Source of the DNA: Deltaproteobacteria bacterium
Lineage (GTDB): Bacteria > Desulfobacterota > Syntrophobacteria > BM002
Reading direction: 5' to 3'
Length of the DNA stretch: 64,000 bases
Assembly: GCA_022340905.1 (NCBI GenBank)
Contig: JAJDNB010000084.1
Location: 1-64,000, forward strand
Made by a program: the position numbers and the translations under genes. The notes under the pieces were generated by a model. It did no database searches. It was not told the origin of the DNA and saw only the letters and a program-made list of their open reading frames with translations. The stretch's first letter is position 1, and every line of letters begins with the position of its first letter. Of this stretch, positions 1 through 64,000 are shown piece after piece.

Positions 1-666
1 TCGGCTAAGTTGGCCCCACATCTGGTTGGCCCCATAGCCATTGCCGCCTATTCATATATGGCACTGGTGCCGGTCATTCAACCGCCCATAATGAGGCTGC
101 TTACGAGCCGGAAAGAACGCTTAATAAGAATGAGTGATCCACGGGAAGTAAGCTCGCAGGAAAAAATTTTATTTCCCATCGTGGGATTTCTCCTGTGCTG
201 TTTCTTGGCACCAGCAGCCCTCCCATTGCTAGCCATGCTTTTTTTCGGTAATCTCCTAAAGGAATGTCTGGTTACTGACCGTTTGGCGAAGACTGCCCGT
301 ACCGCCGTGGTGGATACAGTAACCATCGTTCTCGGTTTGACCGTGGGCGCCAGTACCCAGGCTGACGTATTTCTCACTGAGAAGTCCATCGGAATCTTCA
401 TTCTCGGTGCTTGTTCATTCATGGTGGCTACCGCGGGCGGCGTAATTTTTGCCAAAGTAATGAACCTTTTTAGCCGTGACAAGATTAACCCTCTCCTTGG
501 TGCCGCCGGGGTATCAGCGGTGCCGGATTCGGCCAGGGTAGTGCAGATGGTAGGTAATAGGGAAGATCCGAGTAACTACTTGCTCATGCATGCCATGGCA
601 CCCAATGTGGCGGGGGTAATCGGTTCGGCCATTGCAGCTGGGGTGCTCTGGAGCTTTATTGGCTGA
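1..666 (+). CDS. Na+-translocating decarboxylase beta subunit (OadB/GcdB/MmdB family), 5' end missing
   Basis: Membrane subunit of a biotin-dependent sodium-pumping decarboxylase, which couples decarboxylation of oxaloacetate, glutaconyl-CoA or methylmalonyl-CoA to Na+ export. The reading frame is open from base 1, so the N-terminal part lies outside the window; about 221 residues remain. The family signatures visible are AYSYMALVPVIQPP, the conserved VDTVTIVLGLTVGAS stretch, GVSAVPDSARVVQ and the C-terminal HAMAPNVAGVIGSAIAAGVL, in a run of hydrophobic helices. The family cannot be split by substrate from this subunit alone; the alpha subunit and biotin carrier would have to lie upstream. 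The stop overlaps the start region of the next gene, which suggests co-transcription. Confidence 0.9.
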   Translation, partial: SAKLAPHLVGPIAIAAYSYMALVPVIQPPIMRLLTSRKERLIRMSDPREVSSQEKILFPIVGFLLCCFLAPAALPLLAMLFFGNLLKECLVTDRLAKTARTAVVDTVTIVLGLTVGASTQADVFLTEKSIGIFILGACSFMVATAGGVIFAKVMNLFSRDKINPLLGAAGVSAVPDSARVVQMVGNREDPSNYLLMHAMAPNVAGVIGSAIAAGVLWSFIG

Positions 667-1150
667 TAAATTAAGAAGACATCCTTGGAAAGTTACCTCA
701 GTCGGCGACGAGGTAGATTCTATCTGCTCTCGTTGCAAAGAGGAGACTATCCATCGCGTTGTGGCTATGGTGGGGGAGAATATCCATCTGGTAATATGTA
801 CTCGTTGCAACAGTCAGCATCGATATCGCCCCTCGCTGGCGACCATGAGAGAGAAAACTCCTCTGCCGTCCAAACGTCAGGCAAGGATCATAAAAAAGCT
901 GGAAAAAACTAAAACTTCTCAGTCGCACACCCCCCTCAGAGATTGGCTGAATTTAAGAGAAACTCTCGCCGGGGAGAATCCCTCGAAATACAATCCAACT
1001 GAAAATTACAGGGAAAAGCAGGTGCTTGCCCATCCCAGCTTCGGGCTCGGCTTCGTCCGCAGGGTCGTTGGTGCTTCCAAGATTGAAGTCGTCTTCGAAC
1101 ACGAGGTGAAAATTCTGGTGATGAATCGGGCCAAGTCAGGTCAAGAGTGA
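659..1150 (+). CDS. Zinc-ribbon protein with a C-terminal tudor/SH3-like segment, function unknown
   Basis: Protein of about 163 residues starting at TTG 659. That start is chosen because GGAG lies about six bases upstream and the codon overlaps the preceding stop; the longer TTG at 632 has no such site. The N-terminal part has CSRC and CTRC about 23 residues apart, as in a zinc ribbon. The middle is basic (KRQARIIKKLEK). The C-terminal part contains VLAHPSFGLGFVRRVVG followed by EVVFEHEVKILV. This resembles the H-x-x-F-G-x-G-x-V pattern of small SH3/tudor-like nucleic-acid or polymerase-binding domains such as the UvrD/PcrA tail. A regulatory or nucleic-acid-associated role is an inference only. 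Confidence 0.75.
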   Translation: MADKLRRHPWKVTSVGDEVDSICSRCKEETIHRVVAMVGENIHLVICTRCNSQHRYRPSLATMREKTPLPSKRQARIIKKLEKTKTSQSHTPLRDWLNLRETLAGENPSKYNPTENYREKQVLAHPSFGLGFVRRVVGASKIEVVFEHEVKILVMNRAKSGQE

Positions 1151-1170
1151 ATTAAGCAATTCACTCTTGA
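1141..1170. repeat. Perfect 13-bp inverted repeat at gene end
   Basis: TCAAGAGTGAATT, a four-base AAGC loop and its exact complement AATTCACTCTTGA span the stop codon of the zinc-ribbon gene. The stem is strong but has no T tract on either strand. It could be an mRNA 3' stabiliser or a bidirectional terminator between two convergent genes. Confidence 0.7.
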
Positions 1171-1176
1171 CCAGTA

Positions 1177-1248
1177 GGCAGCAGCCAGCTAGCAGCTGGC
1201 AGAAGTAATTTATCATCGGCTGCCTGCTGTCACCTGTCTGCTGCTAGC
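1177..1248. repeat. GCAGCTG-word hairpin element (family A)
   Basis: The left arm (1177-1202) is built of degenerate GCAGC/CAGCTGG words. The right arm (1220-1248) has CTGCCTGCTG and CTGCTGCTAGC, roughly the reverse complement of the left. The element runs into the last codons of the minus-strand gene that ends at 1230, so its C-terminus (EELAADR) is repeat-encoded. Confidence 0.7.
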
Positions 1249-3530
1249 TCCTCTTGGGTTGGCCAGGAAATGACGAAAGGAACGACTGCTGTAAGGTTTA
1301 GCACGGCAAGCATAAAGAGGCTCTGCAAAATCCCCACCCCAGGAATAAAAACTAGTCCCACCAAGAGACACCCCAGAAAGGATCCCAAGAGGTCCACCCC
1401 GTAGATCAAACCTGCAACCGTACCAACCCGGTTTTGCCCTTCTAACAACAAGCGATTGGCGAGAGGGAAATGGGTCCCTCCTATAAAGCCGGCGAGGAGA
1501 CACAGAAGAGAAAAAGCTTCTTTATAGAGGAAATTGTTGTAGTTTACGGGTGGAAGGTTGTGGAAATGAATGAAGACAAAACCCAAAGCCAAGCAAAAGC
1601 AGGCCAGGATGATTTGAAAGGTAATCAGCGTCTTGAGTTTCCTCGCCCCATTCTTTGGAAAATAAGAAAAAGTATAACTTCCCCCAGCGAGCCCAACCAT
1701 AAAAAGCGCCAGAAGCAGGCCAATTTTATAGTAGAGGTAACCAAAGAATACCTGAAATGCCAAGACAATGAGAATTTCGAGAGAGATTCCTGTAAGACCA
1801 AAAAAGGCAACTCCATAGAGCACCCGAATAGTAGGTGGCCGTGATAAGCGGGAGTTGAAACGCTCCCTAAGACTCATGACAGTAACCAGGGCAAAAAGGA
1901 ACACAATGGCAATCCAAATAGTGCGCTTACTAAAAAAGGTTAAGATTTTACCCATGGCCTGGGAATAGTGAGAACTCATCATGAGCCTGTTATAGGCATA
2001 GGCCTTGAGATTCAGATCGCTGTTGACCCCAGTTTCAGTCGCCTGATCAATCATGGCGGCAAATGTTTCCTGCTGAAGAGGCGAAAGATCCCAGAGTATG
2101 TAATGGTCCTGCACATAAAGGAGCTGCAAATGCCGCTGCTGAATTCTTTCTACTAAAGTTTCCGGATTCCTAATGAGGGTGGAGTGGGACTTTGCACAAA
2201 AAAAGCGAGCGGTCTGCCCCGGAAAAATTACCACTTCGGGAAAAACACTCAGAGCGGTTTGGCGGAGCAGCTTCAAATATTTTGCCTGAAAGGGACCCAG
2301 CGCAGTTTCGGAAGCACTGACAGAAAAGGAAAATACTCCACCGGGGTGCATCTTGCTGGCAGCCAAACGGAAGAAATCTTCGCTGTAAAATCTGTTTATT
2401 TGTGCGGTAAATGGCTCAGGGAGATTGATCAGAATGACGTCGTAAAGCTTCGATGTTTGGGCCAGATATAGTCGACCGTCTTGGGTGTGGACCACGACCC
2501 GCGGATCTTCCAAAGCCGCAGTAACCTGCGCCGGCAAAAGAGCCTTTCCCAGCTCAATGAGCCTGGGATCCAATTCTAGGTAGTCAACGTGGCGAACACT
2601 TGGGTGCTGGAGTAATTGACCAAGAGATTCAGAGACCCCCCCTCCTATGAGAAGAACAGACTTTGGCTCAGGATGCTGGAGCATGGCATAGTGGACCGCC
2701 TCTTCGGCGCTTAATCGGTCTGGTACCGCAAAGTTCCATAGACCAGTTTCAAAGAAGGAAATCTGTTTTTCTTTCTCCACTACAGCTATGTGGCCAAAAA
2801 TGGTTTCCTCTGAGGCAATAAGGTGAAAACCAGGCCACTGCCACTGATGGCTAATCTTGTCCAAATTAAAACTTTCCTTTTGAACTATTAAAAGAACGAC
2901 AAAAGAAAGAAGAAAGACTGGATAGTAAATCCAAGGGCGACGACTGCTCTCCCGGGTAAGGGCGAAACCTGAAATGCAAAGCAGTAAGGCTATTGCAGCA
3001 CATATTTGTATGGCATTGAGGTGATGAATGAGTAAGAGGGTAAAGATTAGCCCACCAATGCCGGCTCCAAGCCCTTCTAGGAAGTAGACCAAGCCGGGAG
3101 ATCTCGTCCAGCGAGGAATCAGCTTGGCCAACAGTGAGCAGGCGAGGCTGAATAAAGATCCAGAAATAAGACAGAAGGGAGCGAGAGTGAGGAAAGAAAT
3201 GGCGAGCATCTGCCCCAGAGTGACCAGCTCTCCGGCTCCGAGTCGGAACACGAGACGGGCACTGCGGATGAGAAAAATAGTTGCTGTTAGTGTGAGACCG
3301 CTGCAGCACTGGAGGTACCCGAAGGAAGATTGCGTAGCCCAGCTATATTGCGAGATCTTCCCACCAAGCAGACTGCCAAGGGCCGTCCAAAAAAGCCAGG
3401 CACCAAGAACAATAGCCACTGCCAGTTCACTGCCGGAGTATACGGTTAATAACTCCCGCAAAACGATAATCTGGCCCATGGTGGCCGCAAAACCAATGAG
3501 TAAGAAAGCACTTACCGTAGTGAGCTTCAT
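1230..3530 (-). CDS. Membrane-anchored spermidine-synthase-like protein
   Basis: A 766-residue protein in three parts: about six hydrophobic segments at residues 1-215, a soluble Rossmann-fold segment at about 220-460, and another six or so membrane segments to the end. The soluble part carries IGGGVSESLGQLL, YLELDPRLIELG and VHTQDGRLYL, the nucleotide-binding pattern of the polyamine synthase superfamily. The membrane-flanked form is a common annotated family in deltaproteobacteria and is often called 'spermidine synthase' without biochemical proof. The aminopropyl-transfer activity is therefore uncertain. The gene is divergent from the iron-regulation block starting at 3753. Confidence 0.75.
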   Translation of the reverse strand: MKLTTVSAFLLIGFAATMGQIIVLRELLTVYSGSELAVAIVLGAWLFWTALGSLLGGKISQYSWATQSSFGYLQCCSGLTLTATIFLIRSARLVFRLGAGELVTLGQMLAISFLTLAPFCLISGSLFSLACSLLAKLIPRWTRSPGLVYFLEGLGAGIGGLIFTLLLIHHLNAIQICAAIALLLCISGFALTRESSRRPWIYYPVFLLSFVVLLIVQKESFNLDKISHQWQWPGFHLIASEETIFGHIAVVEKEKQISFFETGLWNFAVPDRLSAEEAVHYAMLQHPEPKSVLLIGGGVSESLGQLLQHPSVRHVDYLELDPRLIELGKALLPAQVTAALEDPRVVVHTQDGRLYLAQTSKLYDVILINLPEPFTAQINRFYSEDFFRLAASKMHPGGVFSFSVSASETALGPFQAKYLKLLRQTALSVFPEVVIFPGQTARFFCAKSHSTLIRNPETLVERIQQRHLQLLYVQDHYILWDLSPLQQETFAAMIDQATETGVNSDLNLKAYAYNRLMMSSHYSQAMGKILTFFSKRTIWIAIVFLFALVTVMSLRERFNSRLSRPPTIRVLYGVAFFGLTGISLEILIVLAFQVFFGYLYYKIGLLLALFMVGLAGGSYTFSYFPKNGARKLKTLITFQIILACFCLALGFVFIHFHNLPPVNYNNFLYKEAFSLLCLLAGFIGGTHFPLANRLLLEGQNRVGTVAGLIYGVDLLGSFLGCLLVGLVFIPGVGILQSLFMLAVLNLTAVVPFVISWPTQEELAADR

Positions 3531-3696
3531 GGTTTCATGAATACACTATTTCTGGCGGGCATTCCAAGGATTTCCTATGAGCGGATTGCACCAGGCTTCC
3601 AAATCTTTAGTGATACTCCATTTTCGTTCTCAACCCTCCTGATCCACACAATGACCGACCTTACTTTTAAAGGATCTCATAGGACTTACTTTCTTA

Positions 3697-3725
3697 TTGA
3701 CAAAAGAGTTGGCTCAGGATACTAT
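3697..3725 (+). promoter_or_regulatory. Predicted sigma70 promoter for fur
   Basis: A perfect -35 TTGACA (3697-3702), a 17-base spacer and TACTAT (3720-3725) lie about 27 bases before the fur start codon. No clear Fur box (GATAAT repeats) is seen over it. Confidence 0.55.
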
Positions 3726-3752
3726 CGCAAGTTATTCGCAATAAGGATTGCC

Positions 3753-4187
3753 ATGAAAAACGAGATCGACGTCTTTAGAGAATTTATTCGCAACAAGGGC
3801 TTGAGAAATACGGTTGAGCGCGAACAGGTGGTCAAGGCTGTCTTTTCCATACATCGCCACTTTGACGTGGAAGAGCTTTATTTGTTGATCCGTAACCAGA
3901 ACGACAAGATCTCGAAGGCCACGGTGTATCGGACTATCCCCCTACTACTTGAGAGCGGTCTCATTCAAGAAGCCTACTTTGAAGATGGTCATCTCCATTA
4001 TGAACACATTTATGGACATGAGCACCACTGCCACCTGCGCTGCGTGGATTGCGGCAAGGTGGTGGAGTTCACCGAGGAAGCTGTAAGGGAAGTTGAGCAG
4101 AAGGTTGGAGAGCATTACGAATTCATTGTGACTGGACACAAAATGGAAGTGTACGGTTATTGTGCAAAATGCAAGGTTCATCAGTGA
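3753..4187 (+). CDS. fur: Fur-family metal-dependent repressor
   Basis: Fur/PerR/Zur-family regulator of 144 residues. ATG 3753 is chosen because AAGGA lies five bases upstream and the product then has normal family length; an open frame extends back to 3537 without family similarity. The winged-helix part (residues 1-80) contains LRNTVEREQVVKAVF and KISKATVYRTIPLL. The dimerisation part has the metal-ligand string HEHHCHLRC, the CVDC structural zinc pair and a second CAKC pair near the end. It sits 5' of a Fur-FeoA fusion, feoA and feoB, so ferrous-iron uptake is the likely regulon. PerR or Zur specificity cannot be excluded. Confidence 0.88.
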   Translation: MKNEIDVFREFIRNKGLRNTVEREQVVKAVFSIHRHFDVEELYLLIRNQNDKISKATVYRTIPLLLESGLIQEAYFEDGHLHYEHIYGHEHHCHLRCVDCGKVVEFTEEAVREVEQKVGEHYEFIVTGHKMEVYGYCAKCKVHQ

Positions 4188-4225
4188 TTTTTTTCTAGGT
4201 GAATCGAGGAGAGACAGGAAGGCCC

Positions 4226-4924
4226 ATGGAAAGGCTGCATCAATACGAAAAAGAAGAATTCATCACCATCTGTAAAGAGCACGGACTCAACTACAGTGAT
4301 AAGCGGTTGCTGGTACTCGAGGAATTTCTGCGGACAGTCGAGCACCTCACAGTTACGTCCCTCCAAGATAGAGTTGAAGCTGAAGGGCACCGATTGGACC
4401 GTGATTTTATCGCCGAGACTTTGGATCTCCTTTGCAAATATGGTTATGCTTACAAGAAGGAATTCGAAGGCCAGGAAGTCCAGTACGAGCATCGACACGT
4501 TGGTTGGCATCATGACCATCTGATTTGTGCCGAGTGCGGCAAGATTCAAGAATTCCACGATTCTGAAATTGAAATATTGCAGAGGCAGATCGCAGTGAAT
4601 AGGAATTTTACCTTGCTCCACCACAAAATGGAGCTTTATGGCGTCTGTGGGGATTGCAGAAAGCAAAGGCGACCAGTTATGCCGTTGTCTTTTGTACTTC
4701 CAGAGGAAAAAGTTGTCATAGACAGATTAGTGGGCGGCAGTAGGATGCAGCAAAGACTGGCTGACATGGGTCTCACGCCTGGAACAGCTATAGAGGTTAT
4801 CAAGTCGAGTGGCCCCGGCCCATTAATTGTCGCCTTTCGAGGTAGCAGAATAGCTTTGGGGCGCGGCCTTAGCAATAAAGTGCTAGTCTCGGAGAATAGC
4901 GGTCCTACCAGTGAAACTGACTGA
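4226..4924 (+). CDS. Fur-FeoA fusion protein
   Basis: A 232-residue protein. Residues 1-150 are a second Fur-family regulator: winged helix with YSDKRLLVLEEFL, then HRHVGWHHDHLICAECGK with the CAEC zinc pair, and CGDC later. Residues about 155-230 form a FeoA/SH3-like domain (VVIDRLVGGSRMQQRLADMGLTPG, ending GPGPLIVAFRGSRIALGRGLSNKVLV). ATG 4226 is preferred over GTG 4199 because AGGAAGG is directly upstream. The gene lies 38 bases after fur and 102 before feoA. FeoA-like domains occur in DtxR/MntR repressors, so this may combine iron sensing with FeoB regulation. The helix region that reads DNA (RDFIAETLDLLCKYG) is less Fur-like than in the first paralogue. Confidence 0.85.
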   Translation: MERLHQYEKEEFITICKEHGLNYSDKRLLVLEEFLRTVEHLTVTSLQDRVEAEGHRLDRDFIAETLDLLCKYGYAYKKEFEGQEVQYEHRHVGWHHDHLICAECGKIQEFHDSEIEILQRQIAVNRNFTLLHHKMELYGVCGDCRKQRRPVMPLSFVLPEEKVVIDRLVGGSRMQQRLADMGLTPGTAIEVIKSSGPGPLIVAFRGSRIALGRGLSNKVLVSENSGPTSETD

Positions 4925-5026
4925 GGAATTCCACTCAGACCGGTTCCCAGTTAGAATTTTTTTCTTTGGTCAACAATGACGAGAGTTTGGCAAGAGACTT
5001 TACTCGCCGGCTCTGGAGAAATGTCG

Positions 5027-5263
5027 ATGACTCCCTTGAGTGAGTTCAAAGAGGGCGAACGAGGCGTGATTGCCAAAGTGAACGGCAGGGGGAGGTTTCG
5101 CAAGCGCCTTCAGGAGATGGGTTTTATAAAGGGGGCGGAAGTTTTGGTGGAAAAATATGCTCCGCTGCGAGATCCCATGGAGTTGGTATTGAAGGGTTAC
5201 CATGTTTCCTTACGGGTTGAAGAGGCCGCCCAGATAATGATGGAGAAACTGGAGAATAGGTGA
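5027..5263 (+). CDS. feoA: FeoA, ferrous iron transport accessory protein
   Basis: Small cytoplasmic SH3-fold protein that works with FeoB. From ATG 5027 it has 78 residues, the normal FeoA length, and GGAG lies eight bases upstream; ATG 5021 and ATG 4976 are alternatives. Typical signatures are MTPLSEFKEGERG, RLQEMGFIKGAEV, APLRDPMELVLKGYHVSLRVEEA. Its stop codon overlaps the GTG start of feoB, so the two are translationally coupled. Confidence 0.9.
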   Translation: MTPLSEFKEGERGVIAKVNGRGRFRKRLQEMGFIKGAEVLVEKYAPLRDPMELVLKGYHVSLRVEEAAQIMMEKLENR

Positions 5264-7440
5264 AGCAGGAAAATATTACCATTGCCCTCACCGGAAATCC
5301 TAACTCCGGAAAGACCACCATGTTCAATAATCTCACCGGCACGCGTCAGCATGTAGGGAACTGGCCTGGGGTTACGGTGGAAAAAAAGGTAGGAACCGTA
5401 GTTCATAACGGCTATCGGTTGCGAGTCGTCGACCTCCCGGGTACTTACAGTTTAACCGCGTATTCCATCGAAGAGATAGTTGCCCGCCGCTTCCTGGTGG
5501 ATGAGCGGCCAGATGTGGTGGTCGATATTGTCGATGCGTCCAATCTAGAGCGAAACCTCTATCTCGCCACCCAACTTATAGAACTGGGGGTCAAATTGAT
5601 CCTGGTACTTAATATGGCTGATGTAGCGCAGTCCCGGGGACATCAGATCGATGCTGCCAGCCTGGGTAAATTACTAGGCGTGCCGGTGGTATTCACTGTT
5701 GGCAGCAAAAACGTGGGAACAAAAGACTTACTGGACAGAGTTTTAGAGGTGGTCGAGGATCGGGCCACGGTGAGTCGGCACATCCACATTTCCTATGGCC
5801 ATGAACTGGAAAAGGAGATCAAGAATATCCAGGACGTTATCTGGCAGGACTCCTCGATAGGGGAGCGTTTTTCAACCCGCTGGTTAGCCGTGAAGCTGTT
5901 GGAAAATGACACGGCTGTTCAGGACAGAGTCAAGTCATTTGCAACAATAGGAGAGCAAATCCTCGCCCAAGCGGAGGCAAGCCGTGAGCGGTTGACTGAG
6001 TTTTATCAGGACGACCCCGAGATGATACTTACCGATCAGCGCTATGGCTTTATCAGTGGCGCTCTCAAGGAGGTTCTCAAGGTCACGGCAAAGAGCAAGA
6101 TCGATCTGTCCAGACAAGTCGATCTGATACTAACTAACAGAATTCTAGGCTTTCCCATATTCATCTTTTTTATCTGGGCCATGTTTCAGGTGACCTTCAC
6201 CCTAGGCGCTTACCCCATGGAGTGGATTGATGCGGGAGTGGGCTGGCTAGGGGGTTTGACCGCCAGCCTGATGCCGCCTGGATTGTTAAGAGATTTGTTA
6301 GTTAATGGGGTGATCGCCGGGGTGGGAAGTGTGGCCATCTTCTTGCCCAACATTATGTTGCTATTTTTCTGTATCGCCCTGTTCGAGGATACTGGCTACT
6401 TGGCCAGAGCAGCGTTTATTATGGACAGGGTGATGCACCTAATTGGCCTCCATGGTAAATCTTTCATCCCTTTACTTATGGGTTTTGGATGCAATGCTCC
6501 GGCCATTATGGCGGCGCGAACCCTGGAGAGTGAGCGCGATCGCATCCTCACCATTTTGATCAATCCGCTGATGAGTTGTTCGGCACGGTTGCCAGTATAT
6601 GTGCTTCTGGCAGGAACGTTTTTTGGCGCCAGTGCAGGCAATGTCATTTTTAGTATATACGGACTTGGCATTGCCCTAGCCATAGCAATGGGGAAATTAT
6701 TCCGGGTGACTCTCTTTAGGGGGGAAACTGCTCCTTTCGTCATGGAGCTTCCTCCATACCGGGTACCAACACTGAAGAGCCTTCTCATTCACATGTGGGA
6801 CCGGAGCAAGATTTTTCTGAGAAAGATGGGTGGAGTGATTCTGGTTGGTTCCGTTGTCATCTGGGTTTTAGGAGCTTTTCCCAGACCCTCAGAATTTCCT
6901 CGAGACTATGGGGTGGATAAAGATGCGGTGAGCAACACCCAGGCCAAAGAGGTGACCCTGGGAAGTTTGGAACAGGGGGACAAGTCGCAAGAGTTAACGG
7001 CAGCACACAAAGGCAATGTTCAAGCGGAGGCTTCGGCCAGATTAAGCCAAAGCTACCTCGGCCGGCTGGGGCAGGCGATTCAACCGGTATTTGATCCCCT
7101 TGGTTTTGACTGGCGCACCAGTGTGGCAGTAGTCACGGGTTTTGTGGCAAAAGAGATTGTGGTAAGCACCCTCGGGGTATTGCATGCCGCCGGGGCGGAC
7201 GCCAATGAAGAAAGCGAAGCCTTACGCCGCGCCTTGCGCGCTTCGGGCATGACCCCCCTGGGCGCATACACCCTAATGGCTTTCGTGCTCATTTACGTTC
7301 CCTGCTTGGCCACAGTGGCAGTTATCTCTAGGGAGACGAATTCCTGGAAATGGGCAGCCTTCAGCATTGCGTATTCGTTGGCTTTGGCATGGGTGGTGTC
7401 GTTCCTGATATATCATGGGGGTAAACTACTCGGGTTATGA
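5260..7440 (+). CDS. feoB: FeoB, GTPase-type Fe2+ transporter
   Basis: Inner-membrane ferrous iron transporter of 726 residues starting at GTG 5260. The N-terminal G domain shows GNPNSGKTT (G1), DLPGTYSLTAYSIEE (G3) and LNMAD (G4), followed by the GDI-like helical segment. The membrane half begins near residue 290 (LGFPIFIFFIWAMFQ) and contains both Gate-type segments, with GFGCNAPAIMAARTLE and the paired late segment FVAKEIVVSTLG. A hydrophilic loop of roughly 80 residues rich in Q, E and S (about 545-615) separates the Gate regions. No C-terminal FeoC domain is present. Confidence 0.96.
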   Translation: MKQENITIALTGNPNSGKTTMFNNLTGTRQHVGNWPGVTVEKKVGTVVHNGYRLRVVDLPGTYSLTAYSIEEIVARRFLVDERPDVVVDIVDASNLERNLYLATQLIELGVKLILVLNMADVAQSRGHQIDAASLGKLLGVPVVFTVGSKNVGTKDLLDRVLEVVEDRATVSRHIHISYGHELEKEIKNIQDVIWQDSSIGERFSTRWLAVKLLENDTAVQDRVKSFATIGEQILAQAEASRERLTEFYQDDPEMILTDQRYGFISGALKEVLKVTAKSKIDLSRQVDLILTNRILGFPIFIFFIWAMFQVTFTLGAYPMEWIDAGVGWLGGLTASLMPPGLLRDLLVNGVIAGVGSVAIFLPNIMLLFFCIALFEDTGYLARAAFIMDRVMHLIGLHGKSFIPLLMGFGCNAPAIMAARTLESERDRILTILINPLMSCSARLPVYVLLAGTFFGASAGNVIFSIYGLGIALAIAMGKLFRVTLFRGETAPFVMELPPYRVPTLKSLLIHMWDRSKIFLRKMGGVILVGSVVIWVLGAFPRPSEFPRDYGVDKDAVSNTQAKEVTLGSLEQGDKSQELTAAHKGNVQAEASARLSQSYLGRLGQAIQPVFDPLGFDWRTSVAVVTGFVAKEIVVSTLGVLHAAGADANEESEALRRALRASGMTPLGAYTLMAFVLIYVPCLATVAVISRETNSWKWAAFSIAYSLALAWVVSFLIYHGGKLLGL

Positions 7441-7545
7441 GCATAGCGCATAGTGCATAGAGCATAGAGTAAAATAATAATTTTGAATTTTGGAGTTCAA
7501 AATCCGAAATCCGCAATCCGAAATAATCCGGATTCCGACTACTGG
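7436..7545. repeat. CATAGCG-word plus AATCCGAAAT-word element (families B and D)
   Basis: Tandem degenerate words: GCATAGCGCATAGTGCATAG, then GAGCATAGAGT, followed by GAATTTTGGAGTTC and AATCCGAAATCCGCAATCCG. The element fills the gap between feoB and ubiE and creates a false in-frame N-terminal extension of ubiE from 7483. Confidence 0.75.
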
Positions 7546-7554
7546 TTTTTTGTT

Positions 7555-8265
7555 ATGGCAATGAAAGATTATCAAGTAAAAAGAATGTTCGAGAGCATTG
7601 CCTTCTCCTATGACTTCCAGAACAGCTTTCTATCGTTGAGGAGAGATACATATTGGCGGCGAGTTATGGCCCAGTGTCTTCACTTGCCGGGAGAAGCTTC
7701 TGTACTAGACATGGCCACTGGTACGGGTGAAGTGGCAGTAGAAATCTGCAGGCACCACCCCAGGGCAAAGGTGATTGGAGTGGATTTCTCTCCCAAGATG
7801 CTCACCGTAGGCCGGGAAAAGAAAAAGTTCAAAAAGTTCGCTAGCCGCATCCACTTGAGTCTGGGCGATGGCCGCCAGCTGCCCTTTCAGAGCGGTTCCT
7901 TTGAGGCCGCCACGATCGCATTTGGGATCAGAAATATCGAGGAGAGAGAGCAAGCGCTGAGAGAGTTCTATAGAGTGCTCAAGCCAGGTGGTCAACTCCT
8001 TATCATGGAGTTCGACATCCCTAACGATCCTTTACTGGGGGGTATATATCGGCTTTACTTTGACTACTTATTGCCACCTTTGGGCAACTTGCTCTCCCGG
8101 ACAAATTATGCATACAGTTATCTGGCCACTTCGGTACATGACTTCCCCACGGAACGGGAATTCTTGCAGGAGATTGGCAGAGCCGGATTCGTTTCACCGG
8201 GGGTAAAAAGACTCACGTACGGGGTTGCCAAGATTTTCCGAGGAATCAAACACGCTAGGAGTTAG
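7555..8265 (+). CDS. ubiE: UbiE/MenG methyltransferase (menaquinone biosynthesis)
   Basis: Class I SAM methyltransferase that methylates demethylmenaquinone to menaquinone. The 236-residue length from ATG 7555 matches the family; the ribosome site is weak, and ATG 7561 is an alternative. Signatures are YDFQNSFLSLRRDTYWRR near the start, VLDMATGTGEVAVEI (SAM loop), FGIRNIEEREQALREFYRVL, EFDIPNDPLLGGIYRLYF and YAYSYLATSVHDFPTEREF. In an anaerobe with an EtfAB:quinone oxidoreductase nearby, menaquinone is the likely product line. Confidence 0.92.
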   Translation: MAMKDYQVKRMFESIAFSYDFQNSFLSLRRDTYWRRVMAQCLHLPGEASVLDMATGTGEVAVEICRHHPRAKVIGVDFSPKMLTVGREKKKFKKFASRIHLSLGDGRQLPFQSGSFEAATIAFGIRNIEEREQALREFYRVLKPGGQLLIMEFDIPNDPLLGGIYRLYFDYLLPPLGNLLSRTNYAYSYLATSVHDFPTEREFLQEIGRAGFVSPGVKRLTYGVAKIFRGIKHARS

Positions 8266-8309
8266 ACATTCGCAAAAGTTGGTGTAGGTAAGGAGGATTT
8301 TGTAAAGAG

Positions 8310-8530
8310 GCAAAGTTGCCCCTTGAAGTCATTTGCCTTCGGCGTCATTCGGGCTGGCGCCCGTCATTTATGGTCATTTGTTGGTATGTGATCTATTTAT
8401 TCTGTTTCACATTATCACCAATCATAATGACCTAGGAACGACACATGGCAGCGAAGCGTAATGACGGCCACTTTAGTGGCCTAATGACAGCGTAGCGTAG
8501 TGACCCAATGACTAACATTGTGGACTATGC
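8310..8530. repeat. TAATGAC/GTCATT unit element (family F)
   Basis: The left part carries GTCATTTGCC, GTCATTCGGGC and GTCATTTATGGTCATTTG. The right part carries the complement, TAATGACGGCC, TAATGACAGCG and AGTGACCCAATGAC. Between the words are tiny hairpins such as GGCCACTTTAGTGGCC and AGCGTAGCG. This gap (8266-8587) has no gene. Confidence 0.75.
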
Positions 8531-8587
8531 CCTATGCTCCTTGCTTATCGCAACGGACAACTGACTACGGACGTCACTAGGTGATGC

Positions 8588-9181
8588 ATGAAAGTTAACT
8601 GGGCGGAAAGACTTTGGGTGAATAGCCCATTGCGATTCTTGATCCAACAGAGGGAAACCCGTTTTTTTAGAAGATTGAGAAAGCTCGAGCCCGGGACTAG
8701 ATGTCTGGAGATTGGCTGTGGTCACGGTGCGGGTGCGAGAATTATTCTTGATATCTTTCAGCCCGCCCGCCTGGATGGGCTCGACGTTGACCCATTCATG
8801 ATCAGATTGGCCTCAAGACGGCAGAGGAAAGGGAGAGGGGGCCAGCTTCGTTTTCTGGTGGGCGACGCCCAGAATCTTCCCTATGTAAACGGCAGGTTGG
8901 ATGCTGTGTTCAATTTTGGCATTATTCACCACCTAGAAAATTGGCGACAAGGCATACGTGAGGTTGCTCGGGTGCTTAAAAGTGGGGGCGGATTCTATTT
9001 CGAGGAGATCTACCCTCCCCTTTACGCCAATGCAATCACCCGTATAATGCTCGAGCATCCCACTGAGAACCGTTTCCACGGGCCCGAGTACCGAGCTGCA
9101 CTGCAAAGGGAAGGCCTGAGGCTGCTGCCGGGCTATAAGGAGTCACGCTTCGCCATTCTGGGAGTAGCAGTCAAGGAGTGA
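8588..9181 (+). CDS. Class I SAM-dependent methyltransferase, substrate unknown
   Basis: A 197-residue methyltransferase. It has the glycine-rich SAM loop CLEIGCGHGAGARI, the acidic residue at the end of strand 2 (GLDVDPFMI), GDAQNLPY and the motif FNFGIIHHLENW followed by EVARVLKSGGGFYFEE. AGGTGA lies four bases before ATG 8588. It follows ubiE but is separated from it by a repeat element of some 220 bases. Substrate is not predictable; small-molecule or lipid targets fit this family best. Confidence 0.82.
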   Translation: MKVNWAERLWVNSPLRFLIQQRETRFFRRLRKLEPGTRCLEIGCGHGAGARIILDIFQPARLDGLDVDPFMIRLASRRQRKGRGGQLRFLVGDAQNLPYVNGRLDAVFNFGIIHHLENWRQGIREVARVLKSGGGFYFEEIYPPLYANAITRIMLEHPTENRFHGPEYRAALQREGLRLLPGYKESRFAILGVAVKE

Positions 9182-9330
9182 GCTGGCAGCAAGCAGCTGC
9201 AGGCACCGTTATTAGTTGTTGGTTATAAGTTATTAGGGTACTAATATTTAGAATTGCCGACTAAAAATTGAGGCTTGAATTTTCGAAGAAACCAAATAAC
9301 GTATAACTAATAACGTATAACGTTATAGGC
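9182..9330. repeat. GCAGCTG words plus ATAACGTATAAC hairpin (families A and I)
   Basis: An A-type stretch (GCTGGCAGCAAGCAGCTGC) is followed by GTTATTAGTTGTTGGTTATA and, about 80 bases later, ATAACGTATAACTAATAACG. The two are close to reverse complements built of a repeated TAAC-TATTAG word. Confidence 0.65.
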
Positions 9331-9392
9331 CCTGCACCTTAAGACCCTATCGCTGAGAACTGAAGGTTGGTTGCTGACAAAAGGAGTTAAGA

Positions 9393-9725
9393 TTGAGTGC
9401 TGGTAAGCTGAAAGATCTAATGCCGAAAAACCCTCGTTACTATGATGATTTGCCCGGAAAGCTAAAGGACAAACTGGCCAAGGTGTACGAAATATTGCAG
9501 GATGTGCCCTATTTAAATAAACAGCACTTTGATAAATGGCAGGAGCGTTTTTGCTATTCTCCAGAACCTGAGCGTGAGATCGCCATATGGGAGTGGTTAG
9601 CCAAAGAGTACGAAGAACAAACCGCCAAGGTGGAAGACCAGCGAGAAAAGAATCGTGTTTTCAAGAGGCTATTATCAAAATCAATTGATTACGAACCTTT
9701 GGGTGTGAGGAAGTTGCCCGAATAA
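9393..9725 (+). CDS. Hypothetical helical protein
   Basis: Protein of 110 residues starting at TTG 9393; a strong AAGGAG six bases upstream supports this non-ATG start. It is highly charged and predicted helical (PGKLKDKLAKVYEILQD, EIAIWEWLAKEYEEQTAKVEDQREKNR), has no signal peptide and only one cysteine. I do not recognise the family. It stands alone between two repeat elements. Confidence 0.7.
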   Translation: MSAGKLKDLMPKNPRYYDDLPGKLKDKLAKVYEILQDVPYLNKQHFDKWQERFCYSPEPEREIAIWEWLAKEYEEQTAKVEDQREKNRVFKRLLSKSIDYEPLGVRKLPE

Positions 9726-9735
9726 GCAGAGGGCA

Positions 9736-9842
9736 TTCTCAAGGTCATTTGCCTTCGGCTTCACTTGGGCTAGCGCCCGTCATTTAGTCATTATGTCCTA
9801 ACAATAAATCACCACCTAATGACAGCGTAGCGTAGTGACCAA
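9736..9842. repeat. TAATGAC/GTCATT unit element (family F), second copy
   Basis: It repeats the organisation at 8310-8530: GGTCATTTGCCTTCGGC, GGGCTAGCGCCCGTCATTTA, then ACCTAATGACAGCGTAGCG and TAGTGACC. Several 18-20 base stretches are identical or near-identical to the first copy. Confidence 0.75.
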
Positions 9843-9856
9843 GCAACACACATTCG

Positions 9857-10057
9857 TCACTCTGGCTTTGGCACCTTCTCCTGATCCCTCTCTTTCTGCC
9901 GCGCCTCGGCGATTTGCTGTTGCGCTTTCCAGGCGGGACAGTATTTTCCATGCCAGACCATAACCTTGCCAACAAGGGTTTCTGGATGAGCCCGCGCATA
10001 ATTGCAGAGGGGGCAATTGTCACAAACCTTCCCCAAAGTCCGTTGCAGACGGTTCAT
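9857..10057 (-). CDS. Small Cys protein, conserved-looking, unknown function
   Basis: A 66-residue protein with GAGG eight bases before its ATG at 10057. The N-terminal half has TLGKVCDNCPLCNYARAHP and then VWHGKYCPAWKAQ, giving a C-x2-C-x2-C cluster plus a later His-x3-Cys; the C-terminal third is a charged helix (QKERDQEKVPKPE). The pattern looks like a small metal-binding protein. I believe similar short proteins occur in other deltaproteobacteria but cannot confirm it here. It overlaps no other good frame. Confidence 0.65.
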   Translation of the reverse strand: MNRLQRTLGKVCDNCPLCNYARAHPETLVGKVMVWHGKYCPAWKAQQQIAEARQKERDQEKVPKPE

Positions 10058-10077
10058 TGTTAATACCTCATAAGGAG

Positions 10078-10270
10078 TCAGAATATAGGAGCCAGAAGAA
10101 AGAGAGCAGAAGTCGGAGATCAGAGGCCGGAGGTCAGCTCACTGGGCACTGAAAAGCGGGCAGCGGACAGCGAATAACTCTTATCACCAACGCAAAATTG
10201 CTGCCTGATGCCAGCTGCTAACTGCCAGCTGCCAGCTGTCTTTCTCTATGCCCCATGCTCCATGCGGCTC
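10078..10270. repeat. GGAGTCAGA, GCAGCTG and CATGC words (families E, A, B)
   Basis: GGAGTCAGAATATAGGAGCC and GGAGATCAGAGGCCGGAGG are followed by CAGCTGCTAACTGCCAGCTG and then ATGCCCCATGCTCCATGCGG. Three word families lie head to tail in a gap without genes. Confidence 0.65.
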
Positions 10271-10292
10271 ACGAAGGGAGTCCATTTTTCCC

Positions 10293-10321
10293 TTGACAAT
10301 GTGAAAAGTTTATCATAATAT
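10293..10321 (+). promoter_or_regulatory. Sigma70 promoter of the 6S-like RNA
   Basis: Perfect TTGACA (10293-10298), a 17-base spacer and TAATAT (10316-10321). The predicted start is near 10328. It is isolated from any coding start and directly precedes a structured, terminator-ended segment. Confidence 0.7.
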
Positions 10322-10327
10322 TTCGCT

Positions 10328-10513
10328 ATCTCCTGCCTAAAAGGGGGATCTTTCCAAGCACGACTGCTTCAATCTGGCGGTTGTTCTTTCCCAGTCATTG
10401 CTGCAATTTCGAGTTGATGCGAGCGTGAGATTGTAATGTTGGGCTGAACCCTGTGCTCTAGTTGCTATTGTTGATCCACGAGTTACAAGCTGAGGAAGAT
10501 CCCCCTTTTTTTC
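10328..10513 (+). ncRNA. ssrS: 6S-like RNA (candidate ssrS)
   Basis: A segment of about 185 bases between a near-consensus promoter and a T7 tract (10506-10512) with no reading frame. Its ends pair: AAAAGGGGGATC (10339-10350) with GATCCCCCTTTT (10498-10509), extended by partial pairing of the flanking CTTTCC and GGAAG. An inner stem pairs CCCA and CATTGCTGCAATTTC near 10391-10411 with GAGATTGTAATG and TTGGG near 10427-10443. The middle is largely unpaired, with room for a small 3' hairpin. A rod with a central bubble, this length and a private promoter are the hallmarks of 6S RNA, which binds sigma70 RNA polymerase. Identity rests on shape, not on sequence match; another structured RNA is possible. 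Confidence 0.6.
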
Positions 10514-10589
10514 TCATATATCATCTCTCCGAGGCATCCAACCTGCAGTCTACCAACCTTTAGACTCCTCTTGTCTGGTTACCTCTTAG

Positions 10590-10755
10590 ATGTGAGTCAC
10601 GCACAGGGCATAGGGCAGATGATTGCGGATTTAAGATTGTCGATTGCGAATTATAAATTCGAAACTGTCCTTCGGACTCCCACCCTCCGGGCGGGTTCCC
10701 GGTTTCGCAATTCGAATTTCGCCCTCTGCTCCATGCTCTATGCTTTTTCCTACGG
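10590..10755. repeat. GAATTTCG-word hairpin with CATAGGGCA flanks (families D and B)
   Basis: ATTGCGAATTATAAATTCG at the left pairs with GTTTCGCAATTCGAATTTCG at the right. The inner part TCCGGACTCCC/CCTCCGGGCGGG is also paired in places. Flanks are GGGCATAGGGCAGATG on the left and CCATGCTCTATGC on the right. The element ends a few bases before the dnaE stop. Confidence 0.7.
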
Positions 10756-10760
10756 ATGGC

Positions 10761-13700
10761 TTAATGGCGGGTTCGGCGATTATTTCTGTTGTTGAACCGA
10801 CCACTTTGCAAAGGGCCGGGTCCATTTGTGAGGACAGCGGAAACGACATCTGTGCCAAAATAGCGGTTCACCTCTTCAATCATATTGCGATGGGGTTTCA
10901 CTCTGAATCTGTCACTCAACTTTATCACGGTTTCGCATTTTTCATCGCTGCAGAGATGGATGTAAGCTTTGCAGTCACCTTTATGCCTTTCCAAAATAGC
11001 CTTGAGATCCTCTAGATTATCCTTATTGACTTTATCAAGCGGCAATTTTACTTGGATGGCCTGGGTGAAATGCTCTTTGGCTTCCAGGAGCGTAAGAAAG
11101 CGTTGGGCTATTACCTTGGCTCCCTTGTCTTCTTGCTGTAAGGTGCCCACAATGAGTAAGGGTTCATCCACTTCAAGAAGATGGAGACTGTCTTTATAGA
11201 TGTCGGCAAAAATGACCACTTCCACTGTACCTTGCCGATCTTCTAAAGTTAGAAAGGCCATGCGATCTCCCTTTTTGGTTGTAATTTCTTTGAGATCAGC
11301 GTTGAGACCGCAGAGCATGACCTGGGTTCCTTCAGTCTTTTCTGTCAGACTGGCCGTGTCCACAATGGCAAAGGATTTTATCTCTTTTTCATAAGTGTCA
11401 AGGGGATGCCCGCTAAAGTAAAAACCCAGGGCCTCTTTCTCCACGGCAAGTTTTTGCCGGTGATGCCACTCGGGAATATTGGGCAGGGGAGGCTCGGAGC
11501 CCCGCTGCTGTCCGGCAAAGGTGCCGAACATGCTAATTTGGCCGCTGAGCCTGTCTTTTTGAATAGTCTGGGCCATCTCCATGGCGTCTTCAAGGGCAGC
11601 CATGGCCTGACTCCTTACAGGGTGAAGAGAATCAAAAGCGCCGCATTTGACAAGGCTTTCCACCACGCGCCGGTTGACCCTTTGCAGATCCACCCTCTCG
11701 GAGAATTCATACAGCGATGCAAAATTGCCTCCATCCAAGCGGGCTTCCATTATGGAATCGACTGCACCGCTGCCCACGTTCTTAACTGCACCAAGGCCAA
11801 AACGAATGGTCTTGCCCACCACGGTAAATTCCCAGTAGCTCAGATTAACATCGGGAGGAAGAATCTCTAATCCTTTTTCCCGACATTCATTGATGAGTTT
11901 AACCAGGCTGTCTGTGTTGCTGAGGAAACTGTTGAGCAGTGATGCCATGTATTCCAGAGGATGGTGAGCTTTGAGGTAAGCGGTCTGGTACGAGATGAGC
12001 GCATAGGCAGCACTGTGAGATTTGTTGAACCCGTAGCCGGCAAATTTTTCCATGAGATCAAATATGTGAGCCGCCTTTTTGAGATCAATCCCGTTTTCCT
12101 TTGCTCCACCTAGGAATCGATCGCGCTGGGCTGCCATGACCTCCGGAATCTTCTTGCCCATGGCTCGCCGAAGAATATCGGCTTCACCGAGACTATAGTT
12201 TGCCAAGACGCTGGCAATTTCCATTACCTGTTCCTGGTAGAGAATTACCCCGTACGTTTCCTGGAGAATTTCACGAAGCTCTTCCAGCTCATACTTAATC
12301 TGGATCTTGCCGTGTTTTCCATTGATAAAGTCGTCCACCATGCCGCTTTCCAGAGGACCAGGCCGATATATGGCTACCAGTGCGGTAATGTCATTGAAAT
12401 TTTCTGGCCGTAACCGGACTACGAGATCACGCATACCCGAGCTTTCCAATTGGAAAACCCCAGTGGTATCTCCCCTGCAAAGGAGTTCGTAGGTTTTGGG
12501 ATCGTCCAGTGGCAGATCGCGCATGTTCAGATCGATGCCGTGATTCTTATTTATAAGTTTTACTGCCTTGTCAATTACGGTCAGATTGCGCAGTCCCAGG
12601 AAGTCGAACTTGATGAGCCCCGCCTTTTCCACGTATTTCATGGGGAACTGGGTCACCACTTCACCCTTGGAACCTTTGTAGAGAGGCATGTACTCCACAA
12701 TGGGTTTGTCGGAGATCACTACACCAGCGGCATGGGTAGATGCATGTCGGGTCAGCCCCTCGAGCGCAAAGGCTACGTCGAAAAGCTCCTGAAGGGCATG
12801 ATCTTTACGTAGCTCCTGAAGACGGGGTTCGATCTTGAATGCTTTTTTCAGGGTCATATTTATAGCTGGAGGGATAAGCTTGGCTATCTTGTCCACATCA
12901 CCATAAGCCATGCCGAGAGCGCGGCCGACGTCACGAATGACGGCACGTGCCTGCATGGTTCCAAAAGTGGTAATCTGAGCGACCCTGTCCTTGCCGTAGC
13001 GATCTGAAACGTAATGGAGTACCTGATCCCGGCCGTTCATACAAAAATCAACATCGATGTCCGGTAAACTCAGCCGTTCGACGTTGAGAAACCGCTCGAA
13101 AATCAGACCATGTTCAATGGGATCGATATCAGTAATGCCAAGGCTGTAAGCAACAAGGCTGCCCGCTGCAGATCCCCTGCCTGGACCGACTGGTATTGAT
13201 TTTTCTTTGGCAAAGTTGACGAAGTCGGCAACGATGAGAAAATAGGTGCTAAATCCCATCTGCTGAATTACCGAGATCTCGTGTGCCAATCGGCGACGAT
13301 ACTTTTCCACCAGCTCGGGCCCAAAGTCTGGACGTCTCTTTCTCAAGTCTTTGAGCCTCTCTTCAAAGAGCTTCATCGTCTGATTTTCAAAACGGGACTC
13401 TTCCGACTCACCCGGATCAAGCGGAAAATGGGGAAAATGCGGTTCATCCAGTCTTAGACTGACCTGGCAGCGCTCGGCAATTTCCAGGGTATTTCTCAGG
13501 GCTTTTGGCACCGTACCGAAGGTCGCCCACATCTGTTCCGGAGATTTAAAAAAAAGTTCACTCGTGGAAAAACGCATTCGCTTTTCCTCGAGAACGGTCT
13601 TTCCCGTTTGGATGCAAAGGAGGACATCGTGAGCCTTGGCGTCCTCAGCTCTCAAATAATGGCAATCATTCGTGGCAACTAGTGGGATGTCAGTTTTTTT

Positions 13701-14288
13701 ACTCAGGTGAATGAGGTCGCGATTAACGATCTCCTGTTCGGCAGTTCCTGTGGCTTGCAGTTCTAAATAAAAATTTTCTTTGCCGAAGATGTCTCGATAC
13801 TCTAAGGCGGCCTTTTCGGCGCGAGTGTAACTAGCAGCCAAAAGGTGTGATGCAACCTCTCCATGGAGGCAGGAGGAGAGGGCAATGAGCCCCTCATGAT
13901 GTAAGGCAAGTAACTCTTTATCCACCCTGGGCTTGTAATAGAAGCCTTCAAAGTTGGCTAGGGTTAAGAGTTTGAGTAAGTTTCGATAACCGGTGTTGTT
14001 TTCAGCCAAAAGAACAATGTGGAAGGTTCGCCCCCCGGCCTCACTTCCACCTCGATCCTGGCGGCTTTGTGGCGCAACGTATACCTCGCATCCGATAATT
14101 GGCTTAATCCCAAGCCTGTTAGCCTTCACATAAAATTCCAGTACTCCATGCATGTTGCCGTGGTCAGTTATGGCCACAGCGGGCATACCGTACTCTTTGG
14201 CTGTCTGGAGCATGTCTTTTATGCGTATGGCGCCGTCGAGAAGGGAGTATTCGCTGTGGACGTGAAGATGGACGAATTCCTTAGGCAT
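10761..14288 (-). CDS. dnaE: DNA polymerase III alpha subunit
   Basis: Replicative polymerase of 1175 residues, typical DnaE1 length. The N-terminal PHP domain starts with FVHLHVHSEYSLLDGAIRI and contains AVAITDHGNMHG. The palm shows GPGRGSAAGSLVAYSLGITDIDP and LPDIDVDFCMNGRDQVLHYV with the catalytic aspartates. THAAGVVISD, the fingers YQEQVMEIA and GYGFNKSHSAAYALISYQTAYLK follow. The OB fold (about 985-1060) is visible as VMLCGLNADLKEITTKKGDRMAFLTLED. AAGGA lies about nine bases before ATG 14288. The C-terminal end reaches into repeat-like DNA. Confidence 0.97.
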   Translation of the reverse strand: MPKEFVHLHVHSEYSLLDGAIRIKDMLQTAKEYGMPAVAITDHGNMHGVLEFYVKANRLGIKPIIGCEVYVAPQSRQDRGGSEAGGRTFHIVLLAENNTGYRNLLKLLTLANFEGFYYKPRVDKELLALHHEGLIALSSCLHGEVASHLLAASYTRAEKAALEYRDIFGKENFYLELQATGTAEQEIVNRDLIHLSKKTDIPLVATNDCHYLRAEDAKAHDVLLCIQTGKTVLEEKRMRFSTSELFFKSPEQMWATFGTVPKALRNTLEIAERCQVSLRLDEPHFPHFPLDPGESEESRFENQTMKLFEERLKDLRKRRPDFGPELVEKYRRRLAHEISVIQQMGFSTYFLIVADFVNFAKEKSIPVGPGRGSAAGSLVAYSLGITDIDPIEHGLIFERFLNVERLSLPDIDVDFCMNGRDQVLHYVSDRYGKDRVAQITTFGTMQARAVIRDVGRALGMAYGDVDKIAKLIPPAINMTLKKAFKIEPRLQELRKDHALQELFDVAFALEGLTRHASTHAAGVVISDKPIVEYMPLYKGSKGEVVTQFPMKYVEKAGLIKFDFLGLRNLTVIDKAVKLINKNHGIDLNMRDLPLDDPKTYELLCRGDTTGVFQLESSGMRDLVVRLRPENFNDITALVAIYRPGPLESGMVDDFINGKHGKIQIKYELEELREILQETYGVILYQEQVMEIASVLANYSLGEADILRRAMGKKIPEVMAAQRDRFLGGAKENGIDLKKAAHIFDLMEKFAGYGFNKSHSAAYALISYQTAYLKAHHPLEYMASLLNSFLSNTDSLVKLINECREKGLEILPPDVNLSYWEFTVVGKTIRFGLGAVKNVGSGAVDSIMEARLDGGNFASLYEFSERVDLQRVNRRVVESLVKCGAFDSLHPVRSQAMAALEDAMEMAQTIQKDRLSGQISMFGTFAGQQRGSEPPLPNIPEWHHRQKLAVEKEALGFYFSGHPLDTYEKEIKSFAIVDTASLTEKTEGTQVMLCGLNADLKEITTKKGDRMAFLTLEDRQGTVEVVIFADIYKDSLHLLEVDEPLLIVGTLQQEDKGAKVIAQRFLTLLEAKEHFTQAIQVKLPLDKVNKDNLEDLKAILERHKGDCKAYIHLCSDEKCETVIKLSDRFRVKPHRNMIEEVNRYFGTDVVSAVLTNGPGPLQSGRFNNRNNRRTRH

Positions 14289-14337
14289 AGGAGTAGATCC
14301 TTAGCTTTGAAGCACGAAATGGATAAGGCTGACTGAC

Positions 14338-14418
14338 CTGAGATGTGGGATGTGTGATATGGGAAGGAACAGAAAGAAATGTTTTATCCCACATCCCATA
14401 TCTCAGATCTCACATCGT
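14338..14418. repeat. GTGAGAT/GGGATGTG-word hairpin (family C)
   Basis: The left arm GAGATGTGGGATGTGTGATA and the right arm ATCCCACATCCCATATCTCA are near-perfect reverse complements, with a loop of about 25 bases. The right arm continues with GATCTCACATC. It lies in the 166-base gap between dnaE and aroB. Confidence 0.8.
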
Positions 14419-14454
14419 ATGATACTTTTGTAGAAGATTTTCAGTACCTCGGAA

Positions 14455-15549
14455 CTATGAGGTAGATTCTTCCTCTAGCTTCCGCTGCAGTTCTCCCACA
14501 GTAATTGGCTGAACAACGGCCTTGCCAATTTGAGAGATAAGGACGAAATGGCAAATGTTTCCGTGTATCTTTTTATCATTTTCCAAAGCGGACAACAGCG
14601 ATTCTGAATGTATATCTTGAGGCAATTCGGTGGGCAATCCTAATCCCCGGATCAATTTTAAGGCCCGGTCCGCTTCATCTCGGTCGAGTCCAGCCCATTC
14701 TTGCGAAAATCGAATTGCCACGCCCATTCCGGCTGCCACCGATTCACCGTGAGTTAGCTTGTATTGCGAGGCGGCCTCAACAGCATGACCCAATGTGTGC
14801 CCAAAATTAAGGATGCGACGCAAGCCGCTTTCATGCTCATCGTGGCTCACCACTCGGCATTTCACTTCAGCTGCTTTAGCAATAATGGTTTCCAATACCT
14901 CATTATCATTCTCGAGCAGACAAGCCCTTTCCTCCTCCAGCAGAGAAAAGAGTTCAGCGTCTGCAATAAGAGCCGCTTTAATTGTCTCGGCAAATCCCTC
15001 CCGTCTGGTTTCGACCGGAAGAGAGACCAACACATCCGGATCAGATACCACCAGCAAAGGTTGATGGAAGGCGCCTAAGAGATTCTTGCCAGTGGGGAGA
15101 TCGACACCCGTTTTCCCCCCAATGGAACTATCCACCTGAGCGAGCAGGGTTGTTGGAACTTGAATGTAGGGAATGCCACGCATATAAATGGCAGCGGCAA
15201 AGCCTGCAACGTCACCCACCACTCCGCCGCCAACGGCTATAAGGAGACTCTTCCGGTCAAAGCCTCTAGCGATTAGCTGCTCGCACAATTGGAGAACGAT
15301 CCCCATATTTTTTGCACTTTCGCCAGGTGGAAAGGAAAGCAACTCGGAATGTATGTTGTGAGAGCTTAGATTGGCTTGAAGTTGTTCGGCCACAAGTGTT
15401 TTTACAAAATCGTCAGTTATCAGGCCATAGGAGGAAAAGTTGCCGATCCCTTTTATCTCCCTGTGGAGGTCATTAAGAATGCCTCGCCCCACCAGAACGT
15501 CATATGAGCGATCGGTTTCTGCTTTCAGCTCTAAACGAAGCCGTTGCAT
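14455..15549 (-). CDS. aroB: 3-dehydroquinate synthase
   Basis: Second shikimate-pathway enzyme: converts DAHP to 3-dehydroquinate using NAD+ and a divalent metal. From ATG 15549 it has 364 residues, close to the usual length; a GTG at 15588 would add 13 residues, and neither has a strong ribosome site. Motifs include FPPGESAKN, AVGGGVVGDVAGFAAAIYMRGIPYIQVPTTLLAQVDSSIGGK (shown in part) with the metal and NAD residues, KTGVDLPTGKNLLGAF, REGFAETIK and RRILNFGHTLGHAVE. It lies 57 bases downstream of the DAHP synthase gene, so the two form an aromatic biosynthesis pair. Confidence 0.96.
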   Translation of the reverse strand: MQRLRLELKAETDRSYDVLVGRGILNDLHREIKGIGNFSSYGLITDDFVKTLVAEQLQANLSSHNIHSELLSFPPGESAKNMGIVLQLCEQLIARGFDRKSLLIAVGGGVVGDVAGFAAAIYMRGIPYIQVPTTLLAQVDSSIGGKTGVDLPTGKNLLGAFHQPLLVVSDPDVLVSLPVETRREGFAETIKAALIADAELFSLLEEERACLLENDNEVLETIIAKAAEVKCRVVSHDEHESGLRRILNFGHTLGHAVEAASQYKLTHGESVAAGMGVAIRFSQEWAGLDRDEADRALKLIRGLGLPTELPQDIHSESLLSALENDKKIHGNICHFVLISQIGKAVVQPITVGELQRKLEEESTS

Positions 15550-15606
15550 GGCTCGCTCACTTAGCTCGCCGCAAAGCACTAAGCTCACAGCGGTACATTT
15601 CTTATG

Positions 15607-16650
15607 TCAAGCTGCCTGCTGATCGCGGCTTTCGAGCAATCTCGCCCTCTGTTTGTCAGTCAAAATAGGAAGAATAGCCTCTACCATCTCAGTGAACTGC
15701 GAGGGCAATAACGCTTGCGGACCGTCACTTAATGCCATTTCAGGCTCATGATGGACTTCGACCATCAAACCGTGGGCGCCGGCAGCCACAGAAGCACGAC
15801 TCATGGGGATTACCTGGTCGCGGCGGCCGCAAGCATGGCTAGGGTCGACTATGATTGGCAGATGTGTCTCTTTCTTCACTACCGGTATGGCACTGAGATC
15901 CAGAGTGTTGCGAGAATGGTCAGCGAATGTTCTGACCCCACGCTCGCATAAAATCACATCTGGATTTCCTTTGGCCATAATGTATTCAGCAGCCATAAGC
16001 CATTCTTGTATGGTAGCCGCCATGCCGCGCTTCAGAAGAACGGGTTTTTTGGCCTCGCCGGCCCGGTTGAGCAAGGAGAAGTTCTGCATATTTCGAGCAC
16101 CGATCTGGATGATATCAGCGTATTCTTCTACAAGATCGCAGCGCTCGTGATCCAATGCTTCGGTAACAATGTACAAGCCGGTTTCATCTCGGACTTTGGC
16201 CAATATCTTTAGACCTTCCTCTCCAAGACCTTGAAAACTATAGGGTGAAGTCCGCGGCTTGTAAGCGCCTCCACGAAAAATACTCGCACCCTGGCTCTTG
16301 ACCGCTTCAGCAATGGTGAGAGCTTGCGTCTCACTCTCCACGGCGCAAGGTCCAGCCACCAGGACGAAGTTGTCGCCGCCGATTGCCACGTCTCCGAGCT
16401 GAATAATGGTGTCCACCATATCGAACTCTCTACTTACCAGTTTGTAAGGCTTGGAGACGGGGATGCATTCTTTTACACCGGGCAAAAGGAGGAATGGGGC
16501 AGGATCAATCGGTCCTCGATTTTGCAGGATCCCTATGGCGGTGCGTTCTCCCCCCCTTATTTCTCGGGCCACATAGCCGTGTCGCTGGATGGCTGCCAAG
16601 ACCTGATTTATTTCTTCTTCGGTGGCATAACTGCTCATAACCACCAGCAT
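15607..16650 (-). CDS. aroF: 3-deoxy-7-phosphoheptulonate synthase (AroF, type I-beta)
   Basis: First enzyme of the shikimate pathway; condenses PEP with erythrose-4-phosphate. The 347-residue product from ATG 16650 is supported by GGAGAG six bases upstream; the frame is open further back without similarity. Residues 1-70 form the small ferredoxin-like regulatory domain seen in the Thermotoga/Bacillus-type enzymes (MLVVMSSYATEEEINQVL). The barrel shows FVLVAGPCAVES, FRGGAYKPRTSPYSFQGLG, QIGARNMQNF, PVLLKRGMAAT and IIVDPSHACGRRD. Feedback control through the N-terminal domain is known in the family. Confidence 0.95.
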   Translation of the reverse strand: MLVVMSSYATEEEINQVLAAIQRHGYVAREIRGGERTAIGILQNRGPIDPAPFLLLPGVKECIPVSKPYKLVSREFDMVDTIIQLGDVAIGGDNFVLVAGPCAVESETQALTIAEAVKSQGASIFRGGAYKPRTSPYSFQGLGEEGLKILAKVRDETGLYIVTEALDHERCDLVEEYADIIQIGARNMQNFSLLNRAGEAKKPVLLKRGMAATIQEWLMAAEYIMAKGNPDVILCERGVRTFADHSRNTLDLSAIPVVKKETHLPIIVDPSHACGRRDQVIPMSRASVAAGAHGLMVEVHHEPEMALSDGPQALLPSQFTEMVEAILPILTDKQRARLLESRDQQAA

Positions 16651-16794
16651 GTGACTCTCCTTTCCCAGGTTATCAAATGGAGCAAAAAGAAGGGTGACAG
16701 TCGAAAGTGCTCCGAGGTTTCCTTGCGCTTGAATCGTACCAGGTGGCAACTCCTACTAGCATAGACCCCTCATGCTGTCAATGTGTTTCCCATT

Positions 16795-16880
16795 GCGCTC
16801 ACTGGGCTCGGCGCATAGCGCAGAGCGAAAAGGGCTAATCTCTGAAACGCTATGCGCTATGCGCTTCGCGCTCTGCGATT
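16795..16880. repeat. GCATAGCGCA-word hairpin (family B)
   Basis: Left arm: GCGCATAGCGCAGAGCGAAA. Right arm: CGCTATGCGCTATGCGCTTC and GCGCTCTGCGATTA. The arms are reverse complements of degenerate GCATAGC words. The right arm touches the stop codon of glutamate dehydrogenase. Confidence 0.8.
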
Positions 16881-18129
16881 ACGGGTGCAGCCCCCTGAGT
16901 AACATAGCCTCGGTTACGCGCTTTACCGCCACAATGTATGAGGCCATGCGCATGCTAACTTTTTCCTTCTGTGCCACCTCCCAAACTTCGCCAAAGGCAC
17001 GATCCATAATGCCCTTCATTTTTGAATTAACCTCTTCCTCTGTCCAGAAATACCGTTCAAGCCCCTGGACCCACTCAAAATAAGATACGGTTACGCCTCC
17101 TGCATTAGCGAGTATATCAGGTAAATGGTGTTTGCCCTTCTCAAAAAGAACTTTATCAGCGGCAGGAGTTGTCGGGCCGTTTGCCCCCTCGGCAACTATG
17201 TCTGCCCTGATGCGGTCTGCGTTTTTCTGGGTAATTTGGTTTTCCATAGCGGCGGGTATGAGGATAGAGCAGTCAAGTTCCAGTAGCTCTTCGTTGGTGA
17301 TCTTGTCAGCGCCTGGATATTCCGTTACAGAGCCAGTCTGCTCCTTGTGTTTTGCTAGAGCCCGAGGATCGAGGCCTTTAGGATTAAAAACCCCACCCTT
17401 GCTGTCGGAGACCGCAACGACTTTGGCACCAGCGTCGTGGATGATCTGGGCGGCGTGGTAGCCCACATTGCCGTATCCTTGGACGGCAATAATCTGGTCT
17501 TCCACCTTGCGGTTCAATTTCTGCAGCAGCGAATAAATTGTGAATACACAGCCGCGGCTGGTGGCTTCATTGCGGCCGAGAGAACCGCCAACTGCTATGG
17601 GCTTGCCGGTTACCACCCCGGGCTCGGCATAGCCCACAGACACACTGTAAGTATCCATGATCCAGGACATGATCTGGGGATTGGTGTAGACGTCCGGGGC
17701 CGGTATGTCTGTTTGGGGCCCGAAAACATTGATTAGTTCAGAAGTATACCTTCTGGTTAAACGTTGAAGCTCTGGCCTAGACATTATTTTAGGGTTGCAG
17801 GCAACTCCACCCTTTGCGCCGCCATATGGGATATTGACCACCGCACACTTCCAGGTCATCCACATGGATAGGGCGGTGGTTTCCTCCAGAGTGATATCAG
17901 GGTGGTAGCGAATGCCACCTTTGGCAGGTCCACGAGAAGTATTGTGGTGAACTCGATAGCCCTCAAAGACCTCCACCTCGCCGTTATCCAGACGGATGGG
18001 GACCGAGACGATGTAACTCCTTGCCGGTTTCTGGAGTCTTCTGTGAATGGAAGGATCTAAGTTGATACGTTCGGCGACCTGGTCAAGCTGTTGCACAGCA
18101 ACGTCCAGGGCGTTGTCTTTGCCGCTCAT
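16879..18129 (-). CDS. gdhA: Glutamate dehydrogenase (Glu/Leu/Phe/Val dehydrogenase family)
   Basis: Oxidative deamination of glutamate to 2-oxoglutarate, or the reverse. It has 416 residues from ATG 18129, chosen because AAGGAGAG is five to six bases upstream; a further in-frame start at 18147 is less good. The N-terminal domain has VFEGYRVHHNTSRGPAKGGIRYHPD, WKCAVVNIPYGGAKGG with the catalytic lysines, and PAPDVYTNPQIMSWIMD. The Rossmann part contains VQGYGNVGYHAAQIIHDAGAKVVAVSDS. Cofactor preference (NAD or NADP) is not decidable by eye; the short hexameric type fits the length. Confidence 0.93.
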   Translation of the reverse strand: MSGKDNALDVAVQQLDQVAERINLDPSIHRRLQKPARSYIVSVPIRLDNGEVEVFEGYRVHHNTSRGPAKGGIRYHPDITLEETTALSMWMTWKCAVVNIPYGGAKGGVACNPKIMSRPELQRLTRRYTSELINVFGPQTDIPAPDVYTNPQIMSWIMDTYSVSVGYAEPGVVTGKPIAVGGSLGRNEATSRGCVFTIYSLLQKLNRKVEDQIIAVQGYGNVGYHAAQIIHDAGAKVVAVSDSKGGVFNPKGLDPRALAKHKEQTGSVTEYPGADKITNEELLELDCSILIPAAMENQITQKNADRIRADIVAEGANGPTTPAADKVLFEKGKHHLPDILANAGGVTVSYFEWVQGLERYFWTEEEVNSKMKGIMDRAFGEVWEVAQKEKVSMRMASYIVAVKRVTEAMLLRGLHP

Positions 18130-18219
18130 GGTCACTCTCCTTTCCATAATTGGTACCGCGCTGAGCGCATGGCGCGTAGCGTTTTATCTGTAGAAGGTTA
18201 TGCCACTGAATTATCCGGG

Positions 18220-18921
18220 CTATCTACCAAGGAGTCGATGCAGATTCTTTTCCTTCCAGGCCAGCATATGGTGATAATGTGGAAATTTTTCTTCGAACCG
18301 ACGGAACCTTTTGGTGTGGGCCATTTGGCGGCCATTACGAGATTCTATTCCGAGATAGTGATGAAGCATTTCATGGTAAATGATGCCGGCAAGGACATAT
18401 AGGGGGACATAGCTCCTGTCCAAAACCGGATTAATCCGGATCATCTTGGTCCTTTCCGAATAGCTCGCGAGTTTAATGGATTTTTGTCTGCGAACCGGCC
18501 TTCTGGCTCCCCAGGTTATATGGCAGTCTACTTTGTTGGCAAAGTAATCTTGATTGACCCGATCAAAAAGTTCCTTGAGGTTGAAGTATCTCCCCCGATG
18601 GCGGAGAACAACTCTGCGCGGTTTGGCAGGCGCTTTTCTGATTTTACTGTGGTGAGAAGCAACAAAACTTCGCAAAAGGGACGGTGCTCTCTTCTTGCGC
18701 CCAGTAATAAAACTCGCTAATGACCTCAAAACCGCTGCATCTGCCTCCAGGAACATGTGATGCAATCTCACACGGAAACCATTATTGGAATTCCTGATAT
18801 GAATCATAGAGTGGACGTTGTCGGTAATGGTGAGCTGAATGGGTCTTCTTACCAACCGGAGGAGGGACTCTTCGAGGTCCGATAAAACTTTCCCATCAAT
18901 ATTCCTGGCGATGGAGCCCAA
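18220..18921 (-). CDS. SprT-like zinc metallopeptidase-domain protein
   Basis: A 233-residue protein with a TTG start at 18921 and GGGGAGGAAGG about ten bases upstream. The C-terminal half resembles the SprT-like/WSS1-like fold: FNLKELFDRVNQDYF, CHITWGARRP, then IIYHEMLHHYLG containing the HExxH zinc motif, with further histidines in RQMAHTKRFRRFEEKFPHYHH. Such proteins are linked to DNA-protein crosslink repair or protein turnover in other organisms, but their bacterial role is poorly known. The N-terminal half (VRRPIQLTITDNVHSMI) is not recognised. A gap of 70 bases with CATGGCGCGTAGCG words separates it from gdhA. Confidence 0.78.
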   Translation of the reverse strand: MGSIARNIDGKVLSDLEESLLRLVRRPIQLTITDNVHSMIHIRNSNNGFRVRLHHMFLEADAAVLRSLASFITGRKKRAPSLLRSFVASHHSKIRKAPAKPRRVVLRHRGRYFNLKELFDRVNQDYFANKVDCHITWGARRPVRRQKSIKLASYSERTKMIRINPVLDRSYVPLYVLAGIIYHEMLHHYLGIESRNGRQMAHTKRFRRFEEKFPHYHHMLAWKEKNLHRLLGR

Positions 18922-19123
18922 GATTGTTGCCCTTCCTCCCCTGAGAGTATTGGATGCACTTCTAGCAGAAAAGTGTATACAAATACCAGCACTAATTTCA
19001 TTTAACCATAGACTATGTTTATCATTGACAAGATGGTGTGGGACGATAAGCTAGGATGTCCTGTTCTTCGAGAATCGGAACCCAGGAACCCACAATTCCT
19101 CAGAGACCTAATACATGGTCGCA

Positions 19124-19235
19124 CGATGTGAGATGTATGATCTGAGATGTGAGATTTGGGATGTGAGATGTGTGATGTAGCAGTTCTACAAATGCTCTTC
19201 AAATCTCATATCCCACATCCCAGATCATACATCAG
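19124..19235. repeat. GTGAGAT-word hairpin (family C), second copy
   Basis: GATGTGAGATGTATGATCTG and GGGATGTGAGATGTGTGATG on the left pair with CAAATCTCATATCCCACATC and CCAGATCATACATCAG on the right, around a loop near 19182-19198. The same words occur at 14338 and 58329. Confidence 0.8.
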
Positions 19236-19260
19236 AACTAATATTATGTGAGGTGAGCAG

Positions 19261-19683
19261 ATGGATCCGAAAATTAAACAAGCTATGCGGCAACAGGTGA
19301 AAAAGGAACCCTTCGCCCGGAAGTTAGGTCTTGATTTGATCGAGGTTGACGAGGGCTATGCGGTTGTAGAGATGGTGTGCACTGAAGAGATGGAGAACAT
19401 TTTTCAGATGACTCACGGTGGTGCCATCTTCACCTTGATTGATGAGGCATTCGAAATATCCTGCAACTCCCACGGCACCGTGGCTGTGGCCCTGAATGTC
19501 AATATCACCTATCACCGAGCTCCATCACCAAACAGTACCCTTAGGGCGGAAGCCAAGGAAGTCTCGAGGACCAGGAAAACAGGCAACTATTACATTACTG
19601 TCAAGGACGATAGGGATAATCTTATTGCCAGCTGCCAAGCTCTTGCTTACCGGAAAGGGGAGAAACTGCCTTTCTTGGAGTGA
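19261..19683 (+). CDS. PaaI-type hotdog thioesterase
   Basis: A 140-residue acyl-CoA thioesterase-like protein. Hotdog-fold signatures are LGLDLIEVDEGYAVVEM, the active-site region MTHGGAIFTLIDEAFEISCN and VALNVNITYHRAP. GAGGTGA lies five bases before ATG 19261. The family hydrolyses aryl- or acyl-CoA esters and often clears stalled intermediates of aromatic or fatty-acid degradation. No operon partner is evident; a family C repeat lies directly upstream. Confidence 0.88.
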   Translation: MDPKIKQAMRQQVKKEPFARKLGLDLIEVDEGYAVVEMVCTEEMENIFQMTHGGAIFTLIDEAFEISCNSHGTVAVALNVNITYHRAPSPNSTLRAEAKEVSRTRKTGNYYITVKDDRDNLIASCQALAYRKGEKLPFLE

Positions 19684-19937
19684 ACTTCCTCCTTATTCCT
19701 CATGTCGACAGGATCATTGAGAGTCCGAATCATTGGAAAAGGCTGAGGTAAGACCTATTCGCCATAGAAATTTTCAGTTTGACTAACAGAGTTCTTCGAG
19801 TAATAGTTGCCTTCAGTTACCTCTCTCCCTTACTCTGTCATTCTACTATCCAGCACCAAGTCCCTGATTTTTCCCAGCTACAGGGTGGTCCTATTGACTT
19901 TTGTTTCTCCCGGGTTAATCTCCCAATAAGGAGAAGC

Positions 19938-19956
19938 GAACCACTAACTGTGGTTC
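19938..19956. promoter_or_regulatory. GAACCAC-TAACT-GTGGTTC inverted repeat upstream of small gene
   Basis: Perfect 7-bp arms with a 5-base centre, 46 bases before the start of the Cys-rich small gene. It may be an operator or a leader hairpin. The rest of the 19684-20002 gap shows no gene. Confidence 0.4.
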
Positions 19957-20002
19957 ATCCTAGGTCAGTTTTTAATCCTCCCGAAGAGAGGAGGTGTTTT
20001 CT

Positions 20003-20179
20003 ATGGCAAGCAATACATCGAAAAGCATTGGTGCGTGCTGCTTCAGGGAAAAGCGGAGATTGGTGGATGAGTTGAGCAATTGCGGCTATTGTTCCACCAG
20101 CTTCGAGGAATACAAGCGCTGTAGGCAGGAGGTGAGCCGTGATAGTAGCGAGCGCGCCAAGGAGTGTTCCCTAGGCTAG
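20003..20179 (+). CDS. Cys-rich small protein, unknown
   Basis: A 58-residue protein starting at ATG 20003, preceded by an unusually strong ribosome site (AGAGGAGGTG). Cysteines are arranged as GACCFREKRR, NCGYCSTSFEEYKRCRQE and AKECSLG, giving CC, C-x2-C, C and C. This could bind a metal or form disulfides; no signal peptide is seen. A strong intrinsic terminator follows at 20209, so it forms a complete single-gene unit, which supports it as real despite its size. I do not recognise the family. Confidence 0.72.
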   Translation: MASNTSKSIGACCFREKRRLVDELSNCGYCSTSFEEYKRCRQEVSRDSSERAKECSLG

Positions 20180-20208
20180 CGGTCAAAGATAACAAGTTTT
20201 CAGAGGCG

Positions 20209-20238
20209 AAAAAGCCCGGAAAAGGTCCCGGGCTTTTC
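20209..20238 (+). terminator. Intrinsic terminator after the Cys-rich small gene
   Basis: AAAAGCCCGG and CCGGGCTTTT form a 10-bp stem around a short loop, ending in a T run (20234-20237) followed by CGTTTG. Confidence 0.85.
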
Positions 20239-20351
20239 GTTTGTTATGGTAATTAGAACTGAAAGAATATAAGCTTTAGCAAAGGAAAACGGGTTGTTTC
20301 ACCGGGGAAGGAACGTTGGAATTTGAGGGGAGAGGTAACGGAGGTGAAGCC

Positions 20352-20978
20352 ATGAAGAGAGAAGGTAAGCTCTCCAGTTTTCATAAGAGCATGTCGTTGC
20401 TAGCCTTGATTTTTTTGTTGATTGCTTGTGCGGGACCTTCTGTAAAGAGGACAGAGGTAGATGAGACTATTGATCTGAGTGGCCGCTGGAACGACACTGA
20501 TTCTAGGCTGGTCTCGGAAGAAATGATTGAAGACTGCCTAAATCGTCCGTGGCTGCAGAACTATCAGGCGAAGCATCAGGGAAAAACGCCAACAGTGATT
20601 GTTGGCACCGTTAAGAATCAAAGCTATGAACATATCAACACCCAAGTCTTTACGAAGGACCTGGAGAGAGCCTTGATCAACTCAGGAAGGGTGCAGTTCG
20701 TAGCCTCCAAAGATGAACGAGTAGAATTGAGGCAAGAGAAGGCCGATCAACAACAAGGTTTCACTGCCCCTGAAACGCAAAAGTCAATGTACAGGGAAGT
20801 GGGGGCGGATTTCATGCTCCAGGGATCAATCAATGCCATAAAGGATGAAATAAAAGGCAAATATGTGATGCTCTACCAGGTGAACCTCGAACTTGTGCAA
20901 TTGGAAACGAATGTGAAAGCATGGATAGGCCAAAAGGAAATTAAAAAGGTGGTCAAGAGGAGTCGGCTCACCTGGTAG
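20352..20978 (+). CDS. lpoB: LpoB-family outer-membrane lipoprotein (penicillin-binding protein activator)
   Basis: A 208-residue lipoprotein; in gamma-proteobacteria LpoB activates the peptidoglycan synthase PBP1b. ATG 20352 follows GGAGGTGAA. The signal peptide (MSLLALIFLLIACAGP) ends in a lipobox with Cys at IAC. The body matches LpoB: IDLSGRWNDTDSRLVSEEMIEDCL, TVIVGTVKNQSYEHINTQVFTKDLERALINSGRV (in part), VGADFMLQGSINAI and YQVNLELVQLETN. The next gene is the kind of lipoprotein (COG3014) usually found beside it. The distance from a PBP gene is unknown. Confidence 0.88.
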   Translation: MKREGKLSSFHKSMSLLALIFLLIACAGPSVKRTEVDETIDLSGRWNDTDSRLVSEEMIEDCLNRPWLQNYQAKHQGKTPTVIVGTVKNQSYEHINTQVFTKDLERALINSGRVQFVASKDERVELRQEKADQQQGFTAPETQKSMYREVGADFMLQGSINAIKDEIKGKYVMLYQVNLELVQLETNVKAWIGQKEIKKVVKRSRLTW

Positions 20979-21004
20979 AGACAGCCTCCCTTGTTCCACC
21001 TACC

Positions 21005-21225
21005 TAGGCCTGGGGCGTGGGGCATAGAGCAAGGAGTAAGGAGTCAGAATCCAGAATTCAGGAGAAACATCTAAACTTCTTTCGAAGATTGGAATGCAGG
21101 AAAAGGGAAACCCTCTTTGGTGGAGCGTAGTGAGCACGAATGATGTTGTGTCAAAGGGAAGATGCAAATATTTTTAGATTTTTTTGTTTTTACCACTATT
21201 CCAATCTTCCATTATTCCAATCTTC
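21005..21225. repeat. Composite word element (families B and E) with an ATTCCAATCTTCC inverted pair
   Basis: GGGGCATAGAGCAAGGAGTA and AGGAGTCAGAATCCAGAATT are followed by CGAAGATTGGAATGCAGG. Its complement occurs twice in tandem about 100 bases later (ATTCCAATCTTCCATT, near 21200-21225). The right arm lies inside the open frame of the following lipoprotein gene, upstream of its hydrophobic signal segment. Confidence 0.65.
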
Positions 21226-22594
21226 CATTTTCGCCCTTCTGGCAGCACTTTTCACCGCACTCCTTTTTCTAACTACTCTCTCGGGTTGCGGCATGCCGCA
21301 CCACCTCACCGCTACAGTTGATGAGATGAGCGCCAGAGAGGAGTATTCCCAGGCTCTCACCTATGTAGAGGAACATGAGGACGACTATCAAAGTCGCAAT
21401 CGGTTGCTGTTTTATTTGGATGAAGGGATGCTTGCCTTTTCGGTTGGAGAGTTCGAAAAGGCTATCCAAGCGTTCACTGCGGCAGAACGACTCGTGGAGG
21501 AACTGTACACCATTTCAATAAGCGGGGAGGCCACCACCTTTCTGCTAAACGACAACACGGCACCTTACCGGGGTGAGGATTTTGAATCAGTGATGATCAA
21601 TCTTTTTCTGGCTCTTTCATATGCTAACCTTGCAAAAATGGAAGATGCCTTGGTGGAAGCACGGAAGATTGACAGCAAGCTGACAGCAATCAACCTGCAA
21701 TACGATGCAGAGCACCAGAACGCTTACCGCGAAGATCCATTTGCCCGAATGCTCATGGGAATTCTCTACGAGATGGGGAGGACTAAAGTTGACCTCAACG
21801 ATGCCTACATATCATATTCTATGGCCATTGATGGGTACGAGTCGGAGTACCAACGCTTCGGACTAGGTGTTCCTTCGATACTTGCGGAAAACGCTCTTTC
21901 AGCCGCAGAGTTCATGGGGACAAGCGAACAGGTTCGACTGCGGGAGCGCTTTCCCTTGCAGGAATTTCCGAGTTTGGCAGAGAAGGCGGAAAAGGCGGAA
22001 GTATTTGGCCTGCACTTTAATGGCAGGGCTCCGATAAAGGAAGCGGGTACCATTGTTTTTCCAATGCCTGACGGCTTCTTTCTAAAGATGGCCTTTCCAA
22101 CATACAGAACCATGGAAAAACATATCACGGGCGGGCGGCTCTTTGCTAAACCGCTTGAGGAAAATAGGGTCTTTCAGGCATCTTTTATCCTTGCTGAGCC
22201 CATCGGCAAGATCGCCAGAGAGAACCTGGAGAACCGGAAAGGCCGGATTGTAGTAAAAACCCTGGCGAGGGTTACTGCCAAATATTTGGCTGTAAAAGCA
22301 GCGCAAAGAGCAGCGAGGGAAGCAGGGGGGCGGGACTACGGACCCCTGGCCGGCTTGCTAGCTGGAATTACCGGAAACATACTTGCCTTTGCCAGCGAAC
22401 AGCCAGACTTGCGTTGCTGGAGAACCTTGCCAGCGGAGATTCTGATCAGCAAGTTGACTTTGGAGCCGGGAACCTATCAGTTTTGGGCCGAGTGTGTGGA
22501 CCGTTCCGGTAGAGATGTTCGCAAAGTGGATCTCGGACAACGCAGTTTAAAGAGGGGAGACAAGATATTTTTGCAATTTCGTACAACGGAATAA
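21140..22594 (+). CDS. LpoB-associated lipoprotein (COG3014-like, TPR-like)
   Basis: About 484 residues as drawn, with a hydrophobic segment ALLAALFTALLFLTTLSGCG ending in a lipobox cysteine. A helical repeat-like half follows (EEYSQALTYVEEHE, GEFEKAIQAFTAAERLVEELY, LFLALSYANLAKMEDALVEARK), then a beta-rich region. The tail has repeated alanine/glycine-rich helices (AREAGGRDYGPLAGLLAGI) and ends TYQFWAECVDRSGRDVRKVDLGQ. The pairing with LpoB is known in other proteobacteria. The start is unsure: ATG 21140 has no good ribosome site and the first 30 codons run through a repeat element (NLPLFQSS), so the N-terminus may have been built or damaged by the repeat. Confidence 0.75.
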   Translation: MMLCQREDANIFRFFCFYHYSNLPLFQSSIFALLAALFTALLFLTTLSGCGMPHHLTATVDEMSAREEYSQALTYVEEHEDDYQSRNRLLFYLDEGMLAFSVGEFEKAIQAFTAAERLVEELYTISISGEATTFLLNDNTAPYRGEDFESVMINLFLALSYANLAKMEDALVEARKIDSKLTAINLQYDAEHQNAYREDPFARMLMGILYEMGRTKVDLNDAYISYSMAIDGYESEYQRFGLGVPSILAENALSAAEFMGTSEQVRLRERFPLQEFPSLAEKAEKAEVFGLHFNGRAPIKEAGTIVFPMPDGFFLKMAFPTYRTMEKHITGGRLFAKPLEENRVFQASFILAEPIGKIARENLENRKGRIVVKTLARVTAKYLAVKAAQRAAREAGGRDYGPLAGLLAGITGNILAFASEQPDLRCWRTLPAEILISKLTLEPGTYQFWAECVDRSGRDVRKVDLGQRSLKRGDKIFLQFRTTE

Positions 22595-22621
22595 GGGAAA
22601 CAGCGCTTTACGCTGTTTCCC
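22595..22621. terminator. Perfect 11-bp hairpin after the lipoprotein gene
   Basis: GGGAAACAGCG-CTTTA-CGCTGTTTCCC begins right after the stop codon. The stem is strong but no T run follows, so it may stabilise the 3' end rather than terminate by itself. Confidence 0.55.
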
Positions 22622-22730
22622 AGCCAGCAGCGAACAGCAGATAGCTGGCAGCAAAAAACACAAGTCAGTTGCCGGTCAGCCAAAGGTTTTCTGCCTGCTG
22701 CTAGCAGTCAGCTGACTGCTTATTCTTTCT
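22622..22730. repeat. GCAGCTG-word hairpin (family A)
   Basis: CCAGCAGCGAACAGCAGATA and GCTGGCAGC on the left face CTGCCTGCTGCTAGCAGTCA and GCTGACTGC on the right. The same words occur at 1177, 9182, 45470, 49515 and 62868. Confidence 0.7.
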
Positions 22731-23839
22731 CACTGGCTTTTGCCGCGGGCGGCTATTTTGAATTCCTCCACAATCTCACCGCTTCTCATTCCATACGCCC
22801 GATCGAAAAGATTTACTACTGCGCAAGCGTGATTGGGGATTATGCGAACTGTGTCGCCAACCTCTAGAAGTTCCTCTGGGTCAAGGTTCATAACACCGTG
22901 CTCCTCGGAAAGCCTTGCCAATGTCGCTCTTTTGCCCAAGACGATGCCGAAGCCGGAAGCCATTTCTTTACCGTGCGCCCCCTTGTCCGAGCTAAAAGCC
23001 TTGCTACCTCCGTCTATGACGGCTCTTTCTCCGGAAGGCCGGCTAATCACCGTGGCTGCTATGGAAAGGGCGCACTCTTCCACAGTTGCCACTCCAAGAG
23101 ATATCTGGATGGCATCATGAAAAATGTAGTTACCTGGCCGGATCTCATTGACCCCTTCCTGTCCCTGCCAGATCTTCATGGTTGGCGTGGACCCAACGGA
23201 AACAATTTCAGCATTAGCCCCAGCCTCTTTAAGTGCTCGTGCAGTCTCGACCATTGTTTTACTTTCGTGGCGGCTCACCTCCATGACCTCGGCAAGCGAA
23301 CCAGCTGCATATACTTGCCCTGCATGAGTAAAGATTCCCTTGAATTGAAGAGAGGGAAGTTCATCTGTGGCCTGATAGAGCTCGACCGCCTCCCTTCCAG
23401 GCAAAACGCCGCATCTATTGAGACCGCTGTTAATCTCTATGAGATATTCAATGGTGAGCCCGGAAGCAGCGAATGTAGCGGAAAGCTTCTCCGCTGCCGA
23501 GATACTGTCCAACCCCACTGATATGTAGACCTTTTTTGAGAGAGCAGCGAGTCGATTCAACTTTGTTTCGCTAACCACCTGGTTGGCGATAAAAATATCT
23601 TTAATACCCGCCTCAGCCATAACTTCTGCTTCTGAAACTTTGGCGACTGTGATCCCACGGGCGCCCAAGTCCAGCTGAAGCTGGGCAAGTTCTGGTATCT
23701 TATGAGTCTTAATATGCGGGCGAAGGTCTACCTTGCATTCATCGGCTTTCTTTTGCATCTCTTTGAGATTGCGGCGAACAATATCGAGGTCGATTAATAA
23801 AGCGGGAGTGTCTACGGCCGGTGGGTGGGGATTTTTCAT
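22730..23839 (-). CDS. D-threonine aldolase / D-serine dehydratase-like PLP enzyme
   Basis: Fold-type III PLP enzyme of about 369 residues. Residues DTPALLIDLDIVRRNL open the barrel; the PLP lysine is in LRPHIKTHKIPELA. The body has GITVAKVSEAEVMAEAGI, EINSGLNRCGV, FTHAGQVY and VSVGSTPT. The C-terminal IPNHACAVVNL contains the His and Cys that bind the catalytic metal in this subfamily. Members cleave D-threonine-type beta-hydroxy amino acids or dehydrate D-serine. ATG 23839 is used because the seven residues from 23860 fall in repeat DNA; neither start has a strong ribosome site. It stands alone on the minus strand. Confidence 0.85.
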   Translation of the reverse strand: MKNPHPPAVDTPALLIDLDIVRRNLKEMQKKADECKVDLRPHIKTHKIPELAQLQLDLGARGITVAKVSEAEVMAEAGIKDIFIANQVVSETKLNRLAALSKKVYISVGLDSISAAEKLSATFAASGLTIEYLIEINSGLNRCGVLPGREAVELYQATDELPSLQFKGIFTHAGQVYAAGSLAEVMEVSRHESKTMVETARALKEAGANAEIVSVGSTPTMKIWQGQEGVNEIRPGNYIFHDAIQISLGVATVEECALSIAATVISRPSGERAVIDGGSKAFSSDKGAHGKEMASGFGIVLGKRATLARLSEEHGVMNLDPEELLEVGDTVRIIPNHACAVVNLFDRAYGMRSGEIVEEFKIAARGKSQ

Positions 23840-23860
23840 TTCACATCTGTCAGTTGTCAT

Positions 23861-24040
23861 TGGGTCACTAGGCTAAGCTGTTTTTCATGGCTGATTGTCA
23901 TAGGAGCCTTAAAACAATCTAATGAAGGCCGTCAGGCCGGATGACAGGCGGAGCCGTAATGACAGACACGTTAGTGTCATAATGACTACCTGATGACGCC
24001 GCAGGCATAATGACGGCGAAGCCTTGTGACCTGCCGAATG
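23861..24040. repeat. Multi-unit TAATGAC/mini-hairpin array (family F)
   Basis: The clearest copy. Short words TAATGAC or GATGAC alternate with mini-hairpins of the form GGC-n-GCC: GGCCGTCAGGCC, GGCGGAGCC, GACACGTTAGTGTC, GCCGCAGGC, GGCGAAGCC. Units are about 17-22 bases. The left end has ATTGGGTCACTAGGC and TTGTCATAGG in the opposite sense. No reading frame of interest. Confidence 0.8.
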
Positions 24041-24044
24041 GCAG

Positions 24045-24959
24045 TTAGGCGGCCAGATTGGCGATGGACCCGACACAACTAACCGCGAAGGTGCTGCCCA
24101 GTTCCTGGCTTAAACGGGTATTAGGCCGGAACCCCGTGCAGTGGCCGGTGAGTGCCAATTGCGCTCCAGAATTCTTGATGCCGTCAATGGTCTGACTGAC
24201 GACTTCGTCGCTCACTTGAGCAAGGTGAAGGCCACCAATAACAGCATATATGAGGGAGTTTCCGGTAATCTCCTGAGCATAGTGAATGGTGTTTACAATT
24301 CCTGGGTGGGAACAGCCTGAAATTACCACCAATCCCTTTTCTCCCAGGTTTATCACCAGAGCCTGCTCATCTACCAAAGGATCGTCCATATCCTGGCCGT
24401 CTTTGACAATTTTGGCACCGGGCATGGGGCCCTCAAAGGTGGTGCGGCGGGGAATCTCGCCGGTGAGAAAGACTCCTTCTGTCAATTGCTTTACATCTGC
24501 GGCGCAGATAAGCTCAGCGCCGGTTTCTTCGACTTTCCCACGATCCAGTTTCCACGGACCCACCTTGCCCCGGGGGGTCATGAGGTACTTGGGCCAGAAG
24601 ACATCTGGATGGCAATAGATGGGGAGGGGCGATCCGCGCCACTCCAGAAAGCCAAGAAGCCCTCCATAATGGTCCGGGTGCCCGTGACTCAAAAATAGGG
24701 CATCTACCTCGGCAGGGGTTCTCCCCAAGGCTTGCAAGTTATTTTTGAGTGGTTCAAAGGCATTGCCAGCATCCATGAGCAGGGTGAACGTGCTTTCTCC
24801 CTTGGTGATGTCAACCAGGTAAGCAAGCCCATGGCCAGCCAGAAGAAACCCCTTAAGCTTTCCGGGCACCGCACGTTCAACCAAGGAGGTGGAGGGTTCA
24901 AAAACATCCAAGTAATTGTCGATAACCGCGGTAACACTAACCTTTTCTGGTAGCGACAT
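24045..24959 (-). CDS. MBL-fold metallohydrolase (COG1237-like)
   Basis: A 304-residue metallo-beta-lactamase-fold protein. Metal motif: LFLSHGHPDHYGG; further ligands are GCSHPGIVNT and the terminal LTGHCTGFRPN. MDAGNAF precedes the first motif. The layout matches the COG1237 group, annotated as dihydropteroate-related (beta-ribofuranosylaminobenzene 5'-phosphate synthase-like) enzymes, whose function in bacteria is unclear. AAGGAGG is six bases before ATG 24959. It is the only gene of its unit; a family F array lies after its stop. Confidence 0.85.
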   Translation of the reverse strand: MSLPEKVSVTAVIDNYLDVFEPSTSLVERAVPGKLKGFLLAGHGLAYLVDITKGESTFTLLMDAGNAFEPLKNNLQALGRTPAEVDALFLSHGHPDHYGGLLGFLEWRGSPLPIYCHPDVFWPKYLMTPRGKVGPWKLDRGKVEETGAELICAADVKQLTEGVFLTGEIPRRTTFEGPMPGAKIVKDGQDMDDPLVDEQALVINLGEKGLVVISGCSHPGIVNTIHYAQEITGNSLIYAVIGGLHLAQVSDEVVSQTIDGIKNSGAQLALTGHCTGFRPNTRLSQELGSTFAVSCVGSIANLAA

Positions 24960-25119
24960 AGTGAGCCTCCTTACTGCAACAATTCGTTTCCCCGTGACAT
25001 ACCCTAAGAGTTTTCAGGTCAACTAGCAATAGTTTATATCATCGTGCATTAAAGTGCAAAATGTTTCAGCCAGCCAAAACACAACCCAAGGATCAGTCTA
25101 TTGGCCATTCACACAGGCG

Positions 25120-25285
25120 TCTGGCACAGGGCTCAGGGCGCAAACCGTCTAGCAGGTAGTATTGGGCATGGGGCGTAGAGCAAGGAGTCAGGAGTCAGTC
25201 TTTAATTTCGAAATTCGAAATTTTGATCTCTGTCCTCCGACTTCTGCCTGCTGGATTCTGCCTTTTGACTCCCACACCTTTCTTG
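25120..25285. repeat. Composite element with GGAGTCAGGAGTCAG and AATTTCGAAATTCG words (families B, E, D)
   Basis: GGGCATGGGGCGTAGAGCAA, GGAGTCAGGAGTCAGTC and AATTTCGAAATTCGAAATTT are followed by the complement side, CTCCGACTTCTGCCTGCTGG and GCCTTTTGACTCC. The central AATTTCGAAATTCG is itself palindromic. Confidence 0.7.
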
Positions 25286-25327
25286 GATGGCTTATATTTT
25301 CGTTTTTCGACAGGAGTGTGGTAGTAT

Positions 25328-25349
25328 ATGTTGCAAAAGGTTGCAACAT
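25328..25349. promoter_or_regulatory. ATGTTGCAA-AAGG-TTGCAACAT operator
   Basis: Perfect 9-bp inverted repeat 79 bases before the start of the sigma54 activator gene. The same TTGCAAC half sites recur between this gene and the downstream operon (27183-27302), so this is the likely binding site of the activator and a point of autoregulation. Confidence 0.6.
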
Positions 25350-25427
25350 GTAGTCTAGAGATATTCTTTTATATTCTCCGGCTTTTTGGCTGGGGAGCTG
25401 CTGCCAGGAGCAAAGGAACTCAGAGCC

Positions 25428-27173
25428 ATGGTTGAAAAAGCTCTCCCGTCCGAGACCAGTATTTTACACGGGCAATTCAGCCAGCTTTTGGAAAATCTCG
25501 GTATTGGTGTTTTCACCGTTGATATGGAACGGAGGATCACCTCATTCAATGAAGCTGTGCAGCGCCTCACTGGGCTCAAGGAAGAAGAGGTCTTAGGCAA
25601 GAAGTGTTACGAGATTTTTTTCAGCGACCTGTGTCATGGCCAGTGTATGTACAGCGATGCGGTAAAAGCAAGTGGCAAGCCCCTGGCCTTCGATATGGAG
25701 ATTTACGACGAAAGTGGCAACAGACGCCACATTACCAAACTTGTTTCCCCTCTTTTCACTGGGGACGGCAGGGTGAATGGTTGCATCGAGATATTTCAGG
25801 ACCTCTCAGTTTACAGTGAACTATTAAACCGGATTCGTTATGACGAGCACAGGCTTAAACTCATTCTGGACAATTTGGACATTGGGATATTTACAGTAAA
25901 CCGGGGTGGTCACATAACTTCGTTCAATTCAATGGCCGAGTCTATTACAGGCTACAAGCGTCAAGAGATTCTTGGCCAGCATCACGCCAAGCTTACAGGT
26001 TGCAATCTGCCTGGAGAGACCTGCAGTCTGGAGGAATCAATCCTTAGCGGTAAGGTCCTGGCAAATCTCCACCGGCGATTATTTACCAAAGACGGCCGTA
26101 AACTGCCTATCCGCGCCAACTTCATGGCCCTCCGGAATGAAGGGGGAGAAATTATAGGTGGACTAGAGACCTTCCAGGATCTTTCTCTAATCCAGCAGCT
26201 CAACCGTGCCATAAGCAATAAATACACCTTCGCCGATATGATCGGCAAAGATGGAGTAATGCAACAAATCTTTGAGATTCTTCCTGTGGTTGCCGAAAGT
26301 GAAGCCAATGTTCTCGTCGAAGGCCCCACCGGCACGGGCAAGGATCTCCTGGCTAAGATCATCCACAATGCTTCACGGCGAAAAAATAAACCTTTTGTTA
26401 AGGTCAACTGCGCGGCCTTGCCAGACAATTTACTGGAATCAGAGATGTTTGGCTATGTCAAGGGAGCCTTTACCGGAGCGGACCGGGACAAACCCGGCCG
26501 TTTCCAGGAAGCTGACGGAGGGAGCATCTTTCTCGACGAGATAGGTGACATGCCCCTATCCCTTCAGGCCAAACTCTTGCGAGTTTTAGAAGACAGAGAA
26601 TTCTATCCCCTGGGTGGAAGAAAGCTCTGTAGAGTGGATGTGCGGATCATCGCTGCCACCAACCAGATACTTGAAGATCTGGTTAGGGAAAAAAGGTTTC
26701 GCGAAGATCTTTTCTACCGTCTCCATGTGATGCGGCTAGAACTGCCACCTCTGAATGAGCGGCGTGCCGATATACCTCTGCTCATCAACAATTTTGTCAA
26801 GCAATACAACGTCACCAAAGGAGCTTCGGTAACCACAATCGCCGAAGACGCCATGGATATCCTGCTCAATTATGATTATCCGGGCAACATACGTGAGCTG
26901 GAAAATGTCATTGAACACGCCTGTGTGCTCTGCCGGAGCGCAACCATCGAGCGCAGACACCTACCCATGTACCTACAGACTCCCGGTAGCCGCTTGGGGG
27001 AGGACATCGTTTCCAGGACTGATGTGGCCACAGTGCAGCACCAGTGGGAAAAGGAAAGAATAATAGAAGTATTGAAAAAACACCGTTGGCATCGACAACG
27101 AGCTGCCCAGGCCCTGGGCATGGATCGCACCACCTTGTGGCGCAAGATGAAAAGGTATGACATCTCGCCATGA
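25428..27173 (+). CDS. Sigma54-dependent activator with two PAS domains
   Basis: Enhancer-binding protein of 581 residues. Two PAS domains (about 10-125 and 140-255) each hold cysteines in the loop region (FFSDLCHGQCMYSDA; LTGCNLPGETCSLEE), suggesting a redox or metal cue. The AAA+ domain (about 270-500) has Walker A VEGPTGTGKD, the sigma54-contact loop GAFTGA, Walker B GGSIFLDEIGDMPL and the arginine-finger region FREDLFYRLHV. The C-terminal Fis-type helix-turn-helix (RQRAAQALGMDRTTLWRKMKRY) binds DNA. There is no receiver domain. ATG 25428, with AGGA ten bases upstream, is preferred over TTG 25386. Probable target: the operon from 27440. Confidence 0.93.
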   Translation: MVEKALPSETSILHGQFSQLLENLGIGVFTVDMERRITSFNEAVQRLTGLKEEEVLGKKCYEIFFSDLCHGQCMYSDAVKASGKPLAFDMEIYDESGNRRHITKLVSPLFTGDGRVNGCIEIFQDLSVYSELLNRIRYDEHRLKLILDNLDIGIFTVNRGGHITSFNSMAESITGYKRQEILGQHHAKLTGCNLPGETCSLEESILSGKVLANLHRRLFTKDGRKLPIRANFMALRNEGGEIIGGLETFQDLSLIQQLNRAISNKYTFADMIGKDGVMQQIFEILPVVAESEANVLVEGPTGTGKDLLAKIIHNASRRKNKPFVKVNCAALPDNLLESEMFGYVKGAFTGADRDKPGRFQEADGGSIFLDEIGDMPLSLQAKLLRVLEDREFYPLGGRKLCRVDVRIIAATNQILEDLVREKRFREDLFYRLHVMRLELPPLNERRADIPLLINNFVKQYNVTKGASVTTIAEDAMDILLNYDYPGNIRELENVIEHACVLCRSATIERRHLPMYLQTPGSRLGEDIVSRTDVATVQHQWEKERIIEVLKKHRWHRQRAAQALGMDRTTLWRKMKRYDISP

Positions 27174-27182
27174 TCTCCATTC

Positions 27183-27303
27183 GTTGCATATCTTGCAACA
27201 TTAGTTGCATTATGTTGCGAATGAGCTCATCATATAAAAAATAATAGATTACAGATAGTTATAAAAAGTAGCTCCACCTGCTGTTGCATAACTGAAGCAA
27301 CAA
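27183..27303. promoter_or_regulatory. Cluster of TTGCAAC-type activator sites
   Basis: Three sites: GTTGCA-TATCT-TGCAAC (27183-27199); GTTGCATTATGTTGCGAA (27204-27221), whose GTTGCA lies 21 bases, about two helical turns, after the first; and TGTTGC with GCAACA (27283-27302). They lie about 90-200 bases upstream of the -24/-12 promoter, the usual distance for sigma54 enhancers. The half site equals that of the operator at 25328. Confidence 0.6.
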
Positions 27304-27387
27304 GACGCCACCCACCCTTCCATTTTTCTTGCCATTACCTGCACTAAGCAATTGAAATTAAATGATTTTGTTCCTTGCCTAGCTATC

Positions 27388-27403
27388 TGGCACGTACCTG
27401 GCA
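27388..27403 (+). promoter_or_regulatory. Sigma54 promoter
   Basis: TGGCACGTACCTGGCA fits the consensus TGGCACG-N4-TTGCW with one mismatch and exact GG/GC spacing. The predicted start is near 27414, ahead of the ribosome site of the kinase gene. Confidence 0.75.
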
Positions 27404-27439
27404 TTATGATCCAGACACAAACCCATTGGAGTGTTTCGG

Positions 27440-29773
27440 ATGAGTGAGTCAGTGAGAGGAAACTCAAATCGAGATTTTCTCAGAAGGTTGAGGCAAAGTC
27501 TCAGTTTTAAATTGGGTCTGGCGGTGGGTTTGATTTTCCTGGTTGCGGTACTTGCCCTCACCTTCTATCTCGTATCGCTCCAAAAAGAGCAAGCTTTTGA
27601 AAGAATGGTGATGAATGTAAACCAGTTTAGTGACACGGTGAAGCGGGGCGCCCACTACAGCATGCTCAAGAACCAGCGGGAGAGTTTGCACAAGATTATT
27701 GAGGCCATCGGTGCCCAGCCGGGAGTGGAGAAGATCCGGGTATTCAATAAGACCGGCGAAATCATGTTTGCCAGCGCGAAAGAGGATATCGGTACTAATG
27801 TAGATCTACAGGCGGAGGCGTGTTATGCCTGCCACCGGCGGGACCAGCCCCTGGAACGGCTGAGCATGAGCGATCGCACCCGAATCTATCGAAGCCCGGC
27901 AGGAAATCGAGTCCTGGGCATGATCAACCCCATATATAATGAGCCCAGTTGCTGGCAGGCTGCTTGTCACTACCATCCAGCGAAGCAGACCGTCCTGGGG
28001 GTCTTGGATATAGGTCTATCGCTGCAGCCTTTAGATCAGGAAATCCTTGCCACCAAGAAGAAGATTATCTTTTTTGCCACCCTCATCTTCATAGGGGTCA
28101 CCGTTATTGTGGCCGGTTGCATCGTCTATTTCGTTAACCGACCCATTCGCCGCCTGGTTTCAGCTACAAAGCAACTCGCAAGAGGTGACTACGAGCAGGA
28201 GGTGAATACCATTACTCAAGATGAGATCGGCGATCTCTCCCGCTCCTTTGACAAGATGCGACAAAACATCAGAGATCAGGCCAATGCTCTCCAGAAAAGC
28301 AAGGAAGAATATCAGACTCTGTTCACACAGGTTCCCTGCCAGATCAGCGTTCAAAACCGGGACTTTCGCATCACCCAAGTGAACAGGGTCTTCGAGGAGC
28401 GCTTTGGGGACTGCCAAGGGGAGTACTGTTACCGGGCTTACAAGGGCAGGGAGGAGAAATGCTTAGTCTGCCCAGTTGAAAAGACGTTCCAGGACGGCCT
28501 GCCCCATTCAAGCGAGGAGACGGTGGTACGCAAAGATGGCACTCTCGCCTATGTTCTTGCTTTTACCTCCCCCATATTTGACGAAGAGGGTAGGGTGGTG
28601 GCTTCCATGGAGATGGCAACGGATATTACCCAGGTGCGGTTGTTGGAACAGGAGCTTAAGCGATCAGAGGAAAAGTACCGGACCCTGTTTAACAGTGATC
28701 CCAACCCTATTTTTGTAGTGAACCTTGACAACTTGGAGATCAAGGACGCAAACGAACGAGCCCTCAAGTTCTATGGTTTCGCCCGGGATGAAATCCTCGG
28801 CAAAAGCTTTCTGGAGCTATCCGAACCCCAGGAATGGGATCGCCTCAGGAAAGTCCCGTGGGAGAGAGAAGGGGCAGTCTACAAGGTGAGACAGCATACT
28901 AAAGAAACTGAATCAATAGTGGTGAACATACGTTACTCTAGCCTTAAAGACATTGGCCAGGATTCCGTTATTGTCACCACCTCTGATGTGACCGAGCGGG
29001 TCAAGAGCGAAGAGCAGCTCATTCAGGCGAGTAAAATGGCCACCTTGGGCGAAATGTCGGCAGGCGTTGCTCATGAGTTAAATCAACCCCTCTCGGTGAT
29101 AAAGACTTCCGCCAGTTTTCTCACCAAGAAGATAGATCGAAACGAGCCAGTGTCTCCTGATATTCTTCGGGAGTTAGCAGCTGAAATGGACAGTCAGGTG
29201 GACCGTGCTTCACTCATTATAAATCACCTGCGCCAATTTGGCCGGAAAACAGACATTCGCAAAGCAAACGTGCAACTTAATGATTGCATTTCCGGGACCT
29301 TCACGGTTCTAGGCCGCCAGTTGGAAGTTCATGGCATCAAGGTAGAACTGGACTTGGAGCAAGAGTTGCCACCAATAAAAGGTGATCGGAACCGGTTGGA
29401 GCAAGTTTTTCTCAACCTCATCATGAACGCCCGTGATGCCATGGATGAAAAGCAGGAGCGAGCGGGACAGGATATTGAAAAAGTACTCAGGATCTCATCA
29501 AGAACTGCAGGCGATCGGGTGCTGGTGGATGTGTCCGATACCGGACCGGGCATGAGCGAAGAGGTGAAAGAGAAGATATTCGAACCTTTTTTTACCACCA
29601 AACCGGTTGGAAAAGGGACCGGATTAGGCCTGTCAATTAGCTTTGGCATTGTGCGGGACTATGACGGCATCATAGAGGTACAAAGTGTCGAGGGTCGAGG
29701 GACCATATTTTCCCTAAGCTTTCCAACGGCGGCAGAAGAAACCCCGGAGCCCAGGGAGGTTGCTAGTGGCTGA
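27440..29773 (+). CDS. Membrane sensor histidine kinase with CxxCH motifs
   Basis: A 777-residue kinase from ATG 27440, with GGAG eight bases upstream. Membrane segments lie at about 17-45 and 207-232. The periplasmic domain between them has EACYACHRRDQP (C128-x2-C131-H132, c-type haem motif) and CWQAACHYHP (C171-x4-C176-H177). Then come a HAMP linker, a PAS domain with a Cys-rich loop (CYRAYKGREEKCLVCPVEK), a second PAS domain, HisKA (MSAGVAHELNQPLSV, His near residue 548) and HATPase with SDTGPGMSEE and GKGTGLGLSIS. No receiver is attached. It is the first gene after the sigma54 promoter; its stop overlaps the next start, so phosphorelay with the receivers downstream is likely. Confidence 0.93.
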   Translation: MSESVRGNSNRDFLRRLRQSLSFKLGLAVGLIFLVAVLALTFYLVSLQKEQAFERMVMNVNQFSDTVKRGAHYSMLKNQRESLHKIIEAIGAQPGVEKIRVFNKTGEIMFASAKEDIGTNVDLQAEACYACHRRDQPLERLSMSDRTRIYRSPAGNRVLGMINPIYNEPSCWQAACHYHPAKQTVLGVLDIGLSLQPLDQEILATKKKIIFFATLIFIGVTVIVAGCIVYFVNRPIRRLVSATKQLARGDYEQEVNTITQDEIGDLSRSFDKMRQNIRDQANALQKSKEEYQTLFTQVPCQISVQNRDFRITQVNRVFEERFGDCQGEYCYRAYKGREEKCLVCPVEKTFQDGLPHSSEETVVRKDGTLAYVLAFTSPIFDEEGRVVASMEMATDITQVRLLEQELKRSEEKYRTLFNSDPNPIFVVNLDNLEIKDANERALKFYGFARDEILGKSFLELSEPQEWDRLRKVPWEREGAVYKVRQHTKETESIVVNIRYSSLKDIGQDSVIVTTSDVTERVKSEEQLIQASKMATLGEMSAGVAHELNQPLSVIKTSASFLTKKIDRNEPVSPDILRELAAEMDSQVDRASLIINHLRQFGRKTDIRKANVQLNDCISGTFTVLGRQLEVHGIKVELDLEQELPPIKGDRNRLEQVFLNLIMNARDAMDEKQERAGQDIEKVLRISSRTAGDRVLVDVSDTGPGMSEEVKEKIFEPFFTTKPVGKGTGLGLSISFGIVRDYDGIIEVQSVEGRGTIFSLSFPTAAEETPEPREVASG

Positions 29774-31394
29774 AGCCAATTTAAAGCGCGTCCTCCTTAT
29801 CGATGACGAAGAGGGTATCAGAAAGGTCATGTCGATTGCCCTCAAGGACGCCGGCTATGTGGTTTGGACTGCCGAAAGCGGCGAGCAAGGGTTGGAAATA
29901 TTCGAACGAGAGAAACCACCGCTTGTTCTTACTGATATCAAGATGCCGGGGATGGACGGTATTGGAGTGCTTCGGCGCATAAAAGAAATGGAGACCGATT
30001 CCGAGGTAATCATCATAACCGGCCACGGCGAGATGGAACTGGCCATCAGCGCCTTGCAGCTGGAGGCCTCAGATTTTATTACCAAGCCCATACATGACGA
30101 GGCCCTGTTTATTTCTCTAAGGCGGGCCGAGGAAAAAATCTCTCTTAAGAGGCAGCTGCGAGATTATACGGAGAACCTAGAGCTGAAGGTCCAAGAGGCC
30201 ACTGCTGAGATCCAGCGTATCAGTGACTTTCAGGCCAACCTCATCGACAACTCCTTGGATGGGATTGTGGCCGGAGATGCAGAGAGAAAGGTTGTTATTT
30301 TTAATGAAAGCGCCCAGCGGCTGACTGGGTACAGGGAGGGTGAGGTGGTGGGGCGGCTCACCCTAGAAGATCTCTATGATAAGGAGATTGTTGATCTTTG
30401 GCTAAGCCGGGAGGGAGAAGCGCCAGACCCCGCAAGTGAAAAGCGTACTAGTCATCTGGATACAACCATCCAGTCTCGGGAAGGAAGAAAAATTCCAATT
30501 CGATTAAATCACACTATCCTACGAAAAGAAGGCCACAAGGTGGGCTGCGTTACCTTCTTCCAAGACTTACGCGAAATTCGCCGCTTGGAAAAACGGCTGG
30601 TGCAATCAGAGCGGCTGGCTGCCATCGGTCAGACCTCGGCCACTATTGCCCATGCCATAAAAAATATAGTGGGTGGTTTGAAAGGCGGGATGTTTGTGGT
30701 CAATAAGGGCTTCGAGCTATCAAACCAGGACTATCTGCAGAATGGCTGGGACATGGTCCAGCGCAACGTTGCCAAGATCTCAAGCCTGGCCATGGACCTG
30801 CTCACCTATGCCAAGGAGCGGAAACCTGAATACCGCTTAGCAGAAGCCAATACGGTGGCGGCGGAGGCTGTGGAGCTCTTAAAAACGAGGGCAGCGGAGT
30901 TCAAGGTGAATCTAACCTTGGAAGCCACAGAGGGGTTGGAGCCGGTTGCAATGGATGTCAGCGGTATTCATCAATGTTTGGTCAACCTGATCAACAATGC
31001 CATTGACGCCTGCTGGCCAGAAATATGTGGCCATGAACAGGGGCAGGTTGCGGTGCGCACTTGTCGCGACCCGGACTGGGCAGTCTGTTTCGAGGTGGAA
31101 GATAATGGTTGTGGAATAGAGGCGAGCAACAAAGAGAAGATCTTCACCAATTTTTTCAGCACTAAAGGGGCTGACGGTACTGGCTTGGGACTGCTCAACG
31201 TCCAGAAAATTGCCCAAGAACACGGAGGTTCTGTTGAGGTTGAATCTGAGCCCGGCAAGGGCTCAGTATTTCGTCTCTTGCTACCCTCGGGACCCAGCAA
31301 GGATACAGAAGATCTCAACGAAAATGGCACAGAGGAGAATGAGAACCAAGAAGCATACTCGGTCGTGGCCCAAGCAGACAGGAGGAAGTCATGA
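29766..31394 (+). CDS. Hybrid receiver-PAS-histidine kinase (cytoplasmic)
   Basis: A 542-residue protein. An N-terminal receiver has a full set of residues (LLIDDEEG, phospho-acceptor in LTDIKMPGMDG, IITGHG, ITKPI). A coiled coil, a PAS domain (about 160-275) and the kinase core (IGQTSATIAHAIKNIVGG; NLINNAIDAC; DNGCGI; GADGTGLGLLNVQ) follow. GTG 29766 is chosen because GGGAGG lies six bases upstream; the upstream TTG 29760 is less well placed. It overlaps the stops and starts of both neighbours. The receiver-first order suggests it accepts phosphate from the membrane kinase and passes it to the lone receiver at 31988 or the receiver inside HdrA. Confidence 0.92.
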   Translation: MAEANLKRVLLIDDEEGIRKVMSIALKDAGYVVWTAESGEQGLEIFEREKPPLVLTDIKMPGMDGIGVLRRIKEMETDSEVIIITGHGEMELAISALQLEASDFITKPIHDEALFISLRRAEEKISLKRQLRDYTENLELKVQEATAEIQRISDFQANLIDNSLDGIVAGDAERKVVIFNESAQRLTGYREGEVVGRLTLEDLYDKEIVDLWLSREGEAPDPASEKRTSHLDTTIQSREGRKIPIRLNHTILRKEGHKVGCVTFFQDLREIRRLEKRLVQSERLAAIGQTSATIAHAIKNIVGGLKGGMFVVNKGFELSNQDYLQNGWDMVQRNVAKISSLAMDLLTYAKERKPEYRLAEANTVAAEAVELLKTRAAEFKVNLTLEATEGLEPVAMDVSGIHQCLVNLINNAIDACWPEICGHEQGQVAVRTCRDPDWAVCFEVEDNGCGIEASNKEKIFTNFFSTKGADGTGLGLLNVQKIAQEHGGSVEVESEPGKGSVFRLLLPSGPSKDTEDLNENGTEENENQEAYSVVAQADRRKS

Positions 31395-31873
31395 TTGAAT
31401 ATCAAAACATTCTGTATTGCAGTGATTTTTCTGAGGAGGCAGAGATGGCATTCCATCACGCCGTAGACTTCTGCCAGCGGTATAACGCTAAGCTTCATCT
31501 ACTCCATGTGCTGCACTCAGGATACAAGTACATGCGTCACGTGGTGGATGAGTATGTCGACCCCAGTAAGGATGAAGAAGTTGCAGACGATACGCTGATC
31601 AATCAAGCGGAGGAAGACCTCAAGTCTAAGTATGGAAGCCGGTTGGAAAATTGTAATCAGGCTGTCTTCGCAGTTCGAGTAGGGGTTCCCTTCGTGGAAA
31701 TTGTTCGCTACGCCAGAGAGCACAAGGTGGATTTCATCATCATGGGTGCTTCGGGTAGCTCGGAGTTGGACAAGCAGACCTTCGGCAGCACGGTGGAAAA
31801 TGTCGCCAGGCGGGCACACTGCCACGTGATGGCCATCCGCAACCCGGAGCTGGCCTTTAAGCTCCCCGACTGA
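31391..31873 (+). CDS. Universal stress protein (UspA family)
   Basis: A 160-residue UspA-fold protein. It begins IEYQNILYCSDFSEEAEMAFHHAVDF and has the ATP-binding pattern GASGSSELDKQTFGSTVENVARRAHCHV (shown in part) with G-x2-G-x9-G-S. ATG 31391 overlaps the stop of the hybrid kinase by four bases. Usp proteins bind ATP or other small molecules and tune metabolism under starvation or redox stress. Here its place between kinases and Hdr genes suggests a role in the same response. Confidence 0.92.
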   Translation: MIEYQNILYCSDFSEEAEMAFHHAVDFCQRYNAKLHLLHVLHSGYKYMRHVVDEYVDPSKDEEVADDTLINQAEEDLKSKYGSRLENCNQAVFAVRVGVPFVEIVRYAREHKVDFIIMGASGSSELDKQTFGSTVENVARRAHCHVMAIRNPELAFKLPD

Positions 31874-31987
31874 TTCGGCGGTGAACGGAATTGGTCAGGT
31901 TGGAAGGTGGAGCAGATGAGCAGATTATGGGTATAAGGCGAGGGTATTACATAAGAAGGAAATGATTCCAGTGAGAAGGAGAATATC

Positions 31988-32386
31988 ATGAAGAAAAAGA
32001 GGATCTTGGTGGTGGATGACGAGCTGGACATGCGCACCTTCATCACCACTCTGCTAGAGACCAGTGGCTACAAACCGATTATCGCCATCAACGGAGAAGA
32101 GGGCATTCTCAAAGCCCGGGAGAAAAAACCGGCGGCAATTATCCTCGATGTGATGATGCCCCGAGAGGGCGGGATCCAAATGTATCGGGAACTGAAAACT
32201 GATGAGCAACTCAAGGATATTCCGGTGATTATGCTGTCGGCCATAGCCAAAAAGACCTTTTTCCATTCCCAACAAGTGCTAAATACCTATAGAGGACAAA
32301 AGGTTCCAGAGCCGGCTGCATACATAGAGAAGCCGCCGGAGACCGCGGAGCTTCTCCAGATTCTCGAACAGTGTCTCGGTTGTTAG
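31988..32386 (+). CDS. Stand-alone response-regulator receiver
   Basis: A 132-residue single-domain receiver with VVDDELD acid pair, phospho-acceptor aspartate in IILDVMMPREGG, the serine of IMLSAI and the lysine of YIEKPPE, so it should be phosphorylatable. It has an insertion (AKKTFFHSQQVLNTYRGQKVPEPA) between the switch serine and the lysine. No output domain. AAGGAGA six bases before ATG 31988. It may be a phosphate shuttle between the two kinases and the Hdr-linked receiver. Confidence 0.9.
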   Translation: MKKKRILVVDDELDMRTFITTLLETSGYKPIIAINGEEGILKAREKKPAAIILDVMMPREGGIQMYRELKTDEQLKDIPVIMLSAIAKKTFFHSQQVLNTYRGQKVPEPAAYIEKPPETAELLQILEQCLGC

Positions 32387-32428
32387 GAACGATTAATCGA
32401 ATTAACTGGTTTCAAGTGAGGTTAGATT

Positions 32429-35400
32429 ATGGCAGCGAAAATTGGCGTTTACATTTGTCATTGTGGAACCAACATTGCTGGCAAGGTGGACACTGAGAAG
32501 GTGGCGGAGTTCGCTAAGGGGTTGAGAGATGTTGTAGTCGCCCGGGACTACAAGTTCATGTGTTCAGATCCTGGCCAGGAGATGATCCAAAAGGACATTC
32601 AGGAACTGGGTCTTAACCGAGTGGTGGTGGCCTCTTGCTCCCCTAGACTTCATGAGAAGACCTTTCAGGGCGCGTGCCAGAGAGCAGGTGTCAACCCTTA
32701 TCTTTTTCAGATGGCTTGTATTCGTGAACACTGTTCTTGGGTAGTCGAAGATAAGGATGAGGCCACCAGCAAGGCTAAGACTCTCGTAGCGGCGGCGGTG
32801 AGCCGGGTAAGTCAACATCAGAGACTTGCTACCAGGGAGGTGGGCGTCCACCCGGATGTGATGGTGGTTGGCGCAGGCATTGCCGGAATCCAGGCGGCGC
32901 TGGACATCGCCAAATCAGGCCACCAAATCTACCTAGTGGAGCGAAATCCCTCCATTGGTGGGCACATGATGAAGTTTGACAAGACCTTTCCCACCCTGGA
33001 CTGCGCTGCCTGCATTTCCACGCCCAAAACGGTAGCTGTAGCCCAGGAGCCAAATATCCACCTCTTTTCCTATAGCGAAGTGGCTGAGGTGAATGGCTAT
33101 GTGGGAAATTACACGGTCAAGATCAAGAGAAAAGCCCGTTATGTCCGAGAGGACCAATGCACTGGCTGCGGCCAATGTTCAGAAGTGTGTCCGGTTTCCA
33201 TGCCCAGCGAGTTCGATGAGTATCTCAGTGAACGCAAGGCTATTTACCGCTTTTTCCCTCAGGCAGTGCCAATTACCTATTGCATTGACAAAAAGGATCG
33301 GGCCCCATGCACCATTACCTGCCCTGCAGGCATTAATGTGCAGGGTTATGTTCAACTTATTGGCAAAGGAAAGTACAAGGAAGCTGTTCAGCTGATCATG
33401 GAACGGCTGCCCCTGCCAGGCGTGTTGGGGCGAGTATGTCCCCATCCCTGCGAGTTTCAATGTCGCCGGGCAGAAATTGATGAAGCAGTGGCCATCAGGG
33501 ATCTGAAACGATTTGCAGCCGATCAGGTGGATTTGGCAGAGCTACCCAAGCCCGAAATCGAGGAACGGCCTGAAAAGGTCGCGGTGGTAGGATCCGGGCC
33601 CGCCGGGCTCGCAGTGGCCTACTATCTTCGACTGAAGGGCTACCAGATTACCATATTTGAGGCCCTGCCAGTACTGGGTGGCATGCTGCGCGTGGGCATA
33701 CCGGATTACCGGCTTCCTCCAGAACTCCTTGATCAAGAAATAAACAACATACTGCGGCTGGGAATTGAAACGCAGACCGGGAAAAGACTTGGATTTGATT
33801 TTACCCTGGAAGATTTGAAGAAGGACGGTTATCAGGCTGTTTTCCTCGGTATTGGCGCTCACCGTAGCTTGAAAATGGGCATCAGTGGGGAGGAGGATTT
33901 TGAGGGTGTGGTAGATGCGGTAGATTTTCTCAGGGAAGTAAACCTGGGCGAGCGTGCAAGGCCGGGCAAGAGGGTAGTGGTTATCGGCGGCGGTAACGTT
34001 GCCATCGATGCTGCTCGGGCAGCAGTGCGCCTTGGGTGTGAGCAGGTAAACATCGTCTATAGACGAAGCCGGGAAGAGATGCCAGCGTACCCGGAGGAGA
34101 TCGAGGGAGCCTTGTCCGAAGGGGTGGAGCTTCACTACCTTACTGCTCCTGTGGGCATTGTGGGCACCAACGGCAAAGTAAACGGTTTTGAGTGCATTCG
34201 AACTGAACTGGGGCCTCCCGATGAAAGCGGCAGGCGGAGGCCAGTACCGGTAGAAGGCTCTGAATTCGTCATTGAGTGTGATGCGGTCATCCCAGCAATA
34301 GGCCAGCAGCCTGATGTGGACTGGGCAGTGGAACAGGGCGAACTCGAAATCACCAGACGCAACACCTTGGTGGTAGACCCGCACACCATGCAGACGGCAA
34401 TCCCTGGTGTGTTTAGTGCTGGTGATTCAGTAAGTGGACCGGCAACGGTTATTGAAGCTGTGGCCTCCGGCCATAAGGCAGTGGAAGCCATACACCGCTA
34501 CATCGAAGGGGAGGAGCTCGCTGTTTACGCCGAGGAGCTTGAAGCAAGAGAAGCCCCGGGGCAGGACTGGAGGGAGCTGCCTGAAGATTATCCGGTGGAG
34601 GCAAGAGCGCATCTGCCCCACAAAGACCCCCAGGAGAGCAGATCTCATTTTGGCGAGGTGGCCCTGGGATTCGAGGAGGAAGAGGCGAGAAGAGAGGCGA
34701 ATCGCTGCATCAATTGTGGCATCTGTTGCGAGTGTATGGAGTGTGTCCGAGCCTGTGAGAGAAATGCTGTCGACCATAACATGGAGGAGGAAGAAGTTGA
34801 GGTCAAGGTGGGGAGCATCATCATGGCTACCGGATTTCAGGTTCTTGATCCCACTCCAATGAAGCAGTACGGTTATGGACGGTTCAAAGAGGTCTACACT
34901 GGTCTGGAGTTCGAGCGGCTGAACAATGCAGTGGGCCCCACGGGTGGAAAGATAGTAATGAAAAATGGCAAACCGCCAGCCAGCGTTGGCATCATCCACT
35001 GCGTGGGAAGTCGTGATGTTAATTACCACGAGTACTGCTCACGAGTGTGCTGCATGTATGCTCTCAAATATGGCCATCTTATCAAGGAAAAAGCCGGGCA
35101 TGACACGCAGGTCTATAATTTTTACATTGACATGCGATGTTTTGGCAAAGGATACGAGGAATTTTACCGTAGACTTCAAGAAGAGGGGATTACCTTCATA
35201 CGGGGAAAACCTGCCGAGATTACGGACCAGGCCATAGGAGCTGAGGAAGAGGGCAAACTTATCATTATTGGTGAAGACACCTTGATTGGTAAAAAGCTAC
35301 GGGTGCCCGTGGACATGGTTGTTCTTTGTACGGCTATGGAGCCCACTAAAGATGCTGCTGAGGTGGCTCGGGTGTTTGGCATCAACCAGGGAGGCGATGG

Positions 35401-35815
35401 ATTCTTCCTGGAAGAGCATCCCAAACTGGGTCCGGTCTCCACTGCAACTGACGGAGTTTTTCTGGCAGGGACCTGCCAAGGGCCCAAGGACATTCCAGAT
35501 GCTGTTTCCCATGCGGCTGGGGCGGCAGCTCAAGCGCTGGCTCTCGCTACCAGGGGCAAGGTGGAAATTCCTTCCACCATCTCCTGGATTGATCCTGATG
35601 TATGTGCGGGTTGTCAAGCCTGCATCAATCTTTGTCCGTATTCGGCCATTGAGTTCGATTCACGAAGAAACGTCTCGGTGATCAACGAGGCACTTTGTAA
35701 AGGATGTGGAAGTTGCGCCGGCCACTGCCCCAGTGGAGCCGCGCGAATCAACCATTTTACCGGTAGGCAGATCTTCGCTGAGATCGAGGGCATTCTGGAC
35801 GACTTGGTTGGCTAG
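32429..35815 (+). CDS. HdrA-type flavoprotein with inserted GltD/NfnB-like domain (HdrL-type)
   Basis: A 1128-residue iron-sulfur flavoprotein. The start IGVYICHCGTNIAGKVD is HdrA-like; FAD site VVGAGIAGIQAALDIA; CAACIST and the ferredoxin motif CTGCGQCSEVCPVS. At about 285-700 there is an inserted GltD/NfnB-like NAD(P)H oxidoreductase (TITCPAGINVQGY, VVGSGPAGLAVAYYLRLKG, VVVIGGGNVAIDAARAA). HdrA resumes with CINCGICCECMECVRACE, IIHCVGSRD, YCSRVCCMYALK and two C-terminal ferredoxin motifs. Such fusions (HdrL) are known in sulfate reducers and supply a route for NAD(P)H. Likely role: flavin-based electron transfer among NAD(P)H, ferredoxin and the HdrBC site. GAGG is seven bases before ATG 32429. 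Confidence 0.92.
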   Translation: MAAKIGVYICHCGTNIAGKVDTEKVAEFAKGLRDVVVARDYKFMCSDPGQEMIQKDIQELGLNRVVVASCSPRLHEKTFQGACQRAGVNPYLFQMACIREHCSWVVEDKDEATSKAKTLVAAAVSRVSQHQRLATREVGVHPDVMVVGAGIAGIQAALDIAKSGHQIYLVERNPSIGGHMMKFDKTFPTLDCAACISTPKTVAVAQEPNIHLFSYSEVAEVNGYVGNYTVKIKRKARYVREDQCTGCGQCSEVCPVSMPSEFDEYLSERKAIYRFFPQAVPITYCIDKKDRAPCTITCPAGINVQGYVQLIGKGKYKEAVQLIMERLPLPGVLGRVCPHPCEFQCRRAEIDEAVAIRDLKRFAADQVDLAELPKPEIEERPEKVAVVGSGPAGLAVAYYLRLKGYQITIFEALPVLGGMLRVGIPDYRLPPELLDQEINNILRLGIETQTGKRLGFDFTLEDLKKDGYQAVFLGIGAHRSLKMGISGEEDFEGVVDAVDFLREVNLGERARPGKRVVVIGGGNVAIDAARAAVRLGCEQVNIVYRRSREEMPAYPEEIEGALSEGVELHYLTAPVGIVGTNGKVNGFECIRTELGPPDESGRRRPVPVEGSEFVIECDAVIPAIGQQPDVDWAVEQGELEITRRNTLVVDPHTMQTAIPGVFSAGDSVSGPATVIEAVASGHKAVEAIHRYIEGEELAVYAEELEAREAPGQDWRELPEDYPVEARAHLPHKDPQESRSHFGEVALGFEEEEARREANRCINCGICCECMECVRACERNAVDHNMEEEEVEVKVGSIIMATGFQVLDPTPMKQYGYGRFKEVYTGLEFERLNNAVGPTGGKIVMKNGKPPASVGIIHCVGSRDVNYHEYCSRVCCMYALKYGHLIKEKAGHDTQVYNFYIDMRCFGKGYEEFYRRLQEEGITFIRGKPAEITDQAIGAEEEGKLIIIGEDTLIGKKLRVPVDMVVLCTAMEPTKDAAEVARVFGINQGGDGFFLEEHPKLGPVSTATDGVFLAGTCQGPKDIPDAVSHAAGAAAQALALATRGKVEIPSTISWIDPDVCAGCQACINLCPYSAIEFDSRRNVSVINEALCKGCGSCAGHCPSGAARINHFTGRQIFAEIEGILDDLVG

Positions 35816-35875
35816 GTGAAAGGTGAATCTACCAAGGGAGAACACGGAATACCAGATAAAATCAGGGAAGGCTAT

Positions 35876-35918
35876 TTAACAATTTTGGCATTTTAGCTCA
35901 TTTTAGACATTTTAGTGG
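35876..35918. repeat. TTTTAG-word element inside the Hdr operon (family G)
   Basis: TTTTGGCATTTTAGCTCATT and TTTAGACATTTTAGTGGG. The complement appears at 44398 as AATGTCTAAAATGAGCTAAA. It lies just before the ribosome site of mvhD in a 113-base gap. Confidence 0.7.
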
Positions 35919-35928
35919 GAGGAAGAAC

Positions 35929-36351
35929 ATGTCAGACTTCGAGCCGACAATCATCGCTTTCGTTTGCAATTGGTGCACCTACACCGCTGCGGATTTGGCA
36001 GGGACCTCAAGGTTAACCCAGCCTCCCAACGTGAGGATGATCAGAATGATGTGCACCGGGATGGTGGACCCCAAGTATGTGATCAAGGCTTTATTGGAAG
36101 GGGCGGATGCAGTGCTCATCAGCGGCTGCCATCCTGGCGACTGCCACTACATCAACGGCAACCTCAAGGCCCGCCGCCGGGTCAAATTGCTGAAGGAGAT
36201 TTTGCCACGTTTCGGCTTTGACCAGCGGAGAGTTAAGCTCACGTGGATTGGAGCTAGTGAGGGCATTGACTTCGCCAACACTATGAACGAGTTGGTGGCT
36301 GAGGTCAAGGAGTTGGGCCCCAATGAAGTGCGGAAGCAGATGGTCATTTAA
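35929..36351 (+). CDS. mvhD: MvhD-like [2Fe-2S] subunit
   Basis: A 140-residue iron-sulfur protein, the delta subunit that links HdrA to an electron donor in methanogens and sulfate reducers. Signatures: AFVCNWCTYTAADLAG, RMMCTGMVDPKYVIKAL, GADAVLISGCHPGDCHY and GNLKARRRVKLLKEIL. Five cysteines are conserved and none is replaced by selenocysteine. GGGAGGAAG precedes ATG 35929. Its position between two HdrA genes makes it the electron connector of the complex. Confidence 0.95.
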   Translation: MSDFEPTIIAFVCNWCTYTAADLAGTSRLTQPPNVRMIRMMCTGMVDPKYVIKALLEGADAVLISGCHPGDCHYINGNLKARRRVKLLKEILPRFGFDQRRVKLTWIGASEGIDFANTMNELVAEVKELGPNEVRKQMVI

Positions 36352-36390
36352 GGATCTCTGTGTCCCAAGGAAAAGATCTGGAGGGAATCG

Positions 36391-37536
36391 ATGGCAACCA
36401 CAGTGAAAATACCGATAAAAGATCAGAACTTGGTCAGTTCTTTACAGGATTTTTTCAAGGCAATGCTGCGGGACGGAGGCATAAACGGTCTCATGGTGGC
36501 CCAACACCTGCCGACGAAAAATTCAGTGATGCCCACGTTAGTGACAGACCCGGACAAGCTCGATACTGCCGATCCACTAGCACCCGTTTTTCCTATTAAC
36601 GCAGCTAAAGTGGTTTCAAAGCTTACCAGAAAACCTCTCGGGGGGAAGGTGGCAGTTGTGCTTCGGCCCTGCGAGATCCGGGCCTTCATTGAGTTGGTGA
36701 AATTGAAGCAAGGGAGAGTCGATGACGTCGTCCTTATCGGGATGGACTGTCTGGGCGCATACAGCAATGTCCAATATCCTGATTTTGCCGGTGATAACGG
36801 CATGGAGGCAACCTTGAGGTTTTACCGCAACATTCAAGAAGGCAAGGGAACGGCTTGCGATGGCTTTGATGTTTCACCTGCCTGCAAGGCCTGCGAGCAT
36901 CCCATACCGGAAAATGCTGATGTGCTCATTGGCTTAGTGGGTGTGGACCTCAAAGATCACCTGCTGGCGAAGGCCAATACACCTCGAGGAGAGGAGCTGT
37001 TGGAAAATCTCGGGCTGTCCTCTACCAGTGAGCCGGAAAAACGGGGGAAAGAGATAGAAAAACTGGTGACAGAACGGCTGTCATATCGTGACCAGATGTT
37101 TGTTGAGACCAGTGAGGCCACAGCAGACGTGGGGAAGCTTGTGAGTTATCTCGGCAACTGTGTCAATTGTTACAACTGCCGGGTGGCTTGCCCTGTTTGC
37201 TATTGCAAAGAGTGTGTTTTTCTCACCGATGTCTTCGACCACGAACCTTCGCAATATCTGAGATGGGCAAAGCGCAAGGGCATCCTAAAAATGCCCACAG
37301 ACACGGTCTTCTTTCATTTGACCCGCATAGCTCACATGAGTACGGCGTGTATCGGTTGCGGCCAGTGTTCCAATGCCTGTCCCAACAATATACCCGTAAT
37401 GGAGCTATTTCGAACCATGGCACACTACACGCAGACGGCCTTTGATTATGTAGCCGGACGGAGCCTAGAGGACGACCCTCCATTGTCGGTATTTCGGGAA
37501 GATGAATTCCAGGAGGTTGTGGCGAAATCACACTAG
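36391..37536 (+). CDS. FrhB/FdhB-like iron-sulfur flavoprotein subunit
   Basis: A 381-residue protein related to the beta subunit of F420-reducing hydrogenase and formate dehydrogenase. The N-terminal part shows KVAVVLRPCEIRAFIELVKLKQ and GMDCLGAYS. A Cys-rich stretch NCVNCYNCRVACPVCYCKEC and the ferredoxin motif CIGCGQCSNACPNNIPV close the protein. No FdhA or hydrogenase large subunit is adjacent, so the partner is unclear. It could carry FAD and donate electrons from NADH or F420-like cofactor, or be a docking subunit. GGAGGG precedes ATG 36391. It follows mvhD by 39 bases. Confidence 0.88.
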   Translation: MATTVKIPIKDQNLVSSLQDFFKAMLRDGGINGLMVAQHLPTKNSVMPTLVTDPDKLDTADPLAPVFPINAAKVVSKLTRKPLGGKVAVVLRPCEIRAFIELVKLKQGRVDDVVLIGMDCLGAYSNVQYPDFAGDNGMEATLRFYRNIQEGKGTACDGFDVSPACKACEHPIPENADVLIGLVGVDLKDHLLAKANTPRGEELLENLGLSSTSEPEKRGKEIEKLVTERLSYRDQMFVETSEATADVGKLVSYLGNCVNCYNCRVACPVCYCKECVFLTDVFDHEPSQYLRWAKRKGILKMPTDTVFFHLTRIAHMSTACIGCGQCSNACPNNIPVMELFRTMAHYTQTAFDYVAGRSLEDDPPLSVFREDEFQEVVAKSH

Positions 37537-37539
37537 TTG

Positions 37540-37690
37540 TTCACGGACGATATCCGTGAACACGCATAGCGCATGGCGCCTGGGGAGATAATTTCGAATT
37601 TCGGATTGCGAATTTGAAAGACAGAGGGCAGGGATCAGAGCTCGGAGGTCGGAAAGCAATCGATTGAGCATTTCGGATTTTAAGATAATC
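37540..37690. repeat. Composite element inside the Hdr operon (families B, D, E)
   Basis: ACGCATAGCGCATGGCGCC, AATTTCGAATTTCGGATTG, GAGGGCAGGGATCAGAGCTC and GGAGGTCGG. It fills a 227-base gap between the FrhB-like gene and the receiver-carrying HdrA gene and gives a false extension from 37701. A short inverted pair TTCACGGA/TCCGTGAA lies at 37540-37560. Confidence 0.7.
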
Positions 37691-37763
37691 GTCTTACGAG
37701 TTGAACGGTTTCAACGTCCTGAACGATTGGCTAGCCAGATTTTGGACTAAGAGGTATAGCGCA

Positions 37764-40700
37764 ATGAGAAAAAAGATAGGATCAGCCTTGGTGGTGGGAG
37801 CCGGAATCAGCGGTATTCGCTCCGCTTTGGATTTGGCAGAACTTGGCTACCAAGTAAAGCTCATTGACCGAGCACCGAACTTGGGAGGAACTCTTACGCA
37901 GCTTGACTACCAATTTCCCAGTGACCACTGCGGCATGTGCAAGATGCTGCCTCTGGTAGAACGGGATTCTTCTTCCCAATACTGCCTGCGCAAGGGGCTC
38001 TTTCACCAAAACATCGAGATAATGCTCAACACTGAACTGGTGGAAATGGAGGGTGAGCCCGGCAAATTCGAGGTCACCTTGCGACAGAGACCTGCCGTAG
38101 TAGACCCAGAACTTTGCATTGGTTGCGGAGAATGTAGTCGCGTTTGCCCGGTGGAAGTTGCAGACGAGTTCAATGCCGGATTGGCCAAGAGAAAAGCGGT
38201 CTATCTGCCAGTGCCCCACAACATTCCTAATAACTACGTAGTCGACTTGGATTCCTGCACCATGTGTGGCGAGTGTGAAAAGATTTGTCCCACTGGGGCC
38301 ATCGATTTCCGCTGGGAAGCACGGAGTCAATTTAAAATCCTGGTGGTAGATGATGAACTCATTGTGCGGGACTCGCTCAAAGATTGGCTGATCGAGGAGG
38401 GATTTGATGTTGACACGGCGGAATCCGGCCCCGCCGCTTTAGAAAAGATCGCCAAACAGCCATACCATCTGATGCTCCTTGACATCAAAATGCCAGAGAT
38501 GGATGGGGTCGAAGTATTGCAGCGGGCTAAGGACATGCGGCCCGAACTTCCGGTGGTGATGATGACGGCGTACGCCACGGTGGAAACAGCAGTGGAGGCC
38601 ATGAAGATTGGAGCTCTTGACTATCTGATGAAACCCTTCGATCCAGATACCCTTGTTCCTCTGGTGGTTAAACTCTACGAGAACTTAGAGCGGGCGGGGG
38701 AGCTTAAGATGGAAGTCGGGGCGGTTATCCTGGCCGCGGGCTTTGGCTCCTTTGATCCGGCAGGAAACGGTTTGAACACGTACGGCTACGGTGAGATTCC
38801 CAATGTAGTTACCAGCATAGAGTTCGAACGGATAGTAAGTGCCAGCGGGCCCTCTCAGGGTAAACTGGTGCGTCCCAGCGATGGCAAAGAGATTCGCAAA
38901 ATAGCCTGGCTTCAATGTGTGGGTTCCAGAGACATGCACGCAGATGCGGACTACTGCTCCTCCATCTGCTGTATGTTCTCCGTCAAAGAAGCACTGCTTG
39001 CCAAGGAGAGAAGCAATGGTCAGGTGGAGGCCGCGATCTTCTATATGGATATGCGAACTTTTGGCAAGGATTTCCAACGGTATCGGGACGAGGCAGAAAA
39101 GACATATGGGGTTAGGTTTCAGAGGAGCAGAGTTCACTCGGTGGAACAGAAGGAATTGGGAGGAGACCCGCGAATCGTCTACACGGATATCACGGGGACG
39201 GGACGGGAGGAGATTTTTGACTTGGTGGTACTTGCCGCCGGCCAAAGACCACCTGCTGGCAGCGATGTCCTGGCGGAAACGACCGGAGTTGAATTGAATC
39301 AATGGGGGTTCTGCCAATTAAAACCTTTTTCTTTAAGTCTAACCAGCCAGGATGGGGTATACGTTGCCGGCTCCTTTTCGGGCCTCAGGGATATCTCCGA
39401 ATCAGTAATTCAGGCAAGTTCCGCCTCCTTGAGGGCTTCCGGTCTGATACATTCAAAGGGTGGAGGCCTTGCCGAGGCCAGTGAATCAAAGGTTGCCTTT
39501 CGTGACGTATCCCGCGAACCGCCTCAGGTCATGGTGGCTCTCTGCACCTGCGGCGACACCTTCACTCAGGCAGTTCAAATAAAAGAGGTGGAATCCTTTG
39601 TTTCGAATCTCGACTCCGTCAGCCATGTGCATCGCTTTGGAAGTATTTGCACGCAAGAAGGTTGGAATCAGCTTGAGCAAGCTATGGAAGCAAGCGGGGC
39701 AAACCGTCTCCTCATTGGGTCCTGCATGCCCTACCTTTACACGAGAAAACTTCGTGACCTGGGTGCAAATATAGGACTAAATCCTGCGCTCATGGAGGTT
39801 GTGGATATCCGGAGTTCCGTGTTTCCTGGAAATAACTCTAGCCAGGAGCAGGCGAGCCGGGAGATTCGGCTGGCGCTGTCCATGGGAGTGGGCAAACTCA
39901 AGGGGATGGACCCTTCGGTCTCGACCGGTACCCCCATTGCTCAAAAGGGGCTGGTGGTGGGCGGTGGGATAGCCGGTATGACTTCGGCATTGGGCATTGC
40001 TGAACATGGTTTCGAGGTTTTCTTGGTGGAAAAAACGGAGGAACTTGGGGGTAATCTCCGGCACCTCTATCGGACCCTCGAGGGCAACTCACCCCAGGAA
40101 CTCTTGGAGCAGACGATCTCCAAGGTTCAAAGACATCCCAATATTCACCTGCACATGAATTCAAGGGTGCTCCATTCTCACGGTAGGGTTGGACGGTTCA
40201 TTACTACCATTGAGAAAGAAGACGGCTCAGGTGAGACCCTTGAGCATGGGGTCACAATTCTGGCAACGGGAGGCAAAGAGGCCACCACCGAGTCCTACGG
40301 CTATGGTCAAAGTGACATCATTGTTACCCAACACCAACTGGAGGAACAGCTCCATTCAGGTCAAATAGATCCTGCGGAGTTGGGCGTAGTTGCCATGATT
40401 CAATGCGTAGACTCACGGGAAGAGCCGCGGAACTACTGCAGCAGGATATGCTGTAGTTCGGCGCTGAAAAACGCCCTCTATTTAAAAGAACAAAATCCAG
40501 AGATCGATATTTATATCCTTTACCGAGATATTATGGCCTATGGATTTCTCGAGACTTATTACACCCAGGCGCGGCAGGCGGGGGTGATTTTCATTCAATA
40601 CGACGTAGACGACAAACCGAAGGTTAACATAGAAAATGGCCGTGTCTCGGCTGCTGTCACTGATCCAATCCTGGGCCGGGAGGTGGTGGTGGAGACTGAT

Positions 40701-41195
40701 CTGTTGGTGCTCAGTACCGGCATTGCTCCCGAGGGGCAAGGGAAGTTGGCAGAAATATTCGGGGTTGAAACAAACCAGGACGGCTTCTTTCAGGAGGCGG
40801 AGTATAAGTGGCGACCGGTGGATTTTCTTAGAGAAGGAGTTTTCACCTGCGGTATGTCGCATTCTCCGCGGAACATTACCGAATCCATTGCCATGGCGGA
40901 GGCAACTGCACAGCGAGCACTTAGAATTCTTGCCAGCGAAAGACTGACTGCGGGCAGCACAGTCGCTGAGGTGCGCTACAGCCTTTGCTCACTGTGCGAG
41001 AAATGCATTGAAGCCTGTCCTTATGGAGCCAGGTGGCGAGATGAAGATGAAGAAAAGATAATGGTTGATGAGCTGAGCTGCCAGGGGTGTGGTTCCTGTG
41101 CGGCCGTTTGTCCCAACAGCGCCTCGGTTCTCCGTGGCTACCGGGATCAACAGATCTTCTCAGTGATTGATGCAGCACTGGAAGAGATTTTCTAA
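37764..41195 (+). CDS. Tandem double HdrA flavoprotein with an internal response-regulator receiver domain
   Basis: A 1143-residue protein from ATG 37764 (GAGG nine bases upstream). The first HdrA half has VVGAGISGIRSALDLAELG, DHCGMCKML, CIGCGECSRVCPVEV and CTMCGECEKICPTGA. At residues 190-308 a complete CheY-like receiver is inserted: VVDDELIVRD (acid pair 196-197), LLDIKMPEMDG (Asp240), MMTAYA (Thr268) and MKPFDPD (Lys290). HdrA then resumes (VGAVILAAGFGSFDP, LQCVGSRD, YCSSICCMFSVK). The second HdrA copy starts near 586 (VMVALCTCGDTF), with FAD site VVGGGIAGMTSALGIA near 731 and two terminal ferredoxin motifs (CSLCEKCIEACPYG, CQGCGSCAAVCPNSA). All four receiver residues are intact, so phosphorylation could gate electron flow. 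The second half lacks its own internal ferredoxin pair. Confidence 0.93.
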   Translation: MRKKIGSALVVGAGISGIRSALDLAELGYQVKLIDRAPNLGGTLTQLDYQFPSDHCGMCKMLPLVERDSSSQYCLRKGLFHQNIEIMLNTELVEMEGEPGKFEVTLRQRPAVVDPELCIGCGECSRVCPVEVADEFNAGLAKRKAVYLPVPHNIPNNYVVDLDSCTMCGECEKICPTGAIDFRWEARSQFKILVVDDELIVRDSLKDWLIEEGFDVDTAESGPAALEKIAKQPYHLMLLDIKMPEMDGVEVLQRAKDMRPELPVVMMTAYATVETAVEAMKIGALDYLMKPFDPDTLVPLVVKLYENLERAGELKMEVGAVILAAGFGSFDPAGNGLNTYGYGEIPNVVTSIEFERIVSASGPSQGKLVRPSDGKEIRKIAWLQCVGSRDMHADADYCSSICCMFSVKEALLAKERSNGQVEAAIFYMDMRTFGKDFQRYRDEAEKTYGVRFQRSRVHSVEQKELGGDPRIVYTDITGTGREEIFDLVVLAAGQRPPAGSDVLAETTGVELNQWGFCQLKPFSLSLTSQDGVYVAGSFSGLRDISESVIQASSASLRASGLIHSKGGGLAEASESKVAFRDVSREPPQVMVALCTCGDTFTQAVQIKEVESFVSNLDSVSHVHRFGSICTQEGWNQLEQAMEASGANRLLIGSCMPYLYTRKLRDLGANIGLNPALMEVVDIRSSVFPGNNSSQEQASREIRLALSMGVGKLKGMDPSVSTGTPIAQKGLVVGGGIAGMTSALGIAEHGFEVFLVEKTEELGGNLRHLYRTLEGNSPQELLEQTISKVQRHPNIHLHMNSRVLHSHGRVGRFITTIEKEDGSGETLEHGVTILATGGKEATTESYGYGQSDIIVTQHQLEEQLHSGQIDPAELGVVAMIQCVDSREEPRNYCSRICCSSALKNALYLKEQNPEIDIYILYRDIMAYGFLETYYTQARQAGVIFIQYDVDDKPKVNIENGRVSAAVTDPILGREVVVETDLLVLSTGIAPEGQGKLAEIFGVETNQDGFFQEAEYKWRPVDFLREGVFTCGMSHSPRNITESIAMAEATAQRALRILASERLTAGSTVAEVRYSLCSLCEKCIEACPYGARWRDEDEEKIMVDELSCQGCGSCAAVCPNSASVLRGYRDQQIFSVIDAALEEIF

Positions 41196-41197
41196 AT

Positions 41198-41296
41198 CGA
41201 TACCCGATACTCGACACTCGATGCTTGATGCCAGATAAAAGAAAAAGGCAGTTTAAGCTATCCAGTATCAAGTATCCAGCATCCAGCATCTGAGCC
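41198..41296. repeat. GATACTCGA/GATGCTGGATAC-word hairpin (family H)
   Basis: Left arm GATACCCGATACTCGACACT and GATGCTTGATGCC; right arm TATCCAGTATCAAGTATCCA and GCATCCAGCATC, its near complement. The loop is about 25 bases. It separates the double HdrA gene from hdrC. Confidence 0.75.
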
Positions 41297-41337
41297 GCTC
41301 TCAAGGCGGTGAATAACAACAAAGGAGACAACATCCC

Positions 41338-41904
41338 ATGAGCGAAGAGACAAGAGAACTATCCGAGGGTCACGCCGAGGAAGATTTAATGGCCGCCATC
41401 CGGGAAAACATTAAAGCGTGCATGCAGTGCGGCACCTGCACCGGTTCTTGCGGCAGCGCTTATGCCATGGATTTCACCCCTAGGCAAATGTGGCGAATGG
41501 TTCAACTTGGCATGGTAGATGAAATCTTTAATAGCCGGACCTTTTCCCTTTGCTCAAGTTGCTATTACTGCACCTTGCGCTGTCCGCGGGGCTTGCCTCT
41601 GACAGAGAGCATTCATGGTTTGAAGCAACTGGCTGTAGCCAAGGGAGTTGCAGAAAAAAAGGGAGCACGTTTCTACCAGACTTTTCTTGACACGGTCAGA
41701 CGCTATGGCCGGGTGAGGGAGATGGAGCTCATGGCCAGGTACTTTATTGCCATGAAGAGTCCCGTACTCCCTCTGAGTTTCACCCCTCTCGGCATGAAAC
41801 TTATGATGAAAGGCAAAGTCTCACCTGAAATGCCGCAATTCTTTAGGCCAGGGAAGTTGGACGGTATCTTTCGCAAGGTAAAAGAACTGGAGGCACGTTC
41901 ATGA
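41338..41904 (+). CDS. hdrC: HdrC-like iron-sulfur subunit
   Basis: A 188-residue subunit with two [4Fe-4S] motifs, CMQCGTCTGSCGSAYAMD and CSSCYYCTLRCPRGLPL, plus the helical segment DFTPRQMWRMVQLG and a C-terminal membrane-like but charged stretch. It transfers electrons from HdrA to HdrB. AAGGAG is nine bases before ATG 41338. The stop overlaps the hdrB start (ATGA), so they are translationally coupled. Confidence 0.95.
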   Translation: MSEETRELSEGHAEEDLMAAIRENIKACMQCGTCTGSCGSAYAMDFTPRQMWRMVQLGMVDEIFNSRTFSLCSSCYYCTLRCPRGLPLTESIHGLKQLAVAKGVAEKKGARFYQTFLDTVRRYGRVREMELMARYFIAMKSPVLPLSFTPLGMKLMMKGKVSPEMPQFFRPGKLDGIFRKVKELEARS

Positions 41905-42770
41905 AATACTTCTATTACTCCGGATGTTCTTTGGAGGGCACTGCGCTCGAATATGACATCTCCACCCGAGCGGTCATGCAAGCACTGGGAGTAGAACTGA
42001 TCGAGTTGGATGATTGGACCTGCTGCGGCGCCAGTGCAGCAGAGGCGGTCAGCGAGCTCCTTTCAATGGTACTTCCGGCTCGCAATCTGGCTTTGGCTGC
42101 AAGAATGGATCAAGACTGTGATTTTGTGATCCCCTGCAGTGCATGCTACCTCAATCTCAGGAAGGTAGACGAGCACCTAGATAGGGACGAAGGACTCCGA
42201 GAGAAAATCAATGCTGTCCTGCAGGAAGAGGAATTAAGCTACAAAGGAGGCATCAAATCTCGCCATTTGTTGGATGTACTTGCTACCGATATTGGTGCCG
42301 AGATGATCAAGGCTAAGGTAAACCGCAAGCTGTCAGGGCTGCGCATCGCTCCATATTATGGGTGTCAAGCCTTACGTCCTTACGGGGGCTACGACGACCC
42401 GGAAGAACCTCGATGTATGGAGCCGTTGATCGAGGCTCTTGGTGCAGAGGTGCATCCTTGGCCAATGGGTGCCAAATGCTGCGGTGCCGGGCTCATGACC
42501 ACTAAGAAAGAAATCGCCCTTGAACTAACTGGTGAGCTGTTGAAGGCAGCGAAAGGGGCCGACTGTATTGCTACAGTATGTCCCATGTGCCAAATGAACC
42601 TAGATAGCTATCAGAAAAAGGTGTCCCAGGTCAAAGGTGAAGACTTGAGAATCTCGGTTCTCTATCTACCCCAGCTAATTGGTATGGCTTTTGGACTAAA
42701 CGCAGAGGCTCTAAAATTAGATCTCAATATGGCTTATACTGATTCTTTACGAACAAAGCTCAAGAATTGA
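41901..42770 (+). CDS. hdrB: HdrB-like catalytic subunit (CCG domains)
   Basis: A 289-residue subunit with two CCG motifs: the first begins YSGCSLEG, continues WTCCGASAAE and ends PCSACYLNL; the second has YYGCQALRP, AKCCGAGLM and CPMCQMNLDSY. In methanogens this site reduces the CoM-S-S-CoB disulfide through noncubane clusters; the bacterial substrate is unknown, with DsrC-type or other disulfides and a menaquinone link among the proposals. Last gene of the operon; a perfect terminator starts 16 bases after its stop. Confidence 0.95.
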   Translation: MKYFYYSGCSLEGTALEYDISTRAVMQALGVELIELDDWTCCGASAAEAVSELLSMVLPARNLALAARMDQDCDFVIPCSACYLNLRKVDEHLDRDEGLREKINAVLQEEELSYKGGIKSRHLLDVLATDIGAEMIKAKVNRKLSGLRIAPYYGCQALRPYGGYDDPEEPRCMEPLIEALGAEVHPWPMGAKCCGAGLMTTKKEIALELTGELLKAAKGADCIATVCPMCQMNLDSYQKKVSQVKGEDLRISVLYLPQLIGMAFGLNAEALKLDLNMAYTDSLRTKLKN

Positions 42771-42785
42771 TTGCTTCAAGTGAAT

Positions 42786-42816
42786 GGGCGAGGTATATCC
42801 TCGCCCTAAGTTTTTT
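42786..42816 (+). terminator. Intrinsic terminator of the Hdr operon
   Basis: GGGCGAGG-TATAT-CCTCGCCC (perfect 8-bp stem) followed by TAAG and T6. Confidence 0.9.
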
Positions 42817-42824
42817 CCGTAGAC

Positions 42825-42852
42825 ATATTACATAGTATGTGCTATGTAATAT
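42825..42852. promoter_or_regulatory. Perfect 28-bp palindromic operator at the TetR gene
   Basis: ATATTACATAG-TATGTG-CTATGTAATAT, with 11-bp perfect arms, ends two bases before the start codon at 42855. A promoter-like TAGACA (42820-42825) and TATGTA (42843-42848), 17 bases apart, overlap it. This would place the transcript start at or near the ATG, so a leaderless message is possible. Fits autorepression by the TetR protein. Confidence 0.7.
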
Positions 42853-42854
42853 CT

Positions 42855-43445
42855 ATGCCCGTGACACGCCACAATAAGAAGGAAGCGCAGGCACGAGCAA
42901 CCCACAAGAAGATTCTCATGGCCGCAACCGAATTATTCGCGCGCCAAGGCTACCACAAGACCACGATTACCGACATAGCTCAAGGGGTGAATTTGACCTC
43001 AGGCGCTGTGTTCCATCACTTCCCTTCCAAAGAAGCTTTGCTGCAGGCAGTGGTGGACTGGTTGGCCCGGGGCATAGAGATCTATTCACAACATCTCAAC
43101 CAGGCAGAAAAGGGTTCCTTGGCCGTGGCCCAGGGTGTGGTGGATATAATGTGCGAGCATTTTCGTCGGCAACCCGAGGCAACAATCTGCCTGGCAGCAC
43201 TGGCCACAGAGTTTGCCGGCAGCAAGCACCCAATGGAGAAGCGGCTAAAGGTGGTCTATGAGGACTTCATCGAGGCCTTTTCTCGTATACTGCAAAACCA
43301 TCCAAAGGTAACCGACTCACGGGGGGCTGCAACCGCCCTCATAGGCGCAGTACAGGGTATCGCAGTTCAGGGCCTTTTGCAGGGCCCGGAGCGTTCCATT
43401 GATGACCTAGCTGAAGGTTTTATGGCATTGTTGTTAGAGTGGTGA
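42855..43445 (+). CDS. TetR-family regulator
   Basis: A 196-residue TetR repressor from ATG 42855; the upstream ATG 42837 falls inside the operator palindrome and is less likely. The N-terminal DNA-binding domain has ILMAATELFARQGYHKTTITDIAQ, then LTSGAVFHHFPSKEALLQAV. The ligand domain carries CEHFRRQPEATICLAALATEFAG. No Shine-Dalgarno is seen, consistent with a leaderless transcript. Adjacent genes encode Etf and acyl-CoA metabolism, so an acyl-CoA or aromatic ligand is a fair guess. Confidence 0.9.
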   Translation: MPVTRHNKKEAQARATHKKILMAATELFARQGYHKTTITDIAQGVNLTSGAVFHHFPSKEALLQAVVDWLARGIEIYSQHLNQAEKGSLAVAQGVVDIMCEHFRRQPEATICLAALATEFAGSKHPMEKRLKVVYEDFIEAFSRILQNHPKVTDSRGAATALIGAVQGIAVQGLLQGPERSIDDLAEGFMALLLEW

Positions 43446-43454
43446 TACTGAGGA

Positions 43455-43565
43455 GAGTACTGAACCACGAAGATCACAAAGAACACAAAGTTAAGTATTG
43501 GTGGCTCTGTAATTACTTCAGGATTTCACCATAATCTCTTTGTGGCCTTCGTGTACTTTGCGGTG
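43455..43565. repeat. CACGAAGA/CACAAAG-word hairpin (family M)
   Basis: Left arm ACCACGAAGATCACAAAGAA and CACAAAG; right arm TCTCTTTGTGGCCTTCGTGT and ACTTTGCGGTGAG, the complement. Loop about 60 bases. Similar CACGAAG/CTTTGTG words are common between genes in many bacteria, as far as I recall. Confidence 0.75.
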
Positions 43566-43606
43566 AGACCTTATTTATAAGCAGTAAAAGAGAAAGGAGG
43601 AGGAAA

Positions 43607-44398
43607 GTGAACATAGTGGTCTTGCTTAAGCAGGTGCCGGACACCGAGACCAAGATCAGGATCGGTGCTGGCGGTAAATCCATAGATACCAGCGACATCA
43701 AGTGGATCATCAGCCCTTACGACGAATATGCCGTGGAAGCTGCTCTTCGGCTCCAAGACAGTGCTGGAGCGAAGGTGACCATTCTCAGCATGGGGCCGGA
43801 ACGAGTGGTGGAGTCCATCCGTACCGCTTTGGCTATGGGAGCAGACCATGGGGTATTGGTTGATGACCCGGCGAGCGAAGGCAGCGATGGACTGGGCAAG
43901 GCGAAAGTTTTGGCGGCAGCACTTGGGAGCATGGATTTCGATTTGATTTTCTGCGGCCATCGAGCGGTTGACGACGATGAAAATCAGGTGGGAATTATGG
44001 TTGCCGAGCTCATGTCACTGCCGCATCTGGGGTTAGCCGTCTCAATAGAGGTTGCGGATGGAAAGGTAACAATACAACGGCCCATTGAGGGGGCAAAGGT
44101 GACTTTGGAGGGGACGCTGCCGGCACTGGTGACCTTCGGCGGCGCCCATGCAATATGGAATCCCAGGTATGCTTCGCTACCGGGAATTATGAAAGCCAAA
44201 AAGAAGCCTCTAGAGACAAAGACCCTTGCCGATTTGGGGCTGTCAGCCGCCGATGTGGGGGCTCAGGGAGCCAAAGTGAAAGTGACTTCTATGGAGTTGC
44301 CGGCGGAGAGGCAGGCGGGCCGGAAGCTTGAAGGTGACACCGGAGAAAAGGCGAAAGAGCTGGTTCGGTTGCTCCATGAGGAGGCCAAGGTAATATAG
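43607..44398 (+). CDS. etfB: Electron transfer flavoprotein beta subunit
   Basis: A 263-residue EtfB with a GTG start at 43607 after AAAGGAGGAGGAAA. It has NIVVLLKQVPDTETKIRI, ISPYDEYAVEAALRLQD, LAMGADHGVLVDD, FCGHRAVDDDENQVG and the recognition-loop region LPALVTFGGAHAIWNPRYASLPGIMKAKKKP (in part). It receives electrons from acyl-CoA dehydrogenases. The next gene is EtfA. Confidence 0.95.
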   Translation: MNIVVLLKQVPDTETKIRIGAGGKSIDTSDIKWIISPYDEYAVEAALRLQDSAGAKVTILSMGPERVVESIRTALAMGADHGVLVDDPASEGSDGLGKAKVLAAALGSMDFDLIFCGHRAVDDDENQVGIMVAELMSLPHLGLAVSIEVADGKVTIQRPIEGAKVTLEGTLPALVTFGGAHAIWNPRYASLPGIMKAKKKPLETKTLADLGLSAADVGAQGAKVKVTSMELPAERQAGRKLEGDTGEKAKELVRLLHEEAKVI

Positions 44399-44440
44399 CA
44401 AATGTCTAAAATGAGCTAAAGTGCCTAAAGTGTCTAAAAT
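44398..44440. repeat. CTAAAA-word element between etfB and etfA (family G)
   Basis: AATGTCTAAAATGAGCTAAA and GTGCCTAAAGTGTCTAAAAT, the complement of the element at 35876. It lies inside the etf operon. Confidence 0.7.
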
Positions 44441-44474
44441 TACTAACCTTTTAATATGTTAGGAGAATGCGAAG

Positions 44475-45467
44475 ATGGCACAGGGAGTGTGTGTAATAAC
44501 TGAGTTTAGGGAAGGCGCATTTCGCCGGGTATCTTTTGAAATTGCCAGTGAGGGCAGGAGACTCGCCGATGAATTGGGGGAGCCTCTCTTGGCTCTGGCA
44601 CTTGGTGAGTCCATTGATGCCCTGGCAGCCGATCTCGGCAACTATGGGGTAGAGAAAGTGTATGTGGTGGACGACCCGAATCTCAAGAATTATAGAGCCG
44701 AGACCTATGTGCCGGTGGCCGCTGAAGTTCTGAATAACCTCGATCCAAAAGTGATTCTCACCCCCGCCTCAGTGGACGGAAAGGATTTCAGTGCCCGGCT
44801 AGCAGCCAGACTTGGGGCAGGTTTGGCCACAGACTGTACTGAGTTAAAGGTGGAGGGGGGTTCCCTCAAGGCCAAGAGGCCAATGTACGCCGGAAAAGCC
44901 TTTGCTTGGTATGAGTGGGCTGATGGAGCCTGGCCGCAGATGGCCTCCTGCCGGCCCAATGTAATGGACTGTCTTGCCCCTGACACCTCCAAGAAAGCTG
45001 AAGTGGAAGGAGCTGGGGTGGAAGTAGTTGCCGGTACTCAGACCCAGGTTGTGAACATTGAAAAGGATGCCGGGGGCAAACTTGACCTTACCGAGGCAGA
45101 AGTCATTGTTTCAGGTGGCCGAGGCATGAAGGGACCGGAAAACTTCGCCATGTTGGAGGAACTGGCAAAGCTACTGGGCGCTGCTGTGGGCGCCTCGCGC
45201 TCGGCAGTTGATTCGGGCTGGCGGCCCCATTCAGACCAGGTGGGGCAAACCGGCAAGGTGGTCACTCCTAACCTCTACATAGCCTGCGGCATATCTGGGG
45301 CAATTCAGCACCTGGCGGGCATGAGCTCCAGCAAGTACATCGTTGCGGTAAACAAGGACCCTGAAGCCCCAATCTTTAGTAAAGCAGATTACGGCGTGGT
45401 AGAGGATCTCTTTCAGTTCATGCCGGCCTTAATAGAGGAAGTCAAGACGCTCAAATCAACATGTTAG
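44475..45467 (+). CDS. etfA: Electron transfer flavoprotein alpha subunit
   Basis: A 330-residue EtfA. The C-terminal FAD domain is clear: [59 protein letters not shown] and [19 protein letters not shown]-terminal domain: [30 protein letters not shown] is nine bases before ATG 44475. It works with EtfB and passes electrons to the membrane oxidoreductase encoded next. Confidence 0.96.
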
Positions 45468-45469
45468 CT

Positions 45470-45575
45470 GGCCAGGGGCCGCTAACAGCAGACAGCATGT
45501 AGCGGGCAGCAGGCAGCAAGTAAATCTTGGAAACTTTACTGCCAGCTGCGCGCTGCTAGCTGCCAGCTGATCAGG
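45470..45575. repeat. GCAGCTG-word hairpin (family A) between etfA and the quinone oxidoreductase
   Basis: CAGCAGACAGCATGTAGCGG and GCAGCAGGCAGCAAG on the left; CTGCCAGCTGCGCGCTGCTA and GCTGCCAGCTGATC on the right, reverse complements around a loop near 45520. Confidence 0.75.
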
Positions 45576-45584
45576 AGAGTTGCC

Positions 45585-47642
45585 ATGCAACCGGGTCATT
45601 TTCCCGCAAATATTCTGTTTTTTCTGATTTTCATTGCCGCTAACGGATTTTTCCTCTTCACTGTTTACAGGCTCTACCGAATCATGCGATTGGGCCAACC
45701 AGAGGATCGATTTGACCATATTGGAGAACGACTCGAGGGTGTGGCAACCTTTGTATTCGGGCAGCGGCGGGTGATAAGGGAGCCGTCCGGCTGGGGTCAC
45801 TTCTTCATCTTCTGGGGTTTCGTAATAATCACCATCGGCAGCATAGAGACCTTTGGTGTTGGTATCTACCACGGTTTTGCCTACTGGAAGTTTCTGGGAA
45901 AAGGTCTCACGAGCTTACTCTATTTACTTCAGGACCTGTTTTGTGCTGCTGTTATTGTTGCCTTGGGTGTTGCGCTCTATAGACGCTTTGTAGTTAGACC
46001 CGAACGTCTCAAATATGAGGACCAGAAGGCAGTAAACCAAGATGCCTCTATCATCATTGCTCTCATCCTTCTTTTGATCGTACTGCTTTTTGGGGCGCGG
46101 GCAACGGAATACCTTCTGGCCCAGGGGGAGCCGGGTCGATACTTTCCCAGGCTGGCATTCATCTCGGTTGGCTGCTCTTATCTCTTCTCAGCGCTCACTG
46201 CAGAGAGTTTGCGGGCTTGGTACAGTTTTTTTTGGTGGGGTCACACGATGGTTATCCTGGGATTCCTCATCTATATTCCTTTCTCTAAGCATCTGCATCT
46301 GCTTGGAGCAATTCCCAATGTATTCTTCAGGCGGCTGGGCTCAGTCGGCGCACTCAGGAAGATGGACTTAGAGGACGAAACAGCGGAAACATACGGGGTT
46401 TCAACGATAGAGGAATTCACCTGGAAGCAACTCTTGGATCTCTATGCCTGCACAGAATGTGGTCGCTGTTCGGATAACTGCCCTGCCACTCTTACTGGAA
46501 AACCTTTGAGTCCCAAATTAACCATTCACCGTCTCAAAGAACACCTGCAAGTAAAAGGCAAAATGCTGATTGCGCAGCAGGGTTCGGCGGAAATTCCTGC
46601 AGGTAACCCCGAAGATGAGAAAGCCAAAGTGCTAATAGGAGATATCTGTCGACATGATGAACTCTGGTCCTGCACTACCTGCGGCAACTGCGTTGAGCAT
46701 TGCCCGGTTTTCATAGAACACATTGATAAGTACGTTGATATGCGACGTTACTTGGTACTGATGGAGAGCAGTTTTCCTGCCGAGGTACAAAATGTAATGC
46801 GCAATTGGGAAACTAACTCCAATCCTTGGGGTCTCGGTTTCGCCACCCGCGGAGATTGGGCTAAAGGGCTGGCAGTGAAAACCTTGGCTGAGGATTCTCA
46901 CGTTGAGTATCTTTTTTATGTTGGGTGTGGAGGGAGTTTTGACGAGCGGGCCAAAAAGATCAGCTCCGCCATGGTAGCACTCCTGAATGAGGCGGGCGTC
47001 AGTTTTGCTATCCTCGGGGCTGAGGAAAAATGCTGTGGAGAAACGGCACGGAGAATTGGCAACGAGTATCTTTTCCAGACCATGGCTGTGGAACTGGTGG
47101 AAATAATCAACTCTTACGGAGTAAAGAAAATCATCACCACCTGTCCCCACGGATATAATTGTTTAAAAAATGAGTATCCCCAGTTTGGCGGGGAGTGGGA
47201 GGTCTACCACCACAATGAGGTCCTGGCCCAATTGCTCGGTGATGGTCTTTTACAGACAAAACTGCCACTGGACAAGCATCTGGTTTTCCACGACTCATGC
47301 TACCTGGGAAGGTACAATTCAGTTTACGACCAGCCGCGAAAGGTGATCAAGTCGATTCCGGGACTGCGATTTTCTGAAATGGATCGAAGTCGGAACAAGT
47401 CTTTTTGCTGCGGCGCAGGCGGCGGCAGGATGTGGATGGAAGAAACTCTGGGGGATCGCAAAATCAATGATGCTCGAACCGAGCAAGCCCTGACGCTGAA
47501 GCCGGACATCATAGGCGTGTCCTGTCCCTTCTGCACCACTATGTTTGAAGACGGGCTGAAAGAGCGAAATATGGAAGAACAGGTCAGGGTTTATGACCTA
47601 GCCGAACTGCTAGTCCGAACAATAAATCCGGGGAAAAAGTAG
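45585..47642 (+). CDS. EtfAB:quinone oxidoreductase (EMO-type, membrane cytochrome b plus HdrD-like)
   Basis: A 685-residue membrane iron-sulfur protein. About five or six helices occupy residues 1-240 (NILFFLIFIAANGFFLF; HFFIFWGFVIITIGSIETFG; SFFWWGHTMVILGFLIYI), with histidines spaced as in NarI-type b haem subunits. The soluble part has two ferredoxin motifs (CTECGRCSDNCPATL, CTTCGNCVEHCPVF) and two CCG domains (VGCGGSFD, EEKCCGETARR, CPHGYNC; HDSCYLGRY, CCGAGGGRMWMEE, CPFCTTMF). Its place after etfBA matches the known EtfAB:(methyl)menaquinone oxidoreductases of anaerobic degraders. Confidence 0.92.
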   Translation: MQPGHFPANILFFLIFIAANGFFLFTVYRLYRIMRLGQPEDRFDHIGERLEGVATFVFGQRRVIREPSGWGHFFIFWGFVIITIGSIETFGVGIYHGFAYWKFLGKGLTSLLYLLQDLFCAAVIVALGVALYRRFVVRPERLKYEDQKAVNQDASIIIALILLLIVLLFGARATEYLLAQGEPGRYFPRLAFISVGCSYLFSALTAESLRAWYSFFWWGHTMVILGFLIYIPFSKHLHLLGAIPNVFFRRLGSVGALRKMDLEDETAETYGVSTIEEFTWKQLLDLYACTECGRCSDNCPATLTGKPLSPKLTIHRLKEHLQVKGKMLIAQQGSAEIPAGNPEDEKAKVLIGDICRHDELWSCTTCGNCVEHCPVFIEHIDKYVDMRRYLVLMESSFPAEVQNVMRNWETNSNPWGLGFATRGDWAKGLAVKTLAEDSHVEYLFYVGCGGSFDERAKKISSAMVALLNEAGVSFAILGAEEKCCGETARRIGNEYLFQTMAVELVEIINSYGVKKIITTCPHGYNCLKNEYPQFGGEWEVYHHNEVLAQLLGDGLLQTKLPLDKHLVFHDSCYLGRYNSVYDQPRKVIKSIPGLRFSEMDRSRNKSFCCGAGGGRMWMEETLGDRKINDARTEQALTLKPDIIGVSCPFCTTMFEDGLKERNMEEQVRVYDLAELLVRTINPGKK

Positions 47643-47786
47643 GGTGAATATCCATCCTGCAAGAATCTCTCGACCTTGTCCATGGACATATGATAATTTG
47701 GCAGACAGTTCCAATCCGCATTATCGCACAATAATCTCTACCCTTCGCTGCCATCTCTGAGGTGAAAGATACACGGAGGAAGACCT

Positions 47787-49469
47787 ATGGAAAAGACCTG
47801 GCACCAATTTTATGACGAGGGTGTTCCCCACGACATAGATCCACCCCAGGACCCTCTCTTTGTTTGTCTGGAAAGGAGCGCTCAAGCATTTCCTCAGATG
47901 ACAGCAACCGAGTTCATTGGAGCGCGCCTTACCTATCAACAGCTTGCAGATCAGGTAAAAAGGTTTGCAGCTTCCCTCAGTCAATTGGGAGTCGAACCCG
48001 GCGACCGGGTCGCCATTATGCTGCCGAACTGTCCTCAAACAATCATCACTTACTACGCCACCCTCAGAATTGGTGGTGTGGTGGTGATGACCAATCCCAT
48101 GTATGTGGAACGGGAGCTTGGTCATCAGCTGCGCGATGCCGGGGCCAAGGTCTTGGTGGGGTTGGATCATCTTTATCCCCGGATAGACAGGGCGTGGAAA
48201 GATACTGCGGTCGAGCAACTGGTGATTACCAGTATCCGGGATTACCTTCCCTTTCCGCTAAATTTCCTCTACCCCCTCAAGGCCAAAAAGCAAAACTTGA
48301 ACATGAAGGTGCCCTATGGCGGATCCATCCATTCGTTCAAAAGACTGGTCCAGGACAGCCCCGGAAATCCACCCCTCCCGGAAGTGGCAGTAGATGATTT
48401 GGCTCTGCTCCAATATACAGGCGGTACCACGGGGGTGGCAAAAGGAGTGATGCTTACCCATGGGAATCTGGTTGCCAACGTTATGCAAATAAGCGCCTGG
48501 TTGCCCAGCCTCAATTGCGGTGAGGAACGATTTATCTGTGTTCTACCTTTTTTCCATGTCTTCGGTATGACCGCGGCAATGAACTGGCCAATTTATCTTG
48601 CCGCAACCATGACGCTCCTGCCCCGTTTTGAGACCAAGGATTTTCTGAAAACCATAAATAAGTCCGGACCAACTATAGCGCTGCTGGTACCAACAATCTT
48701 TACGGCGTTGATCAATTATCCGGAGATCAGCAAATACAATCTCTCATCGATCAATTATGTGGTCAGCGGCTCCGCTCCCCTGCCAGTGGAGATAATGAAC
48801 CGTTTTGAAAAACTGACCGGCAGCGTAATCCTGGAGGGCTACGGCCTTACAGAGTCGTCGCCCGTAACCCATGTGAATCCGGTAAAGAGTAAACGCAAGG
48901 CGGGCTCCATTGGTATTGCTCTCCCCTCCACAGACGCCCGGATAGTGGATTTGGAAACAGGAACAGAAGAGCAGCAGGTGGGACAGCCTGGGGAACTGGC
49001 GATCAAGGGACCTCAGGTTATGAAAGGTTACTGGAATATGGACGAGGAAACCGCCAAGACCATCAAAGACGGGTGGCTCCACACCGGAGACATAGCCCAC
49101 ATGGATGAAGACGGCTATGTCTTTATCATCGACCGCAAAAAAGACATGATTATTGCTGGCGGCTACAATATTTACCCGCGGGACATTGATGAAGTTCTTT
49201 ACGAACATCCCAAGATTGCCGATGCTGTGACCATTGGTGTACCAGATGAATACCGGGGTGAGACAGTCAAGATTTTCGTGGTGGTGAAACCCGGTGAGAC
49301 GTTGACTGAAGAAGAGGTAATAGCTCACTGTAAGGAAAGACTTGCGTCGTATAAGGTGCCGCGGCTGGTGGAATTTCGTGAAGAACTGCCAAAAACCATG
49401 GTCGGGAAGGTGCTCCGCAAAGAGCTGCGGGCAGAGGAGCTTCGTAAACGGAAAGAGAAGAAAGAATGA
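47787..49469 (+). CDS. Long-chain acyl-CoA ligase (FadD-like)
   Basis: A 560-residue AMP-forming acyl-CoA synthetase. Signatures: LLQYTGGTTGVAKGVMLTHGN (first 20 residues are the P-loop core), LPFFHVFGMT, YVVSGSAPLP, EGYGLTESSPVTHVNP, GWLHTGDIAHMDEDGYVFIIDRKKDMI (in part) and the late lysine in PKTMVGKVLRKELR. The C-terminus is lysine/glutamate rich. CACGGAGG precedes ATG 47787. With Etf and the quinone reductase it makes an oxidation module; the exact acid (fatty or aromatic) is not known. Confidence 0.94.
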   Translation: MEKTWHQFYDEGVPHDIDPPQDPLFVCLERSAQAFPQMTATEFIGARLTYQQLADQVKRFAASLSQLGVEPGDRVAIMLPNCPQTIITYYATLRIGGVVVMTNPMYVERELGHQLRDAGAKVLVGLDHLYPRIDRAWKDTAVEQLVITSIRDYLPFPLNFLYPLKAKKQNLNMKVPYGGSIHSFKRLVQDSPGNPPLPEVAVDDLALLQYTGGTTGVAKGVMLTHGNLVANVMQISAWLPSLNCGEERFICVLPFFHVFGMTAAMNWPIYLAATMTLLPRFETKDFLKTINKSGPTIALLVPTIFTALINYPEISKYNLSSINYVVSGSAPLPVEIMNRFEKLTGSVILEGYGLTESSPVTHVNPVKSKRKAGSIGIALPSTDARIVDLETGTEEQQVGQPGELAIKGPQVMKGYWNMDEETAKTIKDGWLHTGDIAHMDEDGYVFIIDRKKDMIIAGGYNIYPRDIDEVLYEHPKIADAVTIGVPDEYRGETVKIFVVVKPGETLTEEEVIAHCKERLASYKVPRLVEFREELPKTMVGKVLRKELRAEELRKRKEKKE

Positions 49470-49514
49470 TAACCACCTCCGTACGAGATGCGGGGAACGA
49501 CAGATATCGACCGC

Positions 49515-49675
49515 AATATCCAGCCGGCAGCAGGCAATAAATGAGAGGTTAGGCTTTGCTGCCAGCTGCTTGCTGGGCAAAAGGGCCGGCCAGATAAAGG
49601 AGAGAGACGGAGAAGCCAAATGCTGCTGTATAGCGCAAGCGCATGGCATAAACGCCGTGCGCTATGCGTTTTTGG
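49515..49675. repeat. GCAGCTG and GCGCATGG-word element (families A and B)
   Basis: CCAGCCGGCAGCAGGCAATA with TTGCTGCCAGCTGCTTGCTG, then AGCGCAAGCGCATGGCATAA with GCCGTGCGCTATGCG. It lies between the acyl-CoA ligase and the hydrolase and generates a false 114-codon extension of the latter. Confidence 0.7.
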
Positions 49676-49683
49676 GGACAAAC

Positions 49684-50454
49684 ATGCCTACGGTAGAGGT
49701 TGAAGGACGAACCATTCATTATGTAACTGGAGTCAATGGGATCGCCCCAGGCAGGCGGAACATAATTTTCGTTCACGGAGCCGGGGGCAACGCATTTTCC
49801 TGGCAGAACCAGCGAAGGGCTCTGGACCGGGGAGTAAACATCATCTGTGTTGATCTGCCCGGCCATGGTCAAAGCCCGGGACCAGGCTGTGCGAGCATTG
49901 CTGAGTATAGCTACTGGTTGAACCTCTTCGTCCATAGCCTGAGCTTACGAGGTGTGATCGCTGCAGGGCACTCCATGGGCGGTGGCGTGATTATTGAGGC
50001 AGCCTTGGAGGATGCGGAAATGCTAGAGGCTTTGATATTTATTGGCAGTGGAGCCCGACTCAGGGTGAGTTCCGAAATATTGGAAAGTTTAGAGAGCGAT
50101 TTTAAGACGGCGGCGGAACAGTTGCTGCGGAAGTGCTATGGTCCGGAAAGCTCTAAAAGACTAATTGAATGGGGGTTGGAACATTTGTTTGGCGAGATTC
50201 CGGAAGTGGTTATGGCTGACTTCCGGGTATGCAATGACTTCGATCGCATGGACGATATTGCTCAGATCAAAAAGCCCGCCTTGGTACTCTGCGGCAGTGA
50301 AGACATAATGACCCCACCCAAATACTCTCAATATCTTGTCGAGAAGCTGCCGCGAGCCACCTTGAGGATAGTTGAAAAAGCTGGTCACATGGCAATGTTG
50401 GAAAAGCCTTTCGAGGTAAATGCTTCCATCATAAAGTTCCTGGCAACTCTCTAG
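49684..50454 (+). CDS. Alpha/beta-hydrolase
   Basis: A 256-residue hydrolase from ATG 49684 (GGGGA about six bases upstream). It has NIIFVHGAGGNAFSWQNQ (oxyanion region), VDLPGHGQSPGPG, the nucleophile elbow AAGHSMGGGVI, the acidic residue in LCGSEDIMTPP and the catalytic histidine in EKAGHMAMLEKP. Substrate unknown; its place after an acyl-CoA ligase hints at ester or thioester turnover. Confidence 0.92.
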   Translation: MPTVEVEGRTIHYVTGVNGIAPGRRNIIFVHGAGGNAFSWQNQRRALDRGVNIICVDLPGHGQSPGPGCASIAEYSYWLNLFVHSLSLRGVIAAGHSMGGGVIIEAALEDAEMLEALIFIGSGARLRVSSEILESLESDFKTAAEQLLRKCYGPESSKRLIEWGLEHLFGEIPEVVMADFRVCNDFDRMDDIAQIKKPALVLCGSEDIMTPPKYSQYLVEKLPRATLRIVEKAGHMAMLEKPFEVNASIIKFLATL

Positions 50455-50700
50455 CTTCGCTGTCATTTGGCTAAAGCCGTGAATATGCTTCGCGGTCATT
50501 ACGCTTCGCTGGCATGTATTGCGAGAGGAGTTTTAGAATGATTGACCATGAATGGGGCAAATGACAACAAATGGCGACAAATGACGGTTGATTAGCCCAA
50601 GTGACGCCGAAGACAATTGACTAAAAATGGCGGCGGGTTGCTTTACGCAGGAACAGGGGCTCTATGGCCAATAAGGACCAATAAGGACCAATAAGGATTT
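50455..50700. repeat. GTCATTTGGC/TAATGAC units and three CCAATAAGGA repeats (families F and J)
   Basis: GTCATTTGGCTAAAGCC, GGTCATTACGCTTCGCTGG and AAATGACGGTTG make an F-type array; GGACCAATAAGG is then repeated three times in tandem (50663-50695). The gap (50455-50721) contains no gene. Confidence 0.7.
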
Positions 50701-50721
50701 GTTGAGGGGGCAAGCTCTTTG

Positions 50722-51435
50722 TTAGTCGCCCTTCCTAGGAGGCTTCATCTTAAGCCCAAAGATGAGAACAAAAACAAGTGCTATTAGGAAAAATGGTGCT
50801 ACGCTCCTCAACTCTTCTGGACTGGCATAATTGAGAAAGTACGTCCAAAAACGAGGGACTCTGGGGTCAGTCTGCCAGGAAGATTTCACATCGGCAGCGG
50901 CAAGTTCGTTGCGTCCTATCTTCCAGTAAAGCTTAGCTCTGGTTCTGTAAGCATCTGATTTGGCCCGCAGATCTCCTCTGAGTTCGATTGCCTTATTGGC
51001 ATCAAGGAAAGCTTTCTCATCTTGGCCGATCAACCGATATGCTTCAGCCCGGTAGGCGTAGGATTTGAGATTGTCCGGTTCTAGACGGATGGCGTTGCTG
51101 AAGTTACTAATGGCCGGTTCATAGTTTTCACTTTTGAGATAGCCCATGCCAAGCATCCAGTAGGCCTCAGCTTTTGCCGGTTCAAAATCAAGATATTTAT
51201 TGTAATCTTCAATCACCTTGTCATATTTTTCTTGAAAATAGTAAAGCAATCCTCTTTTTTCATAGGCCTCCGCCAGGTTTGGGTTTAATTCCAATGCCTT
51301 GGTAAAGTATTCAATTTTCTTGCGAGTACTCGAGCCCTTAACTCCAAGATCGTAGTAGTCCATGGCATTTTCGCCATGAACAATGGGCACAAAAAGCAAC
51401 ATGAGTGCGAGGAGAAATATGGTCGTCTTATTCAT
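50722..51435 (-). CDS. Exported TPR protein with C-terminal membrane anchor
   Basis: A 237-residue protein from ATG 51435. A signal or anchor helix (TIFLLALMLLFVPIVHG) precedes five or so tetratricopeptide repeats: IEYFTKALELNPNLAEAYEKRG, VIEDYNKYLDFEPAKAEAYWMLG, AISNFSNAIRLEPDNLKSYAYR and AFLDANKAIELRG (each quoted in part). A C-terminal helix APFFLIALVFVLIFGLKMK is followed by positive residues. TPR units make protein contacts; the partner is unknown. It is divergent from the Gate-domain gene. Confidence 0.85.
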   Translation of the reverse strand: MNKTTIFLLALMLLFVPIVHGENAMDYYDLGVKGSSTRKKIEYFTKALELNPNLAEAYEKRGLLYYFQEKYDKVIEDYNKYLDFEPAKAEAYWMLGMGYLKSENYEPAISNFSNAIRLEPDNLKSYAYRAEAYRLIGQDEKAFLDANKAIELRGDLRAKSDAYRTRAKLYWKIGRNELAAADVKSSWQTDPRVPRFWTYFLNYASPEELRSVAPFFLIALVFVLIFGLKMKPPRKGD

Positions 51436-51665
51436 TGCTAGATTCGCAACCTCTGTAAGAGGTGGTTTGAGCCCGGGCAATTAGTCAATTATCCGGGCTA
51501 GACGATTAAACGCCCGACCTCGCCAAGCTTTGGAATGCTGGACGTTACAGATAAGACAATGAACCTGTTGGCCAATTATAACAAGATGGTTGAGAAGAGT
51601 ATTAACTTTTTAAGCGGTTGTGCATTTTATTACGCAGCATTTTCATTCTTGCCCTTATGAGGTCC

Positions 51666-52622
51666 ATGAAAACTCAACTGAAAGAAGGTTTATTTGCGGG
51701 CTTCCGTAAAGGTTGGAGTGGTTTTGTTTGGATGATTAAGATTCTGGTTCCCATATCTTTTTTAACCGCTCTGCTGGCCTGGAGCGGTTGGATAGAGAAG
51801 GGGCAGTTCATCATCCAACCTCTCATGGATTGGCTTAGTCTTCCGGCTGTAGCTGCCCTGCCTCTGCTCATTGGCATGCTTACGGGAATCTACGGCGGAA
51901 TCGCCGCGATGGCAGTCCTTCCTTTAACCACAGAGCAGATGACCCTGATTGCCATTTTCCTCCTCATGGCCCACAACTTGATCCAGGAAGGGGTCATCCA
52001 GGGAAAATCAGGCATCAATCCCGCCAAGGCGACGGTTTTTCGTCTAATCTGCGCCACATTGACGGTCATGGTTGTGGCCATTTTTTTGGATATTGATACG
52101 AGCGTTCAAACAGCCCCTGTCTCCTCGGAAGTGATGGGGCAGTCATTTTGGCCCATGGTATGGAGGTGGGCTTTGGCTAGTTCAAAACTTTGCATCAAGA
52201 TTTTTTTTATCATAATGACTATCTTGATAACTCTGGAAGTGATCAAGAAAATCGGCTGGATAGAACACATAGTGAGAGTGGGCAAACCCATACTAAAAAC
52301 TTTGGGTCTGAGCGAAAAAGCTGGAATTCTTTGGATGACCGCTGCCCTTTTTGGTTTGGCCTACGGTGCGGCGGTAATTGTCGAGGAGGCAAACGAAGGA
52401 CATCTGCACAAGGAAGAACTGGAAGCATTACACCTTTCAATCGGCATCAATCATTCCTTGATTGAAGACCCAGCTCTGTTTTTGGCCTTGGGAGTGAGTG
52501 CTTTCTGGCTTTGGATTCCAAGGCTTATAACCGCCGTGATCGCAGTTCGTCTTTTCAGTTTTTACAACTTCCTGTTGAGAAAGAGGCGACCCGCTAAAGT
52601 TGAAATCCACCGCGACTGTTAA
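51666..52622 (+). CDS. Gate (nucleoside-recognition) domain membrane protein
   Basis: A 318-residue multi-span protein with about seven hydrophobic helices. Signatures of the Gate family are VPISFLTALLAWSGWIEKGQ, PLLIGMLTGIYGGIAAMAVL, LIAIFLLMAHNLIQEGVI and a second half IGWIEHIVRVGKPILKTLG with GILWMTAALFGLAYGAAVI. The same fold appears in FeoB and in spore-maturation proteins SpmA/B. The ligand is unknown. Start unsure: ATG 51666 follows a close GAGG, and ATG 51657 and TTG 51618 are alternatives. Confidence 0.8.
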   Translation: MKTQLKEGLFAGFRKGWSGFVWMIKILVPISFLTALLAWSGWIEKGQFIIQPLMDWLSLPAVAALPLLIGMLTGIYGGIAAMAVLPLTTEQMTLIAIFLLMAHNLIQEGVIQGKSGINPAKATVFRLICATLTVMVVAIFLDIDTSVQTAPVSSEVMGQSFWPMVWRWALASSKLCIKIFFIIMTILITLEVIKKIGWIEHIVRVGKPILKTLGLSEKAGILWMTAALFGLAYGAAVIVEEANEGHLHKEELEALHLSIGINHSLIEDPALFLALGVSAFWLWIPRLITAVIAVRLFSFYNFLLRKRRPAKVEIHRDC

Positions 52623-52627
52623 GAAAA

Positions 52628-52670
52628 TCAACTGGCTGCGGGCTGTCTGCTGTCAGCTGCAAGTTGATAA
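52628..52670. repeat. GCAGCTG words (family A, short copy)
   Basis: ACTGGCTGCGGGCTGTCTGC and TGTCAGCTGCAAGTTG. Single-arm copy, before the dnaJ promoter region. Confidence 0.55.
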
Positions 52671-52688
52671 ATAGTGCTATTGCCAACA

Positions 52689-52717
52689 GGGACAAAGCCT
52701 TGGTATTGTGCTAGAAT
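52689..52717 (+). promoter_or_regulatory. Possible sigma70 promoter of dnaJ-like gene
   Basis: GGGACA (52689), a 17-base spacer and TAGAAT (52712) with a TG one base upstream (extended -10). The gene start is about 100 bases on. No CIRCE or sigma32-like site is seen. Confidence 0.4.
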
Positions 52718-52821
52718 AATATGGTTTACCAATAGAAAAGGGTCAGCGGTATTGGAAGATATACCGTCAAAGATAAGATCTGATCTCCATTGTTTCGAGG
52801 AGTGAGAAATAGGTATTAGAT

Positions 52822-53760
52822 ATGGCAGGGAAAGATTATTACAAGATCCTTGGCGTGAATAAAAATGCTGGTAAAGAGGAGATAAAAAAGTCCTATCGAA
52901 AGCTGGCGATGAAATATCATCCTGATCACAACAAGGGTGACAAAGGTGCAGAGGACCGCTTTAAGGAAGTGAACGAGGCCTACGCTGTCCTGAGCGACGA
53001 CGAAAAGCGCAAGCAATATGACATGTTCGGCGCAGAGGGATTCCAGCAGCGATTTAGCCAGGAAGACATTTTTAGAAACTTCGATTTTGGTCAAGTATTC
53101 AGGGAGTTTGGCTTTGGCTCAGAAGATTTGTTCGGGCGCATTTTCGGCGGAATGGGTAGAGGCCGGCGACCTTTTGGCAGGGCTGGGGGTGGCTATTATT
53201 CCGGTGGTCCCTTTGGCCGTACTGCCCAGCAGCCCCAAAAGGGTGCTGATCTGGTCATGGACATGCAGGTGAGCTTGAAGGAGGCAGTTTTCGGTGTTTC
53301 CAAAATAGCAAGTTTCAATCGAGGCAACCGCGTGGAGCGGGTTACAGTCAAAATTCCTCCTGGAATCTCCACCGGCAAGAAACTTCGTATCGCTGGTAAG
53401 GGCCAGGAAGGTCCATGGGGAGGTCCGCCAGGTGATTTATTAATCAAAGTACTTGTGGCTCCCCATCCTATCTACAAAAGGATTGGCGACAATCTTATAA
53501 TTACCAGAGATATCAGTCTTACCCAGGCGGTCTTAGGTACTCAGATAGAGGTCCCAACCTTAGATGAGAAGATCCTCAGCCTCAAGGTGCCCCCAGGCAC
53601 TCAAAGCCACACACAGATGAGGATAAAGGGGCACGGAGTACCTCATTTCAATAAAACAGGGAGGGGTGACCTTCACGTCAAGATCATCGTGCGGCTACCA
53701 AAATCCCTCACGCCAGAACAAGAGGAGCTGTTCAAACAGCTCGCTGATCAAGGAATGTAA
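52822..53760 (+). CDS. DnaJ-class (type II) co-chaperone
   Basis: A 312-residue J-protein. The J domain (residues 1-70) has [32 protein letters not shown] (in part) with the HPD signature, then a Gly/Phe-rich linker ([17 protein letters not shown]). Client-binding domains I and II follow ([77 protein letters not shown]). There is no zinc-binding CxxCxGxG cluster, so it resembles CbpA rather than DnaJ proper. It stimulates DnaK. Confidence 0.93.
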
Positions 53761-53883
53761 CCAGTGCTCATGGCGAGCCATTCTCAGATGTGGGATAATC
53801 TTTCATAATCATACGAAGTTGATGAATCACACATCAGGCTGCAAAACTCTGTTTCCTCCGAGCAGAGGCACGCCGATTTCTCT

Positions 53884-54558
53884 ATGTTTAACTTAGATCA
53901 ACAAACGCTCCACACTGCGGCCGCAGACTTCCTCTATCTGCTGGACCGGAGTTACCCTCGTAAAGCAGGGCTTCAACTTGTTGGCAATCGATACAACCTC
54001 GATGCACTGCACCGGGAAGTCTTGCATCGAGGCGTTTTTGCTCGTAAGGAAGCAAGAGATAGGCGTCAGCGACTGGTGGACATAGGGCGACTGGTCGACT
54101 TCAAGCTTTTGGTGGATGGTCACAATGTTTTGATTACAGTCGAGAGTGGCCTCGCAGGTCGCCTGCTCATTGCTGCCAATGACGGGTTGATCCGAGATGT
54201 GGCGGGAGTTTCCCACCGTTATCGAATTTCAACCCTCACACATGAGGCTATAGAAGCCATTTTTCGAATCTTGCAGGAATATCCCCCAAAAGAAACTCTG
54301 TTTTTCCTGGACGCACCTATTCGCCAAAGCGGTGAACTGGCGGCTGCCCTCCGTTCTGCCATGAATAAGTGTAGTTTGTCGGGGGGTGCACAAGCTCTCA
54401 AAGTACCAGAAATCCGGCTCAAAGGCGGAGAGGATGTTATTGCCAGCAGCGATTCTGCTGTGCTGGATGAGGTGCAAAAAGGGTTTGATCTTGCAGCCGC
54501 AGTCATCAAATCCCTTCCCCGCAGGATTAACCTCATTGATTTTACATCCCTGGACTGA
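53884..54558 (+). CDS. DUF434 family protein
   Basis: A 224-residue protein of the uncharacterised DUF434/COG2454 type. The N-terminal AADFLYLLDRSYPRKAGLQLVGNRYNLD resembles a helix-turn-helix (quoted in part); the rest has LLVDGHNVLITVESGLAGR, NDGLIRDVAGVSHRYR, LFFLDAPIRQSGELAAAL and ISSDSAVLDE-like acidic residues (DVIASSDSAVLDEVQ), compatible with a nuclease-like or Toprim-like fold. Function unknown. No strong ribosome site is seen before ATG 53884. A short GTGGGATAATC fragment of family C lies between it and dnaJ. Confidence 0.8.
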   Translation: MFNLDQQTLHTAAADFLYLLDRSYPRKAGLQLVGNRYNLDALHREVLHRGVFARKEARDRRQRLVDIGRLVDFKLLVDGHNVLITVESGLAGRLLIAANDGLIRDVAGVSHRYRISTLTHEAIEAIFRILQEYPPKETLFFLDAPIRQSGELAAALRSAMNKCSLSGGAQALKVPEIRLKGGEDVIASSDSAVLDEVQKGFDLAAAVIKSLPRRINLIDFTSLD

Positions 54559-54559
54559 G

Positions 54560-54680
54560 CGCACGGCGCAAAGCGTTCGGTGAAGGGTGAACGGAAAAGC
54601 GATGATCCCTTGCCGCCACACCTGTTTACCCTTTACCATTTACCCCTTGTTGGCTATACGTTATGCTCTATGCGGCGAGA
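54560..54680. repeat. GTGAAGGGTGAAC/TTACCCTTTACC pair with CATAGAG words
   Basis: CGGTGAAGGGTGAACGG on the left pairs with TTTACCCTTTACCATTTACC on the right, and CGCACGGCGCAAAGCG flanks one end and TATGCTCTATGCGGCG the other. The pair gives the ABC gene a false extension from 54580. Confidence 0.65.
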
Positions 54681-54714
54681 AATAGCCTGTGCGTCGGAGA
54701 AAGCAAGCAATCCA

Positions 54715-55395
54715 ATGATCAAACTCGATTCGGTTACCAAGACCTACACCCTGGGCCAGCAGCAGATAGTGGCAGTAAATGATGTTTCCTTGACCATTGA
54801 GCCGGGAGAATTTGTAGCGATTATGGGCAAGAGTGGCTGTGGCAAGACCACCCTGCTCAGCTTAGTCGGTGGACTTGACCGTCCCGATAAAGGTCACATT
54901 TGGGTGGAGGGAAGGGATATTACCCAATTGCCTGACGTTAAACTCACCCGTTATCGCCGAGACCAGGTAGGCATTGTTTTCCAGTTCTTCAACTTGATTC
55001 CCATTTTGACCGTTTCCGAGAATGTGGCTCTGCCCTATACCCTTCAGGGGAGACCAGAGAGGGAAGTTCAGACCCGGGTCAAAGAGTTGCTAGGTGACGT
55101 GGAACTCTGGGAGAGGCGTAATCACTATCCTGACGAAATTTCCGGCGGGGAGATGCAAAGAGTTGCCATAGCCAGGGCTCTGATCAATCGTCCACGGCTC
55201 GTACTGGCAGATGAACCCACTGGCAATTTGGACTCTCGAACTGGACAGCAGGTTATGGAGGTGATGGCCGAACTCAGTGAGCGACATGGAACAACTTTTG
55301 TTTTGATGACTCATAGTCGTGAAGCCGCCTCCTACGCCAGCAGAAGAATACACATGAGTGACGGCTGCCTCAGCTCGGAAGAGCAATCGACATAG
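54715..55395 (+). CDS. ABC transporter ATPase (LolD/MacB type)
   Basis: A 226-residue ATPase; ATG 54715 gives the usual family start ([26 protein letters not shown], in part), though no close ribosome site is present. Walker [15 protein letters not shown]-loop [12 protein letters not shown], signature [16 protein letters not shown], Walker [13 protein letters not shown] and the switch histidine LMTHSREAA. It pairs with the FtsX-type permease and a secreted lipocalin-like protein downstream, as in AttEFGH-like systems. Confidence 0.93.
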
Positions 55396-55404
55396 TCAAG
55401 CATC

Positions 55405-55680
55405 TTCTTTCTTATCTCTCACAGAGATCCCAGAGGGCTCAGAGCAAAATACCTGTGATTGAGCTGCTGAAAGTCAATAGTTAAAGAAGTGTTTAAAAGC
55501 TTCAGGGGGTGTTCCTGAGGGATAAAAGTAAGCTCGCTTATCTATATCCCTCAGGAACACCCTTTGATCCCGATGGAAATCCATCGGGATCGCCGCTGTT
55601 GCGGCTGCTTTCAAACAAACTCGAAATCTTTCTCTGAGTTCTCTGTGAACTCTAGTGAGTGGAACGAACGGGCGAGAGAT
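55405..55680. repeat. Hairpin-rich region with an 18-bp perfect stem (and family N words)
   Basis: GGGTGTTCCTGAGGGATA (55507-55524) and its exact complement at 55545-55562 form a stem around a loop containing a second hairpin. GATCCCGATGGA-AA-TCCATCGGGATC (55566-55591) and GCCGCTGTTGCGGC follow. Flanks are CTCTCACAGAGATCCCAGAG and CTCTGAGTTCTCTGTGAACT. It lies between ATPase and permease genes; it may attenuate or stabilise the operon message. Confidence 0.75.
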
Positions 55681-55721
55681 TACTTCATGAGTGAATAAAG
55701 AAGAGCTCGCAGAGGGATGGC

Positions 55722-58283
55722 ATGATCAAATTGTGGCGCTGGTTTTGTCTCAGACATCTGAAAAGTTACAAAGGCCGTGCTCTCCTATGCCTCCTTGGGG
55801 TGGCCCTTGGGGTGGCAGTGTTTGTGGGGATAAAAACAGCGGCCTCAAGTGCTTTAGTGTCCTTCCAGGATACGGTAGCTGCGTTAACGGGTAAGACACA
55901 ACTCCAAGTAGTGGGTCAGGGAAACGGTTTCCCTGAGGAAATCTTTGCCAGGGTGACTTCTCTGGAAGAGGTCCGTGCAGCAACGCCGGTTTTGGAATTT
56001 CAGGTTGTTGCCCCACCCCCTGTGGATGAACCCCTGCTTATGCTGGGGATAGATGTATTCAGTGACCAAGAATTTCGACAGTATAATTTTGTAGAATCCA
56101 CGGACAAGGATGGAGCTATCCTATCTTTTCTCACCGAACCTGGCGCCATTGCTCTCACCGAGAAGTTTGCAGAACGCCACGGGCTCAAGGTGAATGACGA
56201 ATTGGAAATCCTCTCGGGTTCCCGAAGACTGACCTTTACTGTCCGGGCGCTCCTCAAACTCAAAGGGCCGGCTCGGGCTCTAGAGGGCAACTTGGCCCTG
56301 GTGGATATTGCTACTGCCCAGGAGGTTTTCGAACAGCTGGGGCGACTTCATCGCATAGATTTGATCCTGGCTGAAGATGTATCTCCTGTGGCGGTAATGG
56401 AAAAACTGCAAAGCCTCTTGCCCGCTGGGGTGACGGTGGAGCCGCCGCAAAAACGTCTGGGACGAATCAGAGATATGATAAAGGCCTACCGCTTGAACCT
56501 CCTTGCCCTGAGTCTCATTGCGTTATTCGTTGGTATTTTTCTGGTTTACAATGCTGTAGCCTTTGCAGTGAGCAAGAGACGTTATGAAATCGCCATGCTT
56601 CGGGTGCTCGGAACCCAGAGATGGCAAATAATTGGGCTTTTCCTGGGCGAAGCCCTGCTCATAGGATTACTTGGCGCTTTCATAGGAGTGGGTCTGGGTC
56701 TGGTAATGGCCAAGATTGCTCTTCAGGCCATGGCAGGCACCATAAGCGAGCTCTATCTCTTGGTGAGAGCCGAGACGCTCAGTCTTTCTCCCTTGGCAAT
56801 GGTTCTGGGCGCAGGGGCAGCCTTGGGCGTAGCCGTGCTGGGTGGGCTCTTTCCGTCCCTTGAGGCAAGCCGTACTCTCCCAAGAGAAGCGCTCTATCAA
56901 ACCGCCCTGGAGAGACGAATGAAAATGAATCTTGCGAGGATCTCTCTAGCGGGAGTCGTCGTATTGGGAGCGGGTTATCTCTGTAGCCAACTGCAGCCGA
57001 TTGACGGACTGCCTCTCTTCGGCTTTGTTGCAGCTTTTCTGATCCTGGCTGGTTTTTCCTTTCTCACACCGGCTAGCGTCCTTCTGGTGAACCGAGTTCT
57101 GGCGTCTCCACTCGCTGGTCTATTCAAAATTGAAGGCAAAATGGCCAGTCGCTATCTTGGCCGATCTCTAAATCGCTCGGCGGTTGCTATTGCTTCTTTG
57201 ATGACTGCCCTTGCCATGCTCGTTAGCATCTCCATAATGATTCTCAGTTTCCGACAGACAGTCAAGGTCTGGACGGAGCAGATTATTTCCGCAGATCTTT
57301 TCATCTCGCCAGCGGGGAGGCTAACCGGCCAAAGAGGCAACTTACCTCTAGGGTTGGTTGATTCTCTGAAAAATCTTCCCGGCCTTGTCGCCATGGAGCG
57401 ATTGACTGAGATTCCGATGCGCATCGATAATCTGCAGGTACTCTTGTTCGTTTCGGATCTTGGAGTCAAGGGGGAGTTGAGCAGGATTATGTTGAGAAAA
57501 GGCTCCTCCCAGGAAATTCTTCGTCGCTGCAGGGAGCAGGGACAGATTACAATCTCTGAGGTTTTGGCAAACCGATTGAGTGTCGCTGAGGGGGATCGCC
57601 TTCAGATTCCTACCCCCAGAGGGCTGCAGAGTTTTCTGATCGCGGGGGTCTTTTACGACTACCGCACAGAGGGTGGAATGGTAATGATGGACCGGTCCAC
57701 ATATGGGGAGTATTGGCCCGATGAACGCAGGTACACCTCCGTGGCAATATATCTTGAACCTCGCTCCAACCTGGCTGAGACACGCAATCTCGTTCGAAGC
57801 CGGCTCAAGAAAAATGAGCAGGTATTCATCACCAGCAACAAGGAACTGCGGCAGGAGATACTCCGCATTTTTGATCAGACCTTTTCCATTACCTACGCCC
57901 TGCAAGTAGTCGCAATTGTGGTGGCGATTTTCGGTATCGTAAACACCCTAGTACTCCTGGTCATGGAGCGGGAAAGGGATATCGGTGTCCTCAAGGCCGT
58001 GGGGGCGACAAGCCGGCAAGTGCAGAGAATGACCCTTCTGGAGGCCGGACTAATGGGTTTAATAAGCTTTGTCCTTGGAGCGGTAAACGGAATACTCCTG
58101 TCATTGCTTCTCATCTTTGTCATAAATAAACAATCCTTCGGCTGGACCATTCAGTTCAGTGTTCCAGTATCAATGTTTGGCAAGACCCTGATCTTGGTTC
58201 TGGTTTGTGCTCTAATTGCAGGCTTCTTTCCAGCTCGAACGGCAGCAGGGAAAAATGTCAGTGAGGTCATGAGACTAGAATGA
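55722..58283 (+). CDS. FtsX-type ABC permease (MacB/AttFG-like)
   Basis: An 853-residue permease with two FtsX-like repeats: a first helix (ALLCLLGVALGVAVFVGIKT), extracytoplasmic domain, three helices with LLALSLIALFVGIFLVYNAVAF and the motif KRRYEIAMLRVLGT, then GEALLIGLLGAFIGVGLGL, further helices and a second set near the end (VVAIVVAIFGIVNTLVLLVMERERDIGVLKAVGAT quoted in part). It exports or extracts lipids or proteins. Preceded by GAGGGATG. Upstream is the ATPase; downstream the YkgJ-like and AttH-like genes. Confidence 0.92.
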   Translation: MIKLWRWFCLRHLKSYKGRALLCLLGVALGVAVFVGIKTAASSALVSFQDTVAALTGKTQLQVVGQGNGFPEEIFARVTSLEEVRAATPVLEFQVVAPPPVDEPLLMLGIDVFSDQEFRQYNFVESTDKDGAILSFLTEPGAIALTEKFAERHGLKVNDELEILSGSRRLTFTVRALLKLKGPARALEGNLALVDIATAQEVFEQLGRLHRIDLILAEDVSPVAVMEKLQSLLPAGVTVEPPQKRLGRIRDMIKAYRLNLLALSLIALFVGIFLVYNAVAFAVSKRRYEIAMLRVLGTQRWQIIGLFLGEALLIGLLGAFIGVGLGLVMAKIALQAMAGTISELYLLVRAETLSLSPLAMVLGAGAALGVAVLGGLFPSLEASRTLPREALYQTALERRMKMNLARISLAGVVVLGAGYLCSQLQPIDGLPLFGFVAAFLILAGFSFLTPASVLLVNRVLASPLAGLFKIEGKMASRYLGRSLNRSAVAIASLMTALAMLVSISIMILSFRQTVKVWTEQIISADLFISPAGRLTGQRGNLPLGLVDSLKNLPGLVAMERLTEIPMRIDNLQVLLFVSDLGVKGELSRIMLRKGSSQEILRRCREQGQITISEVLANRLSVAEGDRLQIPTPRGLQSFLIAGVFYDYRTEGGMVMMDRSTYGEYWPDERRYTSVAIYLEPRSNLAETRNLVRSRLKKNEQVFITSNKELRQEILRIFDQTFSITYALQVVAIVVAIFGIVNTLVLLVMERERDIGVLKAVGATSRQVQRMTLLEAGLMGLISFVLGAVNGILLSLLLIFVINKQSFGWTIQFSVPVSMFGKTLILVLVCALIAGFFPARTAAGKNVSEVMRLE

Positions 58284-58365
58284 AGCAGCTAGCAGCCGGC
58301 AGCTTGCAGCGGGCAGAAGAAACTCTGTGATGTGAGATATGGGATGTGAGATGTGTGATTACGGA
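58284..58365. repeat. GCAGCTAGCAGC and GTGAGATATGGGATG words (families A and C)
   Basis: AAGCAGCTAGCAGCCGGCAG with CTTGCAGCGGGCAGAAG, then GATGTGAGATATGGGATGTG and AGATGTGTGATTACGG. It supplies the first codons of the next frame. Confidence 0.65.
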
Positions 58366-58953
58366 TTGGATTTGATAGAGAAGAAGAGACTTCTGTTTGC
58401 GGTCTACAATGAGTATGAGCGGGTAGTACAACCTTTCAAAGAACAGTCGATTTGTGAAAGAGGTTGTGCCTCCTGTTGTATAGACGTTGGCAATGTGGGG
58501 GCAACGACACTTGAGGGAATGATTATCCTGGAATATCTGCAAGGCTGGGATCATCGGGCAATTGAGGAGTTGAACCGCAGCCTGAGAGAGAATCGGAGCG
58601 AAAAGCTCAACAGTGCCCTAGTCCGCTGTCCTTTCTTGGATGAAGAGGCGAGTTGTCGCATCTATGAGGTGCGGCCTTTTAGTTGCAGAAGACTCTATTC
58701 GGTCAAGAAATGTGATGGCCAGGGGGCGGTGGTTCATAGACAGGCCTTTGTATTAGGGCAAAAGGCTGAGAAGGAGTTGCAAGAGTTGGATCCAGAGGGA
58801 TGTTCGGGTCATTTGAGTTTCATTCTCCATCTGCTGGAGAGCGAAGCATTTCGCCGGGATTATGTGCAGGGAAGGTGGAGGCTGGAAGACTTCCGAGAAA
58901 TTTTTGAGCGGTATAAACTACTTGTCCACAGGCGTGAAGAGCGAGAAAGGTAA
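58339..58953 (+). CDS. YkgJ-family CxxCxxxCC cluster protein
   Basis: About 204 residues. The core matches the YkgJ Fe-S/zinc family: CERGCASCCIDV, RCPFLDEEASCRIYEVRPFSCR and the trailing KKCDGQGAVVH, with C-x3-C-x2-CC at the start. The function is not established. The annotated N-terminus (MGCEMCDYG) is translated repeat; TTG 58366 or TTG 58372 are as likely. It is the third gene in the ABC unit, followed by the lipocalin-like gene. Confidence 0.75.
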   Translation: MGCEMCDYGLDLIEKKRLLFAVYNEYERVVQPFKEQSICERGCASCCIDVGNVGATTLEGMIILEYLQGWDHRAIEELNRSLRENRSEKLNSALVRCPFLDEEASCRIYEVRPFSCRRLYSVKKCDGQGAVVHRQAFVLGQKAEKELQELDPEGCSGHLSFILHLLESEAFRRDYVQGRWRLEDFREIFERYKLLVHRREERER

Positions 58954-58957
58954 AATC

Positions 58958-60091
58958 TTGCGGCAATGTTTGAAATGGAGTGGATGGCCCGTGGGTTGCC
59001 TAGTGGCAGTGATGATGTTAGCGAGTTTCATCACCGTTGTCCATGGGCGGGATGAAGGACAGCAGTTCCGCCGTGCCCTACCGGGATATGTTTACCGCTT
59101 TCCCGCCGACCATGCAGCCCACCCGGAGTTTCGCACTGAATGGTGGTACTACACAGGACACCTCAGCACGGCTAAGGGGCGCAACTTCGGTTTTCAACTT
59201 ACTTTTTTTCGACATGCCGTCAGGCCTCCATCAATACAATCGAAGTCGAACTGGGCGCTCCACACCCTCTATTTCGCCCATTTCGCTGTAACAGATGAGA
59301 AAGAGAACAATTACCGCTTTCAGGAGAAGGTGAGCAGGGGAGCTCTGGGTATCGCCGGGGCTGATTCTGATATTTACCGAGTGTGGGTGGAGGACTGGGA
59401 GGTAAGTCTGCAAGGAAACAAGCATAATCTCAAAGCGGGAAACAAAGACATGGGTGTCGATTTAACGCTGGTACCCAGCAAGTCCCCAGTTATTCATGGT
59501 GAAAACGGGGTGAGTCAGAAAGCAGTAGGTGAGGGATACGCTTCGCACTACTATTCGCTAACGCGGATGCAAGCCAGAGGCGTGGTCGACTGGGAAGGAC
59601 AGTCCTACGAGGTACAGGGCTTGGCCTGGATGGACCACGAGTTCGGCTCCAATCAGTTGCGAGACTACCAGGTTGGTTGGGATTGGTTCAGTGTGCAATT
59701 GCAGAACCAGACCGAACTAATGATCTATATTATCCGCCACAAAGACGGTAAACCTGATCCCACCTCGAGCGGGACCTTTGTGTATCCCGATGGTCGGACG
59801 GAACATCTACCTTTGGAGACGTTTGGCGTAAGAGTATTGGGGTCTTGGAGAAGCAAAAAGACTGGTACCACTTATCCGTCGGGGTGGCTGATCCGAGTCC
59901 CGAGCAAGCAGCTTGAACTGAGGTTGATTCCCACGGTGAGAGATCAGGAACTAACCACACGGAAAAGCACTCTGGTAAACTACTGGGAAGGCGGCGTCCG
60001 GGTTGAGGGAAAACTCGAAGGTCAAGATGTTCATGGACGAGGCTACGTCGAACTCACCGGGTATGATGAGCAATTCCGACCCGACATCTGA
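58958..60091 (+). CDS. AttH/CrtC lipocalin-like exported protein
   Basis: About 377 residues from TTG 58958, chosen because AAAGG lies eight bases upstream and the frame then begins with a short signal peptide (WPVGCLVAVMMLASFITVVHG). The core has PADHAAHPEFRTEWWYYTGHL, FGFQLTFFRHAVRPP, YSLTRMQARGVV, GLAWMDHEFGSNQL and WDWFSVQLQNQTELMIYI, all typical of the AttH/carotenoid 1,2-hydratase-like family. The frame is open to 58862 without support. In Att-like systems this protein works with the ABC transporter upstream; lipid or hydrocarbon binding is inferred. Confidence 0.85.
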   Translation: MRQCLKWSGWPVGCLVAVMMLASFITVVHGRDEGQQFRRALPGYVYRFPADHAAHPEFRTEWWYYTGHLSTAKGRNFGFQLTFFRHAVRPPSIQSKSNWALHTLYFAHFAVTDEKENNYRFQEKVSRGALGIAGADSDIYRVWVEDWEVSLQGNKHNLKAGNKDMGVDLTLVPSKSPVIHGENGVSQKAVGEGYASHYYSLTRMQARGVVDWEGQSYEVQGLAWMDHEFGSNQLRDYQVGWDWFSVQLQNQTELMIYIIRHKDGKPDPTSSGTFVYPDGRTEHLPLETFGVRVLGSWRSKKTGTTYPSGWLIRVPSKQLELRLIPTVRDQELTTRKSTLVNYWEGGVRVEGKLEGQDVHGRGYVELTGYDEQFRPDI

Positions 60092-60185
60092 GACGGAGAA
60101 ACGGAGAGACGGAGACGGGGCGAATAAAACAACTCATCAGGCAGAAAAATCATCTCCCCATCTCCGCGTCCCCGTGTCGGGTTGT
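60091..60185. repeat. GACGGAG-word hairpin (family L)
   Basis: Left arm GAGACGGAGAAACGGAGAGA and CGGAGACGGGG; right arm CATCTCCCCATCTCCGCGTC and CCCGTGTC. It lies between attH-like and cutA. Confidence 0.75.
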
Positions 60186-60227
60186 TTGCTGGTATTTAGT
60201 AATCTCGAGGGAAGAGGAGGTCGAACC

Positions 60228-60545
60228 ATGACCGACTATATTGTTGTTTACGTGACGGCCCCCGAGAACGAGGCTGTTACGCTAGCCAAAACCTTGGTTG
60301 ATGAACGGTTGGTGGCGTGCGTCAACATCGTGCCGGGATTGAGATCGATCTACTGGTGGCAAGGGAAAGTGGAGGATGAAGCAGAGGTGCTGTGCATTAT
60401 GAAAACGCGAACTACTCTGTTCGAGGCTCTGCGCGATCGCGTGCGGGAGCTGCACTCTTACGAGGTGGAGGAAATTATCGCCCTGCCGATTATGGCGGGC
60501 AACCCACCCTATCTGGACTGGATCAAAGAGAACACGCAACAATAA
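60228..60545 (+). CDS. cutA: Divalent-cation tolerance protein CutA
   Basis: A 105-residue CutA1. ATG 60228 follows GAGGAGGTCG. Family marks: TAPENEAVTLAKTLVDERLVACVNIVPG (in part), SIYWWQGKVEDEAEVLCIMKT and HSYEVEEIIALPI. It forms a very stable trimer; role in copper tolerance is reported in enterobacteria but the general function is unclear. Confidence 0.95.
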   Translation: MTDYIVVYVTAPENEAVTLAKTLVDERLVACVNIVPGLRSIYWWQGKVEDEAEVLCIMKTRTTLFEALRDRVRELHSYEVEEIIALPIMAGNPPYLDWIKENTQQ

Positions 60546-60552
60546 GAATACC

Positions 60553-60655
60553 CTTCCCCTCCCCTGGCGGGAGGGGATAAAGGGGAGGGGGACCACCCCA
60601 CCCTAACCCTCCCCCGTCCCCGCTAAAAGACAGTGGGATCTTCGACAAGGGGGAG
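60553..60655. repeat. CCCTCCCC/GGGGAGGG element (family K)
   Basis: CCCCTCCCCTGGCGGGAGGGG is a tight hairpin; CCACCCTAACCCTCCCCC and GGGGGAGG follow. This G/C-word type is, to my recollection, widely dispersed in bacterial intergenic DNA. Confidence 0.65.
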
Positions 60656-60682
60656 GAAATGTCAGGAGGTTCAGCGAGATTA

Positions 60683-61171
60683 CTAGCTAACTGCTTTTTC
60701 CTCCATCTCTGGCAATTCCAGCCTCATTATATAGAATGTTTCTTCGTCACCGGGAGTGTTACTGGGAAATACAATGATATTTGCTATTTTAAAACCAAAA
60801 CTCTCGTACAGTTTTATTGCTGCTCTCTGAACAAGTTCAACGTCTAACTCAACAAGCCTGACCTTCCTTTCTACAAGTATATCCAGACACCGTCTGAGGA
60901 GCTTTTTGGCAAATCCCTTCCCCCGGTGATCGGGATGTACCGCAACTCTTATTATTACAGCTTTCTCAATATCATGGCATACACAGGCGATAAGATAGCC
61001 AGCGATTTTTTTCTCTATTTCGAGGACCAAGAATATGTCTTTGAGAGCAGACTGAAAAAAGTTGTGAATCCATGGAGCTGAAAAGGAATCTCGATCGATT
61101 TCCAGGACTCTATCAAAATCCTCCTCAGTCGCCGATCTGATGTTTCCATCATGGTCCAGGTTTACACTCAT
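60683..61171 (-). CDS. rimI: RimI-like GNAT acetyltransferase
   Basis: A 162-residue GNAT. ATG 61171 is preceded by AGGTGG; further upstream starts lack support. Domains: IRSATEEDFDRVLEIDRDSFSAPW, VLEIEKKIAGYLIAC, the acetyl-CoA loop VHPDHRGKGFAKKLL, ELDVELVQRAAIKLYESFGF and YIMRLEL. RimI acetylates ribosomal protein S18; in this group protein N-terminal acetylation is the likely role, but other GNAT activities are possible. Confidence 0.85.
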   Translation of the reverse strand: MSVNLDHDGNIRSATEEDFDRVLEIDRDSFSAPWIHNFFQSALKDIFLVLEIEKKIAGYLIACVCHDIEKAVIIRVAVHPDHRGKGFAKKLLRRCLDILVERKVRLVELDVELVQRAAIKLYESFGFKIANIIVFPSNTPGDEETFYIMRLELPEMEEKAVS

Positions 61172-61487
61172 GAGACCACCTGTGAATTCAATTCCCTGCA
61201 TGGTTTCAGAATCTGGAGGCTCGAGCGACCGTGAGCAGAGCAAAGAAGGTGTCGAGTATCAAATCATATTACTGCTGAGAAGGTGAGGTTGAAGATGAAG
61301 TCGAATTGCTTCGAATAATCTAGACATGCAACAATATCTCTGGAGTCCTGCAGTACCGGATGAGAAGGGCACTCCCATAAGGCCTTTGAGCTCATCGCCC
61401 TGTCTACTCGTGTGAAGCCACCCTGTAATTATAGAGTCTGGCTTCCACGATCCGAGTGCAAACGCCCGAGTATAATGCAAGAAGATT
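61172..61487. other. Gap without recognisable genes
   Basis: No convincing frame. An open frame on the minus strand (61259-61519) is not supported by codon content or ribosome site and overlaps the small gene next to it. Confidence 0.5.
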
Positions 61488-61655
61488 TCAGAGGTCTTCT
61501 TCCGGATCAAGTTCCACATGACACTTATCGCATTCCTTGGCGTTTATCATCCTCCTGGGAGGGATTTCTTCCCTACCCGATAGGTATTCTACCTCTTCCC
61601 AATAGCACTTATCACACAATACCTTTCTTTTTAGCAAAAATGCATTTCCCATCAT
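61488..61655 (-). CDS. Zinc-ribbon microprotein
   Basis: A 55-residue protein. ATG 61655 is preceded by GAGGAGA, with a second ATG next to it. Cysteine pairs CDKC (residues 14-17) and CDKC (42-45), the second followed by HVEL, make a four-cysteine zinc ribbon (VLCDKCYWEEVEY ... KECDKCHVELDPEE). Function unknown. It lies downstream of the receiver-like gene and the 94-residue protein in the same orientation, probably in one transcript. Confidence 0.75.
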   Translation of the reverse strand: MMGNAFLLKRKVLCDKCYWEEVEYLSGREEIPPRRMINAKECDKCHVELDPEEDL

Positions 61656-61702
61656 CTTTCTCCTCTTCGTTAGAAAATGGTATCGTTAACAAGCGCAATT
61701 AC

Positions 61703-61990
61703 TCACTGCTTGAATACGGGCATCTCATCCACCGTGGTGTACTCCTCGTAGGCTTCCGCTGCCCACTTGAATACGACCTCTTTCAAGGCTTTTTCAAGAC
61801 CTGGTGGGCATCCTCGAGTACTGCGGGCGACATATTGTATGGTTTCGAATCCGTCCAGGCTTGGCTCTCTGAATGCAATGATGAAAGATATCGGCAGGGC
61901 GCCCTTGTCAACGATTTCCATAACATCTCCCCTGAAAACTCTAAGAAATGTTTCTAAAGCCTTTTCAAATGCTGCCAGGTCTTCATTCAT
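61703..61990 (-). CDS. Hypothetical protein
   Basis: A 94-residue protein from ATG 61990 with AAGGAGG seven to eight bases upstream. Sequence features: MNEDLAAFEKALETFLRVF, VDKGALPISFIIAFREPSLDG, ARSTRGCPPGLEKALKEVVFK and the acidic TVDEMPVF tail; likely alpha/beta. No recognised family. It is in the same orientation as the degenerate receiver (54 bases upstream) and the microprotein, so probably co-transcribed. Confidence 0.72.
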   Translation of the reverse strand: MNEDLAAFEKALETFLRVFRGDVMEIVDKGALPISFIIAFREPSLDGFETIQYVARSTRGCPPGLEKALKEVVFKWAAEAYEEYTTVDEMPVFKQ

Positions 61991-62044
61991 TTTAGTAACC
62001 TCCTTGTGGGGGTTAGCAAGACCTTCCCTCCATATCACTGGATT

Positions 62045-62518
62045 TTAGCGAGATTTTTTTGCCCGCCTTCTCTTCCTTCCAGTGATAATGTTCCTGATCA
62101 TGGTCAAAACTTCCCACTCCTCATAAGGTGCCAGAATGGAGGCGTAAGCACCAAGTTCCATGGCTTCTTTAATGAATTCGCGATTGGCTTGATCACACAA
62201 GAGGATAACGCTGCACTCGGGGCAGCCAACATTAATCCTTGAATATATCCTCGCTCCATAAGAGGTAACCATCTCGTAGTCCAGAAGCACTATCACGCTC
62301 CGTGGTCTTTTTGTTTGTCTGACCAGGTCTTCGAGATCGGTCGCTACAACCGCGTGATAATTATTTTTCTCACATATTTCTAAAATATGATTACGGACGT
62401 CCTCATTCGCAGCCAAGATGAAAATATTAGGTTTTTTATCTTGAGCACTCAAGGTACCGAAGCTTTTTGAACTGCGACCCGGTCTTATGCTTACTTTCCA
62501 CGGTCGACTGTTTGCCAA
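62045..62518 (-). CDS. Degenerate response-regulator-like receiver
   Basis: A 157-residue CheY-like protein. A phospho-acceptor-like aspartate remains (VIVLLDYEMVTSYG), but the second acid site is LAANEDVR instead of an acid pair, the switch residue is VILLCDQAN (Cys) and the lysine position is SILAPYEE (no lysine). It is therefore a pseudo-receiver. Both ends are basic (KSIRPG-like start, GRKRRRAKKSR end), hinting at nucleic-acid binding. TTG 62518 is used; no strong ribosome site is seen. A 17-bp palindrome lies 155 bases upstream. Confidence 0.7.
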   Translation of the reverse strand: MANSRPWKVSIRPGRSSKSFGTLSAQDKKPNIFILAANEDVRNHILEICEKNNYHAVVATDLEDLVRQTKRPRSVIVLLDYEMVTSYGARIYSRINVGCPECSVILLCDQANREFIKEAMELGAYASILAPYEEWEVLTMIRNIITGRKRRRAKKSR

Positions 62519-62672
62519 CTAAAAGAGGAGCCTCAGGCCACACATCGCCACTTTCCACCAAAGAAATAACTAGGCGGCATTAGTCAGGATGAAACAGCCA
62601 TTAGCTTGATTTAGAAACAAATTCCTTGCCAAAATATTGCACAATTCTGTTTAGTCCTGCGACAAGGCAAAA

Positions 62673-62689
62673 ACTGTTATGATAACAGT
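62673..62689. promoter_or_regulatory. ACTGTTAT-G-ATAACAGT palindrome
   Basis: Perfect 8-bp arms around one base, in the 600-base gap upstream of the pseudo-receiver gene. A likely operator for a regulator of that minus-strand group. Confidence 0.45.
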
Positions 62690-62867
62690 CGGTTAGACTT
62701 ACAATCTAATGGAGATCGCTGCAGCCGGTCTTGGCCTGAAAACTTGTCTGGCTGGATTAACCGTCTAATATAGGACCCGCTGTCAATACTGCGAGCCTCG
62801 ATGCTTATGTGCTAAAGGTTAAGACCTTGCACAGAATTGGACTTTTAGGGTCAACATTCGGACGGTC

Positions 62868-63012
62868 AAATTGGCTGTCAGCAATCAGCTATCAGCAAGC
62901 AGCTACTAATTGTCCATCCGGAGACTACGCTTCACCTCTCCTGTTAGGGGAAGAGATGTTTATAGTTTCGGGTATGTATGCAAGCTGAAAGCTGGCGACT
63001 GACCGCTGACTG
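62868..63012. repeat. CAGCTATCAGC-word hairpin (family A)
   Basis: GGCTGTCAGCAATCAGCTAT and CAGCAAGCAGC on the left; AGCTGAAAGCTGGCGACTGA and CCGCTGACTGC on the right. The remainder of the 62519-63012 gap shows no gene. Confidence 0.6.
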
Positions 63013-63015
63013 CTT

Positions 63016-63055
63016 GAAAAATAAACGGCGGGGGTAGCAGGCCAAACCCCCCGCC
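63016..63055 (-). terminator. Intrinsic terminator of the 63.1-63.9 kb minus-strand genes
   Basis: On the minus strand GGCGGGGGG and CCCCCGCC form a stem around a short loop, followed by GTTTATTTTT. A second hairpin, GGGAGGGGCATTTCACCCCTCC, precedes it just after the stop codon. Confidence 0.85.
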
Positions 63056-63120
63056 GCTCGGTGGGTTATTGCAGGAGGGGTGAAATGCCCCTCCCGGGGT
63101 GGTGAATCTCCAACGTTAGA

Positions 63121-63546
63121 TTATGGAGCAATATAATCTAGGGTGAAAGTCAGCTTCATCCTGTCCTCAGGCCACATTTTCGTGCTAATCTTGTCGTCAC
63201 CGGGCCAGACTTCCTGGTCATTGATCTTTTCCACGATCAGCTCCAGAAAATGAAACTCGGTGAGCTCGTATTTGACTATGACCTCAGGAGGAAGAAGTAC
63301 GGCAAGCCCCGATTCCATGGACATTTTCCACTCAAAGGACTCATTGGGCTCATGGGTCATCTCCCCAGTCTTGCCGGTGAATACTTTGAGCAGCTTACCA
63401 GAGATCTTGTCATTGGGCTTGACTCCGTACTCTTCATAGATCTCGTCTGATATGTGCCACCACAGACCGCGAAAGCCTGTCTTCACATATCCTTTGACGA
63501 GCATGGGATCGAACCCGCAAACACCCACGCGGCATTTCTCAGGCAT
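63121..63546 (-). CDS. Hypothetical protein
   Basis: A 141-residue protein from ATG 63546 with AAGGAGG six bases upstream. Features: an N-terminal CRVGVCGFD, YGVKPNDKISGKLLKVFTG and a beta-rich, acidic C-terminal half (SGLAVLLPPEVIVKYELTEF, EVWPGDDKISTKMWPEDRMK). No known domain is recognised. It is the last gene before a strong terminator and follows the gene ending at 63589 by 42 bases. Confidence 0.72.
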   Translation of the reverse strand: MPEKCRVGVCGFDPMLVKGYVKTGFRGLWWHISDEIYEEYGVKPNDKISGKLLKVFTGKTGEMTHEPNESFEWKMSMESGLAVLLPPEVIVKYELTEFHFLELIVEKINDQEVWPGDDKISTKMWPEDRMKLTFTLDYIAP

Positions 63547-63588
63547 GCTCTACCTCCTTTTGGTTCTATTTACGGCATAAGCTCGAGT

Positions 63589-63921
63589 TCATTTCCGCCA
63601 ACTGTAACTGGAGTATTCCACCAGCTTATGCCCGGATGCTTGTTCAAGCTGTTTGCTGTTCGCTTCTTCCACTGCCTGGCGCACTTCCTCAACCTGGCTG
63701 TAGCAATAGTCAAGAAACTCCTGTGCCTCAAGCCAGGTGAGATGGTCATTTTGGAACAACCTGTTGACGAAAGGGGAGACATGAGTGGAGATCTCATGGC
63801 TGAACTCTTCCAAAAGATACTCACCCCCCCCATCGTCGGGCACCCAGCCGAGGTAGCTCCTCTTCCATCTGAGCACTATGGTCTTGAGAGTCTCAAGTTC
63901 TTTTACAACGTTCTCTTCCAT
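63589..63921 (-). CDS. Hypothetical helical protein
   Basis: A 110-residue protein from ATG 63921, with GAAGGTGG about ten bases before it. Helical and acidic: VVKELETLKTIVLRWKRSYLG, EYLLEEFSHEISTHVSPFVN, WLEAQEFLDYCYSQVEEVRQ. No recognised family. The start codon lies one base after the stop of the preceding gene, so the pair is translationally coupled. Confidence 0.7.
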   Translation of the reverse strand: MEENVVKELETLKTIVLRWKRSYLGWVPDDGGGEYLLEEFSHEISTHVSPFVNRLFQNDHLTWLEAQEFLDYCYSQVEEVRQAVEEANSKQLEQASGHKLVEYSSYSWRK

Positions 63922-63922
63922 G

Positions 63923-64000
63923 CTACTTTGCCACCTTCTTGGATTCGAAGGCGTAACACTTCTTAACCACGTTGAAGTCAGCTACGCCCCAGAAAAACGG
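63923..64000 (-). CDS. Unknown gene, C-terminal fragment at window edge
   Basis: The 3' end of a gene running in from the right. The last residues read PFFWGVADFNVVKKCYAFES and KKVAK before TAG at 63923-63925. Too short to identify. Its tight junction with the next gene (one base) makes a real coding end very likely. Confidence 0.6.
   Translation of the reverse strand, partial: PFFWGVADFNVVKKCYAFESKKVAK

Follow-up and report, generated by a model that had tools for sequence, protein, structure and literature searches.

The locus considered here raises the question of whether a phosphorylation signal can act directly on a bifurcating enzyme. Electron bifurcation is a central energy-coupling step in many anaerobes; to our knowledge, little has been established about the control of flux through it. 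In the window (the whole 64,000-nucleotide stretch of DNA that was analysed), one gene encodes a tandem HdrA with a CheY-like receiver domain in its first half, referred to below as REC-HdrA. The following sections examine whether this receiver is genuine, where it came from, and what it may do.

The receiver-bearing HdrA and its gene cluster

The features of the protein are as follows.

37764..41195, + strand: tandem HdrA with receiver (REC-HdrA), 1143 aa; open frame, Pfam/NCBIfam matches, orthologues
38115..38288, + strand: inserted ferredoxin domain of the first HdrA half; two CxxCxxCxxxC motifs, residues 118-175
38331..38693, + strand: receiver domain, residues 190-310; PF00072 E=1.5e-31, AlphaFold2 fold, active site in orthologues
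38349-38354 (Asp196/197), 38481-38483 (Asp240), 38565-38567 (Thr268), 38631-38633 (Lys290), + strand: receiver active-site codons
39525..41192, + strand: second HdrA half (N-terminal Fe-S domain, second FAD domain, C-terminal 2x[4Fe-4S] ferredoxin); alignment to 5odc/8rvu HdrA, motifs

The frame is uninterrupted from ATG to stop. Pfam recognises four Fer4 motifs and FAD/NAD Rossmann domains, and HdrA2 (NF040770) matches under the NCBIfam cut-off. There are two FAD motifs (GAGISG at residue 12, GGGIAG at 733) and four CxxCxxCxxxC motifs (residues 118, 165, 1075 and 1106); a thioredoxin-reductase-like FAD-binding domain with GxGxxG and an inserted 2x[4Fe-4S] ferredoxin, the hallmarks of an HdrA, are thus both present. 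By phmmer, the HdrA of PDB 5odc aligns in four stretches (E=3.7e-128): residues 8-185, 314-464, 585-798 and 957-1137 of REC-HdrA correspond to 146-313, 317-465, 2-216 and 465-648 of 5odc HdrA. This pattern identifies REC-HdrA as a fused pair of HdrA units and, together with the motifs, bears out the sequence-only reading of a tandem protein with two FAD sites. The first half has the FAD domain, the inserted ferredoxin domain and the equivalent of Cys197 (residue 59), and is devoid of the N-terminal domain. The N-terminal Fe-S domain (588-722) and the C-terminal ferredoxin (1063-1143) are found by alignment to 5odc in the second half only, which has no cysteine in the Cys197 position. Judging from its family, REC-HdrA would perform flavin-based electron bifurcation. 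Several other tandem HdrA proteins are encoded in the host genome, all without a receiver, so that REC-HdrA is a special copy there. Three HdrA paralogues in genome G000 (C215:2255-2797, C244:1259-1792 and C160:941-1459) are interrupted close to the first FAD domain by a single in-frame TGA and are possibly selenocysteine HdrA proteins, which are known in Db. autotrophicum.

Within the first half, the PF00072 match spans residues 192-298. NCBIfam assigns the receiver to the NtrC/AtoC type, and its catalytic set is complete (D196, D197, D240, T268, K290), every key residue lying where it had been placed from the sequence alone. In the AlphaFold2 prediction, residues 191-310 make up a whole (beta-alpha)5 receiver of five strands and five helices, with a pLDDT of about 90. 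A chance or spurious match was considered and is ruled out by the E-value, the fold prediction and the conservation described below. In the alignment, the insertion point falls between 5odc HdrA residues 313 and 317; the receiver therefore does sit, as proposed, between a ferredoxin motif and the resumed HdrA fold, directly after the last cysteine motif and at the C-terminal joint of the inserted ferredoxin domain. Both joints are short in the AlphaFold2 model. On the ferredoxin side, helix 184-188 leads nearly linker-free into strand 191-195; on the FAD side, helix 294-310 leads into strand 312-318, with which the chain returns to the FAD domain. Receiver and HdrA elements are separated by only one or two residues. 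Compared with solved HdrA structures, this model of a single chain without cofactors or partner subunits gives TM-scores (by target length) of 0.76 for 8rvy_A (Elp-Hdr state 1), 0.74 for 7bkd_A (Fdh-Hdr-Fmd) and 0.59 for 8rvu_A (Elp-Hdr state 2); as modelled, REC-HdrA is closer to the former two than to state 2. The inserted ferredoxin domain is where low-potential electrons are anticipated to leave the methanogen enzyme, and the polyferredoxins MvhB/FmdF dock on it (PMC12350162).

The gene lies in a cluster with the following further members.

27431..29773, + strand: membrane histidine kinase, HAMP-PAS-PAS-HisKA-HATPase with two TM segments; orthologues beside REC-HdrA
29760..31394, + strand: REC-PAS-HATPase kinase; co-located homologues
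31391..31873, + strand: universal stress protein (UspA-like); translation, BLAST homologues
31988..32386, + strand: stand-alone receiver; PF00072
32429..35815, + strand: HdrL, an HdrA with an NfnB/GltD-type NAD(P)H domain inside its ferredoxin domain; Pfam/NCBIfam, cf. PMC2702500, PMC9012536
35929..36351, + strand: MvhD/FlpD; PF02662 E=9.7e-53
36391..37536, + strand: FrhB/FdhB-like flavoprotein with Fe-S motifs; PF04432
41338..41904, + strand: HdrC; Fer4_17, conserved position
41901..42770, + strand: HdrB, two CCG domains; PF02754
42786..42806, + strand: terminator-like hairpin closing the cluster; 8-bp GC stem, then TAAGTTTTTT

The HdrB, HdrC and MvhD partners thus lie near REC-HdrA (from 41901, 41338 and 35929, respectively), and the order hdrL, mvhD, frhB-like, hdrA, hdrC, hdrB is the same in orthologues. 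On the same strand 5' of hdrL stand the membrane kinase, whose periplasmic part carries two putative heme-c motifs (CXXCH at 131 and CX4CH at 174), the REC-PAS kinase, the universal stress protein and the stand-alone receiver. Between the frhB-like gene and REC-HdrA lies a perfect 9-bp inverted repeat without a T-run (37539-37561, GTTCACGGA-cgata-TCCGTGAAC). Directly 5' of the membrane kinase gene, 25386-27173 encodes a protein that resembles sigma-54 activators, has apparent PAS domains and lacks a receiver; it is likely to be a regulator of the cluster.

Origin and conservation of the receiver

Of 98 related genomes, 26 have the unbroken architecture; it also occurs in 15 of the 395 genomes of an even draw across the phylum Desulfobacterota and in some 30 named records, and is shared by many sulfate reducers and syntrophs. 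The genomes that encode it include the single-contig G002 and G047 and those of two isolates, Desulfoferrobacter suflitae and a putative Syntrophobacter fumaroxidans (G047). A tree built from HdrA columns alone, to the exclusion of the receiver, unites all receiver-bearing proteins in one clade (SH-aLRT 99); the nearest receiver-less proteins, L029 and L030, branch outside it. This implies a single gain; as far as the tree can tell, the receiver entered HdrA once, in Desulfobacterota, and no loss is seen inside the sampled receiver clade.

The five catalytic residues are invariant in all 25 intact full-length orthologues, as are most of the residues around them, and the active site is intact across about 37 orthologous loci in total. 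Among the intact orthologues, the mean identity of the receiver is 66.6%, and that of the five HdrA segments 66.0, 54.8, 34.4, 53.5 and 59.7%; its conservation equals that of the best-conserved HdrA segment.

This simple picture is complicated by eight proteins of the Desulfovibrio type, in which the active site is damaged. They form one clade (support 100) nested inside the intact ones (96), which points to one loss. Asp196 is retained in four of the eight, Asp197 in none, Asp240 in seven, Thr268 in one and Lys290 in five; the expectation that the conserved Asp would never be lost thus stands for all intact orthologues and for most of this clade at Asp240, and gives way here for the acidic pair and the Thr. 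The receiver is the least conserved segment in the damaged clade (44% identity). Its fold persists, with a Pfam match of E=6.9e-14 in L027 and a pLDDT of about 86 at the receiver in the AlphaFold2 model of L046. The sequences indicate that phosphorylation chemistry is under strict constraint in most lineages and that one lineage carries a pseudo-receiver; because the receiver is kept there with a dead active site, a phosphate-independent role is possible.

Some further observations concern individual loci. In seven members of the damaged clade (L170, L171, L172, L046, L027, L021 and L032), the HdrL homologue is an HdrA of normal length (about 670-730 aa) without the NfnB-type insert, and hdrB is followed by a USP-domain protein without a receiver (a double USP in L021). 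The REC-HdrA gene of G006, a MAG of the same genus assembled as a single contig, is in two pieces 650 kb apart (C1:1200625-1201158, L115, and 1848168-1848677, L041), each of which includes some of the receiver segment, owing to either rearrangement or misassembly. A receiver-HdrA contig in a Candidatus Latescibacterota MAG (L028), 69% identical to the window protein, is probably misbinned or a recent transfer.

The HdrA receivers are closest to those of NtrC-family regulators, with identities of up to 58% within the host genome; several related NtrC-type regulators have their genes beside the hdr operon in divergent orientation. A tree of nearby receivers, for which the alignment is short and many forks are unresolved, recovers the HdrA receivers as a single group (98) next to NtrC-type regulators. 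Two proteins of 441-444 aa with a receiver between two USP domains are encoded next to the hdr operon.

L013:15169-16500, - strand: USP-receiver-USP protein
L159:11695-13017, + strand: USP-receiver-USP protein

The receivers of the two USP-receiver-USP proteins found beside the operon in L013 and G376 nest among the HdrA receivers, each joined to the HdrA receiver from its own genome (SH-aLRT 90 and 83), which suggests either domain copying or gene conversion. Among the 395 genomes, such a protein was seen in G376 only. In L013 the receiver of this protein is 75% identical to that of HdrA, and the two hardly differ in helix 1, at which kinases dock. In view of this similarity, the simplest reading is that the two would share a kinase.

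The sequence-only reading had asked whether REC-HdrA always co-occurs with histidine kinases. A co-oriented kinase before hdrL or after hdrB is indeed present at 19 of the 25 intact loci with enough flank; none was found in the flanks read at the other six (L013, L018, L026, L043, L045 and L160), and the rule that the receiver always has a neighbouring kinase is rejected. The putative S. fumaroxidans (L160) and Desulfoferrobacter are among these six exceptions; the S. fumaroxidans genome encodes 27 kinases (PMC3570798). At the catalytically damaged loci the count is 0/8, with a hybrid kinase in divergent orientation or none seen, one locus having only 1.1 kb of 3' flank. Loss of the active site may therefore go with loss of the operon kinase; since the damaged clade represents one event, the correlation is suggestive and not proof. 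Both receiver-less sister loci (L029 and L030) have a co-oriented kinase, and in both a PAS kinase and a stand-alone receiver directly follow hdrA, so the two-component module was probably in the operon before the receiver was inserted.

Possible roles of the receiver

The preferred reading, to which we assign a probability of about one half, is that kinase-driven phosphorylation of Asp240 tunes the exit of low-potential electrons through the inserted ferredoxin arm. REC-HdrA would act as the core, bifurcating subunit in a soluble HdrL-MvhD-FrhB-HdrA-HdrC-HdrB complex; its presumably phosphorylatable NtrC-type receiver was inserted once, in Desulfobacterota. Asp240 would be phosphorylated by a kinase, most likely one from the same cluster; the candidates here are the membrane kinase with its two putative heme-c sensor motifs and the REC-PAS kinase. 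The resulting change in receiver shape may be transmitted through the two short joints (helix 184-188 and helix 294-310), so as to reposition the inserted ferredoxin domain or alter its docking, and low-potential electron transfer out of HdrA would be raised or lowered. In favour of such gating are the complete and invariant active site, the single gain, the association with kinases, the location at the anticipated electron exit, the short joints and the kinship with USP-receiver-USP proteins; against it are the tolerance of a dead active site in the Desulfovibrio-type clade and the six intact loci without a co-oriented kinase. The gating interpretation offered earlier from the sequence remains plausible, if unproven, and is better supported than sequence alone could show. 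It may tentatively be extended to a two-component system that directly gates a flavin-based bifurcating complex, in which a membrane, probably heme-containing kinase would phosphorylate HdrA and, in some genomes, also the USP-receiver-USP protein.

Persistence of the fold without catalytic residues (L027, L046) also suits a different role, in which the receiver is an assembly or docking module and phosphorylation, or the fold alone, controls dimerisation, partner binding or localisation of the Hdr complex instead of electron transfer. The helix 4-strand 5-helix 5 face, which is the dimerisation face of NtrC-type receivers, is highly conserved in the intact clade. Unless phosphorylation drives assembly, however, such a role leaves the invariant Asp pair, Thr and Lys of that clade unexplained, and we consider it unlikely, if the most serious of the alternatives.

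Information might also flow the other way, the receiver serving as a phosphate sink or as a reporter of Hdr redox state or abundance to the kinases, so that gene expression follows the enzyme. The cluster has the kinases and stand-alone receivers for this, several genomes add sigma-54 regulators with receivers of the same family, and a USP-receiver-USP protein would compete for the same kinase. The position of the receiver in the middle of a catalytic subunit suggests instead an output to the enzyme, which makes this reading improbable.

Other domains have been accommodated in the same ferredoxin region (the NfnB-type insert of HdrL in the window and those of ANME-1 HdrA9-11, PMC9012536), as would be expected if the receiver were a neutral insertion, tolerated at a domain joint with little effect. 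Against this, it is among the most conserved segments, its active site is invariant in 25/25 and it was never lost in the sampled clade; neutrality is very hard to credit. That REC-HdrA is an assembly join of two genes, conceivable in a MAG fragmented into 278 contigs, has a negligible probability and is rejected, as the same unbroken architecture recurs in dozens of independent assemblies, including the two single-contig genomes and the D. suflitae isolate.

If the preferred reading, gating of electron exit by phosphorylation, is true, the cell could adjust the low-potential electron branch ahead of transcription, and phosphorylation may directly switch core energy metabolism in sulfate-reducing and syntrophic bacteria. 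The natural series of receiver-less, active and catalytically dead HdrA proteins makes direct phospho-control of bifurcation testable, also in the cultured organisms Syntrophobacter fumaroxidans and Desulfoferrobacter suflitae.

Comparison with known systems

The claim that no system of this type has been described holds for the receiver-bearing HdrA, of which no description was found in the literature searched (mention in the reviews Pereira 2011 and Appel 2021 is possible). It does not extend to the operon or to HdrA with other inserts (HdrL, ANME-1 HdrA9-11 with NfnB), which have been described. What is new is the combination of HdrA and receiver, each part (an HdrA with an inserted domain, a receiver with enzymatic output) being known already.

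REC-HdrA is 25-28% identical to the HdrA of HdrABC-MvhAGD, Fdh-Hdr-Fmd and Elp-Hdr (PDB 5odc, 7bkd and 8rvy). It shares with them the thioredoxin-reductase-like FAD domain, the N-terminal Fe-S domain and the inserted and C-terminal ferredoxin domains, and differs in having two HdrA units per chain and a receiver after the inserted ferredoxin. Fused HdrA proteins with two HdrA units per polypeptide, complementary for the N-terminal domain and Cys197, are known from ANME (HdrA3/4) and from the Moorella MetFV-HdrABC-MvhD (PMC9012536). The halves of REC-HdrA are complementary in the same way; unlike ANME HdrA3/4 as described there, they are in reversed order and a receiver is present.

The hdr cluster of the window has the same gene set as locus VIII of Db. 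autotrophicum HRM2 (hdrL-mvhD-fdhB-hdrA4-hdrC-hdrB); according to the figure legend, the genes drawn beside that locus include those for a response regulator, a histidine kinase and a CheY-like regulator (PMC2702500). The text of that paper does not mention a receiver in HdrA4, which is compared with REC-HdrA here by its description alone. Like HdrL and ANME-1 HdrA9-11, REC-HdrA has a large domain in or at the inserted ferredoxin domain; whereas theirs is an NfnB-like redox insert, that of REC-HdrA is a signalling domain. With NtrC/AtoC-type receivers (PF00072) it shares the fold and all catalytic residues, but where those regulators have a sigma-54 activator as output, the output of REC-HdrA is an electron-transfer flavoprotein.
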